Source: Phycisphaerae bacterium (lineage in GTDB: Bacteria > Planctomycetota > Phycisphaerae > Phycisphaerales > SM1A02). Taken from it: 64,000 bases of DNA. The stretch spans positions 26,681-90,680 of the forward strand of contig VGXN01000001.1 in NCBI GenBank assembly GCA_016873335.1. Direction: 5' to 3'. The notes below the pieces were generated by a model. It saw only the letters and a list, made by a program, of their open reading frames with translations. It did not search any database and had not been told where the DNA came from. Positions 1 through 64,000 of the stretch are shown one piece after another. Position 1 is the stretch's first letter; every line of letters begins with the position of its first letter. The position numbers were made by a program, and so were the translations under genes.

Positions 1-354
1 ATTGTGGCCGTGAACCCGGGGCTCTCACCCCAGTCGCTGCGCGTTGGGCAGAAGATCAATCTGCCTTCGAAGGCCGGTTCGCCCGCGGAGAAGTTGGCGG
101 GTGGAAACACGAAAGCGAAGTCAGCCAAGTCGGCAGCATCCTCCGATTCCGCAGGATCGGATGCGACCGGCGCTGGTTCGCAGCACGTTGTGGCGGCGGG
201 TGAAACGCTCGCGTCCATCGCGGCGAAGGCATACGGCAGCGGATCGTCCGCGAATTGGAAGCGCATCTATGACGCCAACAAGGGCGTGATCGGGGCGAAT
301 CCAAGCGCACTCAAGGTGGGCATGAAGTTGGTCATCCCGGCGCGGCAGGGCTGA
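1..354 (+). CDS. LysM-domain protein, 5' truncated by window edge
   Basis: Ends of two LysM-like units: 'VNPGLSPQSLRVGQKINLP' and 'HVVAAGETLASIAAKAYGSG...WKRIYDANKGVIGANPSALKVGMKLVIP'; frame open to the left edge. Confidence 0.8.
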   Translation: MVAVNPGLSPQSLRVGQKINLPSKAGSPAEKLAGGNTKAKSAKSAASSDSAGSDATGAGSQHVVAAGETLASIAAKAYGSGSSANWKRIYDANKGVIGANPSALKVGMKLVIPARQG

Positions 355-389
355 GCGCCGTTCAAGCGTTTGGTGATGTTCGTGAAGGA

Positions 390-417
390 CCCCCGCCCCT
401 CGCAGGGCGGGGGTTTT
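390..417 (+). terminator. Rho-independent terminator after the LysM gene
   Basis: CCCCCGCCC-CTCGCA-GGGCGGGGG-TTTT, perfect 9-bp stem plus T-run. Confidence 0.85.
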
Positions 418-463
418 CATTCGGCAACCTCGTGCACTCGGCTGCTATCGTGCGCGTCCTCCA

Positions 464-1486
464 ATGACCTACAAGGCAGTTCTCATTCCTGGTGACGGCA
501 TCGGTCCTGAAGTGGCGGATGCGGTCGTGTCGATCCTCGCCGCGGCATCGGCGCCCATCGAGTGGATTCCACGGCTTGCAGGAGTCGCGGCGCTCGAAGC
601 GGGCGCCAAGGAACTCCTCCCGCCCGAGACGGTCTCGGCGGTGAAGGAGCACAAGTACGCGCTCAAGGGTCCCTGCACAACCCCGGTGGGTGGTGGGTTC
701 TCGTCGGTGAATGTGGCGCTGCGAAAGACACTCGACCTGTACGGTGCCGTTCGCCCCGTGCGTTCGCTGCCTGGCGTCAAGACGCGCTTCGACGGCGTCG
801 ATCTTGTCGTTGTCCGCGAGAACACCGAAGGTTTGTATGCGGGCATCGAGAACGAGATCGCGCGCGGTGTCGTCACGAGCGTGAAGGTCGCCACGCGCGA
901 GGCGTGTACGCGCATCGCCGAGTTCGCGTTCCGCTATGCAGTGCACCGCAAGCGCCGCAAGGTGTCGGTGTTCCACAAGGCGAACATCATGAAGCTGTCG
1001 GATGGGATGTTCATCCGCTGTGCCCGCGAGGTGCGCGAGGCGAAGTTCCCGCAGCTTGAGTATGAGGAGCTCATCATCGATGCGGCATGCATGAAGTTGG
1101 TGCAGGAACCGACGCGTTTCGATGTGCTGCTGATGGAGAACCTGTACGGCGATGTCATCAGCGACCTGTGCGCGGGGCTTGTGGGTGGACTCGGTGCCGT
1201 GCCCGGCGCCAACTATGGCGAGGCGGGGTCGGTCTTTGAAGCTGTGCATGGCAGCGCTCCGGACATTGCGGGCAAGGGCATCGCCAATCCGCTCGCGCTC
1301 ACCATGAGTGCGGTGATGATGCTCAATCACATTTCGGAGACGCACAACGATGCGGCGCTCGCAGCCACAGCGAAGCGCATCCGCGAGGCGTATGACCGTG
1401 CACTTCTCGATGGGTGCAAGACGGGGGACCTCGGCGGAACCCTGAACACCAAGCAGTTTGCGCAGGCCGTCATCGATCGTCTCTGA
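464..1486 (+). CDS. Isocitrate/isopropylmalate dehydrogenase family protein (probably NAD-dependent isocitrate dehydrogenase type)
   Basis: 'LIPGDGIGPEV', 'VVVRENTEGLYAGIE', 'NLYGDVISDLCAGLVGGLGAVPGAN', 'FEAVHGSAPDIAGKGIANP'. Confidence 0.9.
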   Translation: MTYKAVLIPGDGIGPEVADAVVSILAAASAPIEWIPRLAGVAALEAGAKELLPPETVSAVKEHKYALKGPCTTPVGGGFSSVNVALRKTLDLYGAVRPVRSLPGVKTRFDGVDLVVVRENTEGLYAGIENEIARGVVTSVKVATREACTRIAEFAFRYAVHRKRRKVSVFHKANIMKLSDGMFIRCAREVREAKFPQLEYEELIIDAACMKLVQEPTRFDVLLMENLYGDVISDLCAGLVGGLGAVPGANYGEAGSVFEAVHGSAPDIAGKGIANPLALTMSAVMMLNHISETHNDAALAATAKRIREAYDRALLDGCKTGDLGGTLNTKQFAQAVIDRL

Positions 1487-1541
1487 CGCGCACCCGCGTT
1501 CTTCTCACAAGGCCTTGCGCACCGGCCCGATCTTGGAACTC

Positions 1542-2519
1542 TCACGGGTCGAGAAAGCCCATGAGCGCTTGCTGTGTGGCGGCAGGGGCGTCATGAAAGA
1601 TCACATGCCCCGCCTCGGGCAGGATCAATCCCTCGGCGCCGCGGATGCCCCGCACATACGGCTGCAGCAGGGACGGATCAGTGATTTGGTCCTGTGCGCC
1701 GAAGATCACCAGAGTCGGTGCGCTGATTGCCGCAAGCCTTGAGGCGTTGCCGTCGAGCAGGAAGGGACGGATCGACTCGACCATGGCAGCGAGCATCGCC
1801 CGTCGCTCCACCGCACGCGCGACCAGGAATCGCCGAAACGGCGCAGGGACTGGCGGTGGGTTCACAAAGCAAAGCCCGAGGATCCGATCAAAGTCCGCGT
1901 CACTGGAAATGTCGAGCGGGTTGCCGCCATCCGCAACCTCCCGCATGAACGGATTGATCTTCGGGGGCAGCAGCCCTGCGGGCGATTCAAGCACCAGTCG
2001 ACGAACGGACTTGGGGTACGCCGCCGCATACGCCGCCGCGAGCGCGCCGCCCATCGATTCGCCGACGACATCCACTCTGCCGAGATTCGTGGCGACACGG
2101 AACGCCTCGATCCATTGGATGTAGCCATCCGCATCGAGCGGCTTGGCACCCGGCGGGAAAGGGTTGTCGCCAAACCCAGGCAGATCGGGCGCCACAACGC
2201 GGCGCGACGGCGCCAGCCAGCGCATCTGCCCCATCATGGCTTCCTTGCTCGTTCCCCAGCCATGCAGCAGCAGAACGGGAGCGCGTTCCATCTCCAGTGG
2301 ATCGTTCTGCCCGCCGCCCGACAGGAAGGGGACGGTCTGACCGTCCACAGTGATGTGCTCGAGTCGCAGCCCAGACACGCTGCGCCCGATGGCAGAGACA
2401 ACGGTGTGGAACCCAGTCGGCCAGTTCCACAGCACCACCAGACCGATGCAGATCCACGCGATCAGCACCAGCATGGTGATCAAGGTGCGGCGAAGAAGGA
2501 CCAAGAGCGTTCCGCTCAT
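1542..2519 (-). CDS. Alpha/beta hydrolase with N-terminal membrane anchor
   Basis: 'LLLHGWGTSKEAMMGQM', nucleophile elbow 'VVGESMGGALAAAYA', 'APTLVIFGAQDQI', 'AGHVIF'. Start taken at MSGTLLVLL rather than the ORF-track start at 2579. Confidence 0.8.
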   Translation of the reverse strand: MSGTLLVLLRRTLITMLVLIAWICIGLVVLWNWPTGFHTVVSAIGRSVSGLRLEHITVDGQTVPFLSGGGQNDPLEMERAPVLLLHGWGTSKEAMMGQMRWLAPSRRVVAPDLPGFGDNPFPPGAKPLDADGYIQWIEAFRVATNLGRVDVVGESMGGALAAAYAAAYPKSVRRLVLESPAGLLPPKINPFMREVADGGNPLDISSDADFDRILGLCFVNPPPVPAPFRRFLVARAVERRAMLAAMVESIRPFLLDGNASRLAAISAPTLVIFGAQDQITDPSLLQPYVRGIRGAEGLILPEAGHVIFHDAPAATQQALMGFLDP

Positions 2520-3397
2520 GTGCGGTTCTTTCGGGGCGATGCCCTGGCCGAGTCGGTCGCAGCGGGCTTCCCCCACCAATCACTGCGCAGGGGTGCGAGC
2601 AGTTGTTCAACATGTGCACGGCCCGCGGCATCACTGCCCACGCCTGCACAGTGCGCCGCGGCGGCGAGGATTGTCCCTGGCAGTGGCGACTCAACATCCA
2701 CTCGCTTGCGCTGAAGCGGGTGGAGAAACCCAATGCGCCACGCATGCAGAAGAAGCGGTGGAGCATTCGGAACTCCGCGCGCTGCGCTCGTGTTGGGAGG
2801 CAGCAGGGCGCGGTACACACGGTCGCCCTCGACGGGTGCACCGAGCCACGCAAGGTGCGCGCGGATCTGATGAAGCCGTCCCGTTTCAATCGCGCAGGCG
2901 ACCAGCGCACTGCCACTCGCCGCAGCGACCACGCGCCAGTGGGTCACCGCGGCAAGTCCGCCACGCTGTGGAACGCTGATCTTCAGATCACCGCGGCGCA
3001 CCTCCGCAAGGGGCTCCTGACATGTGCCGTGCGTTCCCGGCAGCCTTCCCTTCACGATGGCGAGATATGCCTTGGCAACGGAACGCGCCTCGAACTGCGC
3101 GCGCAGCGAGTCGTAGGCAGCTGCAGTTCGGGCAATGAGCACCACGCCTGATGTCTCGCGGTCGAGCCGGTGCAGGAGCCCCCAGTCGCGCTGCGCCCCG
3201 AGCGAGGTGAGTGCGCTTCCATCGACTGCGAACGCGCCGTTCAAGAGCGAGTCATTTGCATGCCCGAGCCCTGGCAGGGTGACCGTCCCCGCGGGTTTCT
3301 CGACAGCGAGCAGGGCATCGTCCCGCAGCAGCACCGCGCATGGAACGGCGGGGTTGGCGGCGGGCGCATGATCCACGCTTAGCATCCTAGGCTTCAC
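2516..3397 (-). CDS. RluA-family RNA pseudouridine synthase
   Basis: 'LHRLDRETSGVVLIARTAAAYDSLRAQFEARSVAKAYLAIVKG' and 'ETGRLHQIRAHLAWLGAPVEGDRVY'. Confidence 0.9.
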   Translation of the reverse strand: MKPRMLSVDHAPAANPAVPCAVLLRDDALLAVEKPAGTVTLPGLGHANDSLLNGAFAVDGSALTSLGAQRDWGLLHRLDRETSGVVLIARTAAAYDSLRAQFEARSVAKAYLAIVKGRLPGTHGTCQEPLAEVRRGDLKISVPQRGGLAAVTHWRVVAAASGSALVACAIETGRLHQIRAHLAWLGAPVEGDRVYRALLPPNTSAARGVPNAPPLLLHAWRIGFLHPLQRKRVDVESPLPGTILAAAAHCAGVGSDAAGRAHVEQLLAPLRSDWWGKPAATDSARASPRKNRT

Positions 3398-3415
3398 CGA
3401 AAGGGCGTCGTTCCC

Positions 3416-4624
3416 ATGTCAGCCACACCGCACACCATGCACGGTCCAAGCGCGCGGCTCGCGCCCTTTGGCGAGTCGATCTTCACCACCATGAGCCGCC
3501 TCGCTGTTGAGCACAAGGCGGTCAATCTTGGTCAAGGATTCCCCGACTTCGACGGTCCCGACTTCGTGAAGCAGGCGGCGCAGCGCGCCATCGCCGAGGG
3601 GCATGGTCAGTACGCGCGCGCGTTTGGACTTCCAGAGACCAACCGCGCGATCGCTGCGGCGGCGCAGCGAACCTGCGGATTCGAGGCGGATCCTGAGCGC
3701 GAGGTCACCGTGACTGCGGGATGTACCGAAGCGATCGCCGCATGTTTGCTCGGTCTGCTCTCGCCGGGCGATGAGGTCGTTCTCCTCGATCCCTCCTACG
3801 ACTCCTACGCGGCGTGCGTGGCGATGGCGGGGGGCGTGGCGCGGCGTGTACGGCTCGAAGGTCCGGACTTCCGCATCACCCGCGCAACGCTCGCGCCAGC
3901 GTTCTCGAGCCGCACCAAGGCGATCCTCTTGAACTCGCCGCACAACCCAAGCGGGCGAATGTTCGATGATGCCGAGTATGCGATCGTCGCTGAACTCGCG
4001 GATCAGCACGATGCGATCATCCTTTCCGATGAGGTCTACGACGCGATCACCTACGCGCGGCCGCACCGATCCATCGCACAGATCCCGGGCGTGCGGGAAC
4101 GCGCCGTCATTCTCGGCAGTTTGGGCAAGACGTTCTCGCTGACGGGCTGGAAGATCGGCTGGGCGATCGCGCCTCCCGCCATCACCGCCGGCATCCGCTG
4201 TGCGCACCAGTTCCTCACCTTCTGCGCCGCCACGCCGCTGCAGCGAGCCGCCGCAGATGCGCTCAGCTCGGTGTGCCGCGATGACAGCTACCTCAAGCAA
4301 CTGCACTCGGAGTACACCGCTCGTCGCAATCGGATGCTCGACATCCTCAACGAGGCGGGGTTCCGCTGCGTGGAGCCGGAGGGTTCGTACTTCATCCTTG
4401 TCGACGCGGTGGAGGCTGGTTTCCCCGACGATGTCACCGCAGCACGCCGACTTGTGGTGGAGGCGGGAGTCGCAGCCATCCCGTCGAGCCACTTTTATGA
4501 CCCCGCACATCCCGATCACCGTTGGCTTCGCTTCGCCTTCTGCAAGCGGGAATCGACGATGCTTGAGGCGCGCCGTCGCCTTCTGGCGAATCCACCGCGC
4601 CGGTTGGCGGAACGGGCAGTCTGA
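3416..4624 (+). CDS. PLP-dependent aminotransferase class I/II
   Basis: 'NLGQGFPDFDGP', 'LNSPHNPSGRMF', 'ILSDEVYDAITY', 'LGSLGKTFSLTGWKIGWAIAP' (PLP lysine motif). Confidence 0.9.
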   Translation: MSATPHTMHGPSARLAPFGESIFTTMSRLAVEHKAVNLGQGFPDFDGPDFVKQAAQRAIAEGHGQYARAFGLPETNRAIAAAAQRTCGFEADPEREVTVTAGCTEAIAACLLGLLSPGDEVVLLDPSYDSYAACVAMAGGVARRVRLEGPDFRITRATLAPAFSSRTKAILLNSPHNPSGRMFDDAEYAIVAELADQHDAIILSDEVYDAITYARPHRSIAQIPGVRERAVILGSLGKTFSLTGWKIGWAIAPPAITAGIRCAHQFLTFCAATPLQRAAADALSSVCRDDSYLKQLHSEYTARRNRMLDILNEAGFRCVEPEGSYFILVDAVEAGFPDDVTAARRLVVEAGVAAIPSSHFYDPAHPDHRWLRFAFCKRESTMLEARRRLLANPPRRLAERAV

Positions 4625-4642
4625 TGTAGGATCTCCCCCCCT

Positions 4643-4960
4643 ATGTACGCGATCATCGAAGACAGCGGAACGCAGATCATGGTGCACAAGGACGATGTCA
4701 TTGACATCGACCTTCGGAAAATCCCGGAGGGATCGACCACCGTGACTTTCGACAAGGTGCTCGCCGTTGGTGCGAAGGACGGCACCGCCGCTCGCATCGG
4801 CACGCCCTATCTCGCCAAGGCAACGGTCACGGCTGAAGTCGTTGGCGGTTCTTCCGAGAAGACCACGCTGAACAAGTATTCGCGCCGCAAGGGGTACCGC
4901 CGCCACAAGGGACACACGCAAAAGCGGGTCCAGGTGCGCGTCACAGACATCGCCGCGTGA
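4643..4960 (+). CDS. rplU: 50S ribosomal protein L21
   Basis: 'MYAIIEDSGTQIMV...GDxIDIDL', 'DKVLAVG', 'VGTPYLAKATVTAEVV' and basic tail 'SRRKGYRRHKGHTQKRVQVRVTDI'. Confidence 0.88.
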   Translation: MYAIIEDSGTQIMVHKDDVIDIDLRKIPEGSTTVTFDKVLAVGAKDGTAARIGTPYLAKATVTAEVVGGSSEKTTLNKYSRRKGYRRHKGHTQKRVQVRVTDIAA

Positions 4961-4975
4961 GCACTCGTCGCGGGC

Positions 4976-6040
4976 TTATGCCTGCGAAAGCACTTCCATC
5001 ATCGCTTGGGGGGATTCCGCCTCCCCCGTGAGTGCGCTCAGGCACGCAGCCTCCATCACGGCTCGGACGCGCTGCAGCAGCAGTGGCGGCAGTCCGGCCG
5101 CAAGCGGGGGAGTCAACGCAGCGCTCAGCAGTGCGGATGGTGCCGAATCCTCGCCATCAGCACAACTTGGCGCTGGCGTCTCCAGAACCTCATTCGTTGG
5201 GCTGCGCCACTCCATGTGCTGATCGTCCACGAAGATCGCACCGACCGACCCGCTGACAAGCGCACACCGCCGCCAGTGCCAATGTCGATTCGAGGCGGTG
5301 AGTGATGCGGTCCTTCCATCGGTGAATGCGCATGTCACCGCGATCGATCCCTCCCACAGACGAAACAGGCGCGAACTTGCATCGGGCTGTGATTCATGGG
5401 AGCGGTGCAGGCGTTCCGCTGTGCTCGCTGCACTGACACGCTCGGGCATTCCAAGCCACTGCACCAACAGAATGGAAACCTCCTGCAGCCGCGCCAACAG
5501 CGACCCGCAGTTGCTCGGTGCCACGGACGCTGCATGCAACAGTTCGGGCGCCGCACCCTGCGAGATGAACTCACTTGCCTGCGCGAATGATCCTTCGTGA
5601 GGGAACCCCGGCAGCGGCATCTCGATGGTGCGCTGCACTTCGCGACCGGTATGTCGCATCCACGGCTCGGTGGTGAAGAGCACGCTTGCGTGGCTTGCGA
5701 GCGCGTACTCCTCGTCGGCGTTCCCAAAGCCAACATGCAGGATCGGCATCTGCGAATGCTCCGCGCAGAAACTTCGCAGGTCGCCCGCGGATGCGCTGGC
5801 CGCACCGAGCGCATCGCGGACAGCGCGAAGAGGCGATCCGATACGGACCGATCCAGCCGGGCGCCTGCGAAGTCCGCGGACAACCCAGTCGGGGAGCGCT
5901 TCCCTCGACCACACGCCAAGCAAGGGCCCCTGCAGATCTTCTGCCGACTCGCTTTCAAGGTTTGAACGCGTCTTGCTCATGATCAGGGGAGCACCCGCCA
6001 TCACGATAGAGGCGGCTGGATGCTCTCGCATTCCGGCCAC
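4976..6040 (-). CDS. Hypothetical protein, function not recognised
   Basis: 354-aa ORF between rplU and rnpB. Possible alternative start at MSKTRSNLES (5980). Contains 'PILHVGFGNADEEYALASHASVLFTTEPWMRHTGREV', loosely reminiscent of oxidoreductase-like proteins but not assignable by eye. Confidence 0.6.
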   Translation of the reverse strand: MAGMREHPAASIVMAGAPLIMSKTRSNLESESAEDLQGPLLGVWSREALPDWVVRGLRRRPAGSVRIGSPLRAVRDALGAASASAGDLRSFCAEHSQMPILHVGFGNADEEYALASHASVLFTTEPWMRHTGREVQRTIEMPLPGFPHEGSFAQASEFISQGAAPELLHAASVAPSNCGSLLARLQEVSILLVQWLGMPERVSAASTAERLHRSHESQPDASSRLFRLWEGSIAVTCAFTDGRTASLTASNRHWHWRRCALVSGSVGAIFVDDQHMEWRSPTNEVLETPAPSCADGEDSAPSALLSAALTPPLAAGLPPLLLQRVRAVMEAACLSALTGEAESPQAMMEVLSQA

Positions 6041-6057
6041 GGCCGAGTTACGATGCC

Positions 6058-6427
6058 TGGGTGGTCAGGCAATCGCCCTCGGGATCTCCCCGAGCGAGGA
6101 AAGTCCGAACACGACAGGACACGGTGGTGGCTAACAGCCACCAGCCTCAGCGCAGGCTCGGGACAGTGCCACAGAAAACAGACCGCCGAGGCATCTGCCT
6201 CGGTAAGGGTGAAAAGGTGCGGTAAGAGCGCACCGCCTTCTCGGTGACGAGAAGGGCACGGCAAACCCCACCGCGTGCAAGCGCAAGCAGTCCTCCGGCG
6301 GATTTTTCCGCCAGCCGCTGTCCGCGGCATGAGGACGGGTCGCGTGCTTTGAGTCCAGCGGCAACGCTGGTCCAGAGAGAAATGATTGCCGCCCGCAAGG
6401 GAACAGAATTCGGCTTACGACCACACG
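6058..6427 (+). ncRNA. rnpB: RNase P RNA, bacterial class A-like
   Basis: Conserved 'GAGGAAAGTCCGAACAC', 'ACAGAAAACAGACCGCC', 'GGTAAGGGTGAAAAGGTGCGGTAAGAGCGCACCG', 'GAACAGAATTCGGCTTACGACCAC'; P1 pairing GTGGTC (6061-6066) with GACCAC (6419-6424). Confidence 0.95.
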
Positions 6428-6432
6428 CGCGG

Positions 6433-6470
6433 GGCGGATCTCCGAAAGGGGATCCGCCTCACCTTTTTTG
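6433..6470 (+). terminator. Rho-independent terminator of rnpB
   Basis: GGCGGATCtCC-GAAA-GGgGATCCGCC followed by TCACCTTTTTT. Confidence 0.85.
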
Positions 6471-6612
6471 CGCGAGAAATATGCCGCCGATTTTCAGAGT
6501 CGAAAACGCATTTGCAAATCACTGCCAATGCAAGGCTTAGGCATGCCGAAGTGCTGGATGATTCTGCGATGACCTTGAATAGGCGGCGTACATCGGTAAA
6601 ATCGGGCAAGCC

Positions 6613-7194
6613 ATGAATTCGCCCACGAAATCCACCAGTTTGCAGGCATACACCCTGCTGCTGTACCGAAAGGCTGTGCACCCGGAGTTCTTTGCCATCG
6701 ACTCTCGCCGACGCATCGAGAACGGTCCGATCGAGGCGGAGGCGTGGATCTTCCGCGGTGGACAGGTGGTGCGTTTCCAGAAGGACAAGATGTGCGTCTG
6801 TGAGATCGTGACGGACAACCCGAGCGCACTGCCCGAGCGCGGGCTCACCAAGAACATGCTGTGCGCGGGCGAGCATGAACATGAAGAGACGCTGTCCGAA
6901 AATCTGGTCTTCATGACGTCTGTGCAGACCGAAACGCTGGCCGACCATCTCTATATCGGCACGTACCGCGAGATGATGGCCCATGCCAAGGACAACGGGT
7001 CACTCTCCGTACAGTGGGACGATGCCACGACCGGCAAGCCAAACCTCTCGCTGGTTGATCTGCAGCGCTTCCGCGCGGAGATCCATGTGCAGGGCTGGCA
7101 TCTGCGAAGCGACTGTGGGCTGGTGCTGCGAACGCAGTCCATGTTCCAGTTGAACGATCCCGCCGCCAAGGGCGCGCAGCGCGAAACGCGGTGA
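6613..7194 (+). CDS. Conserved-looking hypothetical protein
   Basis: 193-aa ORF; stop overlaps the start of the downstream uracil-DNA glycosylase (7191-7194). No recognised domain. Confidence 0.7.
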   Translation: MNSPTKSTSLQAYTLLLYRKAVHPEFFAIDSRRRIENGPIEAEAWIFRGGQVVRFQKDKMCVCEIVTDNPSALPERGLTKNMLCAGEHEHEETLSENLVFMTSVQTETLADHLYIGTYREMMAHAKDNGSLSVQWDDATTGKPNLSLVDLQRFRAEIHVQGWHLRSDCGLVLRTQSMFQLNDPAAKGAQRETR

Positions 7195-7979
7195 CCGCAC
7201 CGACGCGCAGTGGTTCGGGGGACGCGGATACGAATCCCGATCGCACTGCTGCCTCTGCCCACCGGGCGTGCGTGGAGGCAGACCGCCTGATGGGGGTGGT
7301 GGATGTGCCCCTTGGACGCTGGTATCCACCGAAGCGTTCAACATCGGTCTCGGAGCCCGCTCCGCTGCCACACGACAGGCGTGCGAAGTGCGCTGCCATG
7401 CTTGCGGAACTGCGCGAGCGGCACGACCGGGAGTGTCCGCACTGCACCACTGCCACGGCGCATCAGCGCACGGTGTTTGGGGAGGGCGATCCCTGTGCAC
7501 GCCTGATGTTCGTGGGAGAAGCGCCCGGCGAAACCGAAGACACGCTTGGTCGTCCCTTTGTCGGCAAGGCAGGGCGGAAGCTCGACGAGATGATTCAGGC
7601 GATCGGGCTGCGACGCGAGGACTGCTACATCGCCAATGTGCTCAAGAGCCGCCCGCCCGAGAATCGTGCGCCGCTGCCGCTTGAAATCGAGCGCTGCAGT
7701 CCATACCTCGTGGAGCAGTTGCTGATCATTCGCCCACGGGTGATCATGACCCTTGGCGGTCCTGCCACCAAGATGCTCATGAACACGGATGTCGGGATCA
7801 TGAAACTGCGAGGCGAGTGGTCCCAGTGGGTCGCCCCGGCAGGCAGCCCGGTCCTGTCGATTCCGCTGATGCCTACATTCCATCCCGCCTATCTGCTCCG
7901 CAACTACACGCTCGAGACCCGTACGCAGGTGTGGTCGGACCTGAAGGCTGTCATGCATCGGCTGGCGGAATCCGCCTGA
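7191..7979 (+). CDS. Uracil-DNA glycosylase, family 4/5-like
   Basis: 'VFGEGDPCARLMFVGEAPGETEDTLGRPFVGKAGRKLDEMI', 'YIANVLKSRPPENRAP', 'TLGGPATKMLM', 'MPTFHPAYLLRN'. Confidence 0.9.
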   Translation: MTAPTRSGSGDADTNPDRTAASAHRACVEADRLMGVVDVPLGRWYPPKRSTSVSEPAPLPHDRRAKCAAMLAELRERHDRECPHCTTATAHQRTVFGEGDPCARLMFVGEAPGETEDTLGRPFVGKAGRKLDEMIQAIGLRREDCYIANVLKSRPPENRAPLPLEIERCSPYLVEQLLIIRPRVIMTLGGPATKMLMNTDVGIMKLRGEWSQWVAPAGSPVLSIPLMPTFHPAYLLRNYTLETRTQVWSDLKAVMHRLAESA

Positions 7980-8072
7980 CCAACCCTGGTGGTTCGGGAA
8001 AAAAACTGCGAGATTCTTCACTCCCTATCCGAACTCATTGCCGCTCGCTGCGTAGAGTTCGGTGGAAGCAGT

Positions 8073-8112
8073 AACCCCCACAACAGCAACCCCCACAACA
8101 GCAACCCCCACG
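8073..8112 (+). repeat. 15-nt tandem repeat AACCCCCACAACAGC, about 2.7 copies
   Basis: 8073-8087 and 8088-8102 identical, partial copy 8103-8110. Confidence 0.85.
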
Positions 8113-8114
8113 AG

Positions 8115-8156
8115 GAGCCCTGCCGCGTTGACTCTGCGGCGGGCTCTTTTTCTTTC
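8115..8156 (+). terminator. Rho-independent terminator
   Basis: GAGCCC(T)GCCGC ... GCGGCGGGCTC TTTTTCTTT. Confidence 0.85.
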
Positions 8157-8210
8157 TCGAAACTCCGCTTGATACCCGCCGAGAATCACCAAGGACGACT
8201 CCAAGCGGTC

Positions 8211-8687
8211 TTAGGGTGGACCGTCCGCCACACTGGGCTCGTTCATGCCTTTGGAATCGAGCAGGATTGTCACGGGACCATCGTTCACGAGAGCCACCTG
8301 CATCGACTCGCCGAAGCGACCGCGCGCCACCGGAAGACCGCCTGTCTCCACGAGTCCGCAGACGCGTTCATACAAGACACGCGCAGCAGCCGGATCTTCG
8401 GCTCGTGAGAAGCCAGGACGATTGCCCTTGGATGCATCGCCAAGAAGCGTGAACTGACTGATCAGCAGAACGCCCCCCGAAACATCGGCGACGCTCAGGT
8501 TCATCTTTCCATCCGCATCAGAAAAGATGCGCAGGGCGGCAAGCTTTCGGGCGATCCACTCCGCGTCGCGCTCCGAGTCCCCGCGTGCGACACCAAGCAG
8601 CACCAGAAGTCCGCGACCGATCGACCCGACCACCTCGCCGTTCACCTTCACGCTCGCCTCGGCGGCGCGTTGCACGACCGCGATCAT
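8211..8687 (-). CDS. dtd: D-aminoacyl-tRNA (D-tyrosyl-tRNA) deacylase
   Basis: 'MIAVVQRAAEASVKVNGEVVGSIGRGLLVLLGV', 'LLISQFTLLGDASKGNRPGFSRA', 'ESMQVALVNDGPVTILLDS'. Confidence 0.95.
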   Translation of the reverse strand: MIAVVQRAAEASVKVNGEVVGSIGRGLLVLLGVARGDSERDAEWIARKLAALRIFSDADGKMNLSVADVSGGVLLISQFTLLGDASKGNRPGFSRAEDPAAARVLYERVCGLVETGGLPVARGRFGESMQVALVNDGPVTILLDSKGMNEPSVADGPP

Positions 8688-8692
8688 GCGGT

Positions 8693-9907
8693 TCAGACCT
8701 TTAGGAGCGCCATCGCAGCGCAGGTCACGAGCGCGGCGCCTTGCGGGTCAAGATCCGCCGGCGACTGGCTGTATTCCACCAGTTCGGGCAGCCCGCCCGT
8801 CACAAGCTTTGCAGCGGTCATGTTCCCGACGCTGCACCAACGCTGGTGGTTCTGGTCGTGCCCAACCTTGCCGAGGAACGCCTCCATGTTGCCCTCAAGG
8901 TATGTGGACAGCAGGGAACGGTCGTACGCCTCCACTTGGCGGCGAATCTCCGTGCCCACGGGAGTCTGGTCGCCAAACTGCGGCCCGACATGGCTGAGAT
9001 CCGCGCTCGCCACGACGAGCGTCTTGCCATCGGCAGCGCTGAGCAGTTCCTTCAGCACAGGAACGAAGTCGTCGAACGACACGCGCGCACCATCATCGGC
9101 GATCATCGGCACAAGCGGACTCGGCACAAGTGCGGCAACGATCGGCACTCGACCGATCACCTCATGAATCCACGGCAGTTGAATGCTGATCGAGTGCTCG
9201 CCGAGCAGATCCACCTCATCCTTGAACAGCCGATCGCCGAGTTTCGTTTCGAGCGCACTCAGCAGTGGAGTGTCGGGCGCGAATGCACCAAACGGACTCA
9301 GGAATCCGTGCCGACTCATCACGATGCCATCGCCGCTGCCGAAGTGGTTGGTTCCAAGAATGACGACGCGCGAAAACGTGTGGCTCGAGCCGATCGACTT
9401 GTACGCCGCCGCGTATGTCGATTTGCTGCGCGCATAATCCATGTGCGGCGTCACGATGCCGAGGAGTTCGCCATCGAGTTCCGGATCCTCGGCCGCGGTG
9501 AGCCACTCAGCGATGTTCTTCTTCGCCTCTTCAGCCGTGGTCCCCGCCGCATCCGCTGCGGCGGTGCGAAATCCACCCTCCGTGGCAACGCGCGTCATCG
9601 CTTCGCGTTCAAGCCGATCGCAGTTGGGACCCCACAAGAGTCCCGACTCATCAAGGGCCTTCACGAGTTGCAGAAGAAAGTCCGCGGGCGCGCCCGTCAG
9701 TTCGCCGATCTCTTGGAGACTCTTCTCGCCGCGGAATGCCCCGAGCAGCGGGAGCAGCTCAGGCGGCACCACAGGGCATTGACCATCGCCGCGCAGGTTG
9801 GCAGGGTCTCGGAGCGCCACAAAGACCTTCTTCTGATCATTTTCGACGCCGATGGGGTGGAACTGCCGGATGTGCGGACGGTCGAGGTGGGGGGGGAGGT
9901 CCGACAT
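8693..9907 (-). CDS. Memo-family (AmmeMemoRadiSam system protein B-like) protein with an extra N-terminal helical domain
   Basis: 'GIVTPHMDYARSKSTYAAAYKSI', 'VVILGTNHFG', 'EHSISIQLPWIHEV', 'VVASADLSHVGPQFG'. Confidence 0.85.
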   Translation of the reverse strand: MSDLPPHLDRPHIRQFHPIGVENDQKKVFVALRDPANLRGDGQCPVVPPELLPLLGAFRGEKSLQEIGELTGAPADFLLQLVKALDESGLLWGPNCDRLEREAMTRVATEGGFRTAAADAAGTTAEEAKKNIAEWLTAAEDPELDGELLGIVTPHMDYARSKSTYAAAYKSIGSSHTFSRVVILGTNHFGSGDGIVMSRHGFLSPFGAFAPDTPLLSALETKLGDRLFKDEVDLLGEHSISIQLPWIHEVIGRVPIVAALVPSPLVPMIADDGARVSFDDFVPVLKELLSAADGKTLVVASADLSHVGPQFGDQTPVGTEIRRQVEAYDRSLLSTYLEGNMEAFLGKVGHDQNHQRWCSVGNMTAAKLVTGGLPELVEYSQSPADLDPQGAALVTCAAMALLKV

Positions 9908-10087
9908 GGGCAGGGGAGTGTACGTGCGAAGCGCGGGTTATTGACGCCCTGAAGTTCCCATTTCGCACAATCCAAGCCGAGCGATCAAAGAGACGACCGC
10001 GAACAGCCGAAGTGCTGTGATCGACTACCATCCTCCGCCCAACTCCGCCCACTCAGCGGGCATCAACTGCAACAGGACTGAATCAAC

Positions 10088-11908
10088 ATGACGCAATCAT
10101 CCATCTCCGTTTCCATCGCCAGCCGCGCGACCGCACTTGGTGCAGGTCTGGTTGCGTGCGCCATCACGCTTGCCGTCGTGGCTCAGGCTCCCCAGGGACA
10201 GCCAGAGGCGCCGCCCTCGCTGCCAGATGGCGCGCCTGTTGCGAAGCCTCCGGCGTCATCAAGTCCGGGCGTCCTATCCCGGAACAATCAGCCAGGTCTC
10301 TCAGCGAAGGAGTTGACGGCGAGCAAGCCAAGCCTTGCGCCGACGCAGGACGCGGTTGGGAAGACCCCGCCCGCCGACGGAACGAACCTCGCAGTTCCGT
10401 CGGGACCGCCGCCGATCGTTTTCGATCCGCCGGTGCTGAATCTCGGCGAAATGCAGGCGGACATCCCGAAGACTGGGGTGATCAAGATCCGAAATGTCAC
10501 GGACAAGCCAGTCACGATTGCCCGTGCAATTCCTGGCTGCGGTTGCACGACGGCAAACGCTCCAAAGGATCCGATCGCACCCGGTGGTTTCGCGGAGATG
10601 GAGATCACGCTGAAGCCAGGTCCGAAGCAGGGCGTCACCATGTCGAAGCGGGTGACCTTCCAAATCGACGGCGCTGCGCCCGTGATTCTCACGGTCGAAG
10701 GGCAGGTGGTCGCATACATCACCGTGACGCCCGACGCCATTGATGGTCCAGAAACGCCCGAGAACGCGAAGCCTGATTCTGGGAAGATTGTGCTTGCTGC
10801 GGTCGACAACCAGCCGTTCAAGGTCACCGCCGTGAACCCGCCTGTGGTGCAGTCCATCGGTGATGCAGCATCACAGGAACACATCCTGCAGGTGGACTGG
10901 CAAAAGTGGCAGGATCAAGGTCGTCCGATCAAGTTGACGATCGCCACAGATCACCCGAAGGCGTCCGCGCTCAGCGTCATGGTCAAGCGTCCCATCACCG
11001 CATCGGACCGCCCGCGCCCTCTTGAGCCAACGCAGCGCGCATCCACGCAGCCGACAAGCGAACTGGTGGTTGCTTCACAGCAAGGCAACACGGTGCGTGT
11101 GAAGGAACTTCTCGCTGTGCCAGGCGTGAACGTGAATGAAACCGATCCAGGTACCGGACGCACGGCACTCCACTGGGCGGCTCGCGAGAATCGCACTGAA
11201 ATCATTGAGCTGCTCATTGCGGCAAAGGCGGATCCGAACTCCTCGGACCGAACGGGGAAGGGACCCCTGACGCTTGCCGCGGAAACAGGCAGCATTGATG
11301 CGGAGAAACTCCTGCTTGCCAAGGGGGCGAGCCTGACCAACCGAGACTCCATCGGCGGGACACCGCTGATTTGGGCTTGCGGACTTGGAACAGGTGAGTC
11401 CGTGAAAGTTCTGCTCGACGGCGGTGCCGATGCGACCATCACCGATGTGAATGGTCTGACGCCACTGATCTGGGCAGCCGGCATCGGGAAGCCAGAGTCC
11501 GTGGCGATCCTTCTGGAGCGAAATCCAAACCTCCCGCTTGAAGTGAAGGACGGCGTGACTGGAGACACCGCCCTGATGCGCGCTGTGCGCAGCGGCAAGA
11601 TTGAGAGCGTTCGGATGCTCATCAATCGAAAGGCAGATGTCAACACCGTGAACAAGCAGGGGTACACGCCCGTGCAACTCGCGGCGATGTCGGGCACCGC
11701 CGAGAAGGTCAAACTGCTGATCGAGGCGAAGGCGGATCTGTCCGCGAAGGACGCGACTGGGCGGACTGCGCTGGACTTGGCGCAGCGCCGAACGGACGCG
11801 GCTGGTCGTGAGATCTACGATTTGCTGAAGGCCAATGGTGCGACAAGTGCCGTTCCGGTTCCACCGCAGGGTGGGGCAGCCGATTCTGGGAAGCCCGCAG
11901 GACAGTAA
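10088..11908 (+). CDS. Exported DUF1573-domain and ankyrin-repeat fusion protein
   Basis: Signal-like N-terminus; 'IVFDPPVLNLGEMQADIPKTGVIKIRNVTDKPVTIARAIPGCGCTTANAPKDPIAPG' (DUF1573-like); about 7 ankyrin repeats such as 'GRTALHWAARENRTEIIELLIAAKADPN'. Confidence 0.9.
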   Translation: MTQSSISVSIASRATALGAGLVACAITLAVVAQAPQGQPEAPPSLPDGAPVAKPPASSSPGVLSRNNQPGLSAKELTASKPSLAPTQDAVGKTPPADGTNLAVPSGPPPIVFDPPVLNLGEMQADIPKTGVIKIRNVTDKPVTIARAIPGCGCTTANAPKDPIAPGGFAEMEITLKPGPKQGVTMSKRVTFQIDGAAPVILTVEGQVVAYITVTPDAIDGPETPENAKPDSGKIVLAAVDNQPFKVTAVNPPVVQSIGDAASQEHILQVDWQKWQDQGRPIKLTIATDHPKASALSVMVKRPITASDRPRPLEPTQRASTQPTSELVVASQQGNTVRVKELLAVPGVNVNETDPGTGRTALHWAARENRTEIIELLIAAKADPNSSDRTGKGPLTLAAETGSIDAEKLLLAKGASLTNRDSIGGTPLIWACGLGTGESVKVLLDGGADATITDVNGLTPLIWAAGIGKPESVAILLERNPNLPLEVKDGVTGDTALMRAVRSGKIESVRMLINRKADVNTVNKQGYTPVQLAAMSGTAEKVKLLIEAKADLSAKDATGRTALDLAQRRTDAAGREIYDLLKANGATSAVPVPPQGGAADSGKPAGQ

Positions 11909-11919
11909 AGTCTGCGGGT

Positions 11920-13470
11920 ATGACCACGCTCTCACGCTCTGATGCGCGGGCTGCAACTGCGCCCGCTGTCTATGCGCAACTGATTGAACGCTGCCGAAGT
12001 GCACATCTGATCGAGGCGACATCGGCGATTCTTGGCTGGGACCAGGAGACCATGATGCCCGCGGGCGGCGTGGTACTCCGTGGCAAGCAACAGGCGGCGC
12101 TCGCTCGCATCCACCATCAGATGACGACCGCACGCGAGGTGGGCGACCTGCTCGCGGCGTGTGAGGCGGATCGCACCATCATGGAGAGCGGTTCGGCGGA
12201 GGCTGCCAATGTGCGGGAGATTCGGCGCGACTACGACAAGGCCACCAAGCTGCCCGAGTCGCTCGTGAGCGAGTTGGCGCAAGTGTCGAGTGAGGCGCAG
12301 CATGAGTGGGCGAAGGCGCGCAAGGCAAGTGACTTCGCGCACTTTCTTCCCTGGTTGAAGCGACTGGTGCAACTGAACCGAGACAAGGCGGCGTGTTTGG
12401 GAGTTCCTGCGGGAGGTGAAGCGTGGGATGCACTTGCAGACACCTTTGAGCCGGGCTGCACGGCGGCTTCGGTCACGGCGGTGTTCACGCCGCTACGCAC
12501 CAGACTTGTGAAACTGATCGCAGAACTGCGCGAAGCCAAGCGCGGACCCTCGAACCGTTTCAACGAAACGGCACTGCCGATCGACTTGCAGACATCATTC
12601 GTCCGCATGGTGACCGAGGCCATCGGCTTCGATTTCGAGCGCGGGCGGCTCGATGCGAGCACGCATCCATTCTGTGGTGGCAGCCACTGCAACGATGTGC
12701 GCATGACGACGCGCTACTGCGAGACCTGCTTGAACGATGCGCTTGGGTCAACCATGCACGAAGCTGGGCACGGCATGTACGAGCAGGGGCTCCCCGAAAG
12801 CGCCATCGGAACACCGCTCGGGACCGCCGTGTCGCTGGCGATTCACGAGAGTCAGAGCAGGCTGTGGGAGAATCAGGTCGGTCGGGGCCTGCCATTTTGG
12901 AAGTGGTGTCGGCCGCATCTCGTTTCGCACTTCGGGTCGTCGGTTGACACCTTCACGGTCGACGAGTTGTACGGTGCAGCGAACATCGTTGAGGCTGGCT
13001 TCATCCGCGTCGAAGCCGACGAAGCGACGTACAACCTGCATGTCATGGTCCGATTCGAGTTGGAGCGTCTGCTGATTGGCGGTCAACTTGATCCAGCCGA
13101 TCTTCCGACCGAGTGGAACCGTCGTTACCGCGACTATCTCGGGCTCGAAGTGCCCGATGATCGGCGCGGCTGCCTGCAGGATGTGCACTGGAGCATGGGC
13201 GCGTTCGGCTACTTCCCGACCTACACGCTCGGCACGCTTTACAGTGCGCAACTGTTCTCGGCGGCTCGGCGTGACCTGCCAGGCTTGGAGGATGGATTCG
13301 CTTCAGGCCATTTCGCGCCGCTTCTGAAGTGGCTGCGGACAAACATCCACGCGCATGGACGGCGCTACTCGCCTGCGGAGTTGTGCACGCGCGCGACGGG
13401 GAAGCCACTCAGCAGCGAGCCGTATCTGGAGTACCTCGAAGGCAAGCTTCGCCCGCTGTACGGTCTTTGA
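11920..13470 (+). CDS. Carboxypeptidase Taq family (M32) metallopeptidase
   Basis: 'LGWDQETMMPAGG', HExxH zinc motif 'TMHEAGHGMYEQGLP', 'SLAIHESQSRLWENQVGRG', 'FELERLLIGG'. Confidence 0.93.
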   Translation: MTTLSRSDARAATAPAVYAQLIERCRSAHLIEATSAILGWDQETMMPAGGVVLRGKQQAALARIHHQMTTAREVGDLLAACEADRTIMESGSAEAANVREIRRDYDKATKLPESLVSELAQVSSEAQHEWAKARKASDFAHFLPWLKRLVQLNRDKAACLGVPAGGEAWDALADTFEPGCTAASVTAVFTPLRTRLVKLIAELREAKRGPSNRFNETALPIDLQTSFVRMVTEAIGFDFERGRLDASTHPFCGGSHCNDVRMTTRYCETCLNDALGSTMHEAGHGMYEQGLPESAIGTPLGTAVSLAIHESQSRLWENQVGRGLPFWKWCRPHLVSHFGSSVDTFTVDELYGAANIVEAGFIRVEADEATYNLHVMVRFELERLLIGGQLDPADLPTEWNRRYRDYLGLEVPDDRRGCLQDVHWSMGAFGYFPTYTLGTLYSAQLFSAARRDLPGLEDGFASGHFAPLLKWLRTNIHAHGRRYSPAELCTRATGKPLSSEPYLEYLEGKLRPLYGL

Positions 13471-13488
13471 GCAATCTCTCTCGCGGGT

Positions 13489-13959
13489 TCAGGACTTCGA
13501 TTGCCCCGGCGGCGTCTGCACGGCAGATGGGTTTGTGAGGCGGGCGGAGACCTCTGTCAATGCCTTGCTTGGATCGCGTCCTGGAATGCGACCAAAGATG
13601 GAAATCAAGACGACCGCGAGAGTCCAGAGCGGCAGGGTTCCCACGCCGGGGATCGCTTCGGCAGCGAGAATCGGCAGGATCAGCAGCGGCCGACCGAGCG
13701 CCAGCCACAGAAGTGTCGCCGTCAGCGCATCGACGGCAAACACCGCCGGGAAGGTGATGATCAGGCTGCTCGTAAGGAATGAGAACACATCCGAGGCGAT
13801 GGCGATGCCAAGCGCAAGCACGATGCGAAGCCAAGAGGGCCGCTGCCATGACGGCGGTGCCGCACCGACCGCTGGCGTTGTCGTTGCGCCCGTCGCTGCC
13901 GAGGAGCCCGCCGTGGTGTCTGTTCCCACGTTGTTGGTTTTGCCTTCGCTTTCGCCCAT
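13489..13959 (-). CDS. Small membrane protein, hypothetical
   Basis: Hydrophobic segments 'WLRIVLALGIAIASDVFSFLTSSLIITFPAVFAVDALTATLLWLAL' and 'LPLWTLAVVLISIFG'. Confidence 0.65.
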   Translation of the reverse strand: MGESEGKTNNVGTDTTAGSSAATGATTTPAVGAAPPSWQRPSWLRIVLALGIAIASDVFSFLTSSLIITFPAVFAVDALTATLLWLALGRPLLILPILAAEAIPGVGTLPLWTLAVVLISIFGRIPGRDPSKALTEVSARLTNPSAVQTPPGQSKS

Positions 13960-13995
13960 GCTGTGTACCCTTGCAAGACTCTACCCGACTCGCCC

Positions 13996-15891
13996 ATGCC
14001 ATACGACCGCTCCATCATCCGCAATGTCGCCATCATCGCGCATGTCGACCATGGGAAGACGACGCTTGTCGATGCGCTGCTTCGTTCGTCGAGTGCGGCG
14101 AGCGAGGTGGAGCAGGACGCCGAATGCGTCATGGACTCGAACCCACTGGAGCGCGAGCGGGGCATCACCATTCTCTCGAAGAACTGTGCGGTTGATCATG
14201 TCGTGACGCGGGGCCCGCGCAAGGGCGACGCGATCCGCGTCAACATCATCGATACCCCGGGGCACGCCGACTTTGGCGGCGAGGTGGAGCGCGTCCTGCG
14301 CATGGCGGATGGGTGTCTGCTGCTGGCGGACGCGATGGAGGGACCGATGCCGCAAACGCGCTTCGTTCTTTCCAAGGCGCTGGAAGTTGGACTGCGTCCG
14401 ATTCTGGTGGTGAACAAGTGCGATCGACCCGACGCTCGTCCCGATGCGGTGGTCGACGAAGTGTTTGACCTGCTCGTCGATCTTGGTGCGGATGATCGTG
14501 CTCTTGACTTCCCGGTCGTGTGGGCTTCGGGTCGCGAAGGCTGGGCCAGCCGCGACCGCGAGGATCGAACGCACGGCGTGGAAGATCTGTTCGCGGTGAT
14601 CGCCGAGCATGTGCCGGCGCCCACGGGTGATCCCAAGGCCGCACTGCAGTTTCTGGTGGTCAATCTCGACTCCAACGACTATGTCGGGCGCCTTGGGATC
14701 GGGCGAGTCTTCGATGGAACGCTGCGCCCCGGTCCGGTTGCCGTCTGCAAGTCGGACGGCTCCGTGCGGAAGGGGCAGGTGCAGGGGATCAAGCGCTTTG
14801 AGGGACTCGCGCGCGCGTCCGCCGATGCGATCGAAGCGGGGGATCTGTGCCTGATCGAGGGCATCCCCGACATTGAGATCGGCGATACGGTCTGTCCGTT
14901 GGATTCGCCGAAGCCGTTGCCGCGCGTTCATGTCGATGAGCCGACGCTGCATATGGTCTTCCGGATCAACGACGGACCGCTCGTGGGGCGTGACGGCAAG
15001 TTTGTGACAAGCCGCCAGATTGCCGAGCGGCTCGAGCGCGAGTTGCGGTCCAACGTGGCGCTTCGTGTTGCGCCAGGTGACAGTGCCGAGGAGTTCCACG
15101 TCTCTGGACGAGGACTGCTGCACCTCGGCGTCCTGCTCGAGACGATGCGCCGAGAGGGATTCGAACTCACGGTCGGCAAGCCCAACGTCATCGAGCGGGA
15201 GATCGCAGGTGTTCGGCATGAACCCTATGAACGCCTCGCCCTGGATGTCGCGCAGCACGCGATGGGGCCTGCCATGGAGTTGATCGGACAGCGCGGCGCC
15301 GAGGTCACGAAGGTGGACATGCGTGGCTCGCGCGCGCATATCGAAGCGGACATCCCCGCGCGTGGGCTGATCGGACTTCGCAGCCGGATTCTGAACGCCA
15401 CGGGCGGCGAGGCCGTGATGCATCATTCGTTCTGCGATTACAGACCTGTGCGGATGGCGCCTCGCAAGCGCACCAACGGCGTGATGGTGGCGGTCGAGGC
15501 CGGAACTGCCACCACATACTCGCTGCTGAACCTCTCCGACCGCGGCGTGATGTTCGTCGCCAATGCGGAGGTCATCTATGAAGGCATGGTCGTTGGCGAA
15601 CACAACAGGGACAACGACCTGCATGTCAACGTGGTGAAGGCCAAGGCGATGTCGAACGTGCGCGAGTCCAACAAGGAAGCGACCGTCGTGCTGAAGGCCC
15701 CGCGCCCGCTCACGCTGGAGTCCGCGCTCGAATACCTCGAGTCCGACGAGTTGGTCGAGATCACACCGACCGCAGTTCGGATCCGAAAGCGCATTCTGAA
15801 GGAGAGCGATCGGCGGCGGATCACTCGGCAGCAGAAGGACCGCGAGGCGGCAGCCGCTGCCGACGAGAGTGCCTCTGCGGGATCCGTCTAG
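13996..15891 (+). CDS. typA: GTP-binding translational regulator TypA/BipA
   Basis: '[25 protein letters not shown]', '[11 protein letters not shown]', '[16 protein letters not shown]', 'VVNKCDRP'. Start taken at MPYDRS (13996), not 13963. Confidence 0.95.
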
Positions 15892-15902
15892 CATCGAGGG
15901 GT

Positions 15903-17171
15903 ATGCCGACGATTGTCCAGAAGTTCGGTGGTACGAGCGTTGCGGATCCCGAGTGCATTCGTCGGGCCGCGGCGCGTGTGGCAGATACGCGCAAGGCTGG
16001 ATTCGATGTGGTGGTCGTGGCAAGTGCGATGGGTCGCACAACGGACGATCTGATTGAACTCGCCGAGCGGATCAGCCCTGTGCCCGATCGGCGCGAACTG
16101 GACATGCTGATGGCAACGGGGGAGCAGGCGAGCGTGGCTCTGGTGGCGATGGCTCTTCGCGAACTCGGCTGCCCGGCAGGGGCACTCACGGGTGGACAAG
16201 CTGGCATTCGCACAGACGGCGTGCATGGGCGTGCGCGCATCACACGAATCGAATGCGGGCGGCTCGAGCGAATGCTCTCGCGCGGCGAGATACCAGTGGT
16301 GGCGGGTTTCCAAGGCACAAGCGAAGAGGGCGAACTGACCACACTCGGTCGCGGCGGCAGCGACACGACTGCGGTCGCCATTGCGGCGGCCCTCCGCGTG
16401 CGCGAGCAGGGGGGCTGCTGCGAGATCTTTACGGATGTCGATGGTGTGTACACAGCGGATCCGCGGCTTGTCCGTCATGCGGTGAAATTGCCGCGCATCT
16501 CCTATGAAGAGATGCTTGAACTCGCGGCGCTTGGCGCGGGCGTCATGCACGCCCGCGCAGTGCTGTTTGGCGAGAAGTACGGGGTGCCGATCCACGTGCG
16601 GCACAGCCAAAGACCTGATTCGGGAACCATGATTTCACGGGAGAACTCATCCATGGAAGAACTTGCTGTCGTTGGTTGCGCGTTGAAGGACGAACTCGGT
16701 CGGGTCAGTATTCGCCAGGTTCAGAATGCCGTCGGGTTGCAGGGGCGTCTCTTCACGGCGCTCGCACACTCGAACATCGTGGTCGATGACATCGTCCAGA
16801 CCGAGCAGGGGGCTGCCACGATGATCGCGTTCACCCTCGAACATGGAGATCTCGGCGATGCCAAGCAGATCGTGGCCCGAACCCTCGCGGAACTTGGTGA
16901 GGGCGAAATGTCCGTCGAGGTGGGGCTTGCAAAGGTGTCGGTGGTTGGCGTTGGAATGAAGAGCCATGCAGGTGTCGCCAGCCGAATGTTCCGCGCGCTC
17001 GGTGATGCCGGGATTGGCATTCACAACATCACGACCAGTGAGATCAAGATCAGTTGCATCATCGACCACGAGGACGGTCAGCGCGCGCTTGAGACGGTGC
17101 ACTCGGCGTTCGGCCTCGGGCTCGGAAGCGGTGCAACCATCGCGATGCAGATCGATTCCTCACGATTCTGA
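15903..17171 (+). CDS. lysC: Aspartate kinase
   Basis: 'IVQKFGGTSVADPE', 'TTLGRGGSDTTAVAIAAAL', 'FTDVDGVYTADPRLV', C-terminal ACT domains 'VGVGMKSHAGVASRMFRALGDAGIGIHNITTSEIKISCII'. Confidence 0.95.
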   Translation: MPTIVQKFGGTSVADPECIRRAAARVADTRKAGFDVVVVASAMGRTTDDLIELAERISPVPDRRELDMLMATGEQASVALVAMALRELGCPAGALTGGQAGIRTDGVHGRARITRIECGRLERMLSRGEIPVVAGFQGTSEEGELTTLGRGGSDTTAVAIAAALRVREQGGCCEIFTDVDGVYTADPRLVRHAVKLPRISYEEMLELAALGAGVMHARAVLFGEKYGVPIHVRHSQRPDSGTMISRENSSMEELAVVGCALKDELGRVSIRQVQNAVGLQGRLFTALAHSNIVVDDIVQTEQGAATMIAFTLEHGDLGDAKQIVARTLAELGEGEMSVEVGLAKVSVVGVGMKSHAGVASRMFRALGDAGIGIHNITTSEIKISCIIDHEDGQRALETVHSAFGLGLGSGATIAMQIDSSRF

Positions 17172-17177
17172 GCGAGC

Positions 17178-19763
17178 ATGAGCGGGGTCCAAAGCAGGAT
17201 TCTTTGGGGCGGCGGTGAAGGGGGTGTGGATGAGCGTCCGCCATGCATTGCGGGCATCAAGTCCGAACGGCTGATCGCATCCGGTGGTTTCGGTTGCGTG
17301 TGGCTGTGCGAGCAGCAGGGGACCCTTGTTCGCAAGGTGGCGGTCAAGGTGCTTCGTTCCGTATTGCCGAGCGAATCCGTGCGCGCTCGATTCGTGTCCG
17401 AAGGGCGACTGTTGGCACAGTTGAGTCATCCCAACATTGCACAGGTGTTTTCGGCGGGCGAGATGGAAGATGGTCGTCCGTACCTGCTGATGGAGTGGGT
17501 GGATGGTCAGCCGCTGCTGGAGTGGTGCGATGAGCGCCAGTTGTCGCTCGATGGTCGGTTGCGCGTGATGCAGCAGGTGGCGCTGGCCGTGCAGCATGCG
17601 CATGCCCGCGGCATCATCCATCTGGATCTCAAGTCGGCGAACATTCTGGTGCGGGAGGTCGATGGAAATCCACATGTGAAGATCATCGACTTTGGAGTCT
17701 CGCGTCTTTGTGAGGGGATTGAACCGCTGCTCGGCAGTGATGCCCGTGAATCGGTCGGAACCCCCGATGCGATGGCGCCCGAGCAGTGCGATGAGGCGGC
17801 TGTTCTCGATACGCGTGCGGATATCTATGCGCTTGGATTGGTCCTGTATCAGCTGATGGCGGGACTTCCTGCGCGCGAGATCAGCGTGCTGCAGTCCAAG
17901 GCACTCGCGGAACTGCGGCGGCTGCTCGAGGCGCGTGTGTTGCCCCCAAGTGTTCGTCTGCAGATGGCTGCAGCCACTGCGCCAGCGGAGACGGAAGCAC
18001 GTGCCCGACAGCGGCAGATGCGCACTTCGCAGCTGATCCGCCGTGTGGGCGGGCAACTCGATGCGGTCGTCATGCGCTGCCTTGAGCCCCGTGTGGACGA
18101 TCGGTATCCGACCTGCCACGCGCTGTCGGAGGATCTTCGCCGGTTCCTCGCGCAGGAGCCGGTCGAGGCTGTGCCGGCTCCGATGCTCACCCGAATTCGC
18201 CTGTTTGCACGCCGAAAGAGGATTGCTCTTGCAGCGGGCGGACTTGTCGCGGCTGCGGTGGCAACGGGCGTGATCCTGATGGCGATTGGTCTCTCCGAGG
18301 CGCGTTTTCAACTTGCCCGCGCCACGCGCCTGTACGACTTCAACACGACCATGCTGACTGCCGTGGACCCGGAGACGGCCAAGGGGCTCGATACGCGGCT
18401 GATGGAGATCATTCTGGCGGAGGCCGTGGCCGACATTGACCGCACTTTCGCGGATGATGTTGAACTCGCCGCCGATGCGCACTCCGTGGCGGGAGTCGCG
18501 TACCGATCCATCGGAAAGTACGACCTTGCGCTGCAGCACCTGCGCATTCACGAGCAACTTCTGAGTCAGCACACGGACGCGGAAGACAGTCGATTGCTGG
18601 TTGCGAGAAGCGAGTTGGCGAATGCGCTGCTGCTGAACGGGCAACGCGACGAGGCTGCGCCGCTGTTCGAGCAGGTCCTCGAGATTCGCAAGCGCGTTCT
18701 GCCCGAGGGGCATGAGCATCTGCTGATCTCGATGCACAATCTTGCGTGGCTTCGTGACGAGCAGGGGCGACCCGCCGAAGCTGTGGAGCTTTACACCGAT
18801 GTGGTTGCGCGAAAGCGCGCTGCACTTGGAGCTGAACATGCGAGCACGCTCCGCTCGCTCGACAACCTCGGCGATGTGCTGCGCCGAACGGGCAAGTTGG
18901 AAGCGGCACGGACAACTTTGGAGGAGTCCGTTGCCATCCGAACTCGGGTCTTTGGAGCCGATGCGCCCGATTCGCTGCTTGCTCGAAACAGTCTGGCGGT
19001 CGTGCTGAAGTCGCTTGGTGAGATCGGACCATCGGAAGAGGTACTGCGATCGGTCACGGAGGGCATGTCACGCGTGCTCGGTGACGACCACCCGCATACT
19101 TTGGTTGCACGGAACAATCTGGCCGGGATCCTTCGGGATACGAAGCGTCTTGAGGAGGCGGAGTCGATCTACCGCGACTTGCTCGCGCGCTTCGAGGCGA
19201 AGTCAGGGGCCGATGCGAAGGCAACACTCACGGTGCAGGGCAATCTTGGCATGGTGCTCGAACTGCAACATCGCCATCCGGAGGCGGAGCAGGTGTATCT
19301 CGACAACATCGTTCGGAAGCGTCGCGCACTGGGTGACCGCAATCCCTCCACGCTGAACGCGCTGCACAACCTGGCGTTCATGTACGGCAATGAGATGAAC
19401 CGTCCGGACGATGCCATCACGCTCTGGGAAGAGTCCGTTGCAGGGCTGCACGGCATTCACGGAGTCGGCAACCGTCAGGCTGCCGGAGCTGCGGTGTCGC
19501 TTGCGCGCCAGTACCTGAAGGTTGGGCGTGCCAAGGAGGCACTTGAGATGGCCACTCCGTATGCGCAGGCGCCCGAGGGAGCGATCCCGGAAGCGATGCG
19601 ACTCGTGGCGCTCAAGACTGCGGGCAGGGCGGCGGCGGACCTCGGCAACCAAGCCGATGCCGTTCGCTGGCTGCAGCAGGCGCGAAGCGTTGCCGAAGCC
19701 ATGGGCAATTCGGCGGAGGTCACGGACATCGATGGGTTGCTTGCCCCGTTCGGCAGTCGATAG
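17178..19763 (+). CDS. Serine/threonine protein kinase with TM segment and C-terminal TPR array
   Basis: 'VAVKVLRS', 'GIIHLDLKSANILV', 'IIDFGVSRL', 'MAPEQ', TM 'IALAAGGLVAAAVATGVILMAIG', then repeated TPR units. Confidence 0.93.
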   Translation: MSGVQSRILWGGGEGGVDERPPCIAGIKSERLIASGGFGCVWLCEQQGTLVRKVAVKVLRSVLPSESVRARFVSEGRLLAQLSHPNIAQVFSAGEMEDGRPYLLMEWVDGQPLLEWCDERQLSLDGRLRVMQQVALAVQHAHARGIIHLDLKSANILVREVDGNPHVKIIDFGVSRLCEGIEPLLGSDARESVGTPDAMAPEQCDEAAVLDTRADIYALGLVLYQLMAGLPAREISVLQSKALAELRRLLEARVLPPSVRLQMAAATAPAETEARARQRQMRTSQLIRRVGGQLDAVVMRCLEPRVDDRYPTCHALSEDLRRFLAQEPVEAVPAPMLTRIRLFARRKRIALAAGGLVAAAVATGVILMAIGLSEARFQLARATRLYDFNTTMLTAVDPETAKGLDTRLMEIILAEAVADIDRTFADDVELAADAHSVAGVAYRSIGKYDLALQHLRIHEQLLSQHTDAEDSRLLVARSELANALLLNGQRDEAAPLFEQVLEIRKRVLPEGHEHLLISMHNLAWLRDEQGRPAEAVELYTDVVARKRAALGAEHASTLRSLDNLGDVLRRTGKLEAARTTLEESVAIRTRVFGADAPDSLLARNSLAVVLKSLGEIGPSEEVLRSVTEGMSRVLGDDHPHTLVARNNLAGILRDTKRLEEAESIYRDLLARFEAKSGADAKATLTVQGNLGMVLELQHRHPEAEQVYLDNIVRKRRALGDRNPSTLNALHNLAFMYGNEMNRPDDAITLWEESVAGLHGIHGVGNRQAAGAAVSLARQYLKVGRAKEALEMATPYAQAPEGAIPEAMRLVALKTAGRAAADLGNQADAVRWLQQARSVAEAMGNSAEVTDIDGLLAPFGSR

Positions 19764-19843
19764 ATCGTTTTACAGAACAGCCATTCTCGGACCTTTGGGG
19801 TATCGAATCCCCCGTGTATCACAGTGATTTCAAGAGTGCCATC

Positions 19844-20369
19844 CATGGTTTCCAGCGATCCCCAACCGCCCTCTCCCAAGCAGCCGATGGCTCCGCTGTG
19901 CTCGGTGTTCCGCCGCTATCTCAAGTCGCGCGGGCTGAAGTACACGAACGAACGCGCGGACGTGCTCGACGCCATCATCGCACGCGATGGTGTGTTCGAG
20001 GCTGAAGAACTCCTGCTCGAACTGCGTCGGCGCAGTCACCGCGTGTCGAAGGCAACGCTGTACCGAACCATCCATCTGCTTCAGGATGCGGGCATCATTG
20101 TGCAGGCGCTGTTCAACTCCAAGCAGTCCCACTTCCAACTCATCTATGGGAAGCAGCCGCGCGATCACATGGTCTGCATGAAGACTGGGCGGCTCATCGA
20201 GTTCCAGAGCGAAGACCTGATCGCCGTGCGAAATCGCATCTGCAAGGAACTGGGCTGGAGCCCGGTCGGACATCGGTTCCAGATCTACGCGGTCAGCCCC
20301 GAAGCCGAGGCGCACAAGGTGCACCCAGCGAAGAGTCAGTCGCCGCGAACCCCGCCGCGTTCCCGCTGA
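19844..20369 (+). CDS. Fur-family transcriptional regulator
   Basis: 'FRRYLKSRGLKYTNERADVLDAIIARDGVFEAEELLLELRRRSHRVSKATLYRTIHLLQDAGII', 'RDHMVCMKTGRLIEF'. Start near MVSSDPQ. Confidence 0.85.
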
Positions 20370-20800
20370 TCGTCCACTCGCGCGGTGCGAGTGTCCTGTG
20401 TTCCGATGGCTATGGTGATCCGAACCAGCCGCGTGGGAAGCGCGGATGCCACCTTGTTGGGCCACTCCACGGCGACCACATCGCGCCGTGCCGCCATGAT
20501 CTCGTCGAGCCCGAGGTCCACGAGCTCCTGTTCGCTGCGCATGCGCCAAGCGTCCATGTGCACGAGCCCGATCGGTCCCTCGCCGTAGCGCTGCATCAGA
20601 ATGAACGATGGGCTCGTGACGAGCGCAGGGTCGATGCCCATGCCCTGTGCGATGCCACGCACGAGGCATGTCTTGCCACTTCCAAGCGGACCATCGAGCG
20701 CCACAAGATCGCCCGCGCGCAGCGCGCGACCGATCCGCGCACCGAGCGCCTCGGTTGCGGTCACATCGGCGAGTTCCACGCTCGCCGAGAGATCGATCAT
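20336..20800 (-). CDS. tsaE: tRNA threonylcarbamoyladenosine biosynthesis ATPase TsaE
   Basis: 'GDLVALDGPLGSGKTCLVRGIAQGMGIDPALVTSPSFILMQRYGEGPIGLVHMDAWRM', 'VAVEWPNKV'. Start at MIDLSAS (20800) or MGDAS (20815). Confidence 0.9.
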   Translation of the reverse strand: MIDLSASVELADVTATEALGARIGRALRAGDLVALDGPLGSGKTCLVRGIAQGMGIDPALVTSPSFILMQRYGEGPIGLVHMDAWRMRSEQELVDLGLDEIMAARRDVVAVEWPNKVASALPTRLVRITIAIGTQDTRTARVDDQRERGGVRGD

Positions 20801-20807
20801 GCTCGCA

Positions 20808-21743
20808 TCACCCATGCGTCCACCCAAGATCGGATGCATCCTGCTCCCCGCCTGCCGCATCGACCACGCAGCCGCGCGTGTCGCCACTCTGCGGGGTGAC
20901 GATGCTTCCGATGGCGGTCCAACCCGCGGGAATGGGTGCGCCCGCTTCGATCGCCGCAAGCAGTTCATGATCCTCGCCGTCACAGAGCCCCTGCCGCAGC
21001 GTCGCACCACCGCGAAGCGGGATCTGATTGCCGCGCAGCCGCGCCTGCAGCGCGCGCCCCGTCCGCGCGCCAGATGCGTGTGCCACACGCGCCGCGTCGC
21101 GCCCGAGTCCATCACTGATGTCGATCATCGCGTGAACCCTCCCACCGAGCGCATCGATCAACTGCTGGGCTTGCGACACGCGAGGTTCGATGTGCAGATG
21201 CCGGCCCAGCCCATCGGCACCGAACGAGCCGCCGACCGCGCCGCCGAGCAGCAGCGTGTCGCCCGCGCACGCACCGCTGCGGCGGGCGATGATGCCATCC
21301 GCCCGCACGGATGCGATGACAGTGACGGACAGCGTCAGCGGCGCCCCCGCGCTTCGATGAACGGCGGTATCGCCCCCCACCAGCGGGCAGTCGAAGGACT
21401 GCGCCCAGTGTGCGACGGCATCGACCAGCGTCCTTGCATCGTTTGCGGACATGTCCATCGGCAGTGTTGCGGCAGCCACACATGCTGCGGGGAGCGCCCC
21501 CATCGCAGCGATGTCGCTCACATTCCTTCCGACCGCCTTGCGCGCGATCAGATCGAGCGGCGTTCCACTTTGGAAGTGAACCCCTTCCACAACCTGATCG
21601 ACTGCGATCAACACCTTCGCAGTGCCGACGCTGACAAGTGCCATGTCATCACCCGCACCGATCGGCGCCCGTGCGCTCGGAGACCCGGCGAGCTGCACGG
21701 CGCGGGCAATGACCGCCTCTTCGATCGATTGACTGCCGGTCAT
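20808..21743 (-). CDS. thiL: Thiamine-monophosphate kinase
   Basis: 'IGAGDDMALV', 'VVEGVHF', 'GRKAVGRNVSDIAAMGA' region, 'GGDTAVH', 'MIDISDGLGRDAARVA'. Confidence 0.92.
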   Translation of the reverse strand: MTGSQSIEEAVIARAVQLAGSPSARAPIGAGDDMALVSVGTAKVLIAVDQVVEGVHFQSGTPLDLIARKAVGRNVSDIAAMGALPAACVAAATLPMDMSANDARTLVDAVAHWAQSFDCPLVGGDTAVHRSAGAPLTLSVTVIASVRADGIIARRSGACAGDTLLLGGAVGGSFGADGLGRHLHIEPRVSQAQQLIDALGGRVHAMIDISDGLGRDAARVAHASGARTGRALQARLRGNQIPLRGGATLRQGLCDGEDHELLAAIEAGAPIPAGWTAIGSIVTPQSGDTRGCVVDAAGGEQDASDLGWTHG

Positions 21744-23020
21744 GATCGCCCCCCGCTCTGCGCAGAGTGTCCCGCGGCCGCGGCACGGATGAACGCCGCA
21801 TTGCGTGCAGTGGCCCCCTGCTCTCGCACGATCACGGCGCGGGCGTTCTCAGCCAACTGCGCACGGCGCGCCGGATCCGCCAAGAGCGCACGGATCGCGA
21901 CTGGCAGCTCGGGTGCGTTCACCTGCACCATGCCATCGCCAGCGAGCAGCGCGTCCGCGGTGGACTGGAAGTCGCCGACCCGCGGACCAACCACGACTGC
22001 CTTCCCGAGCGCCGCCGGTTCCATCATGTCGGAGCCATGCAGAACGCCAAACGACCGCCCAATCACCACCACGTCCGCCAGCGCATAGGCGGCACGCAGT
22101 TCGCCGATGGTGTCGAGGAGGAAGCGCCCACTCGCAGGAGAATCATGTCGTCCTTCGCGCCGCTCGCTCCTGCGCACGCAGCCTGGCATGGCCGCGGCTG
22201 CCTGAGCGAACCACTCTGGCTTGCGTGGAGCGCAGAGCAGTTGAACGCCAGCAGGACATGCCGCGTGCAGCAGCGCCTCTTCGCCGCGCGCCGTCGAGCC
22301 TGCAACCACAAGTGGCTTTGAACGGTCGATGCCGAGCGCTGCGGCGAGCGCATCCGCACCCTGCACCTCCCCGCTCGTGGCGCTGTCCCACTTCATGGTG
22401 CCTGTGATCGACACGCGCGCTGCATCCACCCCCATCGCCACAAATCGATCGGCATAGGCGCGGTCCTGCGCAGCCACGAAGGAGAGCCGACCGAACATCG
22501 GTTGCAGCAGCCACCGTACGCGCAGGTAACGGCGGAAACTGCGCGGACTCAACCGTCCGTTCACGATTCCGATCCGAATGCCGCGTCGCGCACAGAGTGC
22601 CGTGCAGTTGGGCCACAACTCCAGTTCCGCCAGCACGACCACATCGGGTTGCACGGCATCGAGAAGCCCGCGCATCGCCCATGAGAAATCAAAGGGAAAG
22701 CGCACCACAGGTATGTCGCCGAGCCGCTGCCGTGCGCGTGTGATCCCTGTGTCGGTCGTCACGCTCACGACCACTTCCGCATCGGCGCGCAGCAGTTCAG
22801 CAAGCGGGGCGATTGCCTGCACCTCGCCGACAGACACCGCATGAAGAAGAATGCGTGGCACACCAACCCGCCGTGGTCCCAAGGACACGACAGGTCGCCG
22901 AAGTCCCAGACGCGCGGGCCAGTCCGTGCGCAGTTTTCCCTTCCACCAGAGCGCAGTCAGCCAGACTGGCAGGGTGACGAGGGCGAACAGCGCAAACGCG
23001 ATGTCCACCAGCAACAGCAT
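21740..23020 (-). CDS. waaA: 3-deoxy-D-manno-octulosonic acid (Kdo) transferase
   Basis: 'ILLHAVSVGEVQAIAPLAELLRADAEVVVSVTTDTG', 'RFPFDFSWAMRGLLDAVQPDVVVLAELELWPN', 'GTMKWDSA', 'GRSFGVLHGSDMMEPAALGKAVVVGP'. Confidence 0.92.
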   Translation of the reverse strand: MLLLVDIAFALFALVTLPVWLTALWWKGKLRTDWPARLGLRRPVVSLGPRRVGVPRILLHAVSVGEVQAIAPLAELLRADAEVVVSVTTDTGITRARQRLGDIPVVRFPFDFSWAMRGLLDAVQPDVVVLAELELWPNCTALCARRGIRIGIVNGRLSPRSFRRYLRVRWLLQPMFGRLSFVAAQDRAYADRFVAMGVDAARVSITGTMKWDSATSGEVQGADALAAALGIDRSKPLVVAGSTARGEEALLHAACPAGVQLLCAPRKPEWFAQAAAAMPGCVRRSERREGRHDSPASGRFLLDTIGELRAAYALADVVVIGRSFGVLHGSDMMEPAALGKAVVVGPRVGDFQSTADALLAGDGMVQVNAPELPVAIRALLADPARRAQLAENARAVIVREQGATARNAAFIRAAAAGHSAQSGGRS

Positions 23021-23059
23021 TGCACGCGCAGGCTAGCCGACCGCGATAGTCTCGCCTGC

Positions 23060-26000
23060 ATGTCCGCATCCCATCCGCATCGACCGCTCATGTGGGATGT
23101 CGGCGTGGACTCAGGAGGGACGTTCACCGACTGCATCGCCCTCTCCAATCGTGGTGATGTCCGCCGCGCCAAGGTGCTCAGCACATCCGCACTTCGAGCT
23201 CGTGTCATCGCATCGGATCATTCGGATGATCGCCTGCGCATCGAAGTGTCGATTCCGTGTACGGTGGATCCACAACTCCTGATCGGATTTCGCGTTGCGC
23301 CCACGACGGATCGCTCGGGAAGCAGCGCACGACAACCGCTGGTGCACGAGGCGCGCCTTCGCCGTGCTGCCGATGGAACGACGGATGTGGAAGTGTGCTG
23401 CGAGAGGGTGCAGGGCGCGGCATTTCCCCTGCCCCCCACCGGCTCGCTCGTGGATCTTTGCGCGCCATGGGAGGCGCCAATACTTGCGCTTCGGGTTGCG
23501 CTCGGGCGCGGTGGCAGCGCCCCGCTGCACGATTGCCGACTGCGTATCGGCACCACACGCGGCACCAACGCACTGCTCGAGCGGCAGACGACGCCCGTCG
23601 TGCTCTTTACCAACGAGGGCATCGAAGATCTCCTCGCCATCGGCGATCAGCGCCGCGCGGACATCTTCGCTGCCGCACCATCGAAGCCTTCGCATGTTCA
23701 GGTGAACGCCGTTGGCATTCCAGTGCGGCATGCGCCCGATGGACGCGAGCGTGTTCCCCTTGATGCTGCGGTCCTTCGCAGCCGCGCGGACCCTGCGACT
23801 CATCCAACGGGCGCGGCAGCGGCAATCGCACTGCTGCACAGTTCGGTTGCACCGGACACGAGCCGCTCCGCCGAGTCCACCGTGGCGAGAGAACTTCATG
23901 CGCTCGGCTGGACTTGGACATCCTGCGCATCGGATGTTGGCGCATCGAGCCGCTTCGAGCCGCGTGCGCGTGCGGCGGTCGTCGATGCGGCACTGTCGGG
24001 TCCGGTCGGGCGATTTGTGGCCAACATCACCAGTCAATCGCAGGGCGCGGATGTGCGCATGCTGACCAGCACGGGCGGCATCGCAGCCGCAGCGCACTTT
24101 CGTCCGCGTGAGAGTCTGCTCTCGGGACCCGCAGGCGGTGTGGTTGCAGCCGCGGCGATCGCGCGCGCGGTGGGGTTCGCGCGCGTCGTCACGCTCGACA
24201 TGGGTGGCACCAGTGCGGATGTCGCGCGCATCGACGGACACGCGGCACTGACGGAAGAAACACGGATTGGCGACGCCATCCTCGGTGCGCCGGCCGTTGC
24301 GGTCGAGAGCGTCGCCGCGGGCGGCGGTTCGATCGTGTGGTGGGATGGGACCGCACTTCGTGTTGGTCCACGCAGTGCAGGTGCGTTCCCCGGACCCGCC
24401 AGCTACGGCTGCGGCGGTCCGCTGACGATCACGGACTGCAATCTGCTGCTCGGTCGTATCGATCCAACGGTCTGCACCATCCCGCTCGACCGTGCCGCCG
24501 CGCAGTGCGCCGCCGTCGCGCTCTGCAGCGAGATAAGGGGCAGCGGAAGGAGCCAAGACCAGACCGCGCTGCTTGAGCAGGCTGTCGCCATCGCTGAAGA
24601 AACCATGGCGGGTGCACTCCGCTCCGTGACCGTTCGGCAGGGAGTCGATCCGGCGCAGCACGCGCTGCTCTCCTTCGGTGGCAGTGGCGGTCTGCACGCG
24701 TGCTCACTCGCCCAGCGCCTCGGCATCGACACGGTCATCATCCCGCTCGACTCAGGCATCCTGTGCGCCGCCGGCGCGCTCACGGCGCCGCCCACCAGGA
24801 TTCTGCACCGCGTTCTGCTTCGGCCGCTGGATGCGAAGGGCCTTGCACCAATCGGCGAGGTGATTCGTCGCACCTGCGATGAGGCGTTGTCTCTTCTTGC
24901 TTCGACCGATCCGCACGGCGCAGATGGAACGGTCGCGCGCTGCGTACTGAACCTGCGCCTGATCGGTCAGGAGTCGACGATTGCGCTGAGTACCGAGCCA
25001 GTCGCAGCGAATGGATCCGATCCACACGCACTCGCCAGAGCGTTCTGCCACGCCTACCGCGCCGTTCACGGATTTGAGCCACGGGCGAATCACACGATCG
25101 AGGTCGAGTCGCTGCTTGTCGAGGCTGTCGGGCGTTCCACGGAGCTGCCGCTGCCTGCCGCGGATGCGCGCGATCTTCGGCCCGATGCGCACGGACTTCT
25201 GCGGCTGAGCGGCGCATCGGTCTGGGTCGCGCACGGCTGGGCGGCCCAAGCGCATCCTGCGGGAGCCATCATGCTCCGCCGCAGCGACTCGCAGGCAGTG
25301 CGGCCATCGCGCGATGAGCGAGTGCTGTCCTGCGGCGCCGACGAAGTGCCAGCCGCGCGAGCGGTCGCCATTGCGCTTGACATGGGGGAAACGCTTCGCC
25401 GAATCGCCGTGTCGCCCAACATTCGCGACAGACTCGACTTCTCCTGCGGCATTCTTTCGGCCGAAGGTCAACTGGTGGTCAACGCTCCGCACATTCCCGT
25501 GCACCTCGGCGCGCTTGGTCCGTGCGTGCGCGCCGTCGCGCGTGCGCTGCCCTTGCGTGAAGGTGATGTCGCGCTCGTCAACCACCCCCGCTTTGGCGGA
25601 TCGCACCTGCCGGATCTCACGGTCATCACGCCGATCCATCACCGTGGACAGCTCGTTGCCTTCGCCGCAAACCGCGCACATCATGCGGAGATTGGCGGCA
25701 CACGACCTGGGTCGATGCCACCCGATGCGACCTGTCTCGCGGATGAGGGTGTCGTGATCGAACCGATGCGCATCGTTGAAGGCGGCACTTCGCAGTTCGA
25801 CCGTGTCGCTCGTGTGCTGAGCGAGGCGCGGCATCCCAGTCGGATGCCTGCGGACAACTTGGCGGACCTCCAAGCGCAGATTGCGGCAAATGCCCTTGCG
25901 GCAGCTCGAATGGGAGGGCTTCTCGATGCGTATGGCAGCGACTGCTGGCTTCGTGTGGACGCGCTGCTCGCAACCGCCTCGCGTCAGGCCGCACAGCGGG

Positions 26001-26902
26001 TGATCGCGGCGCTGCACAGCGATGTGGTGACTGCTGAAGAGCGGCTCGACGATGGGTCGCCTCTGTGTGTTCGCGTGGAACGCTCACCTTGCCGCACACG
26101 GTTGCATATCGACTTCACGGGCTCTGCGCCGCAGCATGCGCGCAATCTGAATGCGCCACTCGCGGTCACGCGGGCGGTCGTGATGTACACCGTGCGCGTT
26201 CTTGCGGGTCTGCAGATGGGCAGTGACGGACCGGCCTTTCCGATGCATGAGGCACTCCTCGATGCGGTCGACATCACCGTGCCGCAGGGCAGCATCCTGC
26301 ATCCGAACTTCTCGGGATCTCCCGATCAGTGCCCTGCCTGTGCGATCGGACAGACAGAGACAAGTCAGCGGCTCGTCGATGCACTCTGGCGAGCGCTTGA
26401 CATCGCCGCGTGCAGCCAGGGAACGATCAACAATCTTCTCTTTGGCGGCACCGCGCTCGGCTTCTACGAAACCATCGCAGGCGGGGCGGGCGCGACCAAA
26501 GCGGCGTGCGGCGCGAGCGCCGTTCATACGCACATCAGCAACACGCGGCTCACCGACGCCGAGGTACTCGAGCGCCGTTATCCCGTTCGGCTGGAGCGGC
26601 TGCAACTGCGAAGAGGGTCTGGCGGCGATGGACTGCACCGAGGCGGCGATGGGATCATTCGTCGTCTGCGCTTCCTCGAGCCTGTCGATCTTTCGTTCCT
26701 CTCGCAGCGGCGCGAGTCCTCGCCTTGCGGCAGCCACGGCGGTCTCGACGGCGCTCGTGGCGCACAGCGCATCATCCGGGCAAATGGAACAGTCGAAGTG
26801 GTCCCAGGCATCACCGCGGCACACCTCGCATCCGGGGACGCGTTCGAAGTGGAGACTCCAGGCGGTGGCGGCTGGGGTTCACCTGCCCCGGCGAGAGGCT
26901 GA
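23060..26902 (+). CDS. Hydantoinase A/B fusion (5-oxoprolinase-type, ATP-hydrolysing)
   Basis: 'GVDSGGTFTDCIAL', 'GTTRGTNALLERQT', 'GPAGGVVAAA', 'TLDMGGTSADVARI', 'SFGGSGGLHACSLAQRLGI'; B half 'VALVNHPRFGGSHLPDLTVITPI', 'NFSGSPDQC', 'TNTRLTDAEVLERRYPVRLE', 'PGGGGWG'. Confidence 0.92.
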   Translation: MSASHPHRPLMWDVGVDSGGTFTDCIALSNRGDVRRAKVLSTSALRARVIASDHSDDRLRIEVSIPCTVDPQLLIGFRVAPTTDRSGSSARQPLVHEARLRRAADGTTDVEVCCERVQGAAFPLPPTGSLVDLCAPWEAPILALRVALGRGGSAPLHDCRLRIGTTRGTNALLERQTTPVVLFTNEGIEDLLAIGDQRRADIFAAAPSKPSHVQVNAVGIPVRHAPDGRERVPLDAAVLRSRADPATHPTGAAAAIALLHSSVAPDTSRSAESTVARELHALGWTWTSCASDVGASSRFEPRARAAVVDAALSGPVGRFVANITSQSQGADVRMLTSTGGIAAAAHFRPRESLLSGPAGGVVAAAAIARAVGFARVVTLDMGGTSADVARIDGHAALTEETRIGDAILGAPAVAVESVAAGGGSIVWWDGTALRVGPRSAGAFPGPASYGCGGPLTITDCNLLLGRIDPTVCTIPLDRAAAQCAAVALCSEIRGSGRSQDQTALLEQAVAIAEETMAGALRSVTVRQGVDPAQHALLSFGGSGGLHACSLAQRLGIDTVIIPLDSGILCAAGALTAPPTRILHRVLLRPLDAKGLAPIGEVIRRTCDEALSLLASTDPHGADGTVARCVLNLRLIGQESTIALSTEPVAANGSDPHALARAFCHAYRAVHGFEPRANHTIEVESLLVEAVGRSTELPLPAADARDLRPDAHGLLRLSGASVWVAHGWAAQAHPAGAIMLRRSDSQAVRPSRDERVLSCGADEVPAARAVAIALDMGETLRRIAVSPNIRDRLDFSCGILSAEGQLVVNAPHIPVHLGALGPCVRAVARALPLREGDVALVNHPRFGGSHLPDLTVITPIHHRGQLVAFAANRAHHAEIGGTRPGSMPPDATCLADEGVVIEPMRIVEGGTSQFDRVARVLSEARHPSRMPADNLADLQAQIAANALAAARMGGLLDAYGSDCWLRVDALLATASRQAAQRVIAALHSDVVTAEERLDDGSPLCVRVERSPCRTRLHIDFTGSAPQHARNLNAPLAVTRAVVMYTVRVLAGLQMGSDGPAFPMHEALLDAVDITVPQGSILHPNFSGSPDQCPACAIGQTETSQRLVDALWRALDIAACSQGTINNLLFGGTALGFYETIAGGAGATKAACGASAVHTHISNTRLTDAEVLERRYPVRLERLQLRRGSGGDGLHRGGDGIIRRLRFLEPVDLSFLSQRRESSPCGSHGGLDGARGAQRIIRANGTVEVVPGITAAHLASGDAFEVETPGGGGWGSPAPARG

Positions 26903-26904
26903 AC

Positions 26905-27372
26905 TCAGCAGCCCTTCACCGCCGCTTCGATTGCAGCGAACTCCACCTGCACGCGCGGATCTTCGCTCACCCACGCATACTTCACGGTGCCCTTGGCATC
27001 CACGACGAACGCGGAGCGTTTCGCCACGCCCTTCAGTCCCATCAGATCCTCGTGCAGCGCGCCGTACTGGCGAGCAACATCCTTGTTGAAGTCGCTCAGC
27101 ACGGGGAACGGGATTCGCTCCAGCTCACGGAACTTCGCCACGGTGAATGGCGAGTCCACACTCACCGCAAACACCTTGCAGCCGAGCGCCGACCACTGTT
27201 GCCACGCATCGCGAAAGTGGCACATCTCCACGGTGCACACTGGGCTGAACGCGAGCGGGATGAACAGCAGCACCAGCTTCTCCTTGCCGATCAGGGCACC
27301 CACATCGACAGGTGTTCCAGGTTGCGATGGAAGCGTGAAGGCAGGTGCCTTGGATCCGACAGTGAGCGACAT
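26905..27372 (-). CDS. Peroxiredoxin (AhpC/TSA family, AhpE-like)
   Basis: 'VGSKAPAFTLPSQPG', 'LVLLFIPLAFSPVCTVEMCHFRD', 'FAVSVDSPFTVAKFRE', 'FPVLSDFNKDVARQYGA'. Confidence 0.93.
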   Translation of the reverse strand: MSLTVGSKAPAFTLPSQPGTPVDVGALIGKEKLVLLFIPLAFSPVCTVEMCHFRDAWQQWSALGCKVFAVSVDSPFTVAKFRELERIPFPVLSDFNKDVARQYGALHEDLMGLKGVAKRSAFVVDAKGTVKYAWVSEDPRVQVEFAAIEAAVKGC

Positions 27373-27475
27373 GGCGAGGTCTCCAGAGTGGTTGCGTGCG
27401 ATTCACTGGCCCCGCTCCCCAACATGGGCAGCCGTGGCGGCGCGCAACGGTAGCACGCAATCCGTTCGCGTGCTC

Positions 27476-28288
27476 TCAACTCGCGGCAAGTGGAAGATCG
27501 ACGCGCTCGATCGACCGTGCCCGCCCAGTTGCCGCGTCCACGGTCACCACACATCCGCAGGCGCGTTCACCGCCCTCCCCCATCTCATAGTGCGTGTGAA
27601 CGCCCGTGGTCATCGCACGGAGCACGCCCTTGGGCTCGCGACCAATGACGCTGGCATACGGTCCGCACATGCCGACATCGGTGATGAACGCGGTGCCCTT
27701 GGGGAGCAGACGGGCATCGGCAGTTTGCACATGGGTGTGCGATCCGATCACCGCGGTCACGCGCCCGTCGAGATGATGGGCAAGCGCCGCCTTTTCAGCG
27801 GTTGTCTCCATGTGCGCTTCGATGATCACGATCGCATCACGCTCCGGCAGCGACGCGATCAGATTGTCCACGCAGGCGAACGGATCATCGGCGGGCAGGC
27901 TCATGAAAATGCGACCGAGCACCGTGGCGACATACACGTCTCGGGGTCGACCTTCGGCGGCGGGAATGCGGACAAAGCGCTTGCCTGGACCCTTGGGGGA
28001 AAGGTTCGCGGGACGGCAAATCGGTTCCGCCGGGTCATCGAGCATCGGCACGATCCGCGGTTCGCGATACGCATGATCACCGAGCGTCACGGCATCGAAG
28101 CCAGCCTCGCGCAGATCCTTGAACTGGTCCGGCGTGATGCCTGACCCGCTTCGCAGGTTCTCCCCGTTGACGATCCACACCGACGGTGCGAATCGCTCGC
28201 GGACCATAGGCATGGCAGCCTTCAGCGCGCGCCGCCCGGGCTGCCCGACACAATCTCCAAAAAAGATGAGCGCGAATGTGCCGTTCAT
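27476..28288 (-). CDS. YmdB-type (TIGR00282-like) metallophosphoesterase
   Basis: 'FFGDCVGQPGRRAL', 'VNGENLRSGSGIT', 'GFDAVTLGDHAY', 'VIIEAHMETTAEKAALAHHLDGRVTAVIGSHTHVQTADARLLPKGTAFITDVGMCGP'. Confidence 0.92.
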   Translation of the reverse strand: MNGTFALIFFGDCVGQPGRRALKAAMPMVRERFAPSVWIVNGENLRSGSGITPDQFKDLREAGFDAVTLGDHAYREPRIVPMLDDPAEPICRPANLSPKGPGKRFVRIPAAEGRPRDVYVATVLGRIFMSLPADDPFACVDNLIASLPERDAIVIIEAHMETTAEKAALAHHLDGRVTAVIGSHTHVQTADARLLPKGTAFITDVGMCGPYASVIGREPKGVLRAMTTGVHTHYEMGEGGERACGCVVTVDAATGRARSIERVDLPLAAS

Positions 28289-28350
28289 CGCTATACTCTA
28301 TTGGGAGTTGGCGGCGTCAGTCCTCTCGGTTGGGGTGCCGTAACTCTTGC

Positions 28351-28983
28351 ATGATGCAGACTGTCTTCAAGAAGGGCGACCGTGTTCGCCATCCATCTCG
28401 CCCCGAGTGGGGCACAGGAACGATCTCGCGCATCGAGTCGCTGTCGCGTGGTGGCACGCCCGACATGCGCCTGTGGGTGCGTTTCCCAACCATGGGCGAG
28501 AAGGCGCTGCTTGCAAGCGCTGCGGGTCTTGAACTCGTGGACTCCCCCGCCGCGGAGCAGATGGTCGGCGATCGCCCGACAGTCCATCAGTTGGACATGT
28601 CAAACGGCGGTGGCTGGCTTGCGGATGTTTCCAAGCGGAAGATTGACGATGTCATGGTCGCCGTCTCCGATGACGCACTCGACCCGTTTGCCGCCCCTCC
28701 GCGGCGTCTGGCAAACCTGCTTGCCCTCTACCGCTTTGATGGTTCGCCCGCGCGCCTCGTGGAGTGGGCCGTTGCGCAGAGCGGGCTGGATGACCCCATG
28801 AGCCGTTTCAACAGGCAGGAGCTTGAGCAGTTCCACAAGCGCTGGCTCTTGAATGTCGATGCGCAACTCCTGAAACTGCTCACAGAACTCAAGCGGGAGC
28901 GGGCGCTCGTGGATTCAGCGCTCAAGACCGCCCCCCCGCTCGCGCAGCGTGCGGTCCGCCGTCAACTCGAACTCGTTCGCTGA
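28351..28983 (+). CDS. DUF3553-like domain protein
   Basis: 'FKKGDRVRHPSRPEWGTGTISRIES...RLWVRFPTMGEKALLASAAGLELV'. Start at MMQTVFKK. Confidence 0.75.
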   Translation: MMQTVFKKGDRVRHPSRPEWGTGTISRIESLSRGGTPDMRLWVRFPTMGEKALLASAAGLELVDSPAAEQMVGDRPTVHQLDMSNGGGWLADVSKRKIDDVMVAVSDDALDPFAAPPRRLANLLALYRFDGSPARLVEWAVAQSGLDDPMSRFNRQELEQFHKRWLLNVDAQLLKLLTELKRERALVDSALKTAPPLAQRAVRRQLELVR

Positions 28984-29053
28984 TCCAACTGGGGCACAAT
29001 CGAGCGGCGAACTGGCGGCGCACAATATGGACTGCTCGTTCTAGGATGGATTC

Positions 29054-30808
29054 ATGGCGGAACCGCAGCCCCGTTTTTGCAAGTGGGCACTTGGAGTCTG
29101 TGCATCGGCGCTCCTCGGGCTCCTGCTGATCGTCTGGGTGCAGAGCGAGAGGGTGAAGCGCGCGGAACTTGAGTTGACAGCCACAAACGCACGGCTGAAC
29201 GAGGCGGAGAAGAAGATCACCGATGCGTCCGCACAGTTGGCAAAGTCTGCAGCCGACCTTGGCGAGTCCGCGAAGCGTGAAGCGAGCCTGACGGCGCAAG
29301 TGGCTGCGATCCAAGCCGAGATGGCGCAGCAGCGCAAGGCCCTGACAGACGCGCTCGATGCGGCGGAACAGCGCGGCAAGGAGTTGGCCGCGGCGAAGCT
29401 GCAGGCAGAAAGCGCACGAACAGAGGCGAACGCGGCGCGCGCCGAGGCGGACGCGGCAAAGGCGCAGGCACGCGCGGATGAAACGCGTTACCGAAGGGTT
29501 CGTCAGTTCATGGAAACGGCGTTTCATCCATTCGCCCCCATTACGGTCGGTCCATCCGACACCACGGTTGTGGGCGTGATGCGCGGGGCCGTTGATGAAC
29601 TTGAGTCGGGCGCGCTCGCGGACGACCCTACCGCACGCGCCCTCGTTCAGACGACGATTGCGACAGTGCTGCTCAACAGTGGCGAAGAGACTCTCGCGCA
29701 GCAGCTCTTCGACGATGTTCTTGTTGACAGCAGGCGGCGTTTCACAAGCGATCATGAGGAACTCGCGGACGCCATCGCAGACGCTGCGCGCGCGCGAATC
29801 GCCACGGGCGACCTTGCGGGGGCAGCACCGCTCGCGGACGAAGCGCTCGCCATGGCCAAGCGGATCAGTCCAGGCGACTCGCCACTTCTTGCCGATGCCA
29901 TCGGCGTTCAGGCGGAACTTGCCGCTGCGCAGGGGAAGTTGCCCGAGGCTGCTCGGTACGCGGAGGAGGCGGCGTCGATCTGGCTTCGTACTGCTCCAAA
30001 GGCCTGGCAAACGGCGCGAGAACTGCAGAAGGTCGCGGACATCTATGACCGTCAGCGCAACTATGCAGATGCGCTGAAGGTTCTTCAGGAAACCCTCAAG
30101 ATTCGCCGTGCCCTTCACAAGGGCGACCACCCCGACATTGCCGCCGCGCTCATCTCGCTCGGCGGGGTTCAGCAGTCTCTCGGGCAGTTGGATGAGGCGA
30201 AGAAGAACCTCGAGGACGCGCTCGCTATGCAGCGCGCACTTCACGCAGGTGATCACTGGGCCGTTGCCGATGCCCTGCACAATCTCGCGAGCGTGAAGCA
30301 GAGTCTTGGTGAATCGGTCGAGGCCGAACGCCTCTTCCGCCAGGCACTCGCCATGAAAGAGCGCATCCACAAGGGCGACGACCCATCCGTTGCGGCTGGA
30401 CTTGTAAGCCTCGCACTGGTCGAGCAGTCACTCCGCCGCGAGGACCTCGCAGAGCCCATGCTTGATCGGGCCATCAAAATGCGGCAGAACCTCCACGAGG
30501 GCGATCACGAAGCGACGGCGCGTGCGTTCGCGTGCCGTGCATGGGTGCGCTATGACAGGCGCGAATACGACAAGGCAGCGAGCGATTGCAAGACCGCCGT
30601 CGAGATGCTTGAACGGCTATTCCCGTCGGGAAGCGCCGCGCGTGCCGTTGCAATCGCCCTCGATGCGCGAATTGCCGCCCGCATGGGTGATACCGAAGAT
30701 GCTCGCAAGAAGATCGAGCAGGCCGTGACCATGGTCGAGTCCGCAGAGCAGCCCGCTGGAGCGAACACGCGCGTTGTGCTTGAGTTGCGCGACGAAGTCA
30801 TGCGCTGA
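29054..30808 (+). CDS. Membrane-anchored coiled-coil TPR protein
   Basis: N-terminal TM, long Ala/Glu/Lys coiled coil, then TPR units 'HKGDHPDIAAALISLGGVQQSLGQLDEAKKNLEDALAMQRALHAGDH...'. Confidence 0.88.
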   Translation: MAEPQPRFCKWALGVCASALLGLLLIVWVQSERVKRAELELTATNARLNEAEKKITDASAQLAKSAADLGESAKREASLTAQVAAIQAEMAQQRKALTDALDAAEQRGKELAAAKLQAESARTEANAARAEADAAKAQARADETRYRRVRQFMETAFHPFAPITVGPSDTTVVGVMRGAVDELESGALADDPTARALVQTTIATVLLNSGEETLAQQLFDDVLVDSRRRFTSDHEELADAIADAARARIATGDLAGAAPLADEALAMAKRISPGDSPLLADAIGVQAELAAAQGKLPEAARYAEEAASIWLRTAPKAWQTARELQKVADIYDRQRNYADALKVLQETLKIRRALHKGDHPDIAAALISLGGVQQSLGQLDEAKKNLEDALAMQRALHAGDHWAVADALHNLASVKQSLGESVEAERLFRQALAMKERIHKGDDPSVAAGLVSLALVEQSLRREDLAEPMLDRAIKMRQNLHEGDHEATARAFACRAWVRYDRREYDKAASDCKTAVEMLERLFPSGSAARAVAIALDARIAARMGDTEDARKKIEQAVTMVESAEQPAGANTRVVLELRDEVMR

Positions 30809-30998
30809 ACCCTGGCAGCAAGTCTACCGCGAATGCAAAAGAGTGCTTTACGCGCCCGAGTCGTAAAACTTGGTGAGATAATTTTTGTCTTTTATTTGCA
30901 GACATCAAAACTCGGTGCATCTTTCGATACGTCTGGAGGGGGGTGAGGGGCTGAACCCGTTCGCGGTTGGTTCAGAAGCCTCGATTGGAAACCCTCCC

Positions 30999-31709
30999 AT
31001 GAAGACTTCACTTGCTTCCCTCGTTGCCGCACTTGCTGTGGCCTCTGCCTCGGACGCAGCCCTTGTGTACGGCGGCGGCACTGAAACGGGCAGCCGTTTC
31101 AACGGTGGCGCCAATGTCATCACATACATGAACTGCTTCACCGCGGTGAGTGAGGGTCAAACTCAGCTCGCCCTGGAAAGCGCGGTTGTCGGCATCCGAC
31201 GCATCGCGTCGGCGGGAGCGTTGCTCGATGTCGGCATCAACATCTACGCCGCTGAGATGACCTTTACCTCTGACGGTACCTCCTCCACCTTCGGCCGCGG
31301 TGCCAACACCCTGATCTACTCCTCGGCGTCGCTTGGCGGCGGTGCAGCAAGCGTGACCCAACTCGTCAGCACTGGCGCGCTGTCTGGTGTCACCCTGAAC
31401 CTTGAGACCGTCTCGAACGCTGGCATGGGCGGCTGGTGGATCGGCGTTCAATTCACGGGTGCCAACGCTGCGAGCACTGCCAATGGATGGCGCGTCATGA
31501 ACGCCCCGACAACTGGTGCGTCCATCAATGGCTTCGGTATGTTCAACTACAACAGCAGCAATGCCTTTCAGGCGTTCTTCGCCTTCGGCACCCCGCCGGG
31601 AGCATCGCCGAGCCGCCTGATGGTGGATGTGAACGGCTCACTGGTGCCTGCGCCAGGCGCGATCGCGCTCCTCGGCGTGGCTGGTCTGGTCAGCCGTCGC
31701 CGCCGCTGA
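30999..31709 (+). CDS. Secreted protein with PEP-CTERM-like C-terminal sorting tail
   Basis: Signal peptide 'MKTSLASLVAALAVASASDAALVYGGG'; C-terminus 'VPAPGAIALLGVAGLVSRRRR'. Confidence 0.85.
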   Translation: MKTSLASLVAALAVASASDAALVYGGGTETGSRFNGGANVITYMNCFTAVSEGQTQLALESAVVGIRRIASAGALLDVGINIYAAEMTFTSDGTSSTFGRGANTLIYSSASLGGGAASVTQLVSTGALSGVTLNLETVSNAGMGGWWIGVQFTGANAASTANGWRVMNAPTTGASINGFGMFNYNSSNAFQAFFAFGTPPGASPSRLMVDVNGSLVPAPGAIALLGVAGLVSRRRR

Positions 31710-31746
31710 TGCCGATCTGAAGTCCGTCGACAGAAGTTCGAAAACC

Positions 31747-31779
31747 AGCGCCCGCTGCGGAATCCGCGGCGGGCGCTTT
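31747..31779 (+). terminator. Rho-independent terminator
   Basis: AGCGCCCGCTGCGG-AAT-CCGCGGCGGGCGCTTT, 14-bp stem with one wobble. Confidence 0.8.
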
Positions 31780-31918
31780 CACATGGATCTGTCTCCTCCG
31801 CTGCTTCGCAGCCAGCCCCCTCAGCCAAGGGCGCTGCGGCATGTCCGTGCCGGTGCCCACAACGAGGGCTTGGGCGAAAGGAAGGGAGTGCGGCGCGTGT
31901 CCTATCCTCCCCCCCGCT

Positions 31919-32968
31919 ATGAGTCAGTCGTCCTTCGATCCCGATGCGGCAGCGACTGGTGACGGACTGTTCGGGCTCGACTGCGAGCCGAGCACCGCGG
32001 GTGTCGTCGTCATTCCCGTGCCATTCGATGCGACCACCAGTTACCGCGCGGGTACAGCACGCGGTCCATCGCATGTTCTTGCTGCAAGTCAACAGGTGGA
32101 TCTCGAGGACATCCAGTTTGGCCCCATCTGGGAGGCGGGGATCGCCATGCTTCCCATCTCCCGCGACATCGCTGCACTCTCGCGCCGCGCACGCGCCGCG
32201 GCCGAGCCGATCATCCGCGCAGGTGGCGCCAACCCGCGCAACACATCGCATGCGAAGGCCGTGGCTTCCGTGAACGCCGCGAGTGAGAAGGTGAACGCAT
32301 TCGTCGCGCGCGAGTCGGCACGCATCATCGGGCGTGGCGCGATTCCCGCGGTGCTCGGCGGCGATCACTCGACTCCGTTTGGTCTGATCAGCGAACTGTC
32401 GCGCCGCCATCCGCGCATGGGCATCCTCCAGATCGACGCACACGCGGATTTGCGCGACCGTTTCGAGGGCTTCTCCTGGAGCCACGCGAGCATCTTTCAC
32501 AATGTGATGACGCGGCTGCCGCAGGTGAGAAAGCTCGTGCAAGTCGGAATCCGCGATGTGGGTTCGCGTGAAGTCGATTTCGTCCGGCAATCGCGCGGAC
32601 GCATACGCACCTTCTACGACCAGCGCCTGCGCGACCGCCAGTTTGGCGGCGCCACATGGACTCGGGTGTGCAAGGATGTGATCGCTGCGCTGCCGCGCGA
32701 GGTCTACATCTCCTTCGACATCGATGGACTGACGCCTGAGTACTGCCCTGACACGGGAACGCCCGTGCCCGGCGGGCTGACATTTGCCGAGGTGTGCCAT
32801 TTGATTGAACTGCTGAGCTGCAGCGGTCGCCGCATCCTGGGGTTCGACCTGTGCGAGGTGGCTCCCGATAGGCACGGGGGCGAGTGGAACGGATCCGTGG
32901 GCGCTCGGGTGCTTTACAAACTTGCAGGCTGCGCGGTCGCGAGTCGATTGCGCCGCCGACGCGGGTGA
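31919..32968 (+). CDS. Arginase/agmatinase/ureohydrolase family protein
   Basis: 'IPAVLGGDHSTPFGLI', 'GILQIDAHADLRDRFEGF', 'EVYISFDIDGLTPEYCPDTGTPVPGGLTFAE', 'FDLCEVAP'. Confidence 0.93.
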   Translation: MSQSSFDPDAAATGDGLFGLDCEPSTAGVVVIPVPFDATTSYRAGTARGPSHVLAASQQVDLEDIQFGPIWEAGIAMLPISRDIAALSRRARAAAEPIIRAGGANPRNTSHAKAVASVNAASEKVNAFVARESARIIGRGAIPAVLGGDHSTPFGLISELSRRHPRMGILQIDAHADLRDRFEGFSWSHASIFHNVMTRLPQVRKLVQVGIRDVGSREVDFVRQSRGRIRTFYDQRLRDRQFGGATWTRVCKDVIAALPREVYISFDIDGLTPEYCPDTGTPVPGGLTFAEVCHLIELLSCSGRRILGFDLCEVAPDRHGGEWNGSVGARVLYKLAGCAVASRLRRRRG

Positions 32969-33009
32969 GTGATCCGCACACTTGCATGTCGCTTGGCTGT
33001 GACGCCGCG

Positions 33010-33043
33010 AAACACAACCGCCCTCCGTCGTGGCGGAGGGCGG
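33010..33043 (-). terminator. Rho-independent terminator downstream of tRNA-Val(GAC)
   Basis: Minus strand CCGCCCTCCG-CCACGA-CGGAGGGCGG followed by TTGTGTTT. Confidence 0.7.
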
Positions 33044-33052
33044 CAATGGCAG

Positions 33053-33126
33053 TGGACCGTACTGGACTTGAACCAGTGACCTCCTCCGTGTCATGGAGGC
33101 GCGCTAGCCAACTGCGCCAACGGTCC
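33053..33126 (-). tRNA. tRNA-Val (anticodon GAC)
   Basis: Reverse complement GGACCGTTGGCGCAGTTGGCTAGCGCGCCTCCATGACACGGAGGAGGTCACTGGTTCAAGTCCAGTACGGTCCA folds as a cloverleaf; anticodon loop ATGACAC; CCA not encoded. Confidence 0.95.
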
Positions 33127-33169
33127 GTTGTTCTGAAGTCTACCGCTGCGCGGCAGTCCGACAACCGGC

Positions 33170-34846
33170 TCAGCGCGGACTGGCTGCACGCAAGGTCTTG
33201 AAGTGCGCAGTGCAGCGGCGAATGCGCGCGAGTGAACTTTCGCGTCCGAGGATCGCGAGCGTGTCGAAGATCGGTGGCGAGACCGTTCCGCCGGTCACCG
33301 CCACGCGCAGCGGCTGCGCCACCTTTCCAAGTTGCCCCCCGCTGTGCGCGTCCGCGAATGGCTTCACGAGCGCTTCCAAATCGGTCGCGGTCCAAGACGA
33401 ATGCGCCTCAAGAATCGGCAGCAGCGACTCCAGATGATCCGCACCGCACGGCGAGCCATCGAGCATCGCCTTCTGCACCTGTTTGCTCGTCTCCCAACAA
33501 AGCTCGTCGTCCGCAAGCAGCAGGAAGCGATTGCCTCGGAACATGTCATCGAGCGTCTTGCTGCGTTCTTGGCTTGCGCGCGCAAGCATGGTGAATCCAG
33601 CGGGTCCGAGCCGAGCCATGAAGTCGGGGTGGTACATGTTGCCATGCGCCGCGGCGCGCCGTTCAAACTCCTCTGGAGTCATGCCCGTGATGGCATCGCA
33701 GTTGAACGACATCAGCTTCACGCGATCGAACTTGGCGGGCGTCTTCACCACACGCCGCGGATCGAAGTGCGTTCGCAGGAACTCGAGGTCGAACTTCTCG
33801 ATGTCGTTGCCAGGGCTCCAGCCATTGAGTGCAAGGAAGTTGACGATCACCTCGGGCAAGTAGCCCGAGCGCTTGAAGTCGTCGACATTGATCTCGGGCA
33901 GCGTCACACCGATTGCGTCCGCGAGCCGCTGCGCGGCATCGAGTTCGAGTTGAATGTTCTTGTCGCCGAGCCACGCGTTCCAGACGGTGGCGTCGACTGT
34001 CGCCGCTGGCGGCGCGGACAGCCCGCGCTCTGCGACCGCCTTGCGCAGCGCCTTGTCCTTGTCGCGCTTGCTCATCTTGCTGCCGTCGGGATTGCAGATG
34101 ATCGGCAGGTGCGCATACGCGGGGCGGCGGAATCCGAGCGCATCCTGCAGCAGCATGTGCCGCGCCGTATTGGTGAAGTGCTCCTGCGCACGCAGCACAT
34201 GCGTGACCTGCATCAACTGATCATCCACCACCACGGCGAAGTGGTAGGTCGGGAAGCCATCCGCCTTGCGGATCACGAAGTCGTCGATCTCGGTTGCGGG
34301 GATGGTGGCTTCACCGAGCACCTCGTCGCGGATCGTGACATCGTGGCCCGGACACTTGAGGCGGATGACCGCAGGCGTTCCTGCAGAAAGTTTCTCCTGC
34401 ACCTGCGCAGCCGAAAGTTGCAGCGCGGCACGGTCGTAGCGGTACGCGCGTCCGCCCGCGGTTGCCGCCTTGCGCTTGGCGTCCAGTTCCGCCGCTGTCT
34501 CGAACGCGTAGTAGGCGTGCCCTGCGTCGATGAGTCGCTGCAGATGCGCGTTGTAGATGTCGAGGCGTTCACTCTGAAAATACGGGCCGTGCGCGCCGCC
34601 ACCTGTCCCCTGCCAGATGGGCCCCTCGTCCCAAAGGATCCCGAGCCAGTGCAGATCCTTGGCGAACCCGATGCTCGCCGCGTCGCTTGACCGCTTCTGA
34701 TCCGTGTCCTCGATGCGAAGCACGAACCGTCCGCTGCGCCCCTTGGCAAACGCCCAGCAGAACAGCGCAGTCCGTGCGCCACCCACATGCAAATGCCCCG
34801 ATGGGCTTGGCGCGAATCGCGTGACGATGGCGGCGGGATCGTTCAT
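33170..34846 (-). CDS. gltX: Glutamate--tRNA ligase
   Basis: 'TRFAPSPSGHLHVGGARTALFCWAFAKGRSGRFVLRIEDTDQKRS', 'YHFAVVVDDQLMQVTHVLRAQEHFTNTARH', KMSKS-type 'GSKMSKRDKDKAL'. Start at MNDPAAIV. Confidence 0.95.
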   Translation of the reverse strand: MNDPAAIVTRFAPSPSGHLHVGGARTALFCWAFAKGRSGRFVLRIEDTDQKRSSDAASIGFAKDLHWLGILWDEGPIWQGTGGGAHGPYFQSERLDIYNAHLQRLIDAGHAYYAFETAAELDAKRKAATAGGRAYRYDRAALQLSAAQVQEKLSAGTPAVIRLKCPGHDVTIRDEVLGEATIPATEIDDFVIRKADGFPTYHFAVVVDDQLMQVTHVLRAQEHFTNTARHMLLQDALGFRRPAYAHLPIICNPDGSKMSKRDKDKALRKAVAERGLSAPPAATVDATVWNAWLGDKNIQLELDAAQRLADAIGVTLPEINVDDFKRSGYLPEVIVNFLALNGWSPGNDIEKFDLEFLRTHFDPRRVVKTPAKFDRVKLMSFNCDAITGMTPEEFERRAAAHGNMYHPDFMARLGPAGFTMLARASQERSKTLDDMFRGNRFLLLADDELCWETSKQVQKAMLDGSPCGADHLESLLPILEAHSSWTATDLEALVKPFADAHSGGQLGKVAQPLRVAVTGGTVSPPIFDTLAILGRESSLARIRRCTAHFKTLRAASPR

Positions 34847-34890
34847 GGCAAATGGGGCTCTTCGCGGCACATTCCTACCATGCCCCCGCC

Positions 34891-35403
34891 ATGGACCTCG
34901 ACCGCGCGCTCGGTGAATCACCTGCGATGCTCGGTGTCCTCTCCGACAGCCACGGCGAATCGAAGCGTACGCAGCGTGCGGTGGAGACGCTGCTCAGTGC
35001 AGGCGCGGTCCACATCATCCACTGCGGCGACTTTGAAACGTCGCGTTGCCTGGATCAACTGGCGGGACTGCACGCGCACATTGTGTTTGGCAACAACGAT
35101 GATCCCGCTGCACTCACTTCCTATGCGGAGAGCCTCGGTATCCAGGTGCACCATCCCGCAGGCGAGTTGGAGTTTGGTGGCATCCGAGTCGCGTTCACGC
35201 ACGGGCACATCGGTACTGCCATCGATGCCGCGATCGAGCGGCGCGTGCCTTGGCTGTTCGTCGGTCACTCGCACACGGCCATGGACACGCAGGTTCACGG
35301 CACTCGCATGGTGAACCCAGGCGCGCTCTCTCGCGCCGATCCGTACACCGTCGCGCTCGTCTGCCCCTTGAGCGGGCTGGTCAAGTTCATTCCGATTCAC
35401 TGA
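34891..35403 (+). CDS. YfcE/MJ0936-type metallophosphoesterase
   Basis: 'GVLSDSHGESKRTQRAVE', 'HIIHCGDFETSRCL', 'IVFGNNDD', 'FTHGHIG', 'LFVGHSHTAMD', 'MVNPGALSR'. Confidence 0.93.
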   Translation: MDLDRALGESPAMLGVLSDSHGESKRTQRAVETLLSAGAVHIIHCGDFETSRCLDQLAGLHAHIVFGNNDDPAALTSYAESLGIQVHHPAGELEFGGIRVAFTHGHIGTAIDAAIERRVPWLFVGHSHTAMDTQVHGTRMVNPGALSRADPYTVALVCPLSGLVKFIPIH

Positions 35404-35417
35404 TCGTTTTCCACACC

Positions 35418-35894
35418 ATGCCAGAACCCGCCTCGCCACTTCTGCTTCTTGTGTTGCTCGTGAACTTCGCATCCACTTGGGCGATGGCTGGGCTCATCTG
35501 GACAATGCAGTGCGTGCACTATCCGCTGTTCGCGTCCGTCGGCCCCGATGCGTTCGCGCGCTATCAGGCAAGCCATGTTGCGCGCATCACGCCGCTTGTC
35601 GGTCCACTCATGTTGGTGGAACTGGGCACTTCCGCAGCGCTGCTGGTGGTTCGCCCCCCCGCTGCGCCGGTACCGCTGGTGTGGGCGGGGCTTGGGTGCG
35701 TGCTCGTGGCGTGGATTGCCACAGCCGTGTTCTCCGTCCCGGCACACCATGTGCTCGGCGCAGGCTTCGATGCGGCTGCGCATGAGCGGCTCGTGTCCAC
35801 CAACTGGATCCGCACGCTCGCCTGGACTGCACACGCTGCGATCGTGACCATCCTCGTGTGGAAGTGCCTGCACCCCGTGCGAGAGGGAGCCTGA
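35418..35894 (+). CDS. Small integral membrane protein, hypothetical
   Basis: Four hydrophobic segments; 'WAMAGLIWTMQCVHYPLF'. Start at MPEPASP. Confidence 0.75.
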   Translation: MPEPASPLLLLVLLVNFASTWAMAGLIWTMQCVHYPLFASVGPDAFARYQASHVARITPLVGPLMLVELGTSAALLVVRPPAAPVPLVWAGLGCVLVAWIATAVFSVPAHHVLGAGFDAAAHERLVSTNWIRTLAWTAHAAIVTILVWKCLHPVREGA

Positions 35895-35898
35895 CTCC

Positions 35899-37011
35899 AT
35901 GACAAAGCACTACCGCCGACGACGCCGCAGCAGACTCAATCATCCGATCGGTACGCCCGCTGGATTGCTTCGCCCTGCAGTCGGTGCGACGGATGGGAAG
36001 GTGGAGTGTCACCATTGGAACGGCACGCACTGGGTGCACGATGCGGCGCCCACCATCGCCACCATGGAGGCGCTCCATGCGCGCGGCACGGCCTGTTGGA
36101 TCAACTACGACTCCGTTCCGAGCCTCGACACGCTGCTCGCGCTCAAGCGGATTTTCGCCCTGCATCCGCTTGCGATGGAGGATGTGCAGAACCCGCCGCA
36201 CCGCGCGAAGGTGGAGCCCTTTGGGCAAGTCCTCTTTGCGCTCCTTCCCGCACCAGACCCCGCCGCGGGCGATCTGGAGACGGAGCAGTTGTCGCTGTTT
36301 CTCGGCACCAACTTCGTGCTGACAATCGGCGAACGCCCCGGCGGCGACTGTCTGCAGCAGGTGCGTCGCCAACTCACGCACGATGCGAGCGGGGTCTATG
36401 CGGGCTCGGCAGCTGCGCTGTGCTTTGCGATTGTCGACAGCGTCATCGACCGCTATTTCCCCCTCGTGACGAGCGTTGGGGATCGGCTTGATGCGATCGA
36501 GGAGCACATCATGACGGCTCGTCGACCGATTGATTTGAATCTCGTGCGAGCGGTCAAGTGGGATATCCACCGCCTGCGTGCGGCAATGTGGCCGATGCGC
36601 GATGCGGTCACGGCGCTCATGACCATGGAGGCGCACTTCGACATGGAGCGGAGGCTGCTGCTCCGCAGTGCGCTCGACCATGTCATCCGCCTCACGGACC
36701 AGCTGGATTCCGAGCGGATGATGGCAAGCGAAATCTCCGACATCGCGCTCGCCATGGTCAATGTGCGCATCGGCGAGGTCACGAAGGTGCTGACTGTCAT
36801 CGCCACCATCTTCATTCCCATGACCTTTCTCGCCTCGGTCTACGGCATGAATTTCCGGTTCATGCCTGAGTTGGAGTGGCGATGGGGCTATCCGGCGGTT
36901 CTGGGTGCGATGGCGCTGGTGGCCATCGGAAGTCTGATTTCCTTCCGCCGCCGCGGATGGATCGGGCGCTCGGAACGCGGGGACGAATTGGGATCACCGG
37001 AGAAACCCTGA
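35899..37011 (+). CDS. CorA-family Mg2+/Co2+ transporter
   Basis: '[29 protein letters not shown]', C-terminal '[29 protein letters not shown]' with GMN signature. Confidence 0.93.
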
Positions 37012-37147
37012 AGAAATTGACCCTGTTTGGCACTTGCGTCAAACGGGTCGTTCGCCGATGATGGTGGATCGGTTTGTCGGCGAGGTGCCGCGAACCGAGG
37101 CGCCAAGTCTGGAATTCCCAAACAGAGAAAGAGCCAAGGACACTGCC

Positions 37148-39301
37148 ATGAGCAAGCCGGCTGCAGCCTCCATGAACAAGCACACCGCTCCCCGCGCGTC
37201 AGACTACTTCGGATCGCTCACCTTCAGCGGCGATGTGATGCTGAAGCGGCTTCCTCCTCAGGTGTTCATGAACCTCCAGCGCACGGTGCAGAGCGGACTG
37301 CCGCTCGACCGCTCGATCGCGAACACCGTGGCGTCCGCGATCAAGGACTGGGCGCTTGAGCATGGCGCGACGCACTACTGCCACTGGTTCCAGCCGCTGA
37401 CGGGATCGACCGCAGAAAAGCACGATGCGTTCCTTTCACCCACAGGCGATGGCGGTGCGATCGAGAAGTTCTCGGGTGATGCGCTCATTCAGGGCGAACC
37501 GGATGCGTCGAGTTTTCCATCCGGCGGCATTCGCGACACATACGAGGCGCGTGGCTACACCGCATGGGACGCGACAAGTCCCGTGTTCCTGCTTCGTGGC
37601 GCCGATGGACACAAGACGCTCTGCATACCCACGGCGTTCGTCTCGTGGACGGGCGAGGCACTTGATCAGAAGACGCCCCTGCTGCGCTCGATCGATGCCG
37701 TGTCGAAGCATGCGCTTCGGCTTGTGAAGTTGCTTGGCGATACCAAGGCAACGAACGTCATTTCAACGCTCGGCTGCGAGCAGGAGTACTTCCTTGTCGA
37801 CCGAGACCTTTTCCGCGAGCGGCTCGATCTCCTGATCTGCGGTCGCACGCTGATCGGCGCACAGGCGCCCAAGGGGCAGCAACTCGAAGACCACTACTTC
37901 GGCGCGATCCCCGAGACCGTGCTCGCGTTCATGACCGAGTGCGAAGAGCGCCTGTTTGAACTCGGCATCCCCGTGAAGACGCGCCACAACGAAGTGGCGC
38001 CGCGCCAGTTCGAACTCGCGCCCACGTTCGAGAAGGCGAATGTGGCTGTCGATCACCAGATGACCGTCATGCATGTGCTGCGGTCCGTGGCGCGCCGACA
38101 TGGATTCGAGTGCCTGCTTCATGAGAAGCCCTTCGCAGGCATCAACGGCTCGGGCAAGCACAACAACTGGTCGCTGTCGACCGATACGGGTTCCAACCTG
38201 CTTGATCCGCGCGATGAGACGCACTCGAACATGCAGTTCCTTGTGTTCCTCGCCGCGGTCATCCGCGCCGTCGATCTCCACGCGGACATTCTTCGTGCAT
38301 CGATCGCTTCGGCGCACAACGATCACCGACTCGGCGCGAACGAGGCGCCGCCCGCGATCATGTCGATCTACCTCGGCGAGATGCTGACGGACATCCTTGA
38401 TCAGCTTGAGCGCGGCGAGGCGAAGCGCTCGAACAAGGGCGGCGAGCTCGACCTCGGCGCACGAACGCTGCCGCAGATTCCCCGTCATTCGAGCGACAGA
38501 AATCGCACCAGTCCCTTTGCGTTCACAGGGAACAAGTTCGAGTTCCGTGCGGTCGGGTCGTCGCAGTCCGTGGCGTGGCCGAACACCGTTCTCAACACGA
38601 TGGTTGCCGAGAGTCTCGACTTCATCGCAACTGCACTCGAGAAGAAGGTGGGCAAGAACCCGCCTGCCGCGAAGCTCGAAGCGGCGGTGCGTGCGATGCT
38701 GAAGGACCTTGTGAAGGAACATCGCCGCGTGTGCTTCGATGGCAACGGCTACAGTGCGGAGTGGCACGCCGAGGCGGCGAAGCGTGGGCTTCCCAACTTC
38801 CCATCCACCGCGGAAGCGTTGCCGGCACTGCTGACCAAGAAGGCGCAGAGTTTGTTCACGACGTACGGGGTTCTCTCCTCACGCGAGTTGCACGCTCGAG
38901 CAGAGATCCAAATGGAGCAGTACTGCAAACTGGTGCAGATCGAAGCGCGCACACTGGCGCAGCTCGTGCACACACAGATCCTGCCCACCGCGCTCCGCGC
39001 ACAGGGGGAAATGGCGGATGTTGTCGCTGCCACGCAGCAGGCGGGCGTCAACTGCCCTGACACGGAGGCGGCGCTCGGTGACCTCGTGCGCATGGTGAGC
39101 GCGCTCCGCAAGGCTGCCGAGTCGCTTGGAACCGCGCTCGGGCGTGATGAAACCGCAATCGAGAAGCGAGTGAAGCACTTCCGCGGCGAGGTCATCCCTG
39201 CCATGGGGGAGGTCCGAAAAGCATGTGATGCGCTCGAGCGCGTCGTGTCGGCGGATCTCTGGCCCATCCCCTCCTACGCGGAACTGCTGTTCGCATCCTG
39301 A
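37148..39301 (+). CDS. glnN: Glutamine synthetase type III
   Basis: '[21 protein letters not shown]', '[30 protein letters not shown]', '[28 protein letters not shown]', '[21 protein letters not shown]'. Start at MSKPAAA. Confidence 0.95.
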
Positions 39302-39457
39302 CGCGCTCCGGCAGCAACGCCAGCATCCGCCCTGACGCAATGTCACCTGTGGGTCGGCTGACCGCAGACTTGCGGTACGATCTCGCGTCCGTTTCTTTCA
39401 CCCTCATCCGCGTCTGCGGTTGGCAGTCTGCCACCCGCCATTTCCTCCGAGAAGTCC

Positions 39458-40891
39458 ATGACCGCCGCCACTGAAGCACCCAACACCGTCAAGGTCTCCG
39501 CCGCAGGTCCCGCCCTCAAGCGCATCGATATCACGGTGCCAAAGGCGCGGGTCGATCAGCAGATCGAGCAGGCGTTTGCAGGACTTGCGGAGCAGGCGGT
39601 GGTGCCGGGTTTCCGCAAAGGTCATGTGCCGCGCGGTCTCCTCGAGAAGCGCTTTGGTGATGCGGTCTTGCAGGAGGCGAAGCAGCAGCTGATGTCATCG
39701 GCGTACCAGCAGGCGCTGCAAGATGAGAAGATCCGCCCGATCAGCAACCCCGAACTCCCCGAGGGCGCGTCCGAGCCGTCGCTCGAACGCGGGCGCGACT
39801 TCACCATGGTCGTCGAAGTGGAAGTGATGCCCGAGTTCGAACTGCCGACATGGGAAGGCATCCCGCTGCGTCGACCCGTGCTCGACATCCTCCCCAAGCA
39901 TGTCGATGAGGAAGTGGAACGCCTCTCCTATCGGCTCGGTATGCCCGCTCCCGTCGAGGGGCCGTTCGAGCCACTCGACCGAATGGTCGGCAAGGCGGTC
40001 GTTCGCATCAAGGGCGACGAGAAGGTCTTCTTCGAGACGGAGAACGCGCTTGCTGTGGTGCCTGCGAAAGAGGACCAAGGCAAGGGACCGTTCCTTGGAC
40101 TGCTTGTCGAGGGGCTCGACAAGACGCTCGAGGGACGCAAGGTCGGCGACTCGGTGACCATCGAGATGGAAGGTCCGCAGCAGCACGAAATCACGGAGAT
40201 TCGCGGCAAGCCGCTGGTTGTGCAGTACACGATCACGGGGGCGGAACGCATCGCTCCCGCCACGCGCGAGGACATCGCCGCTCGCATCGGCGTCGAGACG
40301 CAAGAGTTGCTCGTGGAGAACCTGCGCGGGGTGCTCGAGCGGCGCCGCGATGATGAGCAGCGCAGCGCGCTTCGCGACCAGGTCTTTGAGCAACTCGCGG
40401 CCAAGGTCGAGTTCGATCTCCCGCAGCGGCTGTCCGCTGCGCAGGCTGCGCGCGAACTGGAAAAGCAGCGACTTGAGATGCTCTACCGCGGCGTGGACAA
40501 CGAGCGAGTGGAAGCGCGTCTCGCAGAGATCCGCAGCGCAACGGCAGACGACACGCGCCGCCGACTGAAGTTGTTCTTCCTCCTCGCGCGCCTCGCTGAG
40601 ACGCTCGGCGTCGAGGCGACCGATGGCGAAGTGAACGGTCGCATCGCAGCGATCGCCAGGGGTCGCGGGGTGCGCCCCGATGCGATGCGCGCCGAACTCG
40701 AGAAGAGCGGACGCATCGGCGAGATCGCGCTGCAGATCCGCGAGCACAAGGCGGCTGACCGCGTCATCGCGAAGGCGACGATCACCGATGTCCCGGCGGA
40801 AGAGTGGAACAAGGAGCACGCTGCCAAGGGGGCCACTCCGGGCATCCCCGCCACCGCAGGCTCGCCACGCGCGAAGCGCAAGAAGTCCTGA
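39458..40891 (+). CDS. tig: Trigger factor (ribosome-associated chaperone)
   Basis: N-terminal 'RIDITVPKARVDQQIEQAFAGLAEQAVVPGFRKGHVPRGLLEKRFGDAVLQEAKQQLMSSAYQQAL'; middle PPIase-like and C-terminal helical regions. Confidence 0.9.
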   Translation: MTAATEAPNTVKVSAAGPALKRIDITVPKARVDQQIEQAFAGLAEQAVVPGFRKGHVPRGLLEKRFGDAVLQEAKQQLMSSAYQQALQDEKIRPISNPELPEGASEPSLERGRDFTMVVEVEVMPEFELPTWEGIPLRRPVLDILPKHVDEEVERLSYRLGMPAPVEGPFEPLDRMVGKAVVRIKGDEKVFFETENALAVVPAKEDQGKGPFLGLLVEGLDKTLEGRKVGDSVTIEMEGPQQHEITEIRGKPLVVQYTITGAERIAPATREDIAARIGVETQELLVENLRGVLERRRDDEQRSALRDQVFEQLAAKVEFDLPQRLSAAQAARELEKQRLEMLYRGVDNERVEARLAEIRSATADDTRRRLKLFFLLARLAETLGVEATDGEVNGRIAAIARGRGVRPDAMRAELEKSGRIGEIALQIREHKAADRVIAKATITDVPAEEWNKEHAAKGATPGIPATAGSPRAKRKKS

Positions 40892-41205
40892 TGATGTTGG
40901 CATCTTCGGTCCAGCAGAGTGCGCCTCAGGCGGTCCCCGAAGATGTCTTTCCCATCCTGCTGTCCGTGCTCGCGGCGGTCATTCTCGGCGGAGTCATCAT
41001 CTACTTCGTACGGAACTGGGCTCGGCGATCGGATGATTCCATGCCAGGTTTCACCCTCGGCGACCTTCGTGAACTTCGCGACAGCGGCGAGATCACCGAA
41101 GAGGAGTTCAAGGCAGCACGAAATGCCATGATTTCCCAAGTGCGCAAGCAGTCTTCGCCGACAGATGACGGCGGTAGTCTTGATGGTCGACGCCCGCCAC
41201 GCTGA
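40891..41205 (+). CDS. Small membrane protein with SHOCT-like C-terminal motif
   Basis: TM '[21 protein letters not shown]' then '[27 protein letters not shown]'; ATGA overlap with the tig stop. Confidence 0.8.
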
Positions 41206-41249
41206 TCCACACGAACCTGCACACACCATCCTCTGCTGAAACGACCACG

Positions 41250-42635
<1,386 letters not shown>

Positions 42636-42662
42636 TCGGGCGTTCGCACTGCCGCATGAGGT

Positions 42663-43151
42663 GTGCCCATGACGCCAGTTGCACAGTGGGATGAGATTGC
42701 GCGCGCTGCCTCGCGCAGCGCGGCAACATCGGCGACGCGTGAGGACGCCATGCAATCGCTGGTCGATCTGCTGTGGAACGCGCTCCACCCGCACGGCGTG
42801 TCATGGATCGGCTTCTACGAAGCGGATCCATCCGGTGCGCCGCAAATGATTCTGCGCGCCCGCCGCGACAAACCCGCGTGCAGTCCGATCGGGCTTCATG
42901 GCGCATGCGGTCAGTGCTTGCTTGGGCGCAAGCCGCTTGTTGTTCGCGACGTGCGTGATCTTGGAGAGGGCTACATCGCGTGCGATCCGCTCGATCAGAG
43001 TGAGGTGGTGGTCCCCTGCCTGCGCCCTGACGGCAGTGCGTGGGGCGTTCTCGATGCCGATAGTCACCTCGTCGGTGCCTTCTCGGACGCGGATGCGCTT
43101 GGGCTGCAGCGGAGCCTGGAGGCGGCTGGACTCTCTGCGCCCTTTCGGTGA
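42663..43151 (+). CDS. GAF-domain protein (free Met-R-sulfoxide reductase-like)
   Basis: 'VSWIGFYEAD', 'IGLHGACGQCLLGRKPLVVRDVRDLGEGYIACDPLDQSEVVVPCLRPDGSAWGVLDADSHLVGAFSDAD'. Confidence 0.8.
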   Translation: MPMTPVAQWDEIARAASRSAATSATREDAMQSLVDLLWNALHPHGVSWIGFYEADPSGAPQMILRARRDKPACSPIGLHGACGQCLLGRKPLVVRDVRDLGEGYIACDPLDQSEVVVPCLRPDGSAWGVLDADSHLVGAFSDADALGLQRSLEAAGLSAPFR

Positions 43152-43265
43152 TCGTTGGACAGCCGCAGCGCCCTCCGACCTTTGGAAGCCGCCTTGCCGC
43201 AGAAACCGCTTGCGCCGACCGCGAGTGGCGGCTACGCTGCTCGGCTCCCCTTTTGAGGACCACCC

Positions 43266-43538
43266 ATGCCACGACGCTGCCACTTCACTGGTGCCCGAAC
43301 GACTTCCGGAAACCGCATGACTCGCCGTGGTAAGGCGAAGTACCTCGGTGGCGTCGGCATCAAGACGACCAGCGTCACCAAGCGCACTTTCAAGCCGAAT
43401 CTGCAGCGAGTGAAGGCGGTCGTGGACGGGCGGCCAGCCCGCGTTCTGGCGAGCACGCGCGCGATCCGTTCTGGCTTGGTTGTGAAGCCGATTCGGCGCA
43501 AGTTTGCTTACACGCGGAAGCTTACGGCAAAGGGCTAA
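43266..43538 (+). CDS. rpmB: 50S ribosomal protein L28
   Basis: 'MPRRCHFTGARTTSGNRMTRRGKAKYLGGVGIKTTSVTKRTFKPNLQRVKAVVDGRPARVLASTRAIRSGLV'. Confidence 0.92.
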   Translation: MPRRCHFTGARTTSGNRMTRRGKAKYLGGVGIKTTSVTKRTFKPNLQRVKAVVDGRPARVLASTRAIRSGLVVKPIRRKFAYTRKLTAKG

Positions 43539-43612
43539 AGGCGAGTTGGCGCGCCACGGATTGCGCTCGCAGCGCTGCCCGCGAAGGGGGAAATGCTGGT
43601 TGTTTGCGCGGA

Positions 43613-43654
43613 AAGCCAACTTTGGCTTGACAATCGCTCGTTTCGCGCTACTAT
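43613..43654 (+). promoter_or_regulatory. Sigma-70-type promoter with abutting inverted repeat
   Basis: TTGACA (43627-43632), 16-nt spacer, TACTAT (43649-43654); inverted repeat AAGCCA-ACTT-TGGCTT 43613-43628 overlaps the -35. Confidence 0.65.
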
Positions 43655-43660
43655 TGGACA

Positions 43661-44113
43661 TTCGACAACGACTTTGGTCCCATGCCACCACTGATTTGCC
43701 ATGGTTGGCGCTTCACGGTAGGGACGCGAACTCTCGTCGAAGCCGGATTTCCGGTGACATAGGTTGAGATGGTCCGTCGCTTCGGTGACGCTTCAGTCTT
43801 GAACCACAGTATCTGGAAGAAAGAGAGCCTCTCCGTGCGGGTTTGTGGTCTCGTTGGCCACATCGTTGTGTTGCCATTTTTGATGGCGCACATCGGCTTC
43901 TGACCTTCTTTGCGCGTACTTGCTTGCGGCTTGGCCGCAAGCGCGCAAACTCGGTCGGGACATCAGAACAGGGCTGCCCTCTTTCTCGTATCAGATTGTG
44001 AAGCAAAGGTTTATGAACAACCGAGATTCTCGGTAGTTCGGTCCCTCTGCTGTCTTCCCCGTGTTCTGTCCTGTTCGCGTTGGTCCCCGATTGTCCGCCC
44101 AAAGAGGTTCGTC
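43661..44113 (+). ncRNA. Long structured non-coding leader or ncRNA upstream of dnaG-rpoD
   Basis: No convincing ORF; begins just after a near-consensus promoter; several hairpins including TTTGCGC-gtactt-GCTTGCGGC-TTG-GCCGCAAGC-GCGCAAA (43909-43949) and ACCGAG-ATT-CTCGGT. Confidence 0.45.
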
Positions 44114-46018
44114 ATGCCACTTCCCCGCCACGACACAACGGACCGTGATCGCGTCCTCGATGCGACCGATTTGGTGTCCCTCGTGGGCGAATCGGTGGCA
44201 CTGCGACTGAAGGGTCGCGAGCATGTCGGGCTGTGCCCATTCCACGATGACCATCGCCCGTCCTTCTCTGTGATCACCCACAAGGGACATGCGTTCTATC
44301 ACTGCTTCTCTTGTCAGGCGAGCGGGAACGCCATCGACTTCATGGTGAAGTACCACAAGATGGAGTTCATCGAGGCGCTGCGATTCCTCGCGCAGCGAGC
44401 TGGGATTGAACTTCGTCCACGACAAGGGGATCACGGCCCCAGTGGCAGCAGCCAAACCGTTTCTGCGCTGAGGCGCGCGAACGAAGCCGCGCTTCGATTC
44501 TTCGCGCGGTGCCTTGCGGACCCGTCGCTTGGTGCCGCGTCGGCCAACGCACTTGCCGCGCGTTCGATTGAGCCTGCCATGATCGAGCGCTTTGGGCTCG
44601 GTGCTGCGCCCTCCTCAGGTGATGCGCTGGTCGCTCATGTGGAACGCCTCGCCGCGAACCAGCGTGCGGGCGGCGATGACTCGATCGAACCCGATGCGAT
44701 CCGCGCCGCATTCGAGTCGGCTGGTCTCCTGCGTTCGCGTGCCGGACGCCTTGTGGATGGCTTCCGAAACCGCGTGATGTTCCCCATCCATGATGAGATT
44801 GGTCGCTGCGTCGCCTTTGGTGCGCGAGCGATCGATCCTGAAGATCAGCCGAAGTACCTGAACAGTCCGGAATCGCCCATCTTCCACAAGTCGCGATCGC
44901 TGTACGGCATTCATCTGGCCAAGCGCGCCATCATTGACTCGCGCACCGCGATCATCACTGAGGGATACACCGATGTGATCGCGTGTCACCGCGCGGGCAT
45001 CGAGAATGCCGTCGCCACGCTCGGCACCGCGCTCACGCGCGATCACGCTCGGATTCTGCAGCGGTTGTGCGACACGGTTGTGTTGCTGTTCGACGGCGAT
45101 GCCGCCGGTCAACGCGCGGCGGACCGAGCTCTCGAAGTGTTCTTCGCAGCCCCAATCGATGTCCGCATCTGCACGCTGCCTGATCAACTCGATCCCGATG
45201 AACTGCTTCGCCAACCTGATGGTCGCGAGCGTTTCGATGCGGCGATCGCCGCCGCCGAGGATGCGCTTGTTCGTCTCGTTGGGCGTTTCCGAAGCGAACT
45301 TGCAGAACGCTCCGGCATGTCCGCTCGACAGCGCACGATTCAGGCGATGGTGTCAAGGCTTGCGTCCCTTGGCTTGGCTGGACTGGATGGCCTGCGCCGC
45401 CGCATGGTGATCGATTCGATCGCGTCCGCCGCTGGTGTGCCCGCACATGAGATCGAGGCTGAACTCGCGCGCTCGACCGTGCGTGTCCGCACCGAGGGCG
45501 CTGGAGACGAGGTTGTGGCATCTGGCGCGCCGATTCCAGAAGCGACGACAGCATTGGCGCGGGCTGAGCGTGAGTTCGTGGGGCTTCTGCTGGCGTGGCC
45601 CATGCTCGCCGCGTCCCGCATCGACACGGTGGACGGCGATTCGCTGCCCATCAGCGAGTTCGTGATTCCTACTTCGTTCACGGACGCTCCTGCCGCGCAG
45701 GTGTACAGACCGCTGTTCGAGCGCATCGAAGGCGCATCCGCGTTCAACATCCAGGATGTGCTTGCGGAGTTCGAGGACGACGCCTTCAAGGCATTTGTGA
45801 CAACACTCTTCCGTACCGCGCAGGAGCGTCACCCCGATGAGCCGAAGGCTCGCGAGGGGTTGGTCGCCGCTGCGCGGGCGCTTGAACTGACTCGCCGCAG
45901 GCATGCCTTGTCGGAGCCTGCCTTCGTTTCCACACCAGAGGCTCTTGCCGAGCGGATCGCGCTGATCCGAGCGGCGGGGCCAAGACCCAGTGCCATTGCC
46001 AGGAGAATCGATTCATGA
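44114..46018 (+). CDS. dnaG: DNA primase
   Basis: '[60 protein letters not shown]', '[21 protein letters not shown]', '[30 protein letters not shown]', '[18 protein letters not shown]'. Start at MPLPRHD. Confidence 0.95.
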
Positions 46019-47925
46019 GCCTCGTGCTTCAGGAACTGCATCCCGTCCTCCGTTCGCTCCTCCATGCCGGTCGCAAGCGCGGCTGGATCAGCTATGAAGA
46101 GCTGAACACCTGCCTGCCCGACGACTTCGTCGATCCGTATCAGCTCGATGAGTTGCTGGTGCTGATCACGCAGAACGGCGTCGCACTGATCGATGAAATC
46201 GAGATGCGCCGCGAGGGGCACAAGGCGTTCCCGGCTGATCTCCAGACGGATCTTCGCTTCCTCCGTGATACCGACAAGAAGGTTCGCAAGGCTCCCGAGA
46301 ACGCCCACGCCACGCCCGCTGTGCCCAGCGCGCCCCGTCCACTCGTGGGTGCTGCCGCCGCTGCGGTCGCTGCAGCCCGCGCGAAGATGCGCCAGCAGGA
46401 CTCCCTGCAGCCCGGCGGTCCCGATGCCTTCGCATCGGAGGATGACGGTCTCGATGACGATTTGCAGGGAACGCTCGACTTCGTGCAGGAGGTCGTGCCT
46501 GTGCGCATCGACGATCCGATCCGCATGTATCTGACACAGATGGGTTCGATTCCACTGCTCACGCGTGAGGAGGAGATCCGTCTTGCGAAGAAGATCGAGA
46601 TGAGCCGCTACATCTTCCGCCGCATGGTGCTCGAGAGCGACTACTGCGCACAGCAGGCGGTCGACATTCTGCAGCAGGTGCATGATGGTTCGCTGCCGTT
46701 CGACCGCACCATGCGCATTTCGACTGCGGAGTCGAACGCGAAGGACCGCATCGCAGCGCGCATTCCGTACAACCTGAGCACCGTGCGCCAGAAGCTCGAG
46801 CAGAACACGGGGCTTTGGGCGCAGCTCGAAGAGGGCGACCTTCCCCCGGAACGCGCGGAGGTGGTGACACAGCGCCTGTGGGCGAACCGTCGACGCGTGG
46901 CAACGCTGATCGAGGAGTGTTGCCTGCGGACGGGGCGCATTCAGCCGCTCATGCGCAAACTCAACTCGGTGAACCGCAAGTGCGAGGAACTGGCGCGCCA
47001 GATTGCGCAGGCGGATGCGGATCCTGCAAACCATGATCCTGAGGATGTGCAGGTGCGCCGCGACGAACTGCTCGGTCTGCAGGGGCTGGTCCTTGAAACG
47101 CCGGCGGACCTGGCGAAGCGTGTGAAGGCGATCCAGCGGATTTTCGTCGAGCACGAACTCGCCAAGCGCGCGCTTTCGGGCGGCAATCTGCGCCTGGTGG
47201 TTTCCATCGCGAAGAAGTACCGCAATCGTGGTCTCCCCTTCCTCGACATCATTCAGGAAGGCAACACGGGACTCATGCGCGCGGTCGACAAGTACGAGTA
47301 CAAGCGTGGCTACAAGTTCTCCACGTACGCGACCTGGTGGATTCGTCAGGCGATCACTCGCGCCATTGCGGACCACGCCCGGACGATCCGTGTGCCAGTC
47401 CACATGATCGAGACGATGTCAAAGCTTCGCAACATTCAGAAGCACCTGCTTCAGGAACTCGGCCACGAGCCGAACCACGACGAGATCGCCGCGCGCGCCA
47501 AGATGCCCATCGATGAGGTGAAGCGCGTGTTGAAGATTTCGCGGCACCCGATCTCGCTTGATCGCCCCGTCGGTGAGAGCGAAGACTCTCACTTCGGCGA
47601 TTTCATCGAGGATGAGCGGCAGGAAGCGCCGAGCATTTCTGCGGCGAGCGAGATGTTGCGTGCGCGCATCAACGATGTGCTGAAGACGCTGACCTACCGC
47701 GAGCGTGAGATTCTCAAACTGCGATATGGGATTGGCGATGGTCACACCTACACGCTCGAGGAGGTCGGGCGCATCTTCAAGGTGACGCGCGAGCGCGTCC
47801 GCCAAGTCGAGAGCAAGGCACTCCGCAAGTTGCAGCATCCCGTCCGCCGCCAGCGCCTCACCAGTTTCATGGAGGGCGAAGGCGAGACGGACGGCAACAT
47901 CGAACTGCCGCCGTCGGTGGACTGA
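46015..47925 (+). CDS. rpoD: RNA polymerase primary sigma factor
   Basis: '[29 protein letters not shown]', '[76 protein letters not shown]', '[48 protein letters not shown]'. Confidence 0.97.
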
Positions 47926-47952
47926 ACGGTCGCGAGACCGTCATCGGTGCCG

Positions 47953-49416
47953 TCAGCGTGAGGCAAGTCCGTCGCTGCGGGCTTCGCAGATGTACTTCCA
48001 CGAGATGTACTCGTCGATCCCCCACCGACCGCCTTCGCGCCCGAAGCCTGACCATCCTCGCCCACCAAATGGCGCGTAGGCATCGCTGACTGCAGTTGTA
48101 TTGCACCCGACGATCCCGCACTGCAACCGTTTCGCCGTCCATGCCACACGATCCGGGTCTGCCGAGAAGGCGTACCCCGCAAGTCCAAATGGCGTGGCGT
48201 TCGCCAGACGGATCATCGCATCGTCATCCTCCGCCGTGGCGATGGGTGCGACTGGACCGAACGTTTCCTCATGGAAGCAGCGCATCGATGGGGTTGCTCC
48301 TGCAATGACCGTTGGTGCGAAGAATCGATCGACGCAGTGGGGAACTTTCACCGTACTGCCGCCCGTCAGCACGCGACCTCCGCGGTCGATGGCATCCTTC
48401 ACTTGCGCATGAACGCGCGCGACCGCGTGGTCGCTGATCAGCGGTCCAACCCGAACGCCTGGCGTGCGGCCCATGCCGACGGGCAGCGCTGCGGCGGCAC
48501 GTGTCATGCGGGCGGTGAAATCTTCGGCAACAGAGGCATGCACGATGAATCGGTTGGGGCAGATACAGGTTTGCCCTGCCACACGGAACTTGCCGAGGAT
48601 CGCCGCATCCACCGCCGCGGCCATGTCCGCGTCGGCAAAAACAAGAAACGGTGCGTGTCCACCAAGCTCCAGCGAGAGTCGCACGACCTGTGCCGCTGCG
48701 CCGTGCATCAGGAGACGCCCCACTTCGGTCGAACCTGTAAACGAGAGCTTCCGTACTCGGCCGTCTTGGAGCCACGCGTTGACGATCGGACCTGGCTCTC
48801 CGGTGATGACATTGACGACGCCCCTTGGCAGGCCCTCCTCGACAAGAATCTCCGCGAGCGCCAACGCGCTGAGGGGCGTCTCTTCGGCGGGCTTTGCGAT
48901 CTGCGTACAGCCAGCGGCGAGTGCGGGTGCCGTCTTGCGCGCAAGCATGGCCAGCGGGAAGTTCCATGGCGTCACCGCGGCGACCACGCCGATTGGCTCT
49001 GGGACTGCCGACTGAGCGCGGCCCTGTCGTCGCGGAGGCAGCGCTTCCGTGGTCAGGCGGAGTGCTTCGTCGCCAGCCGAATCGAAGTAGTCGGCGCTGT
49101 AGTCCACTTCGCCGAGAGACTCAGCGAGTGGCTTTCCGGCTTCGGCCGTGATGATGTCGGCAAGGCGGTCCCGCTGTGTGCGCAGACGCTGTGCACAGCG
49201 GCGCAAGAGGTTGGCACGATCGGACAAGCTGGTATCCGCCCACTTTGGAAGCGCAGCGGCGGCAGCGTCGACCGCCGCCTTTGCCCCATCGCTCGCCATC
49301 GCTGGGACATGTGCGATGACCTGTCCTGTCGCGGCATCGCGCACATGAAGGGAGGCGCTGCCCGCCGGTTCAATCCAATGCCCACCAATGAGGTTTGCGC
49401 CGCGCACGCGATGCAA
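47953..49416 (-). CDS. NAD(P)-dependent aldehyde dehydrogenase, succinate-semialdehyde dehydrogenase-like
   Basis: 'PIGVVAAVTPWNFPLAMLARKTAPALAAGCT', 'LSFTGSTEVGRLLM', 'LSLELGGHAPFLVFADADMAAAV', 'KFRVAGQTCICPNRFIV', 'CFHEETFGPVAPI'. Confidence 0.93.
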   Translation of the reverse strand: MHRVRGANLIGGHWIEPAGSASLHVRDAATGQVIAHVPAMASDGAKAAVDAAAAALPKWADTSLSDRANLLRRCAQRLRTQRDRLADIITAEAGKPLAESLGEVDYSADYFDSAGDEALRLTTEALPPRRQGRAQSAVPEPIGVVAAVTPWNFPLAMLARKTAPALAAGCTQIAKPAEETPLSALALAEILVEEGLPRGVVNVITGEPGPIVNAWLQDGRVRKLSFTGSTEVGRLLMHGAAAQVVRLSLELGGHAPFLVFADADMAAAVDAAILGKFRVAGQTCICPNRFIVHASVAEDFTARMTRAAAALPVGMGRTPGVRVGPLISDHAVARVHAQVKDAIDRGGRVLTGGSTVKVPHCVDRFFAPTVIAGATPSMRCFHEETFGPVAPIATAEDDDAMIRLANATPFGLAGYAFSADPDRVAWTAKRLQCGIVGCNTTAVSDAYAPFGGRGWSGFGREGGRWGIDEYISWKYICEARSDGLASR

Positions 49417-49439
49417 GGTAGCAGCGGTAGACTTTCGGC

Positions 49440-49712
49440 ATGGCGCGTGCCGTTGTTGATCCCGCGGAGCTTCGGCGATTTGCAGCGGAACTCCGCAAGT
49501 TCAATCTTGACATGCAGGGTGGCATCGCGACGATTCATGCGCGTCTCAACACGCTGCAGCAGACATGGCGCGATCAGGAGCAGCAGAAGTTCGCGGAGGA
49601 GTTTGAGGAGACGATCAAGGTATTGCAGCGGCTGCTGAAGGCGAGCGAAGAACACATCCCCTTCCTGCTTCGCAAGGCGGACCGCATTGACGAGTACTTG
49701 CAGCAACGCTGA
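49440..49712 (+). CDS. WXG100-like small helical protein
   Basis: 90 aa, helix-turn-helix hairpin pattern with 'ARLNTLQQTWRDQEQQKFAEEFEETIKVLQRLL' at the turn (W-R-D in place of W-x-G); directly upstream of an FtsK/SpoIIIE ATPase operon. Confidence 0.7.
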   Translation: MARAVVDPAELRRFAAELRKFNLDMQGGIATIHARLNTLQQTWRDQEQQKFAEEFEETIKVLQRLLKASEEHIPFLLRKADRIDEYLQQR

Positions 49713-49720
49713 AGCACCCC

Positions 49721-50314
49721 GTGGATTCCGGCGCCAACATCCGCGATACCAAGGCGATTCTGGATGCGAAGGCAGTGATCGTGAAGGCTGCGCGCAGCAT
49801 GGCATCGGTCCTCGAGGAGTCGCAGGCGGATTCGGAACGGTTTGCGATGTGGCTGTCGGGGGAAGCACAAGCTGGGTGGGAACGACAGGTGCGTCTGCGC
49901 ACCACGCGGCTCAATGAGGCGCGGTCTGAACTCATGCGGAAGCAGATGCAGCCAACAGCGGATGGTCGGCCGCCATCAACAGTCGATGAACGAAAGGCGG
50001 TCTCTCGCGCCGAGGCAGCGCTCGCCTCTGCAGAGGATCGCTTGCGGCGGACTCGGCACTGGGTCATGGAGTACCAACGGGTCTTGGCAAACTTCCGCGC
50101 GGGGATGGGGTCACTCGGGACATTCGTCGATCAGGTTGCGCCATCGTCGGTTGCCGCGCTCAACAGGATGGCGGAATCGGTCGATGCCTATCTCGCGGCG
50201 CAGGCTTCTCCGATTGTCGACACATCCACCAGCGATGTCACGCCGAAGGACGCGGCAACATCGATGCGCCGATCAGGCAGCGATCACCCGGACGCCGATG
50301 GAGCGCATTCATGA
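49721..50314 (+). CDS. Helical coiled-coil protein of unknown function in the WXG/FtsK cassette
   Basis: 197 aa, GTG start; 'SVLEESQADSERFAMWLSGEAQAGWERQVRLRTTRLNEARSELM...AVSRAEAALASAEDRLRRTRHWVMEYQRVLANFRAGM'. Confidence 0.7.
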   Translation: MDSGANIRDTKAILDAKAVIVKAARSMASVLEESQADSERFAMWLSGEAQAGWERQVRLRTTRLNEARSELMRKQMQPTADGRPPSTVDERKAVSRAEAALASAEDRLRRTRHWVMEYQRVLANFRAGMGSLGTFVDQVAPSSVAALNRMAESVDAYLAAQASPIVDTSTSDVTPKDAATSMRRSGSDHPDADGAHS

Positions 50315-50538
50315 GCGACTCCTCTCACAAGGCAAAGTTGAAGGATGCGGTGCGTACCCTGCAGGCACAGTGGAGTGTCATTCGAAGCCAATGGAACGAT
50401 GCGCAGAGCGACCGTGTGCAGCATGAGGTGGTCGCGCGCGCCGAAGAGTCCGTGCGTCTTGCGGTTCTGGCGCTTGACCAGCTCGGCGAGGCGATCGCGC
50501 GAGCCCGCAGCGACTGCAGTGAGGGCGGTGGCATGTGA
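50311..50538 (+). CDS. Small (75 aa) helical protein in the WXG/FtsK cassette
   Basis: 'KLKDAVRTLQAQWSVIRSQWNDAQSDRVQHEVVARAEESVRLAVLALDQLGEAIARARSDC'; ATGA overlap upstream, overlap with the next gene downstream. Confidence 0.65.
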   Translation: MSDSSHKAKLKDAVRTLQAQWSVIRSQWNDAQSDRVQHEVVARAEESVRLAVLALDQLGEAIARARSDCSEGGGM

Positions 50539-53500
50539 CTGAGCATGCTGCCGCGACATCCATGGCAACCCCTGCTGCAGATGTGGGACAGCGCCCACTC
50601 TCTGAAGTGGCGAACGAGGTGGCTTCGCTCATCGTTTCGGCTCCCGCGGCACGCCTCGAGGCAGAGGCTGCGCTCGCGGCATTCGTTCAGTCTGTCGAGC
50701 CGCCTGAGCAAGCTCGGCATGGGACGGAGTTGAAGCGACTTGAGGCAGCACGTGAGAAGGTCTGTGGAGAAGTGGATGCCAAGGCGTCTGCGGCTCTGGC
50801 GCAGGCAACGCAGCGACATGCCGCGAACACAGCCAAGATCGATGACGAAGAGCGACGCACACTGGAACGCGCGGAGGATCAACTGGAGTCTGAAATCGAC
50901 GGACTGCAGCAACGCATGGACGAGAAGATCTGGACGGCCGACTCGATCTATGAGGAGCAGGAGCCGTCCTTTCTGAAGGAGCACGAGGAGCGAACGAAGC
51001 AGTTGCAAACGACCTATGACGGTGCGTGCACGACACTCATCCGAGCTCGTGATCTGCTCGGACGGGCGCGCGCGATTCCCACTGCGGTTTCGGATCTTGC
51101 TGCGCCAGTTCTTGGAGTTGATCCGATGTCTGACTTCACACTCGAGGCGTCCGCTGCAGAAGAGCTGCTTGGTCGCATTCGTCGCATGTCGCTCGCGCTC
51201 ATTCTTCGCAACAAGATTTCACAAGCGGCGTGCTTCTTCGTGGTCTTGCTGCTGTCGGTTGGCGCGGTGACATTCACTGTGGGATGGGCAGACTCGACGG
51301 GACCGATGGTCGTTGCGGGCGCGCTTGTTCTTGCCGTGATCATGCAAGTGGTCGTCTTTGTGTCCGCTGGGCGTGCCCTGCGCACCACCGCTCAGGAAGT
51401 GTCTCGACGTGAGGCGCATCTCGCCCAACTGCTCGCTGCGGTGATGCACTGGAGCGATGTCACACGAGTTCGTTTGACAGAAGCAGCGACGGTTCGACAT
51501 CAAAGGGAGGTCGGGAGCGTTCGCGCGAGCCTTGCCGAGCGGCGTGAGGCGTTGCAATCGCAGTTGCCGCAGCGGCTCGAGCGTGTGAAGGCGGCGGCGG
51601 CTGAACTTCGCGCGAAGAACGACGGTCAACTCCAGCAGATTCAAACCAGTGCCGCCAAATCGGTTCAAGATCTGATGGAACAGATCGATGCTCGGCATGC
51701 GACGGCGCTCCAGCGCGAGAGTGATCGCCACACTGCCCGAACCCGTGAGATCGCGGCGGTTGTCGAAGCGCGTCGCACTGCGCTGCGCAGCGAATGGCAC
51801 ACGGCACAGGCGCAAGTGGTCCGAGACCTGCAGTGGATCGGCGACCTTGAGCGCCGACAGTTCCTGCCGTGGAGCGATCCCACATGGGAGCGCTTTGATG
51901 GCTCTGCCGAGCCGCGGACTGCGATCAGCCTCGGACACGTCACCATCTCGCTCCATGGGATCAAGGGTGCACTCCCAGTTGCACCCGACTTGGCGTGGCC
52001 CGCAGGCACGCCGCGCATCGTTCATGTGCCTGTGACACTCTCCGTTCCGACACAGGCATCTCTGCTGATTGAGGCGGGTATGGAGGGGCGTGAAGCGGGC
52101 GTTGCTCTGCTGCAGGAGTCGATGCTTCGGCTCCTCACCATGCTGCCGCCCGGCAAGGCGCGATTCACGATCTTCGATCCTGTTGGGCTTGGGGAGAGTT
52201 TCGCTGCCTTCATGCATTTGAGCGATGATGCGGAGCATCTGGTGGGCGAGCGCATCTGGACGGATCAGCGGCAGATGGAGCAGCGCCTGACCGATCTCTG
52301 TGAGCACATGGAGACGGTCATCCAGAAGTTCCTGCGGAACGAGTACTCGGATCTCGCCGCGTACAACCGCCAGGCTGGTGAACTCGCAGAGCCCTATCGC
52401 TTTCTCGTGATGGCTGATTTCCCGGCAGGTCTGAACGAGAGCGCGCTTCGGCGACTCAACAGTGTCATCACAAGCGGCGCTCGGTGCGGTGTCTTCACGC
52501 TTCTGCTGCACGACACGCGGCAGACCGTTCCGAGCGACTTGGACCTGCGTGATCTGCGGGCACGCGCACTGAACTTGGTGTGGAAGTCTGAGCGGTTTGT
52601 CGTGGCAGGCACACCGCTCGAGCCCTTCCCATTCACCGCCGGATCGCCGCCCGCGAATGACCGAGCGACTGCACTGTTGAAGCGCATCGCGGCCTCGGCG
52701 AAGCGCGCCAAGCGCGTTGAAGTTCCCTTCTCGGTGATCGCGCCCCAGCCGGCACGGCGTTGGTCCGAGACCACCAATGAATCGATCACTGTTCCGCTTG
52801 GTCGTTCGGGAGCCACGCGCCTTCAGTCGCTCGCACTTGGATTCGGTACCAGTCAGCACGCACTCATTGCTGGCAAGACAGGATCGGGCAAGTCAACGCT
52901 GTTGCATGCGCTGATCACGAACCTTGCGCTACGGTTTTCTCCCGATCAGGCCGAGGTCTGGCTGATCGACTTCAAGAAGGGTGTCGAGTTTCGCACCTAC
53001 GCATCGCACGGTCTCCCCCACGCGCGCGTGGTCGCGGTGGAGAGCGACCGCGAGTTCGGGCTTTCGGTCCTGCGCGGGCTTGATGCCGAACTGCGGCGAC
53101 GCGGGGATCTGTTTCGTGGAATCGGCGTTCAGGATCTTGCTGGATTCCGCCGTGGAAAGCCGGCCGAGCGGATGCCGCGAACCCTGCTGATTGTCGACGA
53201 GTTCCAGGAACTGTTCACGGAAGACGATAAGGTCTCCGAGGAGTCCGCTCTCTTGCTTGACCGACTCGTCCGACAGGGTCGCGCGTTTGGCATCCATGTG
53301 GTACTCGGCTCGCAGACGCTTGGCGGCGCGTACTCGATTGCGCGGGCAACGATGGGACAGATGGGTGTTCGTATCGCGCTTCAGTGCAACGAGGCTGATT
53401 CGCAGTTGATCCTTGCCGATGACAATGTCGCGGCGCGGTTGTTGGCCCGTCCTGGAGAGGCGATCTACAACGATGCAGGCGGTCTGGTCGAGGGAAACAA

Positions 53501-54452
53501 TCCCTTCCAAGTCGTTTGGCTTGCCGATGCGGATCGTGATCGCCTGCTCTCTGAAGTGCGCGCTCTTGAGAAGTCGCATGCCTGCGCGTCCCGTCCTCCG
53601 ATGATCGTGTTTGAGGGCAGTGCGCCTGCACTGCTTGAGGCCAACGCCATGCTGCAGGCAGCAGCGACGCGGCGAGGGCGCGAGGTGGTGCTCGCGCCAA
53701 GGCTGTGGCTCGGGGATGCTGTTGCCATTCAGGATCCAACGTGTGTTCCACTGCGTCGGCAGTCTGGCAGCAATCTGATGGTGATCGGGCAACGGGAAGA
53801 TGCGTCCGCTGGAGTGGTGGCAGCGGCGCTTGTTTCAATGGCCGCGCAGTGCGGATCGAATGCACGGGTCGTGTTGCTCGATGGAACGCCCGTCGACGAT
53901 GCGGCGTACGACACGCTCGCCGGACTCCGCCGCGAACTCGGGCTGCTCGGGGACAGCGGCGGATTCCGTGACGCGGATGCGCTCATCACTCAGGTGGCTG
54001 AAGAGGTTCGCCGCCGTGCCGCGACGGGAGAGTCGAAGCGCGAGCCCATCCTGCTTGTCGTCCACAGTCTGCACCGGTTCCGTTCCCTGCGGCGGAACGA
54101 GGATGACTACGGCTTTGGCTCTGGCGGCGCGGCAGCAGTCAGTGGCGACAAGTTGCTCGCGGAGATCCTTCGCGACGGTCCGACCGTTGGCGTTCATGTG
54201 CTTGTGACGGTGGATAGTGCGACCAATCTGGCGCGTTCCATCGATCGGAACGCGCTGCGTGAGTTTTCGTGGCGGGCGCTCTTCCAAGTGAGCGCGACCG
54301 ACTCGAGCACACTCATCGACTCCCCCGCCGCGAGCAAACTTGGTCCGCAGCGCGCGCTGTTGCATCAGGAGGACGCAGGTACGCAAGAGAAGTTTCGACC
54401 GTATGCGTTCCCCACGGGATCTTGGCTCGCCGGCTTCGCAGAACGCCCTTGA
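50535..54452 (+). CDS. FtsK/SpoIIIE-domain membrane ATPase (type VII secretion EccC/EssC-like)
   Basis: Walker A 'LIAGKTGSGKSTLLHALITNLALRFSPDQAEVWLIDFKKGVEFRTYASHGLPHARVVAVESDREFGLSVLRGLDAEL', Walker B 'TLLIVDEFQELF', 'GRAFGIHVVLGSQTL', 'ALQCNEADSQLIL', 'RPGEAIYNDAGG'; two TM helices at about 51200-51370. Confidence 0.9.
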   Translation: MTEHAAATSMATPAADVGQRPLSEVANEVASLIVSAPAARLEAEAALAAFVQSVEPPEQARHGTELKRLEAAREKVCGEVDAKASAALAQATQRHAANTAKIDDEERRTLERAEDQLESEIDGLQQRMDEKIWTADSIYEEQEPSFLKEHEERTKQLQTTYDGACTTLIRARDLLGRARAIPTAVSDLAAPVLGVDPMSDFTLEASAAEELLGRIRRMSLALILRNKISQAACFFVVLLLSVGAVTFTVGWADSTGPMVVAGALVLAVIMQVVVFVSAGRALRTTAQEVSRREAHLAQLLAAVMHWSDVTRVRLTEAATVRHQREVGSVRASLAERREALQSQLPQRLERVKAAAAELRAKNDGQLQQIQTSAAKSVQDLMEQIDARHATALQRESDRHTARTREIAAVVEARRTALRSEWHTAQAQVVRDLQWIGDLERRQFLPWSDPTWERFDGSAEPRTAISLGHVTISLHGIKGALPVAPDLAWPAGTPRIVHVPVTLSVPTQASLLIEAGMEGREAGVALLQESMLRLLTMLPPGKARFTIFDPVGLGESFAAFMHLSDDAEHLVGERIWTDQRQMEQRLTDLCEHMETVIQKFLRNEYSDLAAYNRQAGELAEPYRFLVMADFPAGLNESALRRLNSVITSGARCGVFTLLLHDTRQTVPSDLDLRDLRARALNLVWKSERFVVAGTPLEPFPFTAGSPPANDRATALLKRIAASAKRAKRVEVPFSVIAPQPARRWSETTNESITVPLGRSGATRLQSLALGFGTSQHALIAGKTGSGKSTLLHALITNLALRFSPDQAEVWLIDFKKGVEFRTYASHGLPHARVVAVESDREFGLSVLRGLDAELRRRGDLFRGIGVQDLAGFRRGKPAERMPRTLLIVDEFQELFTEDDKVSEESALLLDRLVRQGRAFGIHVVLGSQTLGGAYSIARATMGQMGVRIALQCNEADSQLILADDNVAARLLARPGEAIYNDAGGLVEGNNPFQVVWLADADRDRLLSEVRALEKSHACASRPPMIVFEGSAPALLEANAMLQAAATRRGREVVLAPRLWLGDAVAIQDPTCVPLRRQSGSNLMVIGQREDASAGVVAAALVSMAAQCGSNARVVLLDGTPVDDAAYDTLAGLRRELGLLGDSGGFRDADALITQVAEEVRRRAATGESKREPILLVVHSLHRFRSLRRNEDDYGFGSGGAAAVSGDKLLAEILRDGPTVGVHVLVTVDSATNLARSIDRNALREFSWRALFQVSATDSSTLIDSPAASKLGPQRALLHQEDAGTQEKFRPYAFPTGSWLAGFAERP

Positions 54453-54527
54453 GGCCGTTCTCAGGTCACGGGTATCAATCGACCGCAGCCGCAGACAAGC
54501 GGGAGCGGATACCCTTCCCTGTGCATC

Positions 54528-54601
54528 GGGCGCTTAGCTCAGCTGGCTAGAGCACTGCCTTTACATGGCAGGGGTCACAGGTTCGAATCCTGTAGTGCCC
54601 A
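54528..54601 (+). tRNA. tRNA-Val (anticodon TAC)
   Basis: GGGCGCTTAGCTCAGCTGGCTAGAGCACTGCCTTTACATGGCAGGGGTCACAGGTTCGAATCCTGTAGTGCCCA cloverleaf; anticodon loop TTTACAT. Confidence 0.97.
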
Positions 54602-54678
54602 TTTGGTTGGTGTGGGAATCGGTGTGCGCGTGCTGAGGGCGATTCGCGCAAGGGGTGCTGCGCGGATCCTGGGTCGCA

Positions 54679-55776
54679 TCAGTCGCAGACCCAGCGCATG
54701 CAGCGCTCGAGGCCCCAAATGCGACGCGCCCCAAACTTGTGGAAGACAAGCCAGCAAGCCAGCAGGAACAGCGTGGCAAGCACGCACGCCGTCCCAACGG
54801 GCATCGCATCCTCCCAAAACGCGGTTGGATCGCCCGTCTGCGCAAGCCCGTACATCCACAGCGGCCAGATGTGCACAATGTGGTGCAGCACATAGATCGT
54901 CAGCGAGTATCTGCTGAATGACTCGGCGATGGCGAGCACGCCGTTCAGCCGACTCGGCGCAGGCTGAAGATCAAGGAATCGATGCCCCACTGCGAACAGC
55001 AGGATCGCCATGCCAATGGTGCCAAGCGCATACTCCGTACTCGGCGGATACAGGTCCCATCCGATGAAGTACCGCAAGGCGACCCCATCTGGCATCACGG
55101 GTCGAGCCATGATGAGAACGACAGATGCCGCAGCCAGTGACAGTCCGATGATTCCAAGGTCCCTGGTCCGACGAACACGATCGCAGTCGGCGCCCGCGCG
55201 CGCGAAGAGTCGTGATGCGCACAGATAGCCGGCGATCGAGAGGGCGATCCACGGGAAGATGGGGAAGTAGCCAGTGACAAGAAATCCAGTCAACACATCG
55301 GAGAGCGTCCAGTCGTAATCAAAGTGCCTCTGTTCCCAGAAGGCTGCATAGTCAGCCATGTGTTGAAGCACAGGCGAGATGAGCACCGCCATGCAAGCGA
55401 TCAACACACAGATCGGCTGCGGCACGCGGCGTAATCCATTGAGAACAAGCAGCGCACTCCCGATGAAGGTGAGCACATCCCAGTTGAAGACATCCTCCGG
55501 CAGCCACACCAACACGTTGAAGGCGAAGCCTGCGCCAAACACGAACAGCCCGCGGCGCACGGAGATCTTCGAGACATCCTGTGCAACCGATCCCCCGGCC
55601 AACTTCGCATCCGACCAGAGGAAGTAACTCGCTCCCGAGAGAAACACGAAGAGCGGCGCGCCAAACCCGGCAATGTCCGGGGTATAGCCGGCGAGATTCT
55701 CGCTGAAGTGCACGAACACCATCACGATGATCGCGATGGTTCGCAGTACATCGATCGAAGGGAAGCGCGTGGTCAC
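54679..55776 (-). CDS. Multi-TM acyltransferase-like membrane protein (HGSNAT/DUF1624- or DUF418-like)
   Basis: 'RFPSIDVLRTIAIIVMVFVHFSENL', 'FGAPLFVFLSGASYFLW', 'ISVRRGLFVFGAGFAFNVLVWLPEDVFNWDVLTFIGSALLVL', 'FSRYSLTIYVLHHIVHIWPLW'. Confidence 0.8.
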   Translation of the reverse strand: MTTRFPSIDVLRTIAIIVMVFVHFSENLAGYTPDIAGFGAPLFVFLSGASYFLWSDAKLAGGSVAQDVSKISVRRGLFVFGAGFAFNVLVWLPEDVFNWDVLTFIGSALLVLNGLRRVPQPICVLIACMAVLISPVLQHMADYAAFWEQRHFDYDWTLSDVLTGFLVTGYFPIFPWIALSIAGYLCASRLFARAGADCDRVRRTRDLGIIGLSLAAASVVLIMARPVMPDGVALRYFIGWDLYPPSTEYALGTIGMAILLFAVGHRFLDLQPAPSRLNGVLAIAESFSRYSLTIYVLHHIVHIWPLWMYGLAQTGDPTAFWEDAMPVGTACVLATLFLLACWLVFHKFGARRIWGLERCMRWVCD

Positions 55777-56549
55777 GAGGTGGTTGCGGCCAGAAACTCA
55801 AACGCCCACAAGAGGAGTTGTGCGGCGAGCAGCACGATAATCACCCATTCGAGTTGATGCCCGGTACGCGCGAGGAAAAAGTCGCTTGCACGTTGACCAC
55901 ACATCTCATAGGTGTCGCGAATCACATCCAGTTGTGTGCCTGCGGCCTCAAATCGTGACGCCATGCAGAGGCGTTCGCGCATGCGTTCTGCCACTTGGCT
56001 CGCCAAAGTCGGCGGATGCTCCAGCGGCGAGAGAAGGTAGGGTGCGATGCGCGCGAGGCGCGACCGAAGAACCACCGCCTGCGTCAGCCGCCCCTGCAGT
56101 TCGGTGCGGCGGGCGACCGACCTTTCGTTGAACTCAAAGGCCAGCGGCGCGTCCGACTCCAAAGCGGGCCAGCACTCGGCGATACTCCGCTCGATCGCTT
56201 GCAACTCGCGTTCATGTTTGGTTGCCTCCAGAACGACCCTTCGAAGCGACTCCAATCGATCGGCTGGTGCAAGGATTGCACACCGCCCAATCGACCAGTA
56301 CAGGTGCGCGCCCTGGAACGCCGTCCAAAGTGCAGCCCGGCCGTGCGCCGATGGATCGGCATCCACCCACTGCCGAACAGCATGAGGAAGGTCGCCGTCG
56401 GATCTGGGCATGCACAGAAGTCCCATGCTGGCCCCATCGTGTCCGATCGGTGCGGATTCCTCGATGGTCGCGTCGGAAGCGATCGCGCCTGCGAGCCCGC
56501 TTTGCTGTGCTGTCGTGTTGTCGGCCGTTGGGTGTGGTGTGGTTGCCAT
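55773..56549 (-). CDS. Possible RMD1/DUF155-like protein with C-terminal TM
   Basis: C-terminal 'IRDTYEMCGQRASDFFLARTGHQLEWVIIVLLAAQLLLWAFEFL' resembles RMD1/DUF155 C-termini; N-terminus taken at MATTPHPT to avoid overlap. Confidence 0.55.
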   Translation of the reverse strand: MATTPHPTADNTTAQQSGLAGAIASDATIEESAPIGHDGASMGLLCMPRSDGDLPHAVRQWVDADPSAHGRAALWTAFQGAHLYWSIGRCAILAPADRLESLRRVVLEATKHERELQAIERSIAECWPALESDAPLAFEFNERSVARRTELQGRLTQAVVLRSRLARIAPYLLSPLEHPPTLASQVAERMRERLCMASRFEAAGTQLDVIRDTYEMCGQRASDFFLARTGHQLEWVIIVLLAAQLLLWAFEFLAATTS

Positions 56550-56565
56550 TGGATGGAGTGGCGGG

Positions 56566-57924
56566 TTACTGATCACATTGCTGCGCGACCTTGGCTGCGA
56601 TCCATGCAGCGACGTACTCGGCAGACTCGAGTGCACCGTTCACGGTCGAGTCGTAAAGGTAATCGCCGACCACGAACAGGTTGGGATGGTCGATGGGCTC
56701 TGGGCAGTGGCGACGGTCAATCGGCATGGGGTGGGTGCCGCCCGGCATGGCGCTGACGGCACCGACCCAGCGGTGAACGCGCGTCTCGAGGGGGTTGCTG
56801 CGATCGTCCTTGAGTGCAGGCGGGAGCGACTCCAGAACTCGGCGGACGATCTCCGAATCGGAGGCAAGCGCCATCTCGCGCGCTGCATCGCCTGCGAGCA
56901 ACCATCCCAGAATCCCCTGCGTGACTGTGGGATCGCGGAGCGCCTCGTCGTAGAGACAGCACCCGCCGAAACGGTCCAGCATCCAGAACGAGCCTTGAAC
57001 GCGACTTCGCCAGAAGGGCCTCTCGTAAAGAAGCGTCACGCGCAGGTAGTGGGCCGGATGATTGTGGTGCGACTGATGACTCGCGATTGCAGTCGCAAGC
57101 CGCTGTCCTGCGAAATCAACCTGCGCCATGGCGTCGTGCGGAAGTGCCGCAACGACCGCATCGAACTCCCTCTCCGTCGACACACCGCGTTCCTGAATCC
57201 GCACGCGAAGCCTGCCGTTTGAGGATCGTGCCACCTGCGTGGCGCGGCAGTGAAGCCGCACATCGGCGTCCAGTCGTGCAGCCAGCGAGGTCATCAGCCG
57301 CTCGTTCCCCCCATCGATGGCGTAAAGCTGCATGTACTTGGGGTCGTTCATCAGATAGTTCTGAAGCCCATACTCCACGTTGGTCTGCGCAGGTTCCGCC
57401 GCGAGATCGCTGTGGATGAGATGGTTGACATAGTGGCGTGCGTGTGGACTTGCAATGCTTGCAAGTGTCGTGTCGAAGCGCGCTGTTTCAGGGGCAACGG
57501 GCAGATCCGTATCGCCGGATGCGTAGAACTCGCGTGGGGTCATTCGATCTCGAGCCTGACGATCGAACGCAAGGAGCGCCTGGGCAGCCGCAGGACCAAG
57601 ACGGTCGCGGACATCATCCACATTGGCAATCGGATGACCGTCCACCACGACGACGGGACCGCTCAAAGGACGAATCGGTAGACCAAGTTCGAGGACCAGA
57701 TCCTTGAGTGGGTCGCGCCCGAGTCGCTCGTAGTCGTACAACTCCGCAGCCCCCACCTCATAACGCACGTTGGTCGATGCGAACTGGCCCGTCTGCATTT
57801 TCCCGCCGAGCCGACTCGATGCCTCGAAGATCGTCACCCGCAGTGGTCTGTCGACGATGCGCTGCAGTTCATAGGCTGTGAACAGACCTCCAGGACCGCC
57901 TCCGATGATGGCAACATCCGCCAT
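56566..57924 (-). CDS. FAD-dependent amine oxidase / protoporphyrinogen oxidase-like oxidoreductase
   Basis: N-terminal Rossmann 'DVAIIGGGPGGLFTAYELQRIVDRPLRVTIFEASSRLGGKM'; C-terminal 'PNLFVVGDYLYDSTVNGALESAEYVAAWI'. Confidence 0.9.
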   Translation of the reverse strand: MADVAIIGGGPGGLFTAYELQRIVDRPLRVTIFEASSRLGGKMQTGQFASTNVRYEVGAAELYDYERLGRDPLKDLVLELGLPIRPLSGPVVVVDGHPIANVDDVRDRLGPAAAQALLAFDRQARDRMTPREFYASGDTDLPVAPETARFDTTLASIASPHARHYVNHLIHSDLAAEPAQTNVEYGLQNYLMNDPKYMQLYAIDGGNERLMTSLAARLDADVRLHCRATQVARSSNGRLRVRIQERGVSTEREFDAVVAALPHDAMAQVDFAGQRLATAIASHQSHHNHPAHYLRVTLLYERPFWRSRVQGSFWMLDRFGGCCLYDEALRDPTVTQGILGWLLAGDAAREMALASDSEIVRRVLESLPPALKDDRSNPLETRVHRWVGAVSAMPGGTHPMPIDRRHCPEPIDHPNLFVVGDYLYDSTVNGALESAEYVAAWIAAKVAQQCDQ

Positions 57925-58058
57925 GACGAGGAGGGTTGTCCGCCCAATCCAACGAGGGACAACACAATCCAGTTTGGGAGGGTTGATAACGCCATGAAGT
58001 CATGGTGCTGCTGCCCTTGCAGAATCCGCCCGAATCTTCATGCGCCTTTACCCGAAGC

Positions 58059-58160
58059 CTATGGGCAAGTTCCCCACTTGCTGAGAAGGATCGTCCAGTC
58101 GCCCGAACCGACGACACCGTCCCCATTGAGATCGGCGTCTCCTCCGAGATGACCTCGGCG
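58059..58160 (-). pseudogene. Orphan dockerin-like C-terminal remnant
   Basis: Minus-strand frame reads '...GHLGGDADLNGDGVVGSGDWTILLSKWGTCP*' with no credible coding sequence upstream in that frame. Confidence 0.5.
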
Positions 58161-58332
58161 ACGGATTTGATCTCGTGGAAATGCCCAGGTATGGAGAGCT
58201 TGTGATGAAGGCGATCCAAACACTCGGCAAGGAAGCCAGCGACGATCGCCTTGTGCGAGTTGCTCTCGCGTTTCTCCCAGTTCCATCCGTCCTGTTGGTT
58301 CGGTGGCGATTGCCCGCCTGAACATCCGAGGA

Positions 58333-59421
58333 TCACTGGTCGGTCGGGCGCATGACTCGGAAGCCGATCATGCCGTGCGCGAACCCTGTTGGCGCCTCGC
58401 CGCGAGCAGAGATTCGGCATGAATCTGCGTCATAGCCGCAGCCACCTCCGCGGATCGGACGGTATCCACCCGTCGTTGGTCCCGTTGGGTCGAGCACGGG
58501 GCTGTAGGAGTAGTAGTCCGCCGCGTAACGGTCGCGCACCCACTCCCACACATTCCCCGTCATGTCATGCAGTCCGAAGCCGTTGGCAAGCTTCCCGCCA
58601 CCGACCTGCGTCCCGTAGAACGGATCGCCAGGAACCGTGTTGTACCAAGCGATGCTCGGCAGAATCGATGGGTCGTCAGAGCCTGCGGGCTGCGCTGCAC
58701 TTCCGTGGTAGGTCGTCGTGGTGCCCGCACGCGCCGCGTACTCCCACTGCGCTTCGGTGGGCAACTTCATTCCCGTGGCAGCGAGAAATCCTTGGATGTT
58801 CGTCCACGTCACCCAGTCAACGGGTCGGTCGATCGAACCCGGGAAACTCGGCGGCTGGAAGTAGCTCGGGTTGTAGTTCATTTGCGCGACCCACTGCGCT
58901 TGAGTGACTTCGAAGCGCCCCATGTAGAAACTGCTGCTGAGCGTCACAGGATGGAGCGGGTACTCGTCGGCGTAGCAGCCGGTGGTCGTTGGACAGCCCA
59001 TCATGAAGTCGCCGCCTGGGATCAGCAGCATTTCCATCTGCGTGAAACTGTCTCGAACTCGCCACGCGAAACCGGACTGCGCAATCGCCTGCCGGATCGC
59101 GGGGTCGTAGATGACGGCCGGATCTGGTGCCGCCTCGATGAGCGTTGCCCAATCGGGAACTGTGACGCAACTGCCCCAACTTCCAAGCAGAAGGGTGAGA
59201 TCGCTCCCGTTGACGGTTCCATCGTTGTTGAGATCGGCGCTGTGCTGCCCCTGCCCATCGCTGCCCCACGCCGACAGCACCAGGCTGAGATCGGTGCCGC
59301 TGACGGCGTTGTCGCCGTCGACATCGCCTGGGCAATCCGCACGTGCCACCGTGCCAAGAAGCGTTGTTGCGCTCAGCGCAGCGAGAAAGCGATGCAGTGG
59401 TGGACGGATGCGGCAGTCCAT
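58333..59421 (-). CDS. Secreted SUMF1/formylglycine-generating-enzyme-fold protein with N-terminal dockerin-like repeats
   Basis: Signal peptide; 'DCPGDVDGDNAVSGTDLSLVLSAWGSDGQGQHSADLNNDGTVNGSDLTLLLGSWGSC'; then 'EMLLIPGGDFMMGCP', 'VTQAQWVAQM', 'LPTEAQWEYAARAGTTT', 'MTGNVWEWVRDRY', 'IRGGGCGYDADSCRISAR', 'GFRVMR'. Confidence 0.9.
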   Translation of the reverse strand: MDCRIRPPLHRFLAALSATTLLGTVARADCPGDVDGDNAVSGTDLSLVLSAWGSDGQGQHSADLNNDGTVNGSDLTLLLGSWGSCVTVPDWATLIEAAPDPAVIYDPAIRQAIAQSGFAWRVRDSFTQMEMLLIPGGDFMMGCPTTTGCYADEYPLHPVTLSSSFYMGRFEVTQAQWVAQMNYNPSYFQPPSFPGSIDRPVDWVTWTNIQGFLAATGMKLPTEAQWEYAARAGTTTTYHGSAAQPAGSDDPSILPSIAWYNTVPGDPFYGTQVGGGKLANGFGLHDMTGNVWEWVRDRYAADYYSYSPVLDPTGPTTGGYRPIRGGGCGYDADSCRISARGEAPTGFAHGMIGFRVMRPTDQ

Positions 59422-59573
59422 GCGTAAAAACTAACGCGAAATCCATGAAGTGCAAGGGCAACAGCTGCTGTTTCCATTCATTTCAAAGTCGAAACCCAGG
59501 GAGCACGAAGCCCCGCCGCGGTATCGTGCTGAAGCGTTCGTTCACCCGCCCCCTCCAGCCTCCACCGAACAAG

Positions 59574-61445
59574 ATGCCCCGATTCTGCACGACTCCGCGA
59601 ATACTGTGCGCCACGCTGCTCTTGGCTGCAGTCGGTGGCTGCTCCAACATCGAGAGAGCGGATCCGACCATCGCGCCGAAACGGGCTGAACGCCCGCCGA
59701 TTCCACTGGATGTCGATCCGATCATGCGTGGAACCGTTGCGAGCGAAACGGTCGTGGTTGGCTATCAGCCAGTCATCGTGCGGGGGTACGGCTTTGTGGT
59801 CGGACTGAATGGAACGGGCAGTCGCACCGCCCCTGCCGAGGTGCGGCAGTACATCTTGCGCGAAATGCTGCGGTATGGCGTGGGCGAGCAGAGCGAGGGA
59901 CTCGGGAACATGCAGCCGGAACAGTTGCTGAACTCCGAGGACACCGCCATCGTGATCGTCGAGGGAGTTGTTCCCGCTGGCGCACCAAAGGGTACGGCAT
60001 TCGATGTGCGGGTGTACGCCTCGCCCGGCACGAGCACCACCAGTCTGGAGGGCGGGACGCTCTGGACAACCGGTCTGCGACCTGGCGTGCTGCTCGTCGG
60101 CAGCCGCGAGGTGCGCGCGGTCGCGGAGGCGAAGGGACCGATCATCGTCAATCCGTTTGCGGATGATTCCGACCGCGCGCAGTCGCTGGTCAACCAACTC
60201 AGCGGCAGAGTCCTCAACGGCGGCAAGACCCTGAAGTCGCTGCCCGTGAAGTTGGTGATGGCCACTCCGAGCCATTCGCGTGCGCGGCTCATCGCGAGCG
60301 CCATCAATTCGAACTTCCCGCGTGAGCCGCGTCAGCGTGGCGATACTGCGCAAGGAAGAACGGGGGAACTGATCACGGTGGACGTTCCGCCATCGTGGCA
60401 CTCGCGCAGCGAAGAGTTTGTCCAAATGCTTCGGCACACATCGATCAACGTTGGTCCGATCGATGCGACTGCTTCGGAGATTGCGCGGGCGGTCGTGAAC
60501 AATCCTGGCGGCGCGCAGGCGGCAAGCATGCGGTGGCAGGCCCTTGGACGGAAGAGCCTCACCTCGATTCGTCCGCTGTATGACTATCCCGAAGAGCAGC
60601 CACGCTTCGCCGCTTTGCAGGCGGGTGCGCGCTTGGATGATCCGCTTGTCGTGCCCCCACTGCTCGCCATGGCAAAGTCTGGAAGCGCCGAACTTCGTGC
60701 GCCGGCCATCCGTCTGCTGGAGCGGATGAGCATCAATCCTGTCATCGACCTCGGGCTGCGCCCGCTCCTTGAGGACAGTGATATTGACATTCGACTGGCT
60801 GCGTATGAGGCCCTCCGAAAGCGCGGCGATCCGATCGTCTCGAGCAGCATGGTCGACGAGAAGTTCCGACTCGATGTGGTGCCGAGCCAGCATCCGATGG
60901 TGTATGTGTCCCAGTCAGGGAAGCCATCGATCGCCGTGTTTGGAACCGACCAGATGCTGAAGGTTCCGATGAGCCTGCGGGCATGGGATGGCAACTTGCT
61001 GATCAAGGTCGATTCGGGCGAGGACTTTGCCACGGTCTTTTTTCGCCCGGCATCTGGCGTGCAAGCTCGGGTGGACAAGTCTTCGCTCAAACTGCATGAA
61101 TTGATTCGGTTCCTTGGGCATACCAAGACGGGCGACCGTCCGGCCCCAGGTGTTGGAATGACCTACAGCCAGACGATCGGCGCGATCTATGCCTTGTCCT
61201 CCGAAGGGGCGATTCCTGCGGCCTTCAAGGTGGAGCAGGACCGAATCATCGCTGCGATTGCGAAGGCCGGTCAAGAGGCGGAGCGGACCGATCGGCCCGA
61301 GTTCATCGAAGACGAGGAGGTCACCTCCGACCAGCCCGCGGCTGCGGCGGCGATGGTGCCTGGGCTGACGCCGACCGAGGGCGTTCCAGCAGGTGGTGGA
61401 AAACCCGCGAAGAGTGATGCAAAATCGGGTACTGTGCCGAGGTGA
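59574..61445 (+). CDS. FlgI-like (flagellar P-ring domain) lipoprotein with HEAT-like repeat region
   Basis: Lipobox-like 'LLLAAVGGCSN'; 'VVGYQPVIVRGYGFVVGLNGTGSRTAPAEVRQYILREML', 'EDTAIVIVEGVVPAGAPKGTAFDVRVYASPGTSTTSLEGGTLWTTGLR'; 'VVPPLLAMAKSGSAELRAPAIRLLERMS...PLLEDSDIDIRLAAYEALRKRGDP'. Start at MPRFCTT. Confidence 0.82.
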   Translation: MPRFCTTPRILCATLLLAAVGGCSNIERADPTIAPKRAERPPIPLDVDPIMRGTVASETVVVGYQPVIVRGYGFVVGLNGTGSRTAPAEVRQYILREMLRYGVGEQSEGLGNMQPEQLLNSEDTAIVIVEGVVPAGAPKGTAFDVRVYASPGTSTTSLEGGTLWTTGLRPGVLLVGSREVRAVAEAKGPIIVNPFADDSDRAQSLVNQLSGRVLNGGKTLKSLPVKLVMATPSHSRARLIASAINSNFPREPRQRGDTAQGRTGELITVDVPPSWHSRSEEFVQMLRHTSINVGPIDATASEIARAVVNNPGGAQAASMRWQALGRKSLTSIRPLYDYPEEQPRFAALQAGARLDDPLVVPPLLAMAKSGSAELRAPAIRLLERMSINPVIDLGLRPLLEDSDIDIRLAAYEALRKRGDPIVSSSMVDEKFRLDVVPSQHPMVYVSQSGKPSIAVFGTDQMLKVPMSLRAWDGNLLIKVDSGEDFATVFFRPASGVQARVDKSSLKLHELIRFLGHTKTGDRPAPGVGMTYSQTIGAIYALSSEGAIPAAFKVEQDRIIAAIAKAGQEAERTDRPEFIEDEEVTSDQPAAAAAMVPGLTPTEGVPAGGGKPAKSDAKSGTVPR

Positions 61446-61518
61446 GTAGTGCTGAAGCCCCATGTCGGGGCGGCTCTTCACGGACGATGAGCCACCAGCG
61501 TTGCGACAGGAGGTCGGA

Positions 61519-64000
61519 GTGAGACTATCCAAACTCGTTCTCGGCGGTTTCAAGAGCTTCGCGGATCACACCGAGTTTCGGTTCGATGAACCGATCATCG
61601 GGGTTGTTGGTCCCAACGGCTGCGGCAAGAGCAACGTTGTTGATGCCATCAAGTGGGTGCTCGGGGAACGGAGCGCGAAGAGTTTGCGTGGCGGTGCGAT
61701 GATTGACGTGATCTTCGCCGGCAGCGCCGTGCGCAAGCCGATGGGGTCTGCGACCGTGTCGCTCGTGTTCGAGAATCCTGTTCTGGCGACGCCAGTGCAG
61801 CGGAGTGCTGGCGACGCAGAGGGAACGCTCGATGATGGGGAGTCGATCGCGTCTGAAGCTGGCGCATCACTGGTTCGACGGCATGAGATTTCGCACCGTG
61901 CGTTGCCAGTGGATGCGGACGAAGTGGAAGTGACGCGCCGCCTCTACAGCGATGGACGATCGGAGTACCTGATCAACGGTCGCAAGGTGCGGCTGCGCGA
62001 CATCAAGGAACTCTTCATGGATACAGGCATCGGCACCGATGCGTACTCCATCATTGAGCAGGGCAAGGTTGCTGCACTGCTTGAAGCCAACCCCGCCGAG
62101 CGCCGTGCGATTCTCGAGGAGGCTGCCGGTGTGGCGAAGTTCCGCGTCCGAAAGGAGGAGGCGGCACGCAAGTTGGAAGCTGCCGAGCGCAACCTCGTGG
62201 TGATTCGCGAGCAGCTGGCTGGCGCAGAGCGGCGGCTTCGAATTGTGCGTGGACAAGCGGAGAAGGCGAAACGCTTTGTGGAACTGGATGCGCGGCGCAA
62301 GGCGCTCCGGTCTGCCGTCATTCTCGACCAGTATCACGAGCATCGCACGCGTCTCACGGAGTGCGGTGCGGCGGTGGATGCTGCCGCGGCTGCGCGTGAT
62401 GGGCTCACCGCTGCGATTGAGCAAGCGGAGCACGAGAAGCGTGAGCGTGAGACCGCGCGGGATGCTGTGATGCAGCAGCAGCAGCGACTCGAGCGCGATC
62501 GCCTTGAAGCGGCTGCTTCGGTCAAGCAGTTGCAGCAGCGGATCGAGTTCACGGAAGCAGCCATCCGCGACACGCGGGCATCGCTCCAGCAGGATGCGGC
62601 CGCCATGGGCGCACTCGATGCGCGAGTGGGGCAGCATGCGCTTGCGCTTGAGCAACTGAAGGAGGGCGTTGCGCGTGCGGGCGAACAGGTCCGTGTGTGC
62701 GAGGAGCGGATGGGTGCGCTCGAAGAGGCGCGTGCGACCTGCGCGGCGGATGCCGCTTCGGCTCGGAGTGCGGATCTCCATTGGCGTGAACAGCATCTCG
62801 CGCTGGAGCGGGAGAGCGCACGCCTCGAGGCGCGGCGCCATGCTGCGCAAGAGCGTGTGCAGGGTGTGGCTGCGGAGACGCAGCGCTTGCAGTCGCGCGG
62901 CGGTGAACTTGAACGCGAGGCAGGAGTGCAGGTGCAGGCGCGCGATGCCGCTCGTGCGCGGCAGGCAGAGGCACAGGCTCGGGCTGATCAGCTGCAGGCG
63001 CAGGTCACGGCTGAGTTGCGTTCCGTCGAGAGTTACGGCGAGGAGGGGGTGGAGATTGCCGAACGCTTGACCGCCGTTCGCGAGGAACGGACTCGCATTG
63101 AGAGCCGCCGTGCTCTGCTCGAGGAAATGGAGGCGTCGCGCGAGGGGCTTGGTGGAGCTGCGCGCACCGTTCTTGCGGATTCGGACCGCTTTCCTGGTGT
63201 GCGGGGTGCCCTGGGCGATCTCCTGTCGACGGACCGCATTCACGCGGTGGCGGTCGAGGCGGTTCTTGGCGGATGGCTTGAGTGCCTTGTTGTGGATGCG
63301 GGCGCGTTGGCGTCCGTCGATGGCGTGGATGGCACCTCCCTTGCCGGCACTCCCCTGCTTGCCCATGCGCGTGAACTTGACGGACGCGTGACCTTTGCGC
63401 CCGCCCCGACTCACCCGCATCAGCCCGCGCCGACCGCGGTCTCTGGAGCGCTTTCTGGGGCACGTGCACTTTCGTCCGTCATTCGCGTCTCAGGCGGCGT
63501 TGGGGGACTTGTGGATTCCCTGCTGAGTGGCGTGTGGCTTGTGCAGGATGTGGTCGAGGCGCAGCGGGTCTGTGCGCTTGGTGGCACGGGAACGCGCTGC
63601 GTGACTGTTGCGGGCGATGTGGTGGACTGGCTCGGAGCGGTGACGGTCGGCAAGTTGCGCGGCGGTGGTGGCGGATCGGTGATTCGGCGTGCAGAGTTGA
63701 GCGAACTGTCCGAGTCCGAGCAGGCGCTCGCTGCTCGCATGGCGGAGGTTCAGGCGGAAGCGAACCGTGTCGCGGAACTGGGCAGCGCGGCGCAAGAGCG
63801 ATCGGATGGACTTGACCACGACCTGCAGATGGCGCGCCGTGCTGCCATTGAGGCGGAGTTCCAAGCCGACCGCGCGGAGCAGTTGATGACGCGCGTCGAA
63901 CGCGAGCGTGCGGCGCAGCGGTTCAGCGAGTCCGATGCGGCACGGCGTCTTGCGGCGGCCCAAGAGGAACTGACGCAGATCACCGCGCGCATTGGGGCTG
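61519..64000 (+). CDS. smc: Chromosome segregation protein SMC, 3' truncated by window edge
   Basis: GTG start after AGGAGG-like RBS; frame reads 'VRLSKLVLGGFKSFADHTEFRFDEPIIGVVGPNGCGKSNVVDAIKWVLGERSAKSLRG...', 'MDTGIGTDAYSIIEQGKVAALLEANPAERRAILEEAAGVAKFRVRKEEAARKLEAAERNL', coiled coil, hinge 'VRGALGDLLSTDRIHAVAVEAVLGGWLECLVV'. Open to position 64000. Confidence 0.96.
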   Translation, partial: MRLSKLVLGGFKSFADHTEFRFDEPIIGVVGPNGCGKSNVVDAIKWVLGERSAKSLRGGAMIDVIFAGSAVRKPMGSATVSLVFENPVLATPVQRSAGDAEGTLDDGESIASEAGASLVRRHEISHRALPVDADEVEVTRRLYSDGRSEYLINGRKVRLRDIKELFMDTGIGTDAYSIIEQGKVAALLEANPAERRAILEEAAGVAKFRVRKEEAARKLEAAERNLVVIREQLAGAERRLRIVRGQAEKAKRFVELDARRKALRSAVILDQYHEHRTRLTECGAAVDAAAAARDGLTAAIEQAEHEKRERETARDAVMQQQQRLERDRLEAAASVKQLQQRIEFTEAAIRDTRASLQQDAAAMGALDARVGQHALALEQLKEGVARAGEQVRVCEERMGALEEARATCAADAASARSADLHWREQHLALERESARLEARRHAAQERVQGVAAETQRLQSRGGELEREAGVQVQARDAARARQAEAQARADQLQAQVTAELRSVESYGEEGVEIAERLTAVREERTRIESRRALLEEMEASREGLGGAARTVLADSDRFPGVRGALGDLLSTDRIHAVAVEAVLGGWLECLVVDAGALASVDGVDGTSLAGTPLLAHARELDGRVTFAPAPTHPHQPAPTAVSGALSGARALSSVIRVSGGVGGLVDSLLSGVWLVQDVVEAQRVCALGGTGTRCVTVAGDVVDWLGAVTVGKLRGGGGGSVIRRAELSELSESEQALAARMAEVQAEANRVAELGSAAQERSDGLDHDLQMARRAAIEAEFQADRAEQLMTRVERERAAQRFSESDAARRLAAAQEELTQITARIGA

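What the first reader, a model, noticed from the sequence alone, without database searches (positions are those of the whole stretch)
49440..54452. Compact WXG100-like / FtsK-SpoIIIE cassette: candidate minimal type VII secretion-like system
Seen directly: four consecutive plus-strand genes (90 aa, 197 aa, 75 aa, 1305 aa), the last three joined by stop/start overlaps (50311-50314, 50535-50538) and the first two 8 nt apart. The first protein has the size and helical-hairpin pattern of WXG100 substrates with TWRDQEQQKF at the turn. The last is a membrane FtsK/SpoIIIE ATPase. Established: WXG100 proteins next to FtsK/SpoIIIE ATPases define ESX/T7SS (EccC/EssC). Inference: no EccB, EccD, EccE, mycosin, EsaA, EssA or EssB homologue is visible in the flanks (aldehyde dehydrogenase, tRNA, acyltransferase). 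If functional, this would be a pared-down export system with two unfamiliar small helical partners.
Basis: partly seen in the sequence, partly recalled or inferred. Interest (0 to 1): 0.78.

Follow-up and report, generated by a model that had tools for sequence, protein, structure and literature searches.

The report
Stand-alone WXG100 and ATPase module
A four-gene set in a planctomycete bacterium encodes a membrane motor built like the type VII protein-secretion motor plus three small helical partners; the same four genes are kept as a set in part of the phylum even when scattered over the chromosome, so it is probably a real, minimal and little-studied protein-export machine.

Summary
Gene 1 (90 aa) is a WXG100-fold protein (Pfam E 5e-9), but its turn is W-x-D, not W-x-G. 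Gene 3 is a second, shorter W-x-D protein. Gene 2 is predicted to be one long helical hairpin with a floppy tail. Gene 4 is a membrane ATPase with three tandem FtsK-fold domains, only the middle one with an intact P-loop; its best structural match is the cytoplasmic part of EccC. About 13% of sampled Planctomycetota genomes carry the set. WXG100 and ATPase genes co-occur almost perfectly (38 of 40 genomes with either), even when unlinked; one closed genome keeps all four genes at four separate places. By sequence the ATPase belongs neither with EccC/EssC nor with FtsK, but in a third clade with plasmid modules of Caballeronia, Helicobacter, Rhodococcus and Deinococcus; H. pylori HP0062 is gene 1's nearest solved relative. 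That kind was noted before as a WXG100/FtsK operon of TerY-P/CoCoNuT loci. No YukC, YukD or TerD was found in the genome. Best reading: a stand-alone, membrane-anchored minimal type VII-like export machine. Transport itself is inferred, not shown.

The parts
49440..49712 (+). Gene 1: 90-aa WXG100-fold protein with W-R-D turn and invariant C-terminal Tyr (EYLQQR)
   Evidence: Pfam WXG100 E 5.3e-9, 36.7 bits, cut-off 27.3; profile matches H. pylori HP0062 (3fx7) E 3e-10 and EsxB 4j42 E 1e-8; 40 of 40 phylum members W-x-D
49721..50314 (+). Gene 2: 197-aa long helical hairpin with disordered tail
   Evidence: AlphaFold2 helices 11-76 and 88-162, block pLDDT mostly 93-99 there; conserved W44, W53, Y157; no Pfam family
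50311..50538 (+). Gene 3: 75-aa short W-x-D helical protein, WXG100-like
   Evidence: Weak WXG100 match E 0.0021; W28-x-D30 in 47 of 47 homologues; aligns with gene 1 over the turn only, probability low
50535..54452 (+). Gene 4: 1305-aa membrane FtsK/SpoIIIE-type ATPase, EccC-like tandem architecture
   Evidence: FtsK_SpoIIIE 5e-27; EccCb, EccCa and EssC models 111, 109 and 99 bits, all below their cut-offs, against 40 bits for FtsK; Foldseek best hit EccC 4nh0 E 2.5e-32
51198..51344 (+). Transmembrane hairpin of gene 4 (residues about 222-270) between two helix-rich stretches
   Evidence: Hydropathy; at least two such segments in 58 of 64 planctomycete homologues
51921..52706 (+). Gene 4 first FtsK-fold domain (about residues 463-724), no P-loop (FTIFDPVGLG)
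   Evidence: AF2 model, alignment A1; boundaries approximate
52752..53549 (+). Gene 4 central domain (residues 740-1005), the only one with Walker A (GKTGSGKST 780-788) and Walker B (VDEFQE)
   Evidence: Key Walker residues invariant or nearly so in 17 and in 53 homologues
53682..54404 (+). Gene 4 third FtsK-fold domain (about residues 1050-1290), degenerate P-loop (VIGQREDAS)
   Evidence: Central-domain profile matches it weakly, down to iE 3e-9 in homologues and 8e-5 in the window protein; AF2; boundaries approximate

Best explanation
A stand-alone, membrane-anchored minimal type VII-like protein-translocation machine. Gene 4 would form a hexameric ring at the inner membrane; its central domain hydrolyses ATP, and the two dead FtsK-fold domains would regulate it or receive substrate. 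Gene 1 (probably a dimer, as in HP0062) would be the conserved adaptor or co-substrate that docks on the ATPase through its W-x-D turn and C-terminal Tyr helix. Genes 2 and 3 would be partners moved with it; the long hairpin of gene 2 would be the cargo or cargo carrier, since the protein in that position in relatives of other phyla can carry a nuclease domain. Shown: homology, domain architecture, invariant catalytic residues, co-occurrence. Inferred: hexamer, docking, transport, direction.
For: WXG100 fold of gene 1. ATPase core aligns with the whole EccC cytoplasmic domain, E 2.5e-32, while FtsK aligns well over one domain only. Walker A/B conserved in the middle domain only. In a phylum sample 38 genomes have both gene 1 and ATPase, and one genome has each alone. 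Closed genomes keep all four genes, single copy, though scattered: G133 at four places, G061 at three, G177 and G299 at two. Similar sets lie on plasmids of four other phyla: Caballeronia WXG - coiled coil - 113 aa - 76 aa - FtsK; Helicobacter WXG - HNH nuclease - SUKH - 77 aa - FtsK. TM hairpin.
Against: No secretion experiment. Gene 1 is the most conserved of the four (mean column identity 66%, against 56% ATPase core, 38% gene 3, 26% gene 2), unlike a typical secreted effector. Relatives have only one clear WXG100 protein per genome, so no family of WXG substrates is visible. No outer-membrane or channel part is known for these diderm cells. YxxxD/E is absent. Two-TM ATPases without EccB/D or EssB analogues have not been shown to form a channel. 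Gene 2 resembles the proteins in that position clearly only in Rhodococcus (25.7 bits) and Deinococcus (19.5); in Helicobacter only by position.
Confidence: 0.58

Rival explanations
1. A cytoplasmic or membrane-face assembly machine that is not a secretion system: the ATPase remodels or positions the WXG100/hairpin proteins inside the cell (stress response or envelope organisation) without moving anything across the membrane.
For: Gene 1 more conserved than a usual secreted protein; relatives in Caballeronia and Deinococcus show no TM segment; TerY-P/CoCoNuT contexts are intracellular stress or defence systems (PMC11090510); scattered, single-copy genes in closed genomes look like housekeeping.
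Against: Planctomycete ATPases are membrane-anchored (58 of 64) and EccC-like in fold; a plasmid relative pairs a nuclease with a SUKH-type immunity protein, as exported toxins do.
Confidence: 0.22
2. An anti-phage or stress defence module of the TerY-P/CoCoNuT kind whose cargo acts on nucleic acid, with the window copy a stripped-down stand-alone version.
For: Same three-domain ATPase with only the middle domain active and two WXG100-like proteins as described in PMC11090510; Caballeronia homologue sits in such a locus (VWA, PP2C, STK, CARF); Rhodococcus homologue beside TerD.
Against: No PADLOC hit for genes 1-3 and only general ATPase hits for gene 4; no TerD in the genome; flanks are housekeeping genes; no nuclease domain found on gene 2 in the window; kept as a full set when scattered, unlike mobile defence islands.
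Confidence: 0.12
3. A DNA translocase of the FtsK/HerA type with incidental small helical neighbours.
For: Superfamily membership; FtsK structures match the central domain.
Against: A separate FtsK-like gene exists in the genome; no FtsK gamma domain in the Pfam scan; grouping with FtsK alone rejected (p-AU 0.015); co-occurrence with gene 1.
Confidence: 0.05

Closest known systems
WXG100/FtsK-like operon of TerY-P triads and Type III-A CoCoNuTs (PMC11090510, citing Anantharaman 2012)
   Same: Three ATPase domains with only the central one active, N-terminal helical extension, two WXG100-like small proteins, a third helical protein (there fused to a nuclease), and a stated stand-alone form
   Different: Here a TM hairpin, no TerY/kinase/phosphatase/VWA/CARF genes in the flanks, no nuclease domain on gene 2, chromosomal, in Planctomycetota
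H. pylori HP0062 (3fx7) and HP0066, called a minimal type VII set (PMC4978471, PMC3397514)
   Same: WRD turn, about 90 aa, A8 profile scores HP0062 50 bits (reversed control 10.5); FtsK gene in the same cluster per those papers
   Different: HP0066 was not available for comparison; the plasmid Helicobacter ATPase is shorter (823 aa) and lacks the N-terminal region with the TM hairpin
ESX / T7SSa EccC and T7SSb EssC
   Same: Tandem FtsK-fold domains on a membrane-anchored ATPase working with WXG100 proteins
   Different: Only one active domain, third clade, no FHA, no EssB/YukD, W-x-D instead of W-x-G, no YxxxD/E
FtsK/SpoIIIE DNA translocases
   Same: Fold of the central domain
   Different: No gamma domain, extra degenerate domains, different clade, WXG100 partner

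Membership tests
WXG100/ESAT-6 (gene 1) | About 100-aa protein scoring above the Pfam WXG100 cut-off | tested here: met
   36.7 bits against 27.3; matches solved WXG100 structures
WXG100/ESAT-6 (gene 1) | Literal W-x-G in the turn | tested here: not met
   W-x-D in 40 of 40; HP0062 and the plasmid relatives also W-x-D
WXG100/ESAT-6 (gene 3) | Pfam WXG100 above cut-off | tested here: not met
   18.7 bits, E 0.0021
ESX / T7SSa | C-terminal YxxxD/E secretion motif on the WXG100 protein | tested here: not met
   Ends EYLxQR in most members; position +4 from the invariant Tyr is not acidic
ESX / T7SSa | EccB | tested here: inconclusive
   None in 11 genomes, but no positive control rang
ESX / T7SSa | EccE, mycosin protease | not tested
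   Only the immediate flanks were identified
ESX / T7SSa and T7SSb | EccC/EssC tandem FtsK-fold ATPase | tested here: met
   Foldseek EccC 4nh0 E 2.5e-32 over 958 columns
ESX / T7SSa and T7SSb | ATPase within the EccC/EssC clade and above NCBIfam cut-offs | tested here: not met
   Own clade, support 95/94 to 99/94; below all cut-offs
T7SSb | EssC N-terminal FHA domains | tested here: not met
   No FHA in Pfam scan
T7SSb | EssB/YukC and EsaB/YukD | tested here: not met
   Absent in own genome and 10 relatives; controls rang in B. subtilis
T7SSb | EsaA, EssA | not tested
   -
TerY-P/CoCoNuT WXG100-FtsK operon | Three FtsK-fold domains, only the middle active | tested here: met
TerY-P/CoCoNuT WXG100-FtsK operon | Two WXG100-like small proteins | tested here: met
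   Genes 1 and 3, both W-x-D; gene 3 is weak by profile
TerY-P/CoCoNuT WXG100-FtsK operon | N-terminal coiled coil on the ATPase | tested here: inconclusive
   Long amphipathic helix signal only (apolipoprotein-like match 279-422); no coiled-coil predictor run
TerY-P/CoCoNuT WXG100-FtsK operon | No transmembrane segment | tested here: not met
   TM hairpin
TerY-P/CoCoNuT WXG100-FtsK operon | Linked TerY/VWA, kinase, PP2C, nuclease genes or TerD | tested here: not met
   Housekeeping flanks; no TerD in genome
FtsK DNA translocase | C-terminal gamma domain and FtsK clade | tested here: not met
   No gamma domain; grouping rejected p 0.015
Any secretion system | Demonstrated export of a substrate | not testable with these tools
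   -

The most novel reading that the evidence does not exclude
A third lineage of type VII-like secretion (a 'W-x-D' lineage) found in mostly diderm phyla, in which one three-domain, singly active ATPase and two W-x-D hairpin proteins plus a long-hairpin carrier suffice for export, without EccB/D/E, EssA/B or EsaA. Planctomycetota carry its membrane-anchored, non-toxin form as a conserved function.
Probability: 0.38. Interest if true: 0.78.

Novelty: new variant of a known kind. Interest (0 to 1): 0.57.

Why it matters
Type VII secretion is studied almost only in Gram-positive bacteria and mycobacteria, and what the smallest working machine is remains open. This set offers four genes, held together by co-occurrence even when unlinked, in diderm bacteria, and it ties the orphan H. 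pylori protein HP0062 to a wider lineage. A motif-based survey that required W-x-G (PMC3935865) could not have found it.

Tried and rejected
Foldseek with the gene 2 model gave nothing below E 0.001: a two-helix hairpin matches everything weakly. Profile comparison of gene 3 with gene 1 aligned the W-x-D turn but with low probability. ATPase loci without upstream gene 1 (L075, L080, L090, L105, L107, L112, L114, L122) were first taken for another subfamily with other partners; where upstream genes could be read they look like housekeeping genes (transketolase, GNAT, topoisomerase), and all but one of those genomes have gene 1 elsewhere, so they are split modules. An apparent WXG100 fusion in L034 was rejected on reading the sequence: it looks like a signal-peptide peptidase joined by a short match. 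Literature searches for WXG100 plus Planctomycetes found nothing on this set; Anantharaman 2012 and Sutcliffe 2011 are not held. A promoter/terminator scan was no better than chance.
Full report
OBSERVATION. The four plus-strand genes are present at the stated coordinates with the stated overlaps. Gene 1 matches Pfam WXG100 above its cut-off; gene 4 matches FtsK/SpoIIIE; gene 3 matches WXG100 weakly; gene 2 matches nothing of note. NCBIfam ranks EccCb, EccCa and EssC (111, 109, 99 bits) far above FtsK (40 bits), but all below their cut-offs. The genome has a separate FtsK-like gene elsewhere (G000:C66).

CONSERVATION. In relatives the order gene 1 - gene 2 - gene 3 - ATPase recurs in nearly every complete locus of the family and order (a few small genes were missed by my simple gene caller), while flanks (RpoD, aldehyde dehydrogenase, FlgI-like) differ beyond the genus. 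A scan of 84,980 named species genomes returned the best 80 loci, nearly all labelled Planctomycetota (Phycisphaerales, Pirellulales, Gemmatales, Isosphaeraceae, Sedimentisphaerales), most with the same four-gene order. In relatives there is one WXG100 protein above the Pfam cut-off per genome; it lies at this locus, and genomes of the order without the ATPase have none.

CO-OCCURRENCE. In about 290 genomes sampled across the phylum, gene 1 occurs in 39 and the ATPase in 39, with 38 in common. The hypergeometric probability is about 4e-45, without correction for relatedness. The two exceptions, G214 and G233, are fragmented drafts. In 12 of the 38 the two genes are not linked; some of these may be contig breaks, but four are one-contig genomes: G133 has the four genes at 0.23, 0.71, 1.94 and 2.66 Mb, G061 at three places, G177 and G299 at two. 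The genes thus stay as a set without operon linkage, which argues that all four work together. One genome, G120, has genes 1 and 4 but no detectable gene 2 or 3.

THE ATPASE. AlphaFold2 of residues 425-1305 with 53 homologues gave pLDDT 89.6, pTM 0.77. Foldseek puts EccC (4nh0, E 2.5e-32, aligned along the whole model), then EccC and EssC domains 2-3, ahead of FtsK, which aligns well over one domain. Global TM-scores to EccC are low (0.38), so the arrangement of domains differs or is uncertain. Walker A and B are conserved in the central domain only. A hydrophobic hairpin near residues 222-270 is found in 58 of 64 planctomycete homologues. A tree of central domains shows three groups: EccC/EssC, FtsK, and this lineage (support 95/94 to 99/94); holding it with FtsK alone is rejected (p 0.015). 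The tree is unrooted and has long branches, so which of the two is nearer stays open.

THE SMALL PROTEINS. Gene 1 has W-x-D in 40 of 40 phylum members, nearly always exactly 90 residues, and an invariant Tyr near the C-terminus; the YxxxD/E motif is absent. Its profile's best solved relative is H. pylori HP0062 (E 3e-10), then EsxB. Gene 3 has W-x-D in 47 of 47. Gene 2 is predicted as two helices of about 65-75 residues with a disordered tail. Four homologues (341-359 aa) carry an extra C-terminal domain: Imm33-like by Pfam in L076 (1.4e-14) and L089 (6e-8), weak in L129 and L135. Conservation runs gene 1 > ATPase core > gene 3 > gene 2 (66, 56, 38, 26% mean column identity).

OTHER PHYLA. Translated search of plasmids and phage records found the same ATPase lineage in two Rhodococcus, Caballeronia, Helicobacter and Deinococcus plasmids, and one faecal contig (158-282 bits with the central-domain profile against 62-98 for the best domains of EccC, EssC and FtsK). 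The Caballeronia set is VWA - WXG100 (89 aa) - coiled coil (436 aa) - 113 aa - 76 aa - ATPase - CARF - VWA - PP2C - kinase. The Helicobacter set is WXG100-like (89 aa) - HNH/colicin-type nuclease (340 aa) - SUKH protein - 77 aa - ATPase. The gene 1 profile scores 80, 52, 46 and 30 bits in Caballeronia, Helicobacter, Rhodococcus and Deinococcus, reversed controls at most 10.5. Gene 2 is matched clearly only in Rhodococcus and Deinococcus. The equation of gene 2 with the nuclease carrier in Helicobacter rests on position alone.

KNOWN OR NEW. PMC4978471 calls HP0062 and HP0066 a minimal type VII set. The window module is therefore a new variant of a noted but little-studied kind: stand-alone, with a TM hairpin, without nuclease or signalling genes, and kept as a four-gene set in part of a phylum. 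I found no paper on it in Planctomycetota in the library searched.

VERDICT. Real, conserved, and most likely a minimal type VII-like translocation machine (0.58). Architecture and co-occurrence are shown; transport, substrate and direction are inferred.

Noticed in passing
L076:6410-7474, L089:4884-5963, L129:6338-7363, L135:6309-7352: Gene 2 homologues with an extra C-terminal domain that Pfam calls Imm33-like (strong in L076 and L089, weak in the other two). Why an immunity-type domain should sit on a core part of this set is unexplained.
   Followed up: partly
L174:5152-9554 (Helicobacter sp. NHP19-012 plasmid): WXG100-like, HNH/colicin-type nuclease, SUKH protein, 77-aa protein and FtsK-type ATPase in a row: looks like a toxin-immunity pair inside a minimal WXG100/ATPase module, possibly the plasmid cousin of H. 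pylori HP0062-HP0066.
   Followed up: partly
L177:6358-7371 (faecal 'Bacteriophage sp.' contig MT836827): A gene-3-like W-N-D N-terminus (15 bits) fused to a protein with a HELGH zinc-peptidase-like motif, next to a relative of the ATPase.
   Followed up: no
window 59526-61445: A FlgI-like (flagellar P-ring) domain fused to HEAT repeats (639 aa); its homologues are a recurring downstream neighbour in the genus.
   Followed up: no
window 58333-59421: Formylglycine-generating (FGE-sulfatase) domain with an N-terminal dockerin type I domain.
   Followed up: no
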